A model generated the notes under the pieces. It worked only from the letters and a program-made list of their open reading frames with translations. It had not been told where the DNA came from and searched no databases. Below, in pieces: positions 1-33,425 of a stretch of 33,425 nucleotides of DNA. Numbering within the stretch: position 1 is the first letter of the stretch; each line of letters opens with the position of its first letter. Position numbers and translations under genes: made by a program. This DNA comes from Sulfuritalea sp. (GTDB taxonomy: Bacteria > Pseudomonadota > Gammaproteobacteria > Burkholderiales > Rhodocyclaceae), in NCBI GenBank assembly GCA_021738385.1, contig JAIPCF010000027.1, forward strand, positions 1 through 33,425. The letters are read 5' to 3'.

Positions 1-2
1 AT

Positions 3-89
3 GTCTATTTCGGTCCAGTTCGCATCGGCGGATTCGATGAACGTGATACCAAGGGGCAGCGAAACGACTACCTCACCCTGAAAATGTAA
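3..89 (+). CDS. C-terminal end of an unidentified protein (partial)
   Basis: The third plus-strand frame is open from the window edge and reads 28 residues before a TAA at 87-89, beginning VYFGPVRIGGFDERD and ending YLTLKM. The composition is protein-like, and a stem-loop-rich intergenic region follows directly, which fits a true gene end. The other two forward frames stop at about 37 and 81. I do not recognise the family from so short a tail, and no function is assigned. The gene body lies outside the window to the left. Confidence 0.5.
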   Translation, partial: VYFGPVRIGGFDERDTKGQRNDYLTLKM

Positions 90-150
90 CCCATGTCCTT
101 GAACCGATTTGTTACCGATGTACTTGACTCGTACAGGGCACGTTTCTTTG

Positions 151-200
151 GTTACTTTCTAGTCGTGCAACAAGAAAGTAACTCGCCCGCCGGGGCGAGT
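151..200. terminator. Two abutting perfect stem-loops, possible terminator or repeat remnant
   Basis: GTTACTTTCT at 151-160 pairs perfectly with AGAAAGTAAC at 173-182 (10 bp stem, 12 nt loop). ACTCGCCC at 181-188 pairs perfectly with GGGCGAGT at 193-200 (8 bp stem, 4 nt loop). The two hairpins share bases 181-182, so they could fold alternatively. They lie between two convergent genes, where a bidirectional terminator would be expected. There is no clean T-run directly after either hairpin, so intrinsic termination is not proven. Confidence 0.45.
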
Positions 201-228
201 CCCGGCATGTTTGTTGAGGGCACAGTAG

Positions 229-305
229 AAAAAGTTCCTGAAGGGACGCAAAGCGCTGGTGATGGTGATACGGCGGAGGATACGACTCAAGCACTGGATT
301 CCGGC
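229..305. repeat. Mosaic repeat, tandem copy 1
   Basis: Begins AAAAAGTTCCTGAAGGGACG and ends CTGGATTCCGGC. It matches the second copy at 325-401 at 75 of 77 positions by eye; the differences are T/C in the TTCC(T/C)G stretch and T/C in GG(T/C)GATGG. The start-to-start offset is 96 bp. The 3' end runs into the palindrome ATTCCGGC-TTCC-GCCGGAAT at 298-317. Confidence 0.85.
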
Positions 306-317
306 TTCCGCCGGAAT
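298..317. repeat. Perfect palindrome with 4 nt loop
   Basis: ATTCCGGC at 298-305, loop TTCC, GCCGGAAT at 310-317. This REP-like hairpin arrangement is common in intergenic DNA of beta- and gammaproteobacteria. It could stabilise transcript ends or act as a weak terminator for the converging genes. Confidence 0.8.
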
Positions 318-324
318 GACGAGC

Positions 325-401
325 AAAAAGTTCCCGAAGGGACGCAAAGCGCTGGCGATGGTGATACGGCGGAGGATACGACTCAAGCACTGGATTCCGG
401 C
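325..401. repeat. Mosaic repeat, tandem copy 2
   Basis: Second copy of the 77 bp unit at a 96 bp offset from the first. It differs from copy 1 downstream: instead of the short TTCC loop, the left palindrome arm at 394-401 is separated from its right arm at 442-449 by 40 bp. That insert contains CCCGCGCAGCGGAAACCAAG from 410, which resembles sequence at 13725-13758. Confidence 0.85.
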
Positions 402-500
402 GTTGCCACCCCGCGCAGCGGAAACCAAGGCATGCAGAGCCGCCGGAATGACGGCGCGCTGAAAACTCGGCGATGGCGATACGGCGCTTTACTGCCTGCC

Positions 501-2066
501 CTACTTCTCTTCCGGCGGATACCCGGTGATCTCACGAATGTCGTGATACAGCGGCTGCAGCCGCTGGTACATCCTGCAATACACCTTGCGATAGAGCGCC
601 TCATAGGTCGAGGCGTGCTGCGGCTCCGGCTCGAACACACGGCCGATGCGGGTCATCTCGCGGATCGCGGTGGCGAAATCAGGATGCAGGCCAAGGCCGA
701 CAGCGGCGAGAATCGCGGCGCCGAGGCCGCTGGTTTCATACAGGTGCGGGCGTTCACTGGGCAAGTTGAATACATTGGCGGCGATCTGCATCGCCACGTC
801 GCTTTGCGAGCCGCCACCCGAGATGCGCACGCGCTCGATGCGCTGGCCACCGCGCTTTTCGATGCGCTCCTTGGCTTCGCGCAGCGCGTAGGTCAGGCCT
901 TCGAGAATGGCGCGATAAACATGGGCGCGGGTATGCACGTCGCCGAAGCCGATGATGGCGCCCTTGGCCTCGGGGCCGGGCACCTTGATGCCGGGGTTCC
1001 AGAAGGGTTGCAGCATCAGGCCGAGCGAGCCGGGCGGCACGGTTTTCACCAGTTCGTCGAACAGACTCTCGGCGGAGACGCCCTGCTCTTTCGCCTGCAT
1101 CTGCTCATGCAGGCCGAACTGTTCCTTGAACCAGTTCACCATCCAGAAGCCGCGCGTGATCTGGATCTCGGTGTTGTAGTGGCCGGGAATCGCGGCCTGG
1201 TAGGGCGGGATGAAGCGCGTCGCCTCCAGGTATTTCGCCGTGGTGGTGTTGATGGTGGCCGCCGTGCCGTAGGACAGGCAGGCGATCTCCGGCGTGAGGC
1301 AGCCGGCGCCGAGCACTTCGCAGGCCTTGTCGGCGGCGCCGGCAATCAGCGGCAGGCCTTCGGGAATACCGGTGTCGTGCGCGGCGGCAGCGCTGACGCT
1401 GCCGATCGGCGTGCCGCCCGGCACCAGTTCGGGCAGCATGTCGCGCTTGACCGGCAGCGCCTGCCATTTCCAGTCGAAGGCCGGCGCCCAGCAGCCCTTC
1501 TTGTAGTCGAAGGGGATATAGCCGACCTGGCTGCCGACCGAATCGACAAAGCGCCCGGTGAAGCGGTAGTTAAGGTAGCCCGAGAGCAGCAGGTATTTGT
1601 CGGTGCGCGCCCAGATCTCGGGCTGATGCTCGGCGATCCAGCAGGCTTCGGCTTCATGGCCGAAGAATTTGATGGTATCGCTCATGCCGATGGCGCGGAA
1701 GGCGGCATTCCACCACCACGGCAGATTCGGTTTTGCATCGGCACGACGCTGATCGAGCCAGATGATGGCCGGGCGCAGCGGCTGGCCGTGCTTGTCGAGA
1801 TTGATCATGGTCGCGCGCTGGGTGGTGATGACCATGCCGCGTATCGCCGCCTTCGGCACCTGCGTATTGGCCCACAACTGCTGGCAGGCCCGGCACAGTG
1901 CGCGCCAGAACTCCTCGGGGTCGTTTTCAACCCAGCCCGGCTGCGGCGACTGGTAGCTGTCGATCATTACTTGCGCCTTGTCCACCAGATTGCCTTGCAG
2001 ATCGAAAAGCAGCGCGCGCACGCTCTGGGTGCCGTTGTCGATGGCCAGCAGATAGTCGTCGCTCAT
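501..2066 (-). CDS. FGGY-family carbohydrate/polyol kinase
   Basis: ATP-dependent sugar or polyol kinase of 521 residues, the usual size for the family. The N-terminal phosphate motif DNGTQSVRALLFD is at residues 10-22, WLDQR at 103-107, the likely catalytic Asp246 in GAADKACEVLG, and the C-terminal nucleotide motif SGGGSQS at 416-422. It resembles glycerol kinase broadly (PGWVENDPEEFW near the N-terminus) but is not a clear GlpK, so the substrate is open. The ATG at 2066 lies 4 bp after the glpD stop, with GAGG just upstream, so it is the last gene of a three-gene operon. In E. coli the FGGY kinase YgcE sits near the AGPS-like oxidase YgcU, a parallel to this neighbourhood. The partners suggest glycerol, a glycerol derivative or a related triose/polyol as substrate; that is inference. 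Confidence 0.9.
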   Translation of the reverse strand: MSDDYLLAIDNGTQSVRALLFDLQGNLVDKAQVMIDSYQSPQPGWVENDPEEFWRALCRACQQLWANTQVPKAAIRGMVITTQRATMINLDKHGQPLRPAIIWLDQRRADAKPNLPWWWNAAFRAIGMSDTIKFFGHEAEACWIAEHQPEIWARTDKYLLLSGYLNYRFTGRFVDSVGSQVGYIPFDYKKGCWAPAFDWKWQALPVKRDMLPELVPGGTPIGSVSAAAAHDTGIPEGLPLIAGAADKACEVLGAGCLTPEIACLSYGTAATINTTTAKYLEATRFIPPYQAAIPGHYNTEIQITRGFWMVNWFKEQFGLHEQMQAKEQGVSAESLFDELVKTVPPGSLGLMLQPFWNPGIKVPGPEAKGAIIGFGDVHTRAHVYRAILEGLTYALREAKERIEKRGGQRIERVRISGGGSQSDVAMQIAANVFNLPSERPHLYETSGLGAAILAAVGLGLHPDFATAIREMTRIGRVFEPEPQHASTYEALYRKVYCRMYQRLQPLYHDIREITGYPPEEK

Positions 2067-2070
2067 GGGG

Positions 2071-3678
2071 TCAAGGCCTCAGGTAGGCATGCCAATCGGG
2101 AATATCCGCCGGCACGGGCAGGCTGTAGTGTGCGGCAATAATTTCACGGTAGCGCGCCAGTTCCGCCTGCCAGCGCGCATCGTCCCAGCCCAGCGCCGGT
2201 TGGCACAGGCTGCGGATGCGCGCTTCGTGATCGAGCCCGCCACGCGGCAGCAGGATGCCGAGCCGGGTGCGGCGCAGCAGCAGGTCGTCGAGATGCACAA
2301 CGGCCTCGGTTGCGGCAATTTTCAGTTCCAGCCAGAGTGTATGCGTGCCGGGAATCGTCTCCAGTTCATCCTTGGTGGCGCCTTCAGAGCATTGTGCGGC
2401 GCGGGCGCCATAGCGCGCGGCCAGCCGATGACGCACCGCCGCCGGCCAGCGCGGGTTGATCGCCGAGGCCGGCGCGAAAATGGCGGCGTCGCTGCGCTGG
2501 AAAGGCTTGCCGGCATGCGGCGCGGCCAGCGCCAGCGCATCCTGTGCCATGAGGCGAAAGGTGGTCAGCTTGCCGCCGGTGAGCGTGACCATGCCTGCTT
2601 CGTCGAGCACCACATGGTCGCGCCCGGCACTCGACGGGTCGCCGCCGCCCTCATCCACCACGGGGCGCACGCCGGCGTAGCAGGCGGCGACATCGGCAGG
2701 GCCGAGATCCAGCCCAGGAAACTGGTCATTCACGGCGGCCAGCAGGTAGGCGACTTCCTCGCCGGTGATCGAGGCTTCGCGGTTCGGGTCGGCGTGATGA
2801 TCGAGGTCGGTGGTGCCGATCAGCGTCGCCCCTTCCCATGGGTAGAAGAACACCGGCCGGCCGTCGTGCGGATGCATCAAACTGATGGCCTGCGCCACCG
2901 GCAGGCGCCAGAACGGCACCATCAGATGGCTGCCGCGCAGCGGTCGCAGCAGCGGCTTGCCGCCGAGCTTGCCGCGTAACTGGTCGGCCCAGACGCCGGT
3001 GGCGTTGATCACCGCGCGTGCCTTGATGGTGTGACTCACTCCGCTTGCCGCATCCTCCACCGTCATGCCGCGCACCTGTCCGCCATCGAGAACGGGCGCC
3101 CGTGCTGCAAGGTAGTTCAGCGCCAAGCCGCCAGCGGCTTCGGCTTCGGCCAGCACGCGCCAGACCAGGCGTGCATCGTCGGTCTTGGCGTCCATGAACA
3201 CCGTGGCGCCTTTCAATCCGGGCGGCGCAAGGCCCGGCGCCATCATTCGCACGCCCTCGGCATCGTAGTAAACCCGGCTGCTGTGCCCGGCCATCATGTC
3301 GTAGATCGTCAGGCCAAGCTGAAACAGCCGCCGCCCCGGCTTGCGCCCCGTGCAGTCGGCGAACAGGAAGCTTTGCGGCTCAATGAGTTCGGGCGCCTCG
3401 CGCATCAGGCGCTGTCGCTCGCGTACCGAGTGCAGCGTCATGCCCACCTGCCCTTCCTTGAGATAGCGCAGGCCGCCATGCACCAGCTTGGACGAGCGGC
3501 TGGAGGTACCCCAGGCGAAGTCGTGCTGCTCGATCAGCAGCGCACGCCAACCCAGCCGCGCCGCTTCGCGCAGCACCCCCGCCCCGCTGATGCCACCGCC
3601 GATGACCAGCAGATCCCAGTCCTCGGTGGCCAGTTGCGCGAGCTTGTGCGCGCGCTGTTCGGCTGGGTTGCTTGTCAT
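2071..3678 (-). CDS. glpD: Aerobic glycerol-3-phosphate dehydrogenase (GlpD-like)
   Basis: FAD-dependent oxidation of sn-glycerol-3-phosphate to dihydroxyacetone phosphate, feeding electrons to membrane quinone. The 535-residue reading starts at the ATG at 3678, chosen because its ATGA overlaps the stop of the upstream gene; a frame 12 codons longer would overlap that gene needlessly. The Rossmann FAD motif GGGISGAG is at residues 27-34, followed by the family block WGTSSRSSKLVHGGLRYL. The C-terminal DAO_C-like region ends near LPVPADIPDWHAYLRP. Length and motifs fit GlpD (about 500-550 residues). It is translationally coupled to the AGPS-like oxidase and followed after 4 bp by the FGGY kinase. 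A kinase plus GlpD would normally be a glycerol route, but no GlpF facilitator is visible here. Confidence 0.93.
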   Translation of the reverse strand: MTSNPAEQRAHKLAQLATEDWDLLVIGGGISGAGVLREAARLGWRALLIEQHDFAWGTSSRSSKLVHGGLRYLKEGQVGMTLHSVRERQRLMREAPELIEPQSFLFADCTGRKPGRRLFQLGLTIYDMMAGHSSRVYYDAEGVRMMAPGLAPPGLKGATVFMDAKTDDARLVWRVLAEAEAAGGLALNYLAARAPVLDGGQVRGMTVEDAASGVSHTIKARAVINATGVWADQLRGKLGGKPLLRPLRGSHLMVPFWRLPVAQAISLMHPHDGRPVFFYPWEGATLIGTTDLDHHADPNREASITGEEVAYLLAAVNDQFPGLDLGPADVAACYAGVRPVVDEGGGDPSSAGRDHVVLDEAGMVTLTGGKLTTFRLMAQDALALAAPHAGKPFQRSDAAIFAPASAINPRWPAAVRHRLAARYGARAAQCSEGATKDELETIPGTHTLWLELKIAATEAVVHLDDLLLRRTRLGILLPRGGLDHEARIRSLCQPALGWDDARWQAELARYREIIAAHYSLPVPADIPDWHAYLRP

Positions 3679-5333
3679 TGCGCGGGGTTCGCCCATGTCA
3701 GTTCTGGACCGCAATCGTCCAGCAGCTTGCCCGGATTCATGATCCCCTTCGGATCAAAGTGCCGGCACAGATCGGCCAGCGTGGCCATGCCCAGCGCGCC
3801 CTTTTCCAGCGCCAGGTTTTCTGCATGGTCGCGGCCGACACCGTGCTGATGGCTGACAGTGCCGCCATGCGCGGCGATGGCGGCCGCGACGCGAGTTTTG
3901 TAGTTTTGCCAGCGACGCAGGTTTTCCTCGAAGCCGCCGGGCGCGGTGGCCCAGACGAAGGTTGAATAAATGCTGCTGCCCTGCGGATACAGATGTGACA
4001 AATGGGTGAAGGCGTGCACCTTCTGGCCGAACTCGGCAAAGGCTTCGTGCGCCGCCGCTTCCATGGCGAGCATGGTGTTCCTGACCTGCGGCCAATCCAC
4101 GGCGGTTTCGATGGTATCGGCCGAGTAGCCGTGGTCCCACAGGCTGTTGCGCAAGTAGGGGCCCTTGTAGCGGTTCTCGAACCACTTGTTGCCCATGGCG
4201 CGACCGATGTAGACGCCACCATGACGACCGAGTACGCGCCGCGCCAGTGCCAGGGCGTGCTTTGCGGTGCGCGCATCGGCTGTTACACCAAGCATCAGCA
4301 TGCACTTTCCCGCACCGCAGCCGCGCCAGCCAAGATAACGCTCCAGCCATTTGATCTGGCCGGCATGACCGGCCAGCAGCAGATTGGTCTGCGTCTCGAT
4401 GGCGTTGGACAGCCGCAACATGGACAGCGGCAGTTTCAGTTGCGCCAACTCGCGCACGGCGCTCTCCGCGCTATCCCAGTCGGGAAAAAACAGTGCGTGA
4501 AAACTCTCGTGCGCGGGCAGCGGGCTGACTCGCACGGTGGCTTCGGTCAGCACACCGAAGCGGCCTTCGGAACCCAGCACCAGTTCACGCAGATCCGGCC
4601 CGGCACTGGACGCCGGAAAAGTGGGAATGGACAACGTACCCACCGGTGTTTCCAGCCGGCCACCGGCGAAAAGCTGTTCGATGCGGCCATAGCGCATCGA
4701 TTGCTGGCCGCTGGAACGCGTCACCACCCAACCGCCCAGTGTGGAATATTCGAAGGACTGCGGAAAGTGGCCCAGCGTGTAGCCCTGCGCCCGCAGTTGC
4801 GATTCCACGACCGGACCGATGGCGCCGGCGCCAAAGGTCGCCAATTGGCTCTTGCGGTCCAGATGCAAAAGCTGGTTCATGCGGCCGAGATTGATCGACA
4901 AAACCGGACGCGGGCTTTGCGGGCAATCCAGGTGCCCGACCACGCTGGTGCCGCCGGCATAGGGAATCACGATCCAGTCGTGCGCCTGCGCCAGATTGAG
5001 CAGTTCGCGCACTTGCGCGCTCGATTCGGGAAAGGCGACACCATCGGGCACCGGCGGCAAGGCACCGCAACGGCGGCGTATCCAGTCGGGATAACTCTCG
5101 CCCAGCGCTACCTTGAAGCGCTCGGCGGCGTCGGTCGAGATCAATGAATTTTTCAGTACCTCGGGCGGCAGGCGCGACGCCGGGATGCCGGCCAGCAGGG
5201 TTTCGAGCGTGGCATCCTGAGCAGTAGCGGGCGTCGACTGCGCCTCGCCGGCCAGTTCCGCCAGCATCGCAAGCGCCGACGCATTCAGCTTCATTTCGGT
5301 TGCGCTATCGCCCCAGCCGTTCCAGCGTCTCAT
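3675..5333 (-). CDS. FAD-linked oxidase, alkylglycerone-phosphate-synthase-like
   Basis: A 552-residue flavoprotein of the vanillyl-alcohol-oxidase fold. The FAD_binding_4 domain spans about residues 90-270 with the pyrophosphate-binding PYAGGTS at 124-130. The FAD-oxidase C-terminal domain is about 290-545. KGPYLRN near 390-396 followed by DTIETAVDW, and SHQHGVG at 494-500, place it nearer to alkyl-DHAP synthase (AGPS) than to glycolate or D-lactate dehydrogenases, whose equivalent motif usually reads GEHGVG. Eukaryotic AGPS has a triple histidine at this place; here it is His-Gln-His. The start at 5333 is supported by AGGGAG at 5342-5347; an inner ATG at 5294 (MKLNAS) has no ribosome site. 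It overlaps glpD by ATGA. It may form or break an ether or related bond on a DHAP-type substrate, or simply oxidise a hydroxy acid; the substrate is not established. Confidence 0.85.
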   Translation of the reverse strand: MRRWNGWGDSATEMKLNASALAMLAELAGEAQSTPATAQDATLETLLAGIPASRLPPEVLKNSLISTDAAERFKVALGESYPDWIRRRCGALPPVPDGVAFPESSAQVRELLNLAQAHDWIVIPYAGGTSVVGHLDCPQSPRPVLSINLGRMNQLLHLDRKSQLATFGAGAIGPVVESQLRAQGYTLGHFPQSFEYSTLGGWVVTRSSGQQSMRYGRIEQLFAGGRLETPVGTLSIPTFPASSAGPDLRELVLGSEGRFGVLTEATVRVSPLPAHESFHALFFPDWDSAESAVRELAQLKLPLSMLRLSNAIETQTNLLLAGHAGQIKWLERYLGWRGCGAGKCMLMLGVTADARTAKHALALARRVLGRHGGVYIGRAMGNKWFENRYKGPYLRNSLWDHGYSADTIETAVDWPQVRNTMLAMEAAAHEAFAEFGQKVHAFTHLSHLYPQGSSIYSTFVWATAPGGFEENLRRWQNYKTRVAAAIAAHGGTVSHQHGVGRDHAENLALEKGALGMATLADLCRHFDPKGIMNPGKLLDDCGPELTWANPAQ

Positions 5334-5348
5334 TGCGTCTACTCCCTG

Positions 5349-5401
5349 CGGTTTGCCACGTCATATCGGCGAAAGGCGCCGTATCGCCATCGCCGACTTT
5401 T
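5349..5401. repeat. Mosaic repeat copy upstream of the AGPS-like gene
   Basis: GCGGTTTGCC at 5349-5358 and GCGCCGTATCGCCATCGCCG from 5376 through GACTTTT at 5401. The second part is nearly the reverse complement of 462-487. The first part recurs at 9773-9782 next to the same core. The repeat fills the gap between the exporter permease stop and the next gene and reaches into the stop codon TAA (5401-5403 on the minus strand). In between is a small hairpin, CGGCG/CGCCG with a 5 nt loop. Confidence 0.75.
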
Positions 5402-6603
5402 TACTCTGTTCTCAAGGCCTCCACCGGATCCAGCCGCGCCGCGCGCCGTGCCGGCAGCACACCGGCAGCCAGGCCGATGGCCGCCGCCAAACCTTCAGCC
5501 AGTAACACGAATGACAAAGGCGTGTGAACCGGCAAGGCCGGGACGAAGAAACTGATCAATTGCGCTAGCCCCATTCCCAGCAGCAGGCCGACCAGGCCAC
5601 CGATGGCGGCGAGCGCCACGGCCTCGCCCAGAAACAGGCCGAGGATGGTGTTCTGGCGCGCGCCCAGCGCCTTCAGTAAACCGATCTCGTTGGTGCGTTC
5701 GGTCACTGCAATGGTCATGATGGTGACGATGCCGACGCCGCCCACCAGCAGCGAGATGCCGCCCAAAGCGCCGACCGCCATGGTCAGCACATCGAGAATG
5801 CCGCCCAGCGTATCCAGCATTTCCTCCTGGCTGATGATGGTGACATCGTCACGCCCGTGACGGGCTTTCATCACTTCCTTGACCGCCGCCACCACGGTTT
5901 CCGAGGGGATGCCTTCGGCAGCCGCCACATTGATTTCATTGAGACCTGCGCGATTGAACAGTTCGAGCGCGCGGCCCGCTGGTATAAAAGCGGTGTCGTC
6001 AAGGTCAATACCCAGAAACTGGCCCTTGGGTTCCATGACACCGATCACTCTGAATCGCAAACCGCCGATGTGAATCCGCGCACCGAGCGCGTTCTCGGCG
6101 CCGAACAATTCATCCTTGAGTTTAGGCCCCAGCACCACTTGTGCGCGGGCATTGCCGGCTTCATCGGTGGGCAGGAACTGACCGCTGCGTACCTTGCCTT
6201 TGAACACGACCAGCATGCCCGGCCCCACACCATAGATCGAGACACGACGCAGGCGACCGTTGGCATTGATCTCTGCATTGCCCCAGACACTGGGCGTTAC
6301 CGCCAGCACATTGGGCAGACGCGCCAGCGCGTCGGCATCGTCCAGTGACAGCGGTTTGGCGCTGCTCGGCAGACCGGAAAGCGAAGCGCCGCCAGTCTTG
6401 GTCCGCCCCGGATGAATGCCGACAACATTGGTGCCGAACTGGGTGAACTCGGCCAGCACATAGCGGTGGATGCCCTCGCCGATCGAGGTCAGCAGGATCA
6501 CCGCCGCAATACCGACCGCAATGCCGAGCAAGGTCAGGAAACTTCGCAGGCGCTGGGCGCTGATTGCGCGCAGAGCCAGTGTCAGTGAGTCGGCAATTAG
6601 CAT
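5401..6603 (-). CDS. MacB/FtsX-type ABC transporter permease (second permease)
   Basis: A 400-residue permease with the MacB topology. One helix lies near residues 20-43 (SFLTLLGIAVGIAAVILLTS), then a large periplasmic MacB-core domain to about 265, then three helices in the C-terminal FtsX domain. ERTNEIGLLKALGAR is the cytoplasmic coupling segment, and it ends PARRAARLDPVEALRTE, the typical family tail. There is no fused ATPase. It starts 1 bp after the stop of the other permease. The two permeases share INANGRLR and KARHG blocks but are clearly different proteins, so a heterodimer in the inner membrane is likely. Substrate unknown: MacB-like systems export peptides, lipoproteins, macrolides or siderophores. 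Confidence 0.92.
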   Translation of the reverse strand: MLIADSLTLALRAISAQRLRSFLTLLGIAVGIAAVILLTSIGEGIHRYVLAEFTQFGTNVVGIHPGRTKTGGASLSGLPSSAKPLSLDDADALARLPNVLAVTPSVWGNAEINANGRLRRVSIYGVGPGMLVVFKGKVRSGQFLPTDEAGNARAQVVLGPKLKDELFGAENALGARIHIGGLRFRVIGVMEPKGQFLGIDLDDTAFIPAGRALELFNRAGLNEINVAAAEGIPSETVVAAVKEVMKARHGRDDVTIISQEEMLDTLGGILDVLTMAVGALGGISLLVGGVGIVTIMTIAVTERTNEIGLLKALGARQNTILGLFLGEAVALAAIGGLVGLLLGMGLAQLISFFVPALPVHTPLSFVLLAEGLAAAIGLAAGVLPARRAARLDPVEALRTE

Positions 6604-6604
6604 T

Positions 6605-7813
6605 TCAGTGCTTCATCAGGGCTTCTACCGGATCCATCCGCGCCGCACGGCGCGCGGGCATGATGCCGAACAGCAGGCCGGTCGAGAGCGCTGTCACCAA
6701 CGCAGCAACCACCGCCCAGTCCGGGGGATAAGCAGGAAACACCGGATACATCTGGCGCAGCACAAAAGCGCCGAACAAGCCAAGACCGTAACCGGTCAAG
6801 GCGCCTACCAGCGACAGCATTGCCGCTTCGGCCATGAAGGCATTGCGTATCGTGTCGCCGCGCGCACCGAGCGCCTTGAGCAAACCGATTTCACTGGTAC
6901 GCTGGGTCACGGCGACCAGCATCACGTTCATTACCAATATGCCGGCCACGGCGAGACTGATCGCCGCAATGCCCGCCACTGCGGCGGTCAGCGCACGCAG
7001 CAGTTTGTCGAAGGTGGCGAGCACGGCATCCTGGGTAATGACGGTAACGTCTTCTTCGCCGCCATGGCGCGCCTTGAGCAAGCTTGCCACTTCGCGCTTG
7101 ACGGCATCGATGTGGTCACGGCTTCTGGCCTCGATCAGAATCCGGAACAGTGTGTTGGTGTTGAACATGGCCTGGGCGATGGCCACGGGAATGAACACCA
7201 CTTCATCGGTGTTCATGCCCAGTCCGGTTCCGGTGGATTTGAGGACACCGACAATGCGCAGACGTCGATCACCAAGACGAATCAGTTCGCCTACCGCTGA
7301 GCCACCAGGAAATATTTCCTGCTGAATCTTGGCGCCAATGACCGCCACCGGCGCGCCCCGGTTCCAGTCGGCCACCGGCAAAAACTGGCCCTGGGACATT
7401 TTGAAACTGCGAACCTCGAGGTAGGTCGACGCGGTGCCGGCCACCAGCGCCTCGCGCAGCCGGCCGTTGGCATTGATCTCGGAGGTGCCTGCCGCCAGCG
7501 GCGCCACTCGGCGAACCGACGGCAGGCGCTGAATTGCTGCTGCGTCATCAACGGTCAAATCGCGCGGTGTGGTGGTCACCGCGTTGGCCGGATTGAAACC
7601 GCCCGTGGCGGAGCGCCCCGGCAGGACGATCACCAGATTGCTGCCCAGCGAGGAAAACTGCTCGACCACATAGCGCCGGGCGCCATCACCGAGCGAAGTG
7701 AGGACAACCACTGCAGCCACACCGATAGCCATGGCCAGCACTGAAAGTGATGTACGCAAGGGATAACCGGCTGCCGCATCGCGGGCGAATCGCAGGACAT
7801 CGGCGTTACGCAC
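6605..7813 (-). CDS. MacB/FtsX-type ABC transporter permease (first permease)
   Basis: A 402-residue permease of the same architecture as its downstream neighbour. The N-terminal helix contains SLSVLAMAIGVAAVVVLTSL, a periplasmic core domain follows to about residue 270, then three C-terminal helices with QRTSEIGLLKALGAR between the first two. It ends PARRAARMDPVEALMKH. The start codon is GTG at 7813, two bases after the ATPase stop, with AGGAAAGG just upstream inside the ATPase end. It probably pairs with the second permease and uses the separate ATPase encoded immediately before it. Possession of two non-identical half-permeases rather than one MacB homodimer is the notable point. Confidence 0.92.
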   Translation of the reverse strand: MRNADVLRFARDAAAGYPLRTSLSVLAMAIGVAAVVVLTSLGDGARRYVVEQFSSLGSNLVIVLPGRSATGGFNPANAVTTTPRDLTVDDAAAIQRLPSVRRVAPLAAGTSEINANGRLREALVAGTASTYLEVRSFKMSQGQFLPVADWNRGAPVAVIGAKIQQEIFPGGSAVGELIRLGDRRLRIVGVLKSTGTGLGMNTDEVVFIPVAIAQAMFNTNTLFRILIEARSRDHIDAVKREVASLLKARHGGEEDVTVITQDAVLATFDKLLRALTAAVAGIAAISLAVAGILVMNVMLVAVTQRTSEIGLLKALGARGDTIRNAFMAEAAMLSLVGALTGYGLGLFGAFVLRQMYPVFPAYPPDWAVVAALVTALSTGLLFGIMPARRAARMDPVEALMKH

Positions 7814-7815
7814 GG

Positions 7816-8517
7816 CTAAGCCTTTCCTGCCGCAGGCGAAGACCGTGTATCGCTCTTCAGTGCGCCATCTTCCATCATCAACTGCCGGTGCGCCCTGCTG
7901 CCGATCTTCTGATCGTGGGTGACGATAATCAGCGTCATGCCGCGCTGGTTGAGTTCCTCCAGCAGGCGAATCACTTCGTCGCCGGTGGCACGGTCCAGAT
8001 TGCCCGTCGGCTCGTCTGCCAACAGCACCGCCGGCTGCATGACCGTTGCGCGGGCGATGGCGACGCGCTGCCGCTGGCCGCCGGACAACTGGTCGGGGCG
8101 GTGCTCGGCCCGAGTGTCCAGACCGAAATCCTTGAGCGCCTGCGTCACGCGCTTGGCCCGCTCACCTGCCGCAATGCCGGCCAGCATCATGGGCAGCGCG
8201 ATATTTTCGGCGGCGGTCAGGCGCGGCACCAGATGAAAACTCTGGAAAATGAAGCCGATGCGTTTGCTTCGCACGGCTGCCTGTTCGTCGGCACTCAGCG
8301 TGGTGACGTCGCGGCCTTCAAGATGATAAGTGCCGGTATTGGGTCGATCGAGCAGACCCAGCAAGTTGAGCAGCGTCGATTTGCCGGATCCTGAGGGGCC
8401 CATGATCGCGACGTATTCGCCGGCCTCAATGGACACATCAAGATGGGTCAGCGCGTGAACTTCACTGTCACCCAGATGGAAGACGCGCTCGATGCCGGCA
8501 AGTTGAATTACTGCCAT
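7816..8517 (-). CDS. ABC transporter ATPase, MacB/LolD-like
   Basis: A 233-residue nucleotide-binding protein. The Walker A motif is GPSGSGKSTLL, the signature motif LSGGQRQRVAIARA, Walker B VLLADEPTGNLD, and the switch histidine lies in VTHDQ. The ATG at 8517 (MAVIQLAGIERVF) is preferred to a 39-codon upstream extension because the extension runs back into the adaptor gene, whose stop at 8523 is only 5 bp away. It belongs to the MacB/LolD subfamily that powers mechanotransmission across the periplasm rather than classical import. It sits between the adaptor and the two permeases in one minus-strand operon. Confidence 0.95.
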   Translation of the reverse strand: MAVIQLAGIERVFHLGDSEVHALTHLDVSIEAGEYVAIMGPSGSGKSTLLNLLGLLDRPNTGTYHLEGRDVTTLSADEQAAVRSKRIGFIFQSFHLVPRLTAAENIALPMMLAGIAAGERAKRVTQALKDFGLDTRAEHRPDQLSGGQRQRVAIARATVMQPAVLLADEPTGNLDRATGDEVIRLLEELNQRGMTLIIVTHDQKIGSRAHRQLMMEDGALKSDTRSSPAAGKA

Positions 8518-8522
8518 GCGTT

Positions 8523-9674
8523 CTATTTTTCTACCGCGACTGCCCGGGCGCCGATTTTTACACCCTCGCGCTCCAGAGAAATGACAATGCGCTCGGATTC
8601 GGTCAATCCGTCGACAATTTCGGTGAACTCCCAATTGGCGACGCCGGTCTTGACCTTGCGCTCCTCAAGTTTGCCGGTCTGAGCGTTCAGGATCATCACC
8701 CGATGGCCTTCGATCAGCGCTGAAGTCGGCACCCGCAACACATTCTTGCTGCTGCTGAGCACAATCTCGACATCGGCACTGTAACCAACCAGCAAGCGGC
8801 CGCTTGCCGGCCTTTCGAAATCCACTTCGACATCGACTGTACGCGCCTGTTTCTCTACCGCCGAGACATACGGTGCCACGCGCCTGACCTTGCCCGGCAG
8901 CGGCTGTTTGGGCATGGCGTCGAGCGAAACGCGCACCGGCAATCCGGCCCGGATCTTCGGCGCATCGACTTCATCCATGGGAGCCTTGATGTAGAGGCAG
9001 GATTCATCTATCAAATCGATTGCCGGCGGAGTCGGCACACCGGGTGGCGACGGCGTGGAGTATTCGCCCAGTTCGCCAACGATTTTTGCCACCGTTCCAT
9101 CGAAGGGTGCGTAAAGCGTCATGCGCCCCTGTTCAACCTTGGTGACGTTAATTCTCGCTTTGGCCTGGGCGACATCGGCACGAGCCGTCTCGCAGGCAGC
9201 CTGACGTGCGTCGGCCTCGCTCCTTGCGGCATCCTCTCTCGCTTCGGAGACATAGCCCTGGGCTTTGAGTGATTTCTGACGGTCGGCCTCGCGGCGGGCG
9301 CTGTCCGCCGCAGTACACACTTCCTTGACGCGCTGCGACGCCGTATGGCGCTGAGCTTCTGCCAGAGTCTGCTGCGCCTTCTGGTCGTCATTCCACAGTT
9401 TCATCAGCAACTGGCCCTTTTTGACCTGGTCGCCTTCCTTGACGCCAAGGAACTCGATGCGGCCACCCATGATGGTCGACAGGCGCGTGCGCTGGCAGGC
9501 CTCCACCGTGCCGGCACGGGTGTTGACCACCGTGGATTCGACAATTCCTCGATCGACGCTCTTGAGCACTACGGCCACCGGTTTGGTGCGCGTGGTCCAA
9601 TAAAAGCCGCCGACGGCGAGAGCAACAAGCAAAATCGCCGGCAAAACCCGGCGCAAAAAGATGGATGTATTCAT
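8523..9674 (-). CDS. Periplasmic adaptor (HlyD/MacA-like membrane fusion protein)
   Basis: A 383-residue adaptor. A single N-terminal helix (VLPAILLVALAVGGFYW) anchors it in the inner membrane. A split barrel-sandwich (lipoyl-like) domain follows (RLSTIMGGRIEFLGVKEGDQ and, after the hairpin, MTLYAPFDGTVAKI). The alpha-hairpin between them, about residues 95-175, is rich in Ala, Glu, Arg and Gln and probably coiled-coil. Beta-barrel and membrane-proximal domains complete it. It would link the ABC complex to an outer-membrane TolC-type channel, which is not in this window. The ATG at 9674 lies only 8 nt after a CATAAT -10-like element, so the transcript may have almost no leader. It is the first gene of the exporter operon. 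Confidence 0.93.
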   Translation of the reverse strand: MNTSIFLRRVLPAILLVALAVGGFYWTTRTKPVAVVLKSVDRGIVESTVVNTRAGTVEACQRTRLSTIMGGRIEFLGVKEGDQVKKGQLLMKLWNDDQKAQQTLAEAQRHTASQRVKEVCTAADSARREADRQKSLKAQGYVSEAREDAARSEADARQAACETARADVAQAKARINVTKVEQGRMTLYAPFDGTVAKIVGELGEYSTPSPPGVPTPPAIDLIDESCLYIKAPMDEVDAPKIRAGLPVRVSLDAMPKQPLPGKVRRVAPYVSAVEKQARTVDVEVDFERPASGRLLVGYSADVEIVLSSSKNVLRVPTSALIEGHRVMILNAQTGKLEERKVKTGVANWEFTEIVDGLTESERIVISLEREGVKIGARAVAVEK

Positions 9675-9682
9675 GGCAAGCG

Positions 9683-9688
9683 ATTATG
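9683..9688 (-). promoter_or_regulatory. Candidate -10 element of the exporter operon
   Basis: On the minus strand the sequence reads CACGGCATAATCGCTTGCC then ATG. CATAAT ends 8 nt before the start codon, so transcription would begin at or beside the ATG. No convincing -35 is visible at 17 bp, and there is no Shine-Dalgarno sequence. A nearly identical arrangement precedes the DUF2157 gene at 11786-11791. Confidence 0.45.
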
Positions 9689-9772
9689 CCGTGTTTGAAT
9701 CAAGTTGTTTGTATCCCGGGTCAGTCAAGGGCTCGAGAAGGCCGCGGTTTTCGGGATTTTCAACAGCGATTA

Positions 9773-9810
9773 GCGGTTTGCCGTGTCGCCATCGCCGACT
9801 TTTCGGGAAC
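9773..9810. repeat. Mosaic repeat copy between the DUF4824 gene and the exporter
   Basis: GCGGTTTGCC at 9773-9782 leads into GTGTCGCCATCGCCGACTTTT at 9783-9803 and CGGGAAC to 9810. Compared with the copy at 5349-5401 it lacks about 23 bp between the two parts. On the minus strand it reads GTTCCCGAAAAGTCGG and so on, which also links it to the GTTCCCGAAGGG unit at 325-401. The rest of the 151 bp gap at 9675-9825 holds only the -10 element and nothing else recognised. Confidence 0.7.
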
Positions 9811-9825
9811 GGCATCGATCAAAGC

Positions 9826-10692
9826 TCACGGTCCTATCCGCAAGGCCTCTATCCATGGTTCGAGACGCCGACCGACCGCCAGCGTAGCCTCGAAGCGTAG
9901 TGTCTTGCCGTCCGCCGCGCGCATGGAAGCGCGAGCAGCCGGCGCTTGTGCAGGGCGCATCGCATGCGGCACATTGAATCGGCTGACCGCAAGCTCGCTG
10001 ACATAGCCGGTGACACGGGTCTTTTTGTTGCGGGCTTCCAGGCGCGGTCTCACCCGTGCCTTGAGTATCAGATAACGATCGCGATCAGGATATTTGACGC
10101 GCAGAGATTCTCGATCCAGACCGGCATCAATGGCAAACAGGCGGCTGTTGATTGCCTCTTCATTCTGTAACTGTTGCCTCGCATGCCTGGCCTTGTTCTC
10201 GAATTCCTTGCTGCCGGCATTCGCTTGCCATGCCGCTTCGTGACGGGCCGCGTTCTGGCGAGCGTGCTCCAGTGCCTTTTGCCAGGCGGGGCCATCGAGT
10301 TCCAGTACCAGCAGTATTTCCCGCTGCATCTGACGCTCGAAACGACGCCGACCTGCGGTGTTTTCGGCCGCGATCGCAACGTCGAAGCCCAGCGACTTCA
10401 TGCGTGCCTCGTCCAACCAATCGGGCGTACCGCCGCTATAGCCGTAACCGCCATAGTATTCGTCGACACTTGCCTGATTGACCCGCCATTTCAGGTCCAG
10501 CGCCAATCCGCTGTTCTCCTTGCCTCTGACCCAGTCCCCGCCATGGGGAACGGACAGCTCGCGTTGCGTGAGTGTTATGCGCGCTTCCGCCTCGCCACTG
10601 CGATTGAAATAGACACCGATCAGGACCACCGCATTGGTCACCAAAATCAGCGCAGCGCCGGCGGCAAGTATCTTTAACGACGCCCGCTTCAT
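9826..10692 (-). CDS. DUF4824-like membrane-anchored protein
   Basis: A 288-residue protein with one N-terminal membrane anchor (about residues 5-27, LKILAAGAALILVTNAVVLIG) followed by YFNRSGEAEARITLTQREL and a large, mostly hydrophilic, probably periplasmic part rich in Arg, Ala and Glu. The style and the YFNRSGE..LTQREL region match what I recall of the DUF4824 family, which has no assigned biochemical function. The ATG at 10692 overlaps the stop of the upstream DUF2157 gene by ATGA; a longer frame upstream is only the overlap with that gene. The coupling implies the two products work together at the inner membrane. I assign no activity. Confidence 0.8.
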   Translation of the reverse strand: MKRASLKILAAGAALILVTNAVVLIGVYFNRSGEAEARITLTQRELSVPHGGDWVRGKENSGLALDLKWRVNQASVDEYYGGYGYSGGTPDWLDEARMKSLGFDVAIAAENTAGRRRFERQMQREILLVLELDGPAWQKALEHARQNAARHEAAWQANAGSKEFENKARHARQQLQNEEAINSRLFAIDAGLDRESLRVKYPDRDRYLILKARVRPRLEARNKKTRVTGYVSELAVSRFNVPHAMRPAQAPAARASMRAADGKTLRFEATLAVGRRLEPWIEALRIGP

Positions 10693-11777
10693 GACCCCGT
10701 CTCCCCGCTTGTGCCTGCGGCCCGACGCATGCGTTTGAGACCCAGCAGAATCAGGATCGCCGCCAGCCCGAGCACCAGGAAGAACAGATACTTGGGCATG
10801 ACGTCCCACCACCAGTCGAAAAATTTGGTGTAAAGGAAAATGACGAAAAACGTAATGCCGGTATTCACTGTGTCCGACCAGGCCCGGCGCGCACCGACCC
10901 AGATCACCGTGGCGCTGGCGACGAATCCGGCTACCTGATAGGCACCCTCGGTGAAGTTGCGGTCGAATACTTCAAAATCGGCCAGGTAGCTACCATATCC
11001 CCAATGACCCAGTATCAACATCGGCACCAGCAGGCAAAGCAATCCGAAGATCCGATAGATCGGGGAAAAGCCGGAAAAGCGTCGGTGATCGAATAGCGCC
11101 GGCACGGCAAACAGCAACACCGAGACCGGAAAGAAATTTTCAGGTCGCTCACCCGAATACAACCAGTAAATCCCGCCCCACTCGCCGACACGCGCCGCGA
11201 CAAACGCAATCACGCAGCAAATGCCTGCCGCCAGCAACAGACGCAGATCGCAGGCATAGGCCAGCAGAAAAGCCAGAGCCGCCCAGGGAATCAGGGCGCG
11301 ATCGGTGGGCGTGATATTGAAGATTTGGCCCAGCATGGCGAGATTGAGCACGAAGCAGGCAAAAGCCACCAGAGCGGCCAGCTTGGTGAAATAGGCGGAA
11401 GCATCGCGAGTCTTGATCCAGACCGTCAGACCCAGACTGCCAAGTGAGGCGCCAAGCAGGATAAGTACCTGGGCGGTTTCGCCGAAGCGACCCCAGAACT
11501 GGTAAAAAAGAAAGAAGACGCTGGCGGCCAGCGCAAGCGCACCGAGGAAAGAGGCCACCCGCATTCCCAGCGACAACTGTTTGGCCTGTGGGTCGCGGTC
11601 GATATCGAACTGCTGTGAAAATCCCGCCAGCAATGCCGCATGGTGCTCGTTAACTACCTGTTGCTGGGCTGAGTCGAGTAACAACACGCCCTCCCCCGCC
11701 AATCTGGCCAGTTCCGCCTGGAAACAGGCGATGTCATCGGCACGTTGCTGCGCCTCGCTGCGAAGAGGGGTACTCAT
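10689..11777 (-). CDS. DUF2157 polytopic membrane protein
   Basis: A 362-residue protein. A soluble N-terminal stretch of about 75 residues (AELARLAGEGVLLLDSAQQQVVNEHHAALL) precedes about ten hydrophobic helices starting near GMRVASFLGALALAASVFFL. It ends in a basic tail (LKRMRRAAGTSGETGS). This is the layout of DUF2157 membrane proteins; their function is not known to me. The start is the ATG at 11777; a -10-like CATAAT sits 8 nt upstream and there is no Shine-Dalgarno, so a leaderless message is possible. It is translationally coupled to the DUF4824-like gene. It is divergent from the ArsC-like gene across 68 bp. Confidence 0.82.
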   Translation of the reverse strand: MSTPLRSEAQQRADDIACFQAELARLAGEGVLLLDSAQQQVVNEHHAALLAGFSQQFDIDRDPQAKQLSLGMRVASFLGALALAASVFFLFYQFWGRFGETAQVLILLGASLGSLGLTVWIKTRDASAYFTKLAALVAFACFVLNLAMLGQIFNITPTDRALIPWAALAFLLAYACDLRLLLAAGICCVIAFVAARVGEWGGIYWLYSGERPENFFPVSVLLFAVPALFDHRRFSGFSPIYRIFGLLCLLVPMLILGHWGYGSYLADFEVFDRNFTEGAYQVAGFVASATVIWVGARRAWSDTVNTGITFFVIFLYTKFFDWWWDVMPKYLFFLVLGLAAILILLGLKRMRRAAGTSGETGS

Positions 11778-11785
11778 GGCGGTCG

Positions 11786-11791
11786 ATTATG
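11786..11791 (-). promoter_or_regulatory. Candidate -10 element of the DUF2157 operon
   Basis: On the minus strand CGCGGCATAATCGACCGCC precedes the ATG. CATAAT lies exactly 8 nt from the start codon, as in the exporter operon. No good -35 hexamer is seen. It sits back to back with the extended -10 of the plus-strand ArsC-like gene. Confidence 0.45.
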
Positions 11792-11798
11792 CCGCGTT

Positions 11799-11807
11799 TG
11801 CTATGAT
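11799..11807 (+). promoter_or_regulatory. Extended -10 promoter of the ArsC/YffB-like gene
   Basis: TGCTATGAT is a TGN-TATGAT extended -10 element, 38 nt upstream of the ATG at 11846. The -35 region is poor (near GGTCGA), as is usual for extended -10 promoters. It would drive the four-gene plus-strand cluster. Confidence 0.5.
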
Positions 11808-11845
11808 TCGGCTCCTACCCCTTTCTGCTTCCGACACGCGCTGCA

Positions 11846-12193
11846 ATGATCAAAATTTACGGTATCAAGAACTGCGACACCATGAAAAAGGCCTTTGCCT
11901 GGTGCCAGGCCAATGGCGTCAGCCACGAGTTTCACGATTACAAGAAACTGGGTGTCCCGCGCGAGCATCTGGTCAAGTGGTGCGAATCACTGGGCTGGCA
12001 GGCCCTGGTCAATCGCAAGGGCCCCACGTGGCGCAAGCTCAGCCCGGACCAGCAGGCCATCACCACGCTCGGTCAGGCCGTGGCAATGATGATGGAGCAC
12101 TCCAGTGTGATTCGTCGCCCGGTCGTGGAAAACGACGCCGGAGAAGTTCTGGTGGGCTTCGATCCGACCTTGTTCGACAGTTTTGTTCGCTAA
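11846..12193 (+). CDS. ArsC-family reductase, YffB/Spx-like
   Basis: A 115-residue thioredoxin-fold protein. It opens MIKIYGIKNCDTMKKAFAW with a single active-site Cys10, then FHDYKKLGVP, and near the end RRPVVEN, the segment carrying the conserved Arg-Pro of the ArsC fold. Length and the CDTMKKA motif fit the YffB branch of the ArsC family, thought to be glutathione-dependent thiol reductases rather than true arsenate reductases. There is no arsenic gene nearby. It starts the plus-strand cluster and is followed 7 bp later by Hsp33, itself a thiol-redox-linked protein, which may hint at a shared role in thiol stress; that is inference. Confidence 0.88.
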   Translation: MIKIYGIKNCDTMKKAFAWCQANGVSHEFHDYKKLGVPREHLVKWCESLGWQALVNRKGPTWRKLSPDQQAITTLGQAVAMMMEHSSVIRRPVVENDAGEVLVGFDPTLFDSFVR

Positions 12194-12200
12194 GCGCCCA

Positions 12201-13061
12201 ATGGACACCGTGCATCGTTTTCTGTTGGAAGACCTGGACATAAGAGGCGCTCTGGTGCAGCTTGGTTCGTCCTGGGCAACGATGACCGCGCAGCGCAATT
12301 TTGCAACGCCAGTGCGCAATCTGCTGGGTGAGTTGGCAGCGGCCACGGCATTGATCGGCAGTAACCTGAAGGCTCCCGGACGATTGACTTTTCAGATGCA
12401 GGGACACGGGCCGGTGTCGATGCTGGTGATGGATTGCAACGAACAGCTTCATTTGCGCGGCACGGCGAAAAGCGACTTGACTGCAGAAGCCGAAAGCCAT
12501 ATCTCGGGGGTAGGAAAGCTTCTGGGCGATGGTCAACTGATACTGACCTTGCACCCGGAATCGTCACCCAATTCATACCAAAGCGTGGTGCCGATCGTCG
12601 GCGACTCGCTGGCGACGATCTTTGAGCACTATCTTGAGCAATCGGAGCAACAGCCCGCCCGGCTTTGGCTGGCGGCAACGGCGAATACTGCCTGCGGCCT
12701 GTTTTTGCAAAAGCTGCCGGACGCCGACGCACGCGATGAGGACGGCTGGAACCGGATTGAAGCCCTCGCCGCCACCGTGCGCCCTGAGGAACTCACGCTA
12801 TCGCCCGAGACTCTACTGACGAGACTGTTCGCCGCCGAAAAAGTGCGCCTGTTTGATCCCCGACAAGCCAGCTGGCATTGCCCTCGCGACGAGGAAAAAG
12901 TTCGCAACATGCTGCTTTCCCTGGGTCGCGAGGAACTTGAAAGCATGCTCGCCGATGCCGAAATCATTGCCATCGAAGACGAGATCTGCGGTCACGAATA
13001 TCGATTCGGTCGCGAAATCGTCGACGAGTTGTTTCCGCCCAACGGGCGGATTCTGCATTGA
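12201..13061 (+). CDS. hslO: Hsp33-family chaperone with only two of four zinc cysteines
   Basis: Redox-regulated holdase chaperone family, 286 residues. The ATG at 12201 (MDTVHRFLLEDLDIRG) is used; an in-frame TTG at 12183 would overlap the previous gene. The N-terminal substrate-binding fold is clear: RGALVQLG, the AAATALIGSNLKAPGRLTFQ block and ESSPNSYQSVVPI. The C-terminal zinc domain is odd. The usual CxC reads C227-P-R229 and the usual CxxC reads D260-E-I-C263. Spacing C227 to C263 is 36, equal to E. coli Cys232 to Cys268, so the first and fourth cysteines are kept while the second and third are Arg and Asp. His226 and His265 flank the remaining cysteines. Neither of the two known regulatory disulfides could form, so activity may be constitutive or controlled otherwise. 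Confidence 0.93.
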   Translation: MDTVHRFLLEDLDIRGALVQLGSSWATMTAQRNFATPVRNLLGELAAATALIGSNLKAPGRLTFQMQGHGPVSMLVMDCNEQLHLRGTAKSDLTAEAESHISGVGKLLGDGQLILTLHPESSPNSYQSVVPIVGDSLATIFEHYLEQSEQQPARLWLAATANTACGLFLQKLPDADARDEDGWNRIEALAATVRPEELTLSPETLLTRLFAAEKVRLFDPRQASWHCPRDEEKVRNMLLSLGREELESMLADAEIIAIEDEICGHEYRFGREIVDELFPPNGRILH

Positions 13062-13107
13062 GAGCAGCTCCTATTTTCCGATCCGGGCTCGCCGCCGCAA
13101 CTCATCG

Positions 13108-13905
13108 ATGAACATCGATATCAGCGAGGAAGCGGGCGTCCGCTATCTGCATTTCGGCTCGTCATGGATACAGGGCGCGATGCGTATTGCGCGGCCGTTC
13201 GCGTTGGAGCTGGATTACACCCGCGAAATGATGACGCCACTGCTGTTCCATGGCGATGATTGGCCGCGCAAGGTACTGCAGATTGGACTTGGCACCGGAT
13301 CGGTGACCAAGTTTCTCTATCGTTACCGCTCGCAGGCAAAGCTGACGATCGTTGAAATCGAGCCACGCGTGGAGGCTGCTGCCCGGCAGTTCTTCAAGTT
13401 GCCTGACGATCCGGTGCGCATCGAAATTCGCCATGGCGACGGTGCCGACTTCATGATTCAGTCGAAACAGCACTTTGATCTGATTCTGGTCGACGGCTTC
13501 GATGCCGATGCGCGTACCGGCCGCTTGGACACGGTGCCTTTTTATCTTGATTGCCGTGCCCGCCTGGCCGATGATGGATTGCTGTGCGCGAATCTGTTGT
13601 CGCGGCGCAAGGATTTTGGCAAGAGCGTGATCCGCTTGAAAGACGCCTTCGAGGGTCACGCCATCGCTTTCCCTTCCTGCGACAGCGGCAATGCCATAGC
13701 GCTGGCCGCGGTAGCCGTTAGCTGCCCGCGAAGCGGAATACCAGGTACGCAAAGCGAGCCAGCGCCCTGCGTCCCGTTGGGAACTTTTGAAGATATCAAG
13801 ACTGCCGCCTTGCGACTGAAGCGGACAACCGGCCTGAATCTGCTTCCCACGCTTGCCCGGCTTCAGGAATCGCGGCATCTCGCTGGCGGCGTCCTTCAAC
13901 TGTGA
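13108..13905 (+). CDS. Spermidine-synthase-like class I methyltransferase-fold protein
   Basis: A 265-residue protein of the polyamine synthase/SAM-binding fold. The glycine-rich nucleotide motif VLQIGLGTGSVTKFLY is at residues 57-71, the acidic IVEIEP at 81-86, HGDGADF at 109-115, and FDLILVDGFDADA at 123-135 corresponds to the SpeE aspartate region. The start ATG at 13108 (MNIDISEEAGVRYLHFG) is chosen because a long upstream extension lies inside hslO. It is shorter than full SpeE and lacks its N-terminal tetramerisation domain, so the reaction is uncertain. Residues about 203-227 (between IALAAVAV and FEDIKTAALRLK) are an insertion whose DNA at 13725-13788 belongs to the dispersed repeat family of this window; the frame stays open across it. 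Family members elsewhere are expected to lack this stretch, which a database alignment would settle. Confidence 0.82.
   Translation: MNIDISEEAGVRYLHFGSSWIQGAMRIARPFALELDYTREMMTPLLFHGDDWPRKVLQIGLGTGSVTKFLYRYRSQAKLTIVEIEPRVEAAARQFFKLPDDPVRIEIRHGDGADFMIQSKQHFDLILVDGFDADARTGRLDTVPFYLDCRARLADDGLLCANLLSRRKDFGKSVIRLKDAFEGHAIAFPSCDSGNAIALAAVAVSCPRSGIPGTQSEPAPCVPLGTFEDIKTAALRLKRTTGLNLLPTLARLQESRHLAGGVLQL
13725..13788. repeat. Mosaic repeat copy inside a coding region
   Basis: CCCGCGAAGCGGAATACCAG from 13725 resembles CCCGCGCAGCGGAAACCAAG from 410. The segment at 13759-13788 is the reverse complement of the 326-355 unit at 26 of 30 positions by eye. The element lies wholly within the spermidine-synthase-like gene and reads through in frame as about 21-25 residues rich in Pro, Ser, Gly and Cys. 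Confidence 0.75.
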
Positions 13906-13912
13906 ATACCCC

Positions 13913-14860
13913 ATGAGCCCATCCCACGTCGATCATCGCCGCGGCAGCTTGTACATGCTGCTGGTTATCGTGATCTGGGGCGGCTTACCGCCGATTGGCA
14001 AATCGGCGTTGCAGTTAGTGGATCCCTACTGGATTTCGGCCATGCGATTCGGATTCGCCGCCTGCGTCTTCCTTGCACTGTTATGGCTGCGCGAGGGACG
14101 CGGCGCGCTGAGCACGGATGGACAACTGAAAAAAATCGCCCTGTTCGGCGCTTTCGGATTTGCCGGATTCGGCATCACTCTTTTTGAAGGCCTGCGGCTG
14201 ACGCGGCCCGAAATCGCCGCCATGATTCTGGCGCTGGGCCCGATTCAAGTGGCGATATTCCAATGGTGGCAGACCCATCGGCGGCCGGACAATTTCACGC
14301 TGACTGCAATTGCCTTCGCTTTGCTGGGTGAAGCTTTCGTCCTCACCGCCGGCGATATCACACGACTCAGCGGTGGCGATGCCTTGGGCAATGGTCTGGT
14401 TTTTGTCGCGTCTCTGTTCTGGACCGCCTATACGCTGGGCGGCCAGCAGTTTCCCGGCTGGTCGCCGGTACGCTACACGGCCTTGTCCTGCTCGCTGGGC
14501 TGGTTTGCCATTGCGGCGGTGCTTGGCATCGCGACTCTCGCCGGCCACAGCAGCCCGCCACGAGCGGAGCAACTTGTTGCCGTCTGGCCGCAACTGACCT
14601 ACATTATTCTCTGCGTATCGGTGCTCGCTATACTTTTCTGGAATATGGCCGTGGCGAAAATCGGCCCGCTGAATGCCGGATTGTTCGCCAATTTTGCGCC
14701 GGTGATTACCTATTTGATTGCAATCGCCCAAGGCCGGATACCGGCGAGTCTTGAACTGATGGGTGCCGCCATTGTGCTGATCGCCCTGATTGCCAACAAC
14801 CGTCACCAAAGCCGCAAAGTTGGCCGACTGAACCGCCCCGCTACGCCGCCATTTGACTGA
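13913..14860 (+). CDS. EamA/DMT-family transporter
   Basis: A 315-residue inner-membrane protein with ten predicted helices in two EamA repeats. The first begins near LYMLLVIVIWGGLPPIGKSAL, the second near DALGNGLVFVASLFWTAYTLGG, and AGLFANFAPVITYLIAI is the typical end of the second repeat. It resembles the drug/metabolite exporter superfamily; the substrate cannot be inferred. The ATG at 13913 (MSPSHVDHRRGS) follows the previous stop by 7 bp and is preferred over a frame reaching back into that gene. The 3' end overlaps nagZ on the other strand by 20 bp, so the two genes are convergent with no room for a separate terminator. Confidence 0.92.
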   Translation: MSPSHVDHRRGSLYMLLVIVIWGGLPPIGKSALQLVDPYWISAMRFGFAACVFLALLWLREGRGALSTDGQLKKIALFGAFGFAGFGITLFEGLRLTRPEIAAMILALGPIQVAIFQWWQTHRRPDNFTLTAIAFALLGEAFVLTAGDITRLSGGDALGNGLVFVASLFWTAYTLGGQQFPGWSPVRYTALSCSLGWFAIAAVLGIATLAGHSSPPRAEQLVAVWPQLTYIILCVSVLAILFWNMAVAKIGPLNAGLFANFAPVITYLIAIAQGRIPASLELMGAAIVLIALIANNRHQSRKVGRLNRPATPPFD

Positions 14861-15860
14861 CTGCGGCTTTGCCGGCGGCATAGCGAACTGCATCCACTCG
14901 CCAACCGGCGACGGGCAACAGCCGCTCCAGCCGCGCTGCTCGTACTGCGTCGTACTCCGGCTTCCAGTTCTCCAGCAGATCCGCGACAGCATCGGGAGCG
15001 TTGCAGACCAGGAGCACATCGCAGCCCGCCACCCAGGCAGCATTTGCGCGCTGAACCATGCCACCCGCGAAACTTGCACCTTCCATCGACAAATCGTCGC
15101 TGAAGATGACGCCATCGAACTTGAACTCCTTACGCAGCATTTCCAGCCAGACCGGCGAGAAACCGGCTGGGCGGGCGTCGACTTGCGGATAAATAACATG
15201 CGCCGGCATCACGGCATCGAGCTTGAGATGGCGATAGGGTTCCATGTCGGGCGCCAAGTCGGAAAAACTGCGCTCATCGACCGGAATGGCCAGATGAGAA
15301 TCCGCCGCAACCCAGCCATGTCCGGGAAAGTGCTTTCCGCAACAGCCCATGCCGGCAGCGCGTAATCCGTCGATCAGTGCACCGGCCAGTTCCGTGACCG
15401 CCTTTGGGTCGCGATGAAATGCGCGATCACCAATGACGCCGCTGGGACCCCAATCAAGATCCAGTACCGGCGTGAAGGAAAAATCGACACCGCACTGGCG
15501 CAGCTCAGCCGCCAACAAATATCCAATATCCGCTGCCGCGGCACAGGCGGATGATGGATCACGATCCCAGGCCTCGCCGAGACGACGCATCGGCGGTACC
15601 TGGGTAAACCCTTCGCGACAGCGCTGCACCCGCCCACCTTCATGATCAATCGCTACCGGCAGTGCCGGCGAGCGTAGCGCATGTATTGAGTTGCACAAAG
15701 CCGTGAGCTGATCCGTGTCACGATAGTTGCGGGCGAACAGGATGACCCCGCCAACCAACGGATTCGCCAGTCGTTCCCGGTCGAGATCAGACAGCGCAAG
15801 GCCTGCGATATCGATCATCAGCGGACCCAGAAGCGATGAATCTGAAGGTTTGGTATTCAT
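14841..15860 (-). CDS. nagZ: Beta-N-acetylhexosaminidase NagZ
   Basis: Cytosolic family 3 glycoside hydrolase that removes N-acetylglucosamine from anhydromuropeptides in peptidoglycan recycling. At 339 residues it is the compact single-domain proteobacterial form. Motifs are IDHEGGRVQR at 71-80, KHFPGHG at 176-182 with the catalytic His of the following loop in ADSH (187-189), and the nucleophile aspartate in FSDDLSM near 253-259. No signal peptide is seen. Its ATG at 15860 overlaps the acpS stop (ATGA), so it is the last gene of the long rpoE-side cluster. Products of this enzyme influence AmpR-type beta-lactamase control in other bacteria; no ampR is in the window. Confidence 0.96.
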   Translation of the reverse strand: MNTKPSDSSLLGPLMIDIAGLALSDLDRERLANPLVGGVILFARNYRDTDQLTALCNSIHALRSPALPVAIDHEGGRVQRCREGFTQVPPMRRLGEAWDRDPSSACAAAADIGYLLAAELRQCGVDFSFTPVLDLDWGPSGVIGDRAFHRDPKAVTELAGALIDGLRAAGMGCCGKHFPGHGWVAADSHLAIPVDERSFSDLAPDMEPYRHLKLDAVMPAHVIYPQVDARPAGFSPVWLEMLRKEFKFDGVIFSDDLSMEGASFAGGMVQRANAAWVAGCDVLLVCNAPDAVADLLENWKPEYDAVRAARLERLLPVAGWRVDAVRYAAGKAAVSQMAA

Positions 15861-16234
15861 GAGGATTCCAGAATCACGAAGGCAACGGCATATTCCTGCT
15901 CGTCGCTGATTGAGAGATGAGCAAGCAACCGTCGCTCGCTGAAATGAGCCGCCAGTTGTGGCGCGAAAACAAAACCCGGTTTACCGAGATCGTCGTGGCT
16001 GACACAGATCTCCGGCAACAGCAAGGGAGTCCGGATGCCTGTGCCGAATGCCTTGCCCAGCGCCTCCTTGGCGGCAAATCGCTTGGCCAGAAAACGCGCC
16101 GGGTCATTGCTGCTGCGACAGGACTCACGCTCTTCAGGTGCCAGCATTTTTTCCAGGCCGCGCTCGCCGTGACGCTGCCAATACTCGGCCATGCGGGCTA
16201 CCGCAACAATATCGGTACCGATACCGAAAATCAT
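15857..16234 (-). CDS. acpS: Holo-[acyl-carrier-protein] synthase
   Basis: Transfers the 4'-phosphopantetheine arm of CoA to the serine of apo-AcpP. 125 residues, normal for AcpS. The magnesium-binding GIGTDIV near the N-terminus (Asp8) and RFAAKEALGKAFG around 52-64 (Glu57) are both present. It follows pdxJ after 37 bp and overlaps nagZ by ATGA, in the same pdxJ-acpS order as E. coli. Its substrate AcpP is encoded about 14 kb away in the fab block of this window. Confidence 0.97.
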   Translation of the reverse strand: MIFGIGTDIVAVARMAEYWQRHGERGLEKMLAPEERESCRSSNDPARFLAKRFAAKEALGKAFGTGIRTPLLLPEICVSHDDLGKPGFVFAPQLAAHFSERRLLAHLSISDEQEYAVAFVILESS

Positions 16235-16271
16235 GCGGACACTGCCGGCAGGATTAGCAGTACTTGCGCGA

Positions 16272-17018
16272 TCAGCATTGCGCCTCGCGCATCAGACGTT
16301 TCATTTCAGCCACTGCCTCACGCATGCCGACAAAGATCGCCCGGCTGACAATTGCATGGCCAATGTGAAGCTCGCGAATTCCAGGCAAGGCCGCTACCGG
16401 CTGAACATTAAAGTAGTTGAGCGCATGACCCGCGTTGAAACGCATGTCGGCAGCTCGAACTGCAGCACCGGCACGACGAATTTTCTCGAGCTCGGCCAAC
16501 ACCGGGGGACTTTCGATATCACGGCCACGACTATAAAACGCATGGGCATAGGGCCCGGTATGGATTTCGCAGACCCGGACACCAATGCGCGCCGCGGCTT
16601 CCACCTGCGGCAACTCTGCGTCGATAAACGCACTCGTCATGATGCCGGCATCGGCCAGTCGTGCGATTACCTCACGCAACCGAGCCTCCTGACCCGCAAC
16701 ATCCAGCCCGCCCTCGGTGGTGATCTCGTGTCGTCCTTCCGGCACCAGCATGGCCATTTCAGGTTTGATCAGACAGGCGATGTCGACCATCTCTTCGGTG
16801 GCCGCCATTTCAAGATTGAGTTTGATGTGAGTCAGTTCACGCAGACGTCGCACGTCGTGATCCTGAATGTGCCTGCGATCCTCCCGAAGATGCACGGTAA
16901 TGCCATCTGCACCGCCCAAATGTGCTTCGACTGCGGCCCATACGGGATCGGGTTCATGCGTCTTTCTTGCCTCGCGTACCGTCGCCACGTGATCGATATT
17001 TACACCAAGTTCAATCAT
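16272..17018 (-). CDS. pdxJ: Pyridoxine 5'-phosphate synthase
   Basis: Condenses 3-amino-2-oxopropyl phosphate with 1-deoxyxylulose 5-phosphate to make pyridoxine 5'-phosphate, in the DXP-dependent vitamin B6 route. 248 residues, TIM barrel. NIDHVATVRE at 7-16, His43 in TVHLREDRRH and Glu70 in KLNLE match the catalytic positions known for E. coli PdxJ; AGHALNYFN lies near 196-204. The start ATG at 17018 has a good ribosome site (GGAGG) 5-6 nt upstream. It is 36 bp after recO in the conserved era-recO-pdxJ-acpS order. Confidence 0.97.
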   Translation of the reverse strand: MIELGVNIDHVATVREARKTHEPDPVWAAVEAHLGGADGITVHLREDRRHIQDHDVRRLRELTHIKLNLEMAATEEMVDIACLIKPEMAMLVPEGRHEITTEGGLDVAGQEARLREVIARLADAGIMTSAFIDAELPQVEAAARIGVRVCEIHTGPYAHAFYSRGRDIESPPVLAELEKIRRAGAAVRAADMRFNAGHALNYFNVQPVAALPGIRELHIGHAIVSRAIFVGMREAVAEMKRLMREAQC

Positions 17019-17054
17019 GCTTCCTCCGCCGCAAAATCAAAAACAGGAAACTGC

Positions 17055-17786
17055 TCACAACTCCTGCAACTCCATGAAAACCCGCCGCGACTGCAAGGGC
17101 TTGCCTCCCATATGATGCGCGATCAACTGACGCATCAATTGCCGGCTTTCCATCCTGGTACGCGGATCCGAATAGTCATCAGCCACCATGTCGAGCAGAG
17201 TCTTGCCGTGCAGGCGGGGCGCCTCGCCCTCTGCCGTGTCGCCAGCGCCGAGATTTTCGACCGGCCCCCGCTCGATCAGGTAAGTGTAGTCACCGTCGGG
17301 TACCACACGCCGGCCTGACGCGATGTCCACATCCAGCGTCAGACCGTAGCCCAGTTCCTTCAGCAAGGTCTTCTCGAAGCGACGCAACTCCGGCGCATCT
17401 GCGGCGCCAGCAGCCAACGCACGCAATGCGGCCGCATAAGCGTCGAACAGTACGCTGTGGGCGTCTTCGCGCGGCAGCATTTTCAGCAGCAGTTCGTTGA
17501 GATAGTAGCCGAGCAACAGACAACGGCCACCCAGCAAGGGCATTCCGCCAAGCCATTCAACCTTCGCCAGCGTCTTGACCTCGCCACCGCCAAACCATCC
17601 CAGTTCCAGCGGCTGAAACGACATCAATGCGCCACGCATCGCGGAACGCGGCCGCCTCGCACCACGCGCCACCAGCGGTACTCGCCCATGATCACGCGTG
17701 AAGACGTCAACCACGAGACTGGTCTCGCTGTAGGGATGAAGATGCAGAACATAGGCCGTCTGGCCGTCGACTCGCTTGCTGCTCAC
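17055..17786 (-). CDS. recO: DNA repair protein RecO
   Basis: Mediates loading of RecA onto gapped single-stranded DNA with RecF and RecR. 243 residues: an N-terminal OB fold (AYVLHLHPYSETSLVVDVFTR, then GRVPLVARGARRPRS) and a helical C-terminal domain (ELRRFEKTLLKELGYGLTLD). The zinc-binding cysteines found in Bacillus-type RecO are absent, as is common in proteobacteria. The start codon is GTG at 17786; no in-frame ATG lies upstream before the era end. It is 44 bp after era. Confidence 0.95.
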   Translation of the reverse strand: MSSKRVDGQTAYVLHLHPYSETSLVVDVFTRDHGRVPLVARGARRPRSAMRGALMSFQPLELGWFGGGEVKTLAKVEWLGGMPLLGGRCLLLGYYLNELLLKMLPREDAHSVLFDAYAAALRALAAGAADAPELRRFEKTLLKELGYGLTLDVDIASGRRVVPDGDYTYLIERGPVENLGAGDTAEGEAPRLHGKTLLDMVADDYSDPRTRMESRQLMRQLIAHHMGGKPLQSRRVFMELQEL

Positions 17787-17830
17787 GATCTCATGCCTGG
17801 CCGCAACGCAAGGAACTCATACTCGGACGC

Positions 17831-18718
17831 TTAATCGTAGCCCAGGCTTTTCAGGGCGCGCTCATCGTCCGCCCAGCCGCCCTTGACCTTGACCCAGGTT
17901 TCAAGCCAGACCTTGCCGCCAAACAGGGTTTCCATTTCCTTGCGCGCATCCGTCGAGATGCGTTTCATCCGTTCGCCCGCTTTACCAATCACGATCGCAC
18001 GGTGTCCGGCTCGGTCAACGATGACTGCTGCATGAATCCGCCGCAACTCGCCTTCCTGCTCGAACTTTTCTATTTCCACCGCAATGCCGTAGGGCAATTC
18101 CTCTCCGAGATTACGAAACAATTTCTCGCGCAAAATCTCCGAAGCCATGAAACGCTCGGAGCGATCGGTAATGTCGTCAGCATCGAATATCGGTGGCGAC
18201 TGCGGCAGGTAGCGAGCAACGGCCGTCAACAGTTCCTTGGTGCCCAGTCCCCTTTCGGCCGACAGCGGCACCAGTTCGGCAAACTCGTGCAGCGCCGAAA
18301 TTTTGGCAATGAACGGCAACAATTCGGACTTTTTTGCGAGCCTGTCTATCTTGTTGATCACCAGCACCACAGGCGTATCCGCGGGCAGCATCTGCAATAT
18401 CTGGTCCTCACCGGGACCCCAGTTGCCCGCTTCAATCACCAGCAGAATCACGTCGACGTCGGCAAAGGTTGAGGTCACACTTCGATTCATCAGCCGATTG
18501 AGCGCATTCTTGTGCGTCATCTGAAAACCCGGCGTATCGACAAAAATAAACTGAGCATCATCCGTGGTCAGAACGCCATGAATACGATGCCGAGTGGTTT
18601 GCGCCTTTTTCGACGTGATGCTGACCTTCGCCCCCACCAGTCGATTGATCAAGGTTGACTTGCCCACATTGGGGCGACCAATGACGGCAAGATAGCCTGT
18701 ACGAAAGTCAGGATTCAT
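17831..18718 (-). CDS. era: GTPase Era
   Basis: Essential GTPase that binds the 3' end of 16S rRNA during 30S maturation. 295 residues. G1 motif GRPNVGKST at 14-22, G2 region [10 protein letters not shown]3 DTPGF, G4 NKID, then the C-terminal KH domain ([20 protein letters not shown]). It overlaps the rnc stop by ATGA, giving the classical coupled rnc-era pair. All key motifs are intact. Confidence 0.98.
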
Positions 18719-19383
18719 TGCTTGATATCGGCCATGGCGCGTTGCGCCGCCTGTTGCTCGGCAATGCGCCGACTGCCTCCCCTACCCGTGCTTCGAATGC
18801 GCAAATCCGGAATAATGCATTCAACTTCAAACTCCTGTGCATGTGCCTCGCCATGCGTGGCGAGCAGCTCATAGCGCGGCAAGGGTAAATGCCTGCCCTG
18901 CAAAATTTCCTGCAGTGCCGTTTTCGGATCCTTGCTGGTGTCGCTGGGATCAATTCGGGCCAACGCCGGCCCATACAGTTTCTCGATCACGCTTCGGCAG
19001 GCATCAAAGCCCGCATCGATATGAATCGCTCCGAAAATCGCCTCCATGGCATCGGCAAGAATCGAGGGGCGGGCAGCTCCACCGCTTTTTAGCTCCCCCT
19101 CGCCGAGAGACAGAAAATCACCCAGATTGAGGTCTCGCGCGATTTCAGCCAGCGACTCCTGCCTCACCAGACTGGCCCGCAGTCGGGATAGCTCGCCTTC
19201 TTTGAGCGCGGCGAAATTGTTGAAAAGTGCTGAGGCGATTACGCAGTTGAGTATCGAGTCGCCAAGAAATTCGAGGCGCTCATTATTTGGAGAACCGAAG
19301 CTGCGATGAGTCAGCGCTTGACTCAGCAACTCAGGTCGGTCAAAACGGTGCCCGAGTGCTGCCTCCAGACGCTTCGACTTCAT
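18715..19383 (-). CDS. rnc: Ribonuclease III
   Basis: Double-strand-specific endoribonuclease for rRNA and mRNA processing. 222 residues. The RNase III signature [10 protein letters not shown] is at 34-43 with catalytic Glu38 and Asp42, and the second acidic set is in [10 protein letters not shown]. The dsRNA-binding domain follows from about 152 and ends [16 protein letters not shown]. The ATG overlaps the upstream stop as TAATG, and its own stop overlaps era by ATGA. Confidence 0.98.
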
Positions 19384-19739
19384 TATTTGGCGCTGCTGCC
19401 CTCGAAATCGAAGACCAGACTGGTATTGCCAAAAAGAGGCACTTTGGAAGAATACGCAAACGAGATCACGATTTCGTCACCCTCTTTGGTGATATCCAGA
19501 TCGGCTCCCGTAACGCTTTTGACGTCGTCGATACTGGATCGCTTGTCAAACGCCGCGCGAACCTGCCCAACCGTCGCCGACTTTAGGCTGTTGTCAGTGG
19601 CGACGCCTTTAATGTGCTTGACCGCATTGCCATATTCCATCCAAGGCGGCAGACACTTCATCGCCAGCAATCCAATCAGACCCAATGCGACTCCGCCCAG
19701 TACGAGACCATTCAGACTCAATCCACGTTGGTATTTCAT
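19383..19739 (-). CDS. DUF4845 small membrane protein
   Basis: A 118-residue protein with one N-terminal hydrophobic segment ([21 protein letters not shown]) resembling a pilin-like anchor, then a soluble domain containing [20 protein letters not shown] and ending [11 protein letters not shown]. It matches the DUF4845 proteins commonly found between lepB and rnc in beta- and gammaproteobacteria; their role is unknown. Two in-frame ATGs occur, at 19745 and 19739. The second is preferred because AGGGG lies 6 nt upstream of it, whereas the first directly abuts that sequence. Confidence 0.88.
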
Positions 19740-19748
19740 GTTCATCCC

Positions 19749-20537
19749 CTAATGAAACGAGCCGATTCTTTTCAAATCGGAGAAATTGAACCAGATGAAA
19801 AACGCCTTGCCAACCAGGTTTTCGTCAGGAACGAAGCCCCAGAAGCGGCTGTCCTGCGAGTTGTCCCGGTTGTCGCCCATCATGAAATAGTGCCCGGCAG
19901 GAACCTCGCAACTCACTCCCTCGCTATTGTAGTGACATTTGTCGCCATACGGAAAGCGAACTATCTGGCGATTGAAGGGTGGCGCTTCAGCCTCGACAAG
20001 AATTTCGTGCTCCACGCTACCCAGCGTCTCGACGAATCGCGGTGTATAAAACAGGCGATCTCGGTCCAGATAGTCTTCGGTCGCCTTCTGCACGATCTCC
20101 TGGCCGTTAATGGTCAGTTTCTTATTGCGATAAACCACTTTATCGCCCGGCAGGCCAACCACTCGCTTGATGTAATCCAGTGTTTGATCCGGCGGATAAC
20201 GAAAAACCACCACGTCGCCCCGCTGTGGCGAATTGAGTTCGATGATCTTCTTGTTAATGACCGGCAAACGCACGCCGTAGGTATATTTATTGACCAGAAT
20301 GAAATCACCGATCAGCAAGGTCGGGATCATCGAACCGGACGGAATTTTGAAGGGTTCTACCAGAAAGGAGCGCAGCAGAAAAACGGCAAGGATGACCGGG
20401 AAAAAACTGCCGCCATACTCCACCCACCAAGGATCCGCGGCATCAGCGGGACGCTTCTTCCTGGCCCAGAAAAAATCGATGCACCAGATGCTCCCGGTGG
20501 CGAGCACAAGCAAGAAGAGAATCAGAGCGAAGTTCAT
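19749..20537 (-). CDS. lepB: Signal peptidase I
   Basis: Inner-membrane serine protease that removes signal peptides from exported proteins. 262 residues with two N-terminal membrane segments (residues 2-20 and about 45-60), catalytic Ser69 in IPSGSM and general base Lys124 in [12 protein letters not shown]. The late family motif [16 protein letters not shown] is also present. Its ATG overlaps the lepA stop by ATGA. The lepA-lepB pairing is widely conserved. Confidence 0.98.
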
Positions 20538-22327
20538 TTGTCACCCACTCGTAGCACCGCCAAGAATGCTTCCTGAGGAATTTCCACCCGACCGACCTGT
20601 TTCATGCGCTTCTTGCCAGCCTTCTGCTTCTCCAGCAGCTTTTTCTTGCGCGTAATATCGCCGCCGTAACACTTCGCCAGCACATCCTTGCGCATGGCCT
20701 TGACGTTTTCGCGCGAGACGATTGTCGAACCTATTGCCGCCTGAATGGCGACATCGTACATCTGGCGCGGAATCAGTTCGCGCATCTTGGCGGCCAGTTC
20801 CCGCCCACGATAGGCCGAATTGGCTCGATGCACGATCATCGACAGGGCATCGACCTTCTCGGAGTTGATCAGTATGTCCAGCTTGACCACATCGGCGGCC
20901 CGATATTCCTTGAAGTCGTAGTCAAGCGAAGCGTAACCGCGCGATACAGACTTCAGCCGGTCAAAAAAATCCATGACGACTTCAGCCATCGGCATCTCAT
21001 AAGTCAGCTGGACCTGGCGGCCGTGGTAAGCCATGTTGATCTGCGAGCCGCGCTTGCTTTCGCACAAGGTGATCACTGAGCCGAGATACTCCTGCGGCAC
21101 GAATATCTTTGCAGTAATGATTGGCTCGCGAACTTCCTCCACTTTTTGTGTTTCAGGCAATTTTGAAGGATTCTCTACCTGGATCAGCGAGCCATCGCGC
21201 ATCAGCACCTCGTAGACCACTGTCGGTGCGGTGGTTATCAGGTCTTGATCAAACTCGCGCTCCAATCTTTCCTGCACGATCTCCATGTGCAGCAGGCCGA
21301 GAAATCCACAGCGAAAACCGAACCCGAGCGCTTGGGAAACTTCGGGCTCATAGTGCAAAGAAGCATCATTCAGATGCAGTTTTTCCAGCGAGTCGCGCAG
21401 CGCATCGTACTGATTTGACTCGACCGGATAAAGGCCGGCAAAAACCTGCGGTTTGATTTCCTTGAAGCCCGGCAACGCTTTAAGTGCGCGCCGATCGGCA
21501 GCGGTAACGGTATCGCCGACCTTGGCGGCATCCAGTTCCTTGATACCTGAAATGATGAAGCCGACCTCACCCGCACGCAACTCACTTCGCGTCAGGGATT
21601 TTGGCGTAAAGACGCCAACCTGCTCGCACAAATGCGTGGATCCTGTGGACATCAGCATCAACTTGTCCTTGGCGCGAACAACACCGTCAACAACGCGCAC
21701 CAGCATCACCACACCAACGTAGCTATCAAACCAGGAATCGATGATCAGCGCCTTCAAGGCTTTCGTGGGATCGCCGATTGGGGGCGGAATGCGGCCTATG
21801 ACAGCCTCGATCACATCATCCACGCCCAGGCCGGACTTCGCAGAGCACAGAATGGCATCAGTCGCGTCGATGCCGATTACATCCTCGATCTCCTGTCTAG
21901 CTCCATCAGGATCAGCCGCCGGCAAATCTATTTTGTTGAGTACAGGAACCACCTCAACACCCAAATCCAGCGCGGTATAGCAATTCGCCACCGTTTGCGC
22001 TTCCACGCCCTGGGAGGCATCAACCACCAACAACGCTCCTTCGCAGGCTGAAAGCGAACGGCTGACTTCGTAGGAAAAGTCCACGTGACCCGGGGTATCG
22101 ATCAGGTTGAGGTTGTATATCCTTCCGTCTCGCGCCTTGTAGCTTAGTGCAGCCGTCTGTGCCTTGATGGTAATACCGCGTTCACGCTCGATATCCATCG
22201 AGTCAAGCACTTGCGCTTCCATCTCGCGGTCGGAGAGCCCACCGCAGCGATGGATAATCCGGTCGGCCAGGGTCGATTTACCGTGGTCGATATGGGCAAT
22301 TATGGAGAAATTTCGGATGTGATCCAT
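20534..22327 (-). CDS. lepA: Elongation factor 4 (LepA)
   Basis: Ribosome-bound GTPase of 597 residues, full length for the family. G1 AHIDHGKST at about 11-19, G2 in [11 protein letters not shown]3 DTPGH, G4 NKIDLP, followed by domains II, III, V and the LepA-specific C-terminal domain ([14 protein letters not shown], then [17 protein letters not shown]). It is thought to act in initiation or back-translocation. It begins 70 bp after the glutaredoxin-like gene with a candidate internal promoter in that gap, and it is coupled to lepB. Confidence 0.98.
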
Positions 22328-22394
22328 GGGGGCAACAAAAAAGGCGCTCGTTCAAGCCGCAGAGCACCTTGGAGACCGAAAAAGCAAGGGGCGA

Positions 22395-22400
22395 ATTTTA
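22395..22400 (-). promoter_or_regulatory. Candidate -10 element for lepA
   Basis: On the minus strand CCGGTAAAATTCGCCCC contains TAAAAT, 67 nt before the lepA ATG. It overlaps the TAA stop of the glutaredoxin-like gene. The -35 region at 16-17 bp is weak. It would let the lepA-nagZ part be transcribed independently of the sigma-E operon. Confidence 0.35.
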
Positions 22401-22682
22401 CCGGAAAGTGTTCAAATACTCACGCACTTTCACCGTATCAAGAAAGTAGCGACAGAGTTCTCGACCTTCGCTATCGACCAGTACTGGAACCAGTTCGTCG
22501 TACTTCGCGACTAGCTGCGGATCTCCATCAACATCGGTTACCACTATATTGAAATACGGTAGCTCAGGCTCGCTGCGCATGACTTCCAGCGCAGCGAGCA
22601 TGTCGTGGCACAGATGGCAATAGTCACGGCTGAACAGTTTTAGTTCCAGCAACTGCTTCTCGCCAGCAGGGCTATTTATCAC
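22398..22682 (-). CDS. Glutaredoxin-like thioredoxin-fold protein (DUF836 type)
   Basis: A 94-residue small redox protein. The CHLC active-site motif (Cys22, Cys25) follows LELKLFSRDY, and the cis-proline segment is DELVPVLVD near 62-70. This CxxC small-glutaredoxin form is often found next to lepA in beta- and gammaproteobacteria. The start is GTG at 22682, since no ATG occurs before the CxxC motif; it overlaps the mucD end by 11 bp and has AGGGAG close upstream. The partner is unknown. Confidence 0.85.
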   Translation of the reverse strand: MINSPAGEKQLLELKLFSRDYCHLCHDMLAALEVMRSEPELPYFNIVVTDVDGDPQLVAKYDELVPVLVDSEGRELCRYFLDTVKVREYLNTFR

Positions 22683-24105
22683 CGACTCCCTTGATGGTCA
22701 CAAATGTTTGCGAATTGCCCCGGCGTACCAGCAGCGTTATCGTTGCACTCTTGTCTACGCCCTGCAGCAGGTCATTGAACTGGCGGATGGATTTAATATC
22801 GGTCTGCCGCCCCTGGGCAATCACCGACAGAATGATGTCGCCAGCCCTCAGTTCTGTGCGCGTCCCTGCATTTCTGACTTCCTCGACGATCAAGCCATGC
22901 CGAATGCCCAGCACCCGCTTCTGCTCCGCCGTCGGCACAGCCAGTACCAGACCTAGTCGATTGGCTGCTGCAGGTTCTGCCGATTTTTCCTTGGAACCAG
23001 AACTGTTCGGATCGTCCTCATCGTCGGGTACCGCACCCACGGTCACACTCAGGTCCTTGTTTCCGCCATTTCTCCAGACCTGAACAATGACCTTGGTTCC
23101 AGGCCGAGTCGATCCCACCATGCGCGGCAAATCGCTGGATTCGGCCACCGCCTTGCCATCGAAACGAAGAATGATGTCACCGACTTGCATGCCGGCCTTG
23201 TCGGCTGCGGTTCCTTTTTCAACAGAAGCAACCAGCGCACCCTGAGGCTTTGGCAGCTTGAAGGATTCCGCCAGTTCCTTGTTGACGTCCTGAATGCCGA
23301 TACCCAAGCGGCCACGACTCACCTTTCCCTTGTCTCTCAGCTGCTTCTGGATATCCATGGCCAGATCGATGGGAATCGAAAATGACAAACCCATTGAGCC
23401 GCCGGATCGTGAGTAGATCTGCGAATTGATGCCGATCACCTCGCCTTTCATGTTGAACAGCGGCCCTCCAGAATTGCCTGGATTAATCGCCACATCCGTC
23501 TGGATAAAGGGCACGTAGTTCTCGTGAGTCAGCGAACGTCCGGTGGCACTCACAATCCCGGCGGTCACCGTGTTCTCGAAACCGAAAGGAGAGCCGATCG
23601 CCACCACCCATTCACCTACCCTGAGCTTTGTCGAATCGCCGAGCTTGACCACTTTAAGATTGCTTGCCTCAATCTTTATCAGCGCAACATCGGTACGCTT
23701 GTCGGCCCCTAGCACCTTGGCTTGAAATTCCCGCTTGTCTGAAAGCTTTACCAACACCTCGTCGGCGCCGGAGACAACATGGGCATTGGTCAAAATGTGA
23801 CCCTCGGCGCTCACAATGAATCCGGAACCCAGCGAGCGATTCTTGAACTCCTGTGGCACGCCAGGAATATTCGGAATCTGACCGGGAAAGAAGCGACGCA
23901 GAAGCTCCTGCATGTCCTGGTCGCCGTCAAATGAAAACGGGTGAACGCCCCTCCGTCCTTTGATCACCTGAGTCGTGCTGATATTGACCACAGCAGCACC
24001 TTGTTGTTCTACCAATTCAGTAAAGTCTGGCAGGTCACCTGCCTGCGCTTGAACTGAAACCAACGAGGACAGCGCAATTACCAATGCGATGAATAGTCTC
24101 TTCAT
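22672..24105 (-). CDS. mucD: Periplasmic serine protease MucD (HtrA/DegP family)
   Basis: Envelope quality-control protease and chaperone. 477 residues: signal peptide 1-22 (FIALVIALSSLVSVQAQA), trypsin-like domain with His109 (TNAHVV), Asp139 (RTDVALI) and Ser212 (NPGNSGGP), then PDZ1 (GRLGIGIQDV onward) and PDZ2 (NRLGLVLAVP onward). The ATG at 24105 overlaps the rseC stop by ATGA; a longer frame upstream only covers rseC. In Pseudomonas the order algU-mucA-mucB-mucC-mucD is the same, so it is probably co-transcribed with rpoE and feeds back on envelope stress. Confidence 0.96.
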   Translation of the reverse strand: MKRLFIALVIALSSLVSVQAQAGDLPDFTELVEQQGAAVVNISTTQVIKGRRGVHPFSFDGDQDMQELLRRFFPGQIPNIPGVPQEFKNRSLGSGFIVSAEGHILTNAHVVSGADEVLVKLSDKREFQAKVLGADKRTDVALIKIEASNLKVVKLGDSTKLRVGEWVVAIGSPFGFENTVTAGIVSATGRSLTHENYVPFIQTDVAINPGNSGGPLFNMKGEVIGINSQIYSRSGGSMGLSFSIPIDLAMDIQKQLRDKGKVSRGRLGIGIQDVNKELAESFKLPKPQGALVASVEKGTAADKAGMQVGDIILRFDGKAVAESSDLPRMVGSTRPGTKVIVQVWRNGGNKDLSVTVGAVPDDEDDPNSSGSKEKSAEPAAANRLGLVLAVPTAEQKRVLGIRHGLIVEEVRNAGTRTELRAGDIILSVIAQGRQTDIKSIRQFNDLLQGVDKSATITLLVRRGNSQTFVTIKGVGDK

Positions 24106-24548
24106 GATTGTTCCTTGAAACGTCTTTGAGGGGATTGAATTTGCAGCGTGTAGGGATTGCTGACGTATCTGGCCCGCAACTCTTTGATTCGCAACAAGGC
24201 AAGGCCACACCCCAGACCGATCAGTGCCCCCAAAGCAGCCGCAAGATCGCCGGCCAGGGACTGACCGACGGCCGCACCGATAATCACAAACAGGACCGGT
24301 ATCACATACGAAGCCAGGGATGCTTGCCACAGCGTGCCTTCGGCCACGACAAGCTGTACACGATCGCCCACCCGAGCTCCGATGGAATTTTCCAGTCGGT
24401 AGCGGCGAGGCCCGGCGCTAAAGCCAAGCAGACTGTCCTGACAGGCCTCGGGAGTCTGGCAATTGCTACACGCGGAAGCGCGTCTGGGCACTTCAACCCA
24501 GACCTGACTATCAGATGCCTTCACTACTACCGCATCGCACTGACTCAT
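24102..24548 (-). CDS. rseC: RseC/MucC-family sigma-E regulator
   Basis: A 148-residue inner-membrane protein. The N-terminal cytoplasmic part carries a cysteine cluster, CSNCQTPEAC (Cys27, Cys30, Cys35), preceded by VWVEVPRRASA. Two helices follow (LASYVIPVLFVIIGAAVG and LAAALGALIGLGCGLALL). RseC proteins modulate sigma E and are linked to redox systems such as SoxR reduction. It is coupled by ATGA overlaps to rseB upstream and mucD downstream. Confidence 0.92.
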   Translation of the reverse strand: MSQCDAVVVKASDSQVWVEVPRRASACSNCQTPEACQDSLLGFSAGPRRYRLENSIGARVGDRVQLVVAEGTLWQASLASYVIPVLFVIIGAAVGQSLAGDLAAALGALIGLGCGLALLRIKELRARYVSNPYTLQIQSPQRRFKEQS

Positions 24549-25504
24549 TTTTGCCTCCGTTCTATGCCATCCCCCAATTGCTTGACAGCAAGAGCCGGGA
24601 CTTCGCCCATCACAATGAGTCGATGCTCACCTAATTGACGCCGGTACACATTGATTGGCCCAACGGTAGTTACCTTGTCTGTCTCGTCTGCGGCTCCACC
24701 TGACTCAATGAAAACAGATATCGACGCCAATCCGTCTGAGAACACAACGTGCAAGCTTTCGGGGTTCTCGCGAGCCGTCTGCCGCCTCATCGCCGCGACT
24801 TTGCGAAATCCCGGCAACAAACTGTTGAAGTTCCAGCCCATTGCATCGGCGTTCACCTCGGTTGCATGAACCTGTTGCACGCGTACGCGTTCTGTATCAA
24901 AGCGAGGCTTAAGCGCATCATCTTCCAGCACCCCCCCCACCTTGACCTGCGTAAAAACAAAAGACTCCAGCGTCTCTCCGCGCTGGCTAACCATATTCGC
25001 CTTCAGCAACAAGCCACTCGATTCATCCATCCAAAATTGATGACCATAGCGCAAGGCATCACGCGGCTCAAGATTCACAGCTCGGCTCCTAATGCCAGCG
25101 ACACGCCCCTGAGCCCCGCTGCGAATGGCATAGTGATCCGGCAATGAGCCAAGACCGACGGGTAGCAAAGCGGGGAAGCCGCGCTGTTTGGATCGATTTT
25201 CGACAATAAGGAGTTGTTCATCCGGAAAAAAGCAACGAACCTGACCTCCGATGCGAATCACTTCGCGCGGACTACCATCCAGCGCTTCGATGCGTTCCAT
25301 CTCGACCCCATCGCTCAAAGAATGGGCAATGCGAGAGGTGACCACCTTGACACCACTGCGGTAGACAAAGGTTCCGCTGTAGGTTAGCTGCTTTGATCCC
25401 TGCGCAATTCTCTGCAGCATTGCCAGACCATCATCTGCCAGCGTCAGGTTCGGCACCAGCAATGACGCCAACAAAAGCAGCCGGATTGTACTGACGCCAG
25501 TCAT
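24545..25504 (-). CDS. rseB: Sigma-E regulatory protein RseB/MucB
   Basis: Periplasmic sensor that binds RseA and protects it from cleavage until mislocalised lipopolysaccharide or lipoprotein releases it. 319 residues with a signal peptide (IRLLLLASLLVPNLTLA, to about residue 23), the N-terminal LolA-like domain (LTYSGTFVYRSG), and a smaller C-terminal domain (FRKVAAMRRQTARENPESLH). The ATG at 25504 forms TAATG with the rseA stop; an upstream in-frame extension inside rseA is rejected. Confidence 0.94.
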   Translation of the reverse strand: MTGVSTIRLLLLASLLVPNLTLADDGLAMLQRIAQGSKQLTYSGTFVYRSGVKVVTSRIAHSLSDGVEMERIEALDGSPREVIRIGGQVRCFFPDEQLLIVENRSKQRGFPALLPVGLGSLPDHYAIRSGAQGRVAGIRSRAVNLEPRDALRYGHQFWMDESSGLLLKANMVSQRGETLESFVFTQVKVGGVLEDDALKPRFDTERVRVQQVHATEVNADAMGWNFNSLLPGFRKVAAMRRQTARENPESLHVVFSDGLASISVFIESGGAADETDKVTTVGPINVYRRQLGEHRLIVMGEVPALAVKQLGDGIERRQK

Positions 25505-26010
25505 TAGCGGCCCTCGCCGGAGCTTGCAACCATATGTATGTTGCGGGCACCGCCGACCATTGCACCAGCAGGCGCATAAGTCTGATGAGCCACCAGATAT
25601 TCTTGCAAGCGCGGTGTTGAATGTTCCTTTGAGCGAGCCACCATCGTTCCCGGTTTGGCCGCAGCCAGTTCCCTGAGTCCGGCCTTTCCATCGTCGCTCG
25701 GCGCAAGCGCCAGCCAGACGACCAAGGCAACACCAGCCATCGATGCTGCAAGTGCGAGAGCAGGACGCTGCCAATCAGGCCGGCTTCGCTTAGGCGGCAC
25801 CATGACCGTGGGTTCGAGCTCAAGCGCAGTCATCACACGCGAAACCACATCGATACCGAGTTCGCGCTCGTCGCGCAATGCGGCGCCAAGCAATTGACAA
25901 TCGCACCATTGCCCCCGCAGATCTTCACTCTTGTGTAAAGCTCGCAAAGTCTCCGCGAGTTCATGGTCTTCGAGTTCACCGTCCATCAAAGCAGATATTC
26001 GCGTTTTCAT
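25504..26010 (-). CDS. rseA: Anti-sigma-E factor RseA/MucA
   Basis: Single-pass inner-membrane anti-sigma factor, 168 residues. The N-terminal cytoplasmic domain starts MKTRISALMDGELEDHE and contains LRGQWCDCQLLGAALR, the typical sigma-binding helix region. One membrane helix is at about 84-104 (LALAASMAGVALVVWLAL), and a periplasmic tail follows for RseB binding and regulated proteolysis. It starts 4 bp after rpoE and is coupled to rseB. The membrane orientation is the family one. Confidence 0.94.
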   Translation of the reverse strand: MKTRISALMDGELEDHELAETLRALHKSEDLRGQWCDCQLLGAALRDERELGIDVVSRVMTALELEPTVMVPPKRSRPDWQRPALALAASMAGVALVVWLALAPSDDGKAGLRELAAAKPGTMVARSKEHSTPRLQEYLVAHQTYAPAGAMVGGARNIHMVASSGEGR

Positions 26011-26014
26011 ATCA

Positions 26015-26614
26015 TCACCATCTCTTATCAGGAGCAGAGTCCAGCAAGGGTTTCAATTTCACCGATATCGCGTCGCGTGCTCGAAATATTCTTGATCGCA
26101 CGGTACCAATCGGACAATCCATTACTTGTGCAATTTCCTCATACGACAAACCTTCTATTTCACGCAAGGTAATCGCTGTGCGCAGTTCCTTGGGCAAAGC
26201 TTCCAATGCCGCATTTACAGTTTGGCCGATCTGTTTAGTCATCAACAACCGCTCTGGTGTGTCATTGTCGCGAAGCAGGTCGGCATCGTTATAGCTTTCC
26301 GCTTCCTCGTTATCAACACCGGTGGTGGCCGAAGCACGCCGGCCATGAGTTATGAGCCAGTTCTTGGCGGTATTGACTCCAATCCGGTATAGCCACGTGT
26401 AAAAGGCACTGTCGTTGCGAAAACCCGGCAGTGCTCGATAAGCTCGAATGAAGCTGTCCTGAACAATATCCTCCACTTCGCCAGAATCACGCACCATGCG
26501 CGACACCAGACGCGCGAGCTTGCGCTGGTACTTAGCAACCAACAGGCCAAAAGCCTGCTTGTCGCCCGCCTGCACCCGCTCGACCAATATCCGGTCTGTT
26601 TCGCGATCTCCCAT
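26015..26614 (-). CDS. rpoE: RNA polymerase sigma factor RpoE (AlgU type)
   Basis: ECF sigma factor for the envelope stress response. 199 residues. Region 2 includes LVSRMVRDSGEVEDIVQDSF and FYTWLYRIGVNTAKN. Region 4 includes LPKELRTAITLREIEGLSYE and IAQVMDCPIGTVRSRIFRAR. Length and motifs match RpoE/AlgU. It is the first gene of the rpoE-rseA-rseB-rseC-mucD block and is divergent from nadB, as in E. coli. An extended -10 and a partial sigma-E-type site lie in the 184 bp upstream gap. Confidence 0.97.
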   Translation of the reverse strand: MGDRETDRILVERVQAGDKQAFGLLVAKYQRKLARLVSRMVRDSGEVEDIVQDSFIRAYRALPGFRNDSAFYTWLYRIGVNTAKNWLITHGRRASATTGVDNEEAESYNDADLLRDNDTPERLLMTKQIGQTVNAALEALPKELRTAITLREIEGLSYEEIAQVMDCPIGTVRSRIFRARDAISVKLKPLLDSAPDKRW

Positions 26615-26672
26615 GGGCTTTGGTTTTTGCTTTCGCCTGAAAAAAATGCACGGCTCAAATTAGCCGCAAGCG

Positions 26673-26681
26673 AGTATAACA
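26673..26681 (-). promoter_or_regulatory. Extended -10 promoter of rpoE
   Basis: On the minus strand the sequence CTTGTTATACTCGC contains TGTTATACT, a TGN-TATACT extended -10 about 59 nt before the rpoE ATG. The -35 position is weak. It is probably the sigma-70 entry point for the operon. Confidence 0.55.
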
Positions 26682-26740
26682 AGCCTCTCCGCCCACTTTC
26701 CTCACTGCTCCAGCCACGAATACACGCAGCCATTGCCGAC

Positions 26741-26768
26741 ACTGACCCCTTGCTTTCCAAATAGTTCC
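26741..26768 (-). promoter_or_regulatory. Candidate sigma-E-type promoter upstream of rpoE
   Basis: On the minus strand GGAACTA (26762-26768) is followed after exactly 16 bp by TCAGT (26741-26745). The sigma-E consensus is close to GGAACTT-N16-TCTRA. The -35 match is strong and the spacing is right, but the -10 is poor. RpoE autoregulation is usual, so the place is plausible. Confidence 0.4.
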
Positions 26769-26781
26769 TCAGGCGGAGCAG

Positions 26782-26790
26782 TGATATAGT
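26782..26790 (+). promoter_or_regulatory. Extended -10 promoter of nadB
   Basis: TGATATAGT, with TATAGT at 26785-26790, ends 8 nt before the nadB ATG at 26799. Transcription would start at or beside the ATG. The nearest GGAG (26774-26777) is too far upstream for a ribosome site, so a leaderless or near-leaderless message is likely. Confidence 0.5.
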
Positions 26791-26798
26791 CCGGCACC

Positions 26799-28391
26799 AT
26801 GAATTCAGCGGCGGTGCAACACTTCGACGTCATTGTTATCGGCAGCGGCTTGGCGGGTCAATCCCTGGCTTTACGACTCGCGGATACGCGTCGCGTGGCG
26901 CTCGTCACCAAGAAAGCGCTGTCTGATTCCGCCTCGGCTTGGGCTCAGGGCGGTATCGCAGCCGTACTGGACCCCGCCGATTCGATTGAGGCTCATGTCA
27001 ACGATACCTTTGCTGCAGGCGCCGGCCTGTGCGATCCCGCAGTTACCCGATTTGTTGTTGAGCACGGTCGTGAATCCATCGATTGGCTGATCGCTCGAGG
27101 AGTCCCGTTCACAGCGGATGACTCACCCCTGGGCTTCCATCTCACACGTGAAGGCGGTCACGGTCAGCGACGCATCATTCATGCTGCGGATGCAACCGGC
27201 ACCGCCGTGCAGAAGACCCTGACAGAGCAAGTAAAGAACCACCCCAACATCACGGTTCTGGAGCGCCACATTGCGGTCGACCTGATCACGGCAGCAAAAC
27301 TTGGCCTGCCGCGCAATCGTTGCCTCGGCGCCTATGTTCTCGATATAGCCCGTGATCGCGTCCTGACACTTGGAGCCAGTCACACGGCTTTGGCCACTGG
27401 TGGGGCAGGCAAGGTCTATCTTTACACGACGAATCCCGACACCGCCACGGGAGATGGCGTTGCCATGGCCTGGCGCGCTGGTTGTCGGGTAGCCAACATG
27501 GAGTTCATACAGTTTCACCCAACATGCCTTTACCACCCTCATGCCAAGTCTTTTCTGATATCGGAAGCCCTGCGAGGCGAAGGCGGTCTTCTGCGCTTGC
27601 CTGACGGAACGAGATTCATGCCCGCTCACGATGACAGAGCTGAACTTGCGCCACGCGATATAGTTGCCCGCGCCATCGACTTTGAAATGAAGCGTCACGG
27701 ATTGGACTGTGTGTTCCTGGACATGACGCACAAATCGCCCGATTTCCTGAACGAGCACTTTCCAACGATTTTAGCGCGCTGCATGCAGTTGGGTATCGAC
27801 ATCACCCGAGAACCAATACCGGTAGTACCAGCAGCACACTATACTTGCGGCGGCGTAGTCACCGATCTAGCGGCGCGTACAGATTTGAATGGGCTATATG
27901 CATTGGGTGAAACCAGCTTTACCGGCCTTCACGGCGCCAATCGCCTGGCCTCGAATTCGTTGCTCGAATGCGTAGTCTTTTCGGCTTCGGCTGCACAAAA
28001 AATTCTGGCTACCCCAGTGGAACCCCTGCCTCACCTTCCACAGTGGGATGAAAGCCGGGTACGAGACGCCGATGAAGAAATCGTCATCTCCCACAACTGG
28101 GCCGAACTTAGGCGCTTCATGTGGGACTACGTGGGCATTGTGCGCACCAACAAGCGCCTGGAACGTGCGTTGCATCGCATTCGCCTGCTGGAAAAAGAAA
28201 TCGACGAGTACTACGTGAATTATCGAGTCGGCAACGACCTTATCGAGCTACGCAATCTGGTGCAAACCGCTCATCTCATAGTAAAAAGCGCGCAACGGCG
28301 TCATGAAAGTCGCGGCCTTCATTTCAGTCGCGACTTTCCCGAGACGCTCCCGCGCGCACTGGATACCGTGCTTCATCCGCGCCAATATTGA
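26799..28391 (+). CDS. nadB: L-aspartate oxidase
   Basis: FAD enzyme that oxidises aspartate to iminoaspartate, the first step of de novo NAD synthesis, with NadA as partner (not in the window). 530 residues. The FAD motif [12 protein letters not shown] is near residues 12-23, [13 protein letters not shown] near 46-58, the fumarate-reductase-like HTCGG-type block reads [10 protein letters not shown], and [15 protein letters not shown] closes the FAD domain. A helical C-terminal domain follows. The start is set by the FAD motif and the extended -10. It is divergent from rpoE, the same arrangement as in E. coli, and convergent with the YgfX-like gene after 12 bp. Confidence 0.97.
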
Positions 28392-28403
28392 CCGGGTGAC
28401 AAT

Positions 28404-28826
28404 TCATGCAGCGATCGAAGCGCATGCGCGCCAGCGCAGCCAAATCCTGAGCTGACGAAAGTCATCCGAATCAAAACTGTCGGCCAACAGAACGGTTGAC
28501 CGCAAACGACCATCCTGCCGGTAGAGCAGCACCACTAGAAACCACCAGACCACGGTTTGCGGCTGTACGAAAGCTTCGCTCGCCGTCCCGTCAATGCCGA
28601 CTGTTTCAAGCCGACCGTCACCATGCAGAGTCAAACCCGCAACCGCCTGCAGCCGACGCATACTTGCCAGAGAAGCGCCGACAGCAACCAAAAGACCAGC
28701 CGTTAGCCAGGAAGGAAGCGTGGCGGCCAGTATTGCACCGAGAGCCGCGATATGGGCAAAAATCAGGATCAGAAACAGCCGACGCGACGGCTTGAGAGAA
28801 ATACCCCAAGTGGCGGCAAACTTCAT
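28404..28826 (-). CDS. YgfX-like small membrane protein
   Basis: A 140-residue protein. The LKPSRR motif (residues 11-16) is followed by two helices (LFLILIFAHIAALGAIL and WLTAGLLVAVGASL), then a soluble C-terminal part (VVWWFLVVLLYRQDGRLRS). This is the arrangement of the YgfX/CptA family (PF07254), described in E. coli as the partner of SdhE (YgfY). No SdhE-like gene is adjacent here; instead it follows fabF after 12 bp. The function here is unknown, and a toxin role should not be assumed. Confidence 0.7.
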   Translation of the reverse strand: MKFAATWGISLKPSRRLFLILIFAHIAALGAILAATLPSWLTAGLLVAVGASLASMRRLQAVAGLTLHGDGRLETVGIDGTASEAFVQPQTVVWWFLVVLLYRQDGRLRSTVLLADSFDSDDFRQLRIWLRWRACASIAA

Positions 28827-28838
28827 TGCCGCGTCAGC

Positions 28839-30074
28839 TCAAATGCGACGAAAAACCAATGAGCCGTTGGTGCCGCCAAAACCAAAATTGTTCTTCAACG
28901 CGACGTCAATTTTCATTGGACGTGCCATATTGGCGCAGTAGTCGAGATCACACTCGGGATCCTGGTTGAATATATTGATTGTCGGCGGAGATATCTGGTG
29001 ATGTACGGCGAGCACGGTTACTACGGACTCAAGACCGCCTGCTCCACCGAGCAAGTGGCCCGTCATGGACTTGGTTGAATTAACCACCAGTGTCTTCGCC
29101 GTATCCACACCGAACGCCAGTTTTATAGCTTCGGTTTCGTTTTTGTCACCGAGCGGGGTCGACGTGCCGTGAGCATTGACGTACTGAACTTCATCAGGAT
29201 TCACGCCAGCATTCTTCAGGGCATTGACCATGCTGCGTCGAGGACCGTCGGTATCCGGTGCGGTCATGTGAAAAGCATCGCCACTCATACCGAAACCAGC
29301 GAGTTCGGCATAGATTTTTGCTCCACGTGCCTTTGCGTGCTCGTATTCTTCGAGCACCATTACTCCGGCACCTTCACCAAGCACAAAGCCGTCTCTATCC
29401 CTGTCCCACGGTCTGCTTGCCGTTGCTGGATCATCGTTACGCGTCGACAGCGCCTTGGCCGAGGCGAAGCCACCTACAGCCAATGGTGTCATCGTGGCTT
29501 CTGCGCCACCACATACCATCACATCGGTATCGCCATACTCGATCATGCGCGCACTGACCCCAATTGCGTGCAGACCTGTGGTGCAAGCAGTAACAACTGC
29601 AATATTTGGCCCCTTCAATCCCAGCATGATCGACAGGTTGCCCGAGATCATGTTGATAATGGTACCTGGAATGAAAAACGGGGAAATTTTGCGCGGACCG
29701 CCAGCCAGAAAGTCATTGTGGGTATCTTCAATCATCGGCAGGCCACCGATCCCGGAGCCGATATTCACCCCAATTCGATCTGCGTTTTCTTCTGTGACCT
29801 CGATAGCGCAATCGCGAAATGCCTGAATCCCGGCCGCCATGCCGAAATGGATAAAGGTATCCATCCGACGCGCTTCCTTTGCGGATAGATAGGCGGCAAC
29901 ATCAAAATCCTTCACCTCACCAGCGATGCGCGCCGATATTGCCGACGCATCAAAGCGAGTAATGGGCCCTATACCGCTCTTGCCGGCAACCAGGTTATCC
30001 CAGGCTTCTGGAACACTATTGCCAACCGGCGAGACAAGGCCCAAACCGGTGACGACCACACGGCGTCGTGACAC
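28839..30074 (-). CDS. fabF: 3-oxoacyl-[ACP] synthase II
   Basis: Elongating condensing enzyme of type II fatty acid synthesis, 411 residues. Active-site Cys164 in [10 protein letters not shown], the first histidine in [11 protein letters not shown], and the second in GHLLGGAGG are all present. The start codon is GTG at 30074 with GGAG 7-8 nt upstream; no suitable ATG is near. It follows acpP after 35 bp, the usual acpP-fabF pair. Confidence 0.97.
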
Positions 30075-30109
30075 GATGAACTCCGAAAAAATTGAAACGG
30101 GTAGGAAGC

Positions 30110-30349
30110 TTACTTCTTGATATTGGCGTTAACGTAGTCGATCGCCTGCTGCACTGTGGTGATCTTCTCCGCGTCTTCGTCGGGAATTTCGCACTCGAAC
30201 TCCTCTTCCAGCGCCATGACCAGTTCTACGGTATCGAGCGAATCGGCACCGAGATCGTCTACAAAGCTAGACTCGTTTTTGATATCAGCTTCGTTGACGC
30301 CCAGTTGCTCGGCGACGATCTTTTTGACGCGTTGTTCGATGTTTTCCAT
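30110..30349 (-). CDS. acpP: Acyl carrier protein
   Basis: Carries growing acyl chains on 4'-phosphopantetheine. 79 residues, highly acidic. The attachment motif [10 protein letters not shown] has Ser37. The AAGGAG ribosome site is 9 nt upstream of the ATG. A candidate extended -10 precedes it, which fits the need for very high expression. Substrate of AcpS encoded in this window, and of FabD, FabH, FabG and FabF. Confidence 0.98.
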
Positions 30350-30394
30350 CTTGAAGCTCCTTCCCTGAGTTAATCGGGTGATCCAAACCTGCCT

Positions 30395-30403
30395 ATTTTA
30401 GCA
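30395..30403 (-). promoter_or_regulatory. Extended -10 promoter of acpP
   Basis: On the minus strand TTTTTGCTAAAATAGGC contains TGCTAAAAT, 45 nt upstream of the acpP ATG. The preceding sequence holds a short ACCCC/GGGGT inverted repeat at 30416-30427 that might attenuate read-through from fabG. The -35 is weak. Confidence 0.5.
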
Positions 30404-30438
30404 AAAACGCCGGGTACCCCTGGGGGTTTGACATCCGG

Positions 30439-31185
30439 TCAATCCATGTACATGCCGCCATTGACGTTCAGTGTCGTACCGGTAATGTAGCCGGCACGCT
30501 TGGTCGCAAGAAATGCTACGGTCGCGGCGATCTCGTCGGGCTGCCCGAGGCGCACCAAAGGTATCTTCGACAATAAAGCAGTGCGTTGAGCTTCTGGCAG
30601 TTCCTTGGTCATATCCGTATCGATGAAACCCGGAGCCACGCAATTCACCGTTATGTTTCGACTGCCAAGCTCTTGTGCCAAGGCTCGACTCATACCCGCT
30701 ACGCCGGCTTTTGCTGCCGCATAATTGGCCTGACCGGGATTGCCAGCTTCACCAACTACCGAGGTGATGTTGATGATGCGACCAAAGCGGGCTTTCATCA
30801 TGCCGCGCATAACCAGTTTGGACATACGAAACACAGCTTTGAGATTGGTCTCGATAACCAGATCCCATTCGTCGTCTTTCATGCGCATTGCGAGATTGTC
30901 CCGGGTGATTCCAGCATTATTGACCAAGATCGAAACCGGGCCGAACCGCTTTTCAATTTCGCCGATCAACGCTTCGCAGGCCGCCGCTTCGGTAACATTT
31001 ACCGTTGCACCCCAGCCACTCACCCCCGCAGCATCCAGTGCCTCCTGAATTCTGGCTGCTCCGCTATTCGAGGTTGCTGTACCGATCACTGTGGCCCCCT
31101 GGGCCCCAAGTTCGAGCGCAATCGCTCGGCCCAAGCCGCGCGAGGCTCCCGTTACCAGGGCAATCTGTCCATCCAGTTCCGCCAT
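30439..31185 (-). CDS. fabG: 3-oxoacyl-[ACP] reductase
   Basis: NADPH-dependent short-chain dehydrogenase, 248 residues. The nucleotide motif TGASRGLG is at 12-19, NNAGITRDNL follows, and the catalytic Ser-Tyr-Lys set lies in ITSVVGEAGNPGQANYAAAK. The C-terminal motif YITGTTLNVNGGMYM is typical of FabG. The ATG at 31185 is chosen: it lies 2 bp after the fabD stop with GGGAG 7 nt upstream. A TTG six bases earlier would overlap fabD and is less likely. Confidence 0.97.
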   Translation of the reverse strand: MAELDGQIALVTGASRGLGRAIALELGAQGATVIGTATSNSGAARIQEALDAAGVSGWGATVNVTEAAACEALIGEIEKRFGPVSILVNNAGITRDNLAMRMKDDEWDLVIETNLKAVFRMSKLVMRGMMKARFGRIINITSVVGEAGNPGQANYAAAKAGVAGMSRALAQELGSRNITVNCVAPGFIDTDMTKELPEAQRTALLSKIPLVRLGQPDEIAATVAFLATKRAGYITGTTLNVNGGMYMD

Positions 31186-31187
31186 AC

Positions 31188-32123
31188 TCAATCTCCCTTG
31201 ATCAGTTGCAACGCCGTGTTCACGCTAGCCAGATCGTTCATGGCCGCACCCTCAATCCCATCAACGCAACGCTTGACCAGTCCGGACAATACCTTGCCAG
31301 GACCACACTCAAATACCCTTGTCACCCCGGCAGACTGAACCGCCTGCATGGTCTCGACCCAGCGCACGGGAGAGGCCGCCTGGCGCACCAGTGCCTCCTT
31401 GATTGCATCCGGATCGGATAGAGTGTCTACATCGACATTGTTCACCACGGGAATCTGCGGTGATTTCAATGTAAGTTCAGCCAAGCGAACCCGCAGGGCT
31501 TCAGCGGCCGGCTGCATCAATGCGCAATGAAATGGCGCTGATACGGGCAGCAGTAAAGCGCGTTTGGCGCCCATTGCCTTGACTAGTTCGGCCGCTCGCT
31601 CAACCGCCGCTTTGTGACCCGCAATCACGGTTTGCTTCGGTTCGTTGAAATTCACCGCCTGTACGACCTGCCCTTGCGCTGCCTCGGCGCAGGCTTCAAT
31701 AACGGCTGCGGAATCCAGCCCCATTACCGCCGCCATCGCCCCCTCGCCAGCCGGTACCGCCGCTTGCATAGCCTTGGCGCGCAACTCAACCAACGGTACG
31801 GCATCGGCCAATTGCATCACTCCGGCAGCCACCAATGCCGAATACTCGCCAAGACTGTGTCCGGCGACCAGCGCCGGACGCGCACCGCCTTTTTCGAGCC
31901 AAAGGCGATAAACAGCGATACCCGCTGTGAGCATCAAAGGTTGGGTATTGACCGTCTGATTCAAAGCCTCAGCGGGACCTTCGACAATCAAAGTCCACAA
32001 ATCACGACCCAATGCAGCAGATGCCTCATCGAAAGTCGAGCGAATTACCGGTGAGTCACCATAGGCAGCCATCATGCCCAGGGACTGGGATCCCTGACCG
32101 GGAAAGACAAGCGCAAATTTCAT
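31188..32123 (-). CDS. fabD: Malonyl-CoA:ACP transacylase
   Basis: Loads malonyl groups onto AcpP. 311 residues. FPGQGSQ at 7-13 and the catalytic serine Ser90 in GHSLGEYSAL are present, with the catalytic His in PVSAPFHCALM. The ATG at 32123 is 17 bp after fabH. It is 2 bp from fabG, so both are surely one transcript. Confidence 0.98.
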   Translation of the reverse strand: MKFALVFPGQGSQSLGMMAAYGDSPVIRSTFDEASAALGRDLWTLIVEGPAEALNQTVNTQPLMLTAGIAVYRLWLEKGGARPALVAGHSLGEYSALVAAGVMQLADAVPLVELRAKAMQAAVPAGEGAMAAVMGLDSAAVIEACAEAAQGQVVQAVNFNEPKQTVIAGHKAAVERAAELVKAMGAKRALLLPVSAPFHCALMQPAAEALRVRLAELTLKSPQIPVVNNVDVDTLSDPDAIKEALVRQAASPVRWVETMQAVQSAGVTRVFECGPGKVLSGLVKRCVDGIEGAAMNDLASVNTALQLIKGD

Positions 32124-32140
32124 ATAGTTTCTTCTCGAAG

Positions 32141-33112
32141 TCAGAACCGAAGTAGCGTCGCACCCCAGGTGAAACCGCCGCCAACGCCCTCAAGCAGCAG
32201 ATTCTGGCCGCGCTGAATCCGTCCGGAACGTACCGATTTGTCGAGCGCAAGCGGAATCGACGCAGCTGATGTATTGCCATGATGGTCAACGGTGACGATA
32301 CATTTTTCGGGAGCCAAATGGAGCCGCTTGGCTGTGGCCTGCAAAATGCGTACGTTTGCCTGATGTGGAATCAGCCAGTCCACCTGGTCTGTTGTGAGAC
32401 TCGCCGCCGCCAGCACTTCATTTGCGACGTCGGCCAGAACCTTTACGGCAAACTTGAACACAGCCTGCCCGTCCATGCGCAGAAAAGGGTCGCCAGTCGC
32501 CACTCCTCCGCAGACCTGTCCGGGTACCGACAGAATCCCATGGTGCCTACCGTCAGCATGCAGAGCGCTAGCCAGCAGACCCGGCTCATCCGACGCTTCA
32601 AGGACTACCGCACCGGCTCCATCGCCAAACAAGACGCAGGTACCGCGATCTTTCCAGTCCAGAATGCGAGAAAAAACTTCTGCGCCGACAACCAGCGCGC
32701 ATTTGTGGGAACCAGAAAGAATGAATTTTTCTGCGATCGTCAGTCCATAGACGAAACCGCTGCAAACGGCTTGCACATCGAAGGCCGGAGCACCATTGGT
32801 AATGCCCAGCTTGTGCTGCAGCATTGCTGCCGAACTGGGAAAAACGTAGTCGGGAGTTGAAGTCGCGACAATGATGAGATCCACATCGCCCGGTTTTCGT
32901 CCTGCTGACTCAAGTGCGCGCAAGCTGGCCTCCAGCGCCAAATCACTGCTGGAGACATCCGCGGCAGCTAGATGCCGATATTGAATACCAGTGCGCTCGA
33001 CTATCCATTCGTCAGACGAATCAAGTCCATGAGCCGCGATCAGGGCTGCATTGCTGACGGGCTCTCCAGGTAAATAGCTGCCGGTGCCGCTGATTCGCGC
33101 ATTTATGGTCAT
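32141..33112 (-). CDS. fabH: 3-oxoacyl-[ACP] synthase III
   Basis: Starts fatty acid synthesis by condensing acetyl-CoA with malonyl-ACP. 323 residues. Cys117 in VCSGFVYG, the His in PHQANVRI and the Asn in HHGNTSAAS complete the Cys-His-Asn triad. The C-terminus [13 protein letters not shown] is typical. The ATG at 33112 has GGAG 5 nt upstream and follows plsX after 10 bp. Confidence 0.98.
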
Positions 33113-33122
33113 TTGATCTCCA

Positions 33123-33425
33123 TTAGTCGCACAAAGTCGGCGTTGGCAGTACGGCGGCCATGCGAGCTGCTATGGCTTCCGGCAAACGCTGGCGTGCCTC
33201 TTCCGCCGCTTTCTCAAGCGCATAGCGAAAAGCGGTTTGGTCGGCCGAGCCATGACTCTTGACCACGATGCCCCTGAGACCCAGCAGACTGGCGCCGTTG
33301 TAACGTCGTGCATCGAATCTCTGGCGAAAAGCATTCAGGATGGGCATCGCCATGAGAGCCACCATCTTGGTGAATATATTCCGCGAAAACTCTTCCTTTA
33401 GCGCGCTGACGATCATGTGAGCCAA
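33123..33425 (-). CDS. plsX: Phosphate acyltransferase PlsX (C-terminal part, cut by window edge)
   Basis: PlsX converts acyl-ACP to acyl phosphate for phospholipid synthesis. Only the last 100 residues are inside the window; the reading frame is open at the right edge, so the gene continues beyond it. The family block [20 protein letters not shown] is unmistakable, followed by [20 protein letters not shown]. The stop TAA lies 10 bp before fabH, in the standard plsX-fabH-fabD-fabG-acpP-fabF order. Confidence 0.96.

Follow-up and report, generated by a model that had tools for sequence, protein, structure and literature searches.

Hairpins inserted in frame at one point of a recurrent 25-nt word in Sulfuritalea genes, with a possible DNA-uptake role for the word

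The insert in the window gene

The window analyzed here, a stretch of 33,425 nt, belongs to the draft genome (3.34 Mb in 162 contigs, 82% complete) of a freshwater bacterium, a Sulfuritalea-like betaproteobacterium. It contains an open frame for a polyamine aminopropyltransferase-like protein (Table 1), whose nearest named relatives are found in Sulfuritalea and other Rhodocyclales. The protein matches Pfam PF01564 at 41 bits (cut-off 22.9). It scores 204 bits with NCBIfam NF003380, which is below the curated cut-off of 304, and that match stops just before the insert described here. Its best Foldseek matches are spermidine synthases (E 1e-11, TM about 0.5-0.7).

A preliminary description of the window had reported a dispersed repeat at 13725-13788, inserted as one unit into this gene and adding 21-25 residues to its product. 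The repeat is real, and the reading frame is open through it. Its inverted match to 326-355 is exactly 26 of 30, a score reached by none of 5000 shuffles (shuffled maximum 18), and the second match that had been claimed, to 410-441, also holds (Table 1). Its extent and composition had to be redrawn: the true extent is 13714-13788, with two inserted modules instead of one, and what had been taken for a single unit merges three things, a word that we call S, a 36-nt hairpin, H, and a small module, M3. GCCGT, CCAGCGCC and ACTTTT jointly make up S, which relatives have without the inserts. Compared with the empty allele, the window gene carries an additional 51 nt, 36 from H and 15 from M3, so that the actual net gain is 17 residues. 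M3 is also present at 233-250 and 329-346. A search of Rfam returned nothing at E up to 1 for positions 13600-13950. In the AlphaFold model of the protein (mean pLDDT 84), most of the extra residues are predicted to form a coil, residues 202-222, between two strands and with pLDDT near 60, which would fit a tolerated loop.

Table 1. Positions of the gene, the inserted modules and related repeats in the window
Feature	Position	Strand	Remarks
CDS, polyamine aminopropyltransferase-like	13108..13905	+	265 aa from ATG at 13108 (start codon chosen by us); open frame
Word S piece 1, GCCGT in gene direction	13714..13718	-	comparison with empty orthologues
Hairpin module H	13719..13758	+	40 nt replacing 4 of the empty allele; net +36 nt = 12 codons
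Word S piece 2, CCAGCGCC	13759..13766	-	comparison with empty orthologues
Module M3	13767..13782	-	16 nt replacing 1; net +15 nt = 5 codons
Word S piece 3, ACTTTT	13783..13788	-	comparison with empty orthologues
Intergenic 77-nt repeat, copy 1, M3 at its start	229..305	+	
Intergenic 77-nt repeat, copy 2 (97% identical), M3 at its start	325..401	+	source of the 26/30 match
Degenerate H-like stretch	410..441	+	24/32 against the gene copy
Word S, 1 mismatch of 22	464..485	+	
Word S, exact	5378..5399	-	
Word S, 1 mismatch	9780..9801	-	
Word S, 3 mismatches	17233..17254	-	
Word S, 3 mismatches	33134..33155	+	

Alignment with homologues bore out the insertion. The hairpin peptide occurs at this site only in the window gene and in one other genome (G004) among 23 same-genus orthologues that cover the site, and it is absent from the six outside-genus orthologues. 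A further contig, VBWA01000036 (L123), encodes a peptide identical to that of G004 and is probably the same genome; the two were counted once. Measured over the same alignment columns, the site is 34 residues long in all six outside-genus orthologues and in 15 of the 23 genus members. Of the remaining members, one has 35 residues and one 37; there are 43 in each of four that carry a module M4, 55 in G004, which has both H and M4, and 51 in the window gene. M4 is another in-frame module, of 27 nt and with a peptide like SHQGIPLRI; it lies inside S of the SpeE orthologues and is found in five genus members (L032, L033, L034, L035, L038). The word itself varies at this site. It has no mismatch to S in G014, two in G002, G003 and G009, and three, four and up to seven or more in others, about nine of the 23 genus members being not clearly S-like (seven or more mismatches); the six outside-genus orthologues have 8-12, the same as shuffles. 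The likely order of events in the window gene is that S appeared without length change and that H entered afterward, probably when this lineage and that of G004 were still one. The window lineage is the only one on which M3 is seen.

Hairpin H and the genes that carry it

A 30-nt pattern for H, allowing at most three mismatches, finds 42 places in its own genome, and the reversed control finds none. Searching the same genome with the sequence of 13715-13800 gave 40 scored places from 56 candidates, with 33 of the 40 below E 1e-5. Across 81 genomes searched, H is present in 29 of the 31 that belong to the genus, at 1-90 copies each; the 50 other genomes yielded one three-mismatch match in total. 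The repeat is thus lineage-specific and has many genomic copies. Neither of the findings named beforehand as telling against the preliminary description was made, and to this extent it stands.

The stem of H is supported by covariation. Among 59 distinct copies in the matches listed, pairing is intact in 96.9% of cells for the seven proposed pairs. Double changes number 32, against 6.3 in shuffles (none of 500 reaches 32) and at most nine when the partners are slid. Taken alone, the window copy has a folding stability no better than that of its own shuffles. The consensus, as read from the copies, is without a GTAG or CGTC tetranucleotide. H also occurs in tandem arrays with a period of exactly 36 nt (L277-L283), and it was found in four viral stretches.

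From the 42 places, 33 distinct copies with loci were inspected; L014 has an indel and did not fit the pattern. Twenty-two of the 33 lie at one point of S, between GGCGCTGGC and ACGGC. Both flanks identify 21 of these, and the other is the window copy, whose left flank is interrupted by M3. Sixteen of the 22 embedded copies are in frame in genes, versus one of the 11 that lie outside S (Fisher p 0.0008, with coding labels assigned by eye). In-frame insertion of the hairpin into S is firmly established. The preliminary description had suggested that the repeat was, or is, mobile. A single mobile palindrome striking genes at large is not supported, given the clustering at one point and the mostly in-place origin of S; what stands is a dispersed palindromic repeat, in frame, lineage-specific and in many copies. 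One member of the genus, G016, has 27 copies of H but only ten of S (one in a 200-kb sample), and, as 11 inspected copies in the window's own genome are outside the word as well, H does not need S.

Two further observations concern sites of insertion. Three copies of a second H subfamily, with a CGG-CCG stem, were seen by eye to occupy much the same point of S but to face the other way (G002 sample, segment A, 29488, 148156 and 333302). Three H copies (L025, L026, L027) lie within a CACAGAG repeat, CACAGAGACACAGAG, with CAG or CAGAG apparently doubled at their ends, a possible target-site duplication, although the sequence entered is repetitive in itself.

Family searches and orthologue alignments place H in frame within 16 conserved genes of its own genome. 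The hosts are SpeE-like (the window gene), heptosyltransferase, IspH, YgiQ, asparagine synthase-like, GatA, FucA-like aldolase, PepN, FadJ, MoeA, RibD, LpxH, acyl-CoA dehydrogenase, U32 peptidase, error-prone DnaE2 and formate dehydrogenase alpha, where the insertion is near the N terminus. A 17th gene, AroA-Cmk, has an H variant that is located outside S. Thirteen of the 16 insertions are read in one frame, giving a peptide like KVGAGSLCVPGIPLRGQVTA, two in the SpeE frame and one in the third. For the 15 hosts other than SpeE, H was present at the same site in eight of 91 same-genus orthologues and in none of ten from G032, as judged by eye. The copies in host genes are separate insertions within the genus. 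The single-contig genome G002 also has H in frame, in a heptosyltransferase. One more module lies in frame ahead of S or H in MoeA (L221, L176) and in the genome's own DnaE2 (L023); its peptide resembles VMPPAQPGAVSPAD.

Distribution and origin of the word S

S is a 25-nt word, RAGTCGGCGCTGGCGRYACGGCGA, a sharp-edged motif with two conserved blocks. In 800 kb of G002 there are 171 copies at up to four mismatches of 22 (control, one), and AGTCGGCGCTGG is the most over-represented 12-mer of this sample, occurring 114 times against an expected 1.9. At up to two mismatches, S is present in all 31 genus genomes, at 10-427 copies per genome, and 30 other genomes have 0-2 each (controls 0-1). In 200-kb samples taken from G016 and from G032, no comparable word was conspicuous.

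The location of S in the G002 sample was scored against genes called by a home-made gene finder. Of the 171 copies, 128 are inside predicted genes, 33 between genes and ten across gene ends, and the intergenic copies exceed the 7.6% intergenic share of the sequence (p 6e-7). The six frames are used unequally (47, 32, 23, 12, 8 and 6; p 1e-11), with small neutral residues favored, although some gene calls around S look wrong and these frame counts are approximate. The two strands are balanced (79 of 171 plus). Spacing is on average more even than random (mean CV 0.81, p 0.002); in segment B alone, one of the two G002 segments, it is within the random range (CV 0.86). Along genes, S is distributed uniformly, with no bias to gene ends (p 0.85 and 0.93).

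We examined how S comes to be in coding sequence by comparing sites with their orthologues. Eighteen sites were drawn at random from 37 that were eligible, six were dropped by eye, 12 were searched, and comparators were obtained for 11. At seven of the 11 there is no length change across S, one of these having G016, from within the genus, as its sole comparator; the other four have an indel at or near S. In most of the sites examined, and in the window gene, S arose by point mutation in place, though not at every site. The idea that S is itself an insertion element was therefore rejected.

ComEC is present in all 37 genomes searched and, being in every genome, it does not discriminate for or against an uptake reading of S. 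The exact S word was also seen in 36 viral-contig stretches (L397-L432), and Y1 genes with S within 200 nt of an end are found at L274, L276, L285, L286, L371, L372, L373 and L374.

A proposed two-layer model, its rivals and known systems

These data lead us to favor, as the probable explanation, a model in two layers, in which S accumulates by uptake-like point mutation and H and the small modules enter S at fixed points. S would accumulate by point mutation wherever DNA and protein tolerate the change. The likeliest driver would be biased DNA uptake followed by recombination, with S acting like a DNA uptake sequence. REP-like H, with its net 36 nt, and the smaller modules M3 and M4 would then enter the word at fixed points. 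H amounts to exactly 12 codons, stop-free in the three frames that S mostly uses, and H would be found in frame in many conserved enzymes because S occupies protein-tolerant positions and the added codons are free of stops. The point of insertion, the gain of 36 nt, the covariation of the stem and the lengths of the orthologues are shown directly, whereas we infer the uptake function of S, an enzyme that mobilizes H and the order of events; S may be an unrecognized DNA-uptake tag.

One competing idea, that S and H form a single mobile unit some 60 nt long, comparable to a Rickettsia palindromic element, with lone S a remnant after loss of H, draws on the fact that S flanks H in most inspected copies and on the indels at or near S in four coding sites. 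Yet S is far commoner than H, and the two counts show no correlation across 31 genomes (rho 0.08): G029 has 320 copies of S and G011 has 171, and neither has H by pattern. Nor is there a length change at S at the seven in-place coding sites or in the window gene. We rejected the single unit on the uncorrelated counts and the mostly in-place origin of S, and regard it as very unlikely. Transposases might instead have moved both sequences. REPs elsewhere are known partners of RAYTs, Y1 (RAYT-like) genes are present in most genus genomes, and S lies no more than 200 nt from eight of 11 Y1 genes, compared with 93 of 600 genes sampled from G002. This proximity is a lead only, as the 11 loci probably include orthologues and the flanks of Y1 genes may be wide. 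However, no Y1 match was found in G016 (27 H, 99% complete), G006 (66 H, 90%) or G001 (16 H, 83%), the number of Y1 genes does not correlate with that of H copies (rho -0.02), and H is without the GTAG tag. Movement of H and S by the Y1 transposases of these genomes strikes us as somewhat unlikely.

The sharp edges and two conserved blocks of the motif, its even spacing and its presence throughout the genus would also suit S as the binding site of a chromosomal protein, whether nucleoid, repair or regulatory, with H targeting either S or the bound protein. Strand polarity is usual in sequences guiding replication or segregation, whereas S has none; in addition, three quarters of S copies are within genes, and copies at one site vary strongly between species. 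A binding site is, in our judgment, unlikely. Finally, the source is an incomplete draft in many contigs, in which a repeat could have joined unrelated sequence inside a gene during assembly or binning. But the insert is in the contig interior and in frame, G004 has the same hairpin peptide at the same residue, and the in-frame heptosyltransferase copy comes from the single-contig G002; with a second genome excluding it, an artefact has a negligible probability.

In-frame insertion of palindromes is best known from Rickettsia, and the preliminary description had likened the window repeat to the elements found there. The resemblance holds in effect, but the route differs. Like the Rickettsia elements (RPEs), H is a palindrome that lies in frame in many conserved genes, one of them for a DNA polymerase, and is tolerated by the proteins. 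It differs in residing in a free-living betaproteobacterium, in having a fixed landing word and in the exact 12-codon gain; it adds 36 nt, in contrast to the 105-146 bp reported for RPEs (PMC2229807). H resembles REPs and BIMEs in being an imperfect palindrome of 20-40 bp, high in copy number, arranged in 36-nt tandem arrays and mostly genus-specific. REPs pair with RAYTs and are tagged with GTAG or CGTC at one of their ends (PMC3733652), whereas the H consensus has neither tetranucleotide, its copy number does not track Y1 genes, and many copies are inside S in genes. Intragenic REPs and RPEs are already described, with DnaE2 genes among the hosts and Thauera among the genera (PMC3733652; PMC2229807).

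Uptake sequences are described as arising by point mutation rather than insertion, without orientation bias and with even spacing, and in Haemophilus 65% of copies are within ORFs, with an excess outside ORFs (PMC1939737). S resembles the DUS of Neisseriaceae and the USS of Pasteurellaceae in being over-represented and lineage-specific, mostly in ORFs yet enriched between genes, strand-unbiased, on average evenly spaced and, at most sites, built by point mutation. Unlike them, it is 25 nt long rather than about 9-12, GC-rich, from another bacterial family and host to hairpin inserts. Pasteurellaceae uptake words are biased to gene ends (PMC2346458); S is without such a bias. A 2025 account names Neisseriaceae and Pasteurellaceae as the only families known to have uptake sequences (PMC12616744). 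A literature search, sparse in subscription journals, found no report of an H repeat or of an uptake word in the present family, and the main text of the Sulfuritalea genome paper makes no mention of repeats, palindromes, competence or uptake (PMC6397845). Three things are new here: that the hairpin has a landing word, that it adds exactly 12 codons, and that S behaves in an uptake-like manner. We advance only tentatively, and with some doubt, the possibility that Sulfuritalea has independently evolved a putative 25-nt uptake sequence, which would be the first beyond Neisseriaceae and Pasteurellaceae, and that REP-like hairpins have adopted it as a landing site. Sequence-biased transformation would then indirectly steer a selfish hairpin to protein-tolerant spots throughout the proteome, with enzymes made longer in frame.

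In these free-living bacteria, in-frame insertion of palindromes is frequent and follows a visible rule, in which the hairpin enters a pre-placed, tolerant word and adds whole codons. This would give selfish DNA a testable route for adding novel loops to core enzymes. Should S prove to be an uptake sequence, the genus would be a third lineage in which to ask how sequence-biased DNA uptake arises, with S-poor (G016) and S-rich members side by side. G016, with its many hairpins and almost no S, is a natural contrast for what S does.
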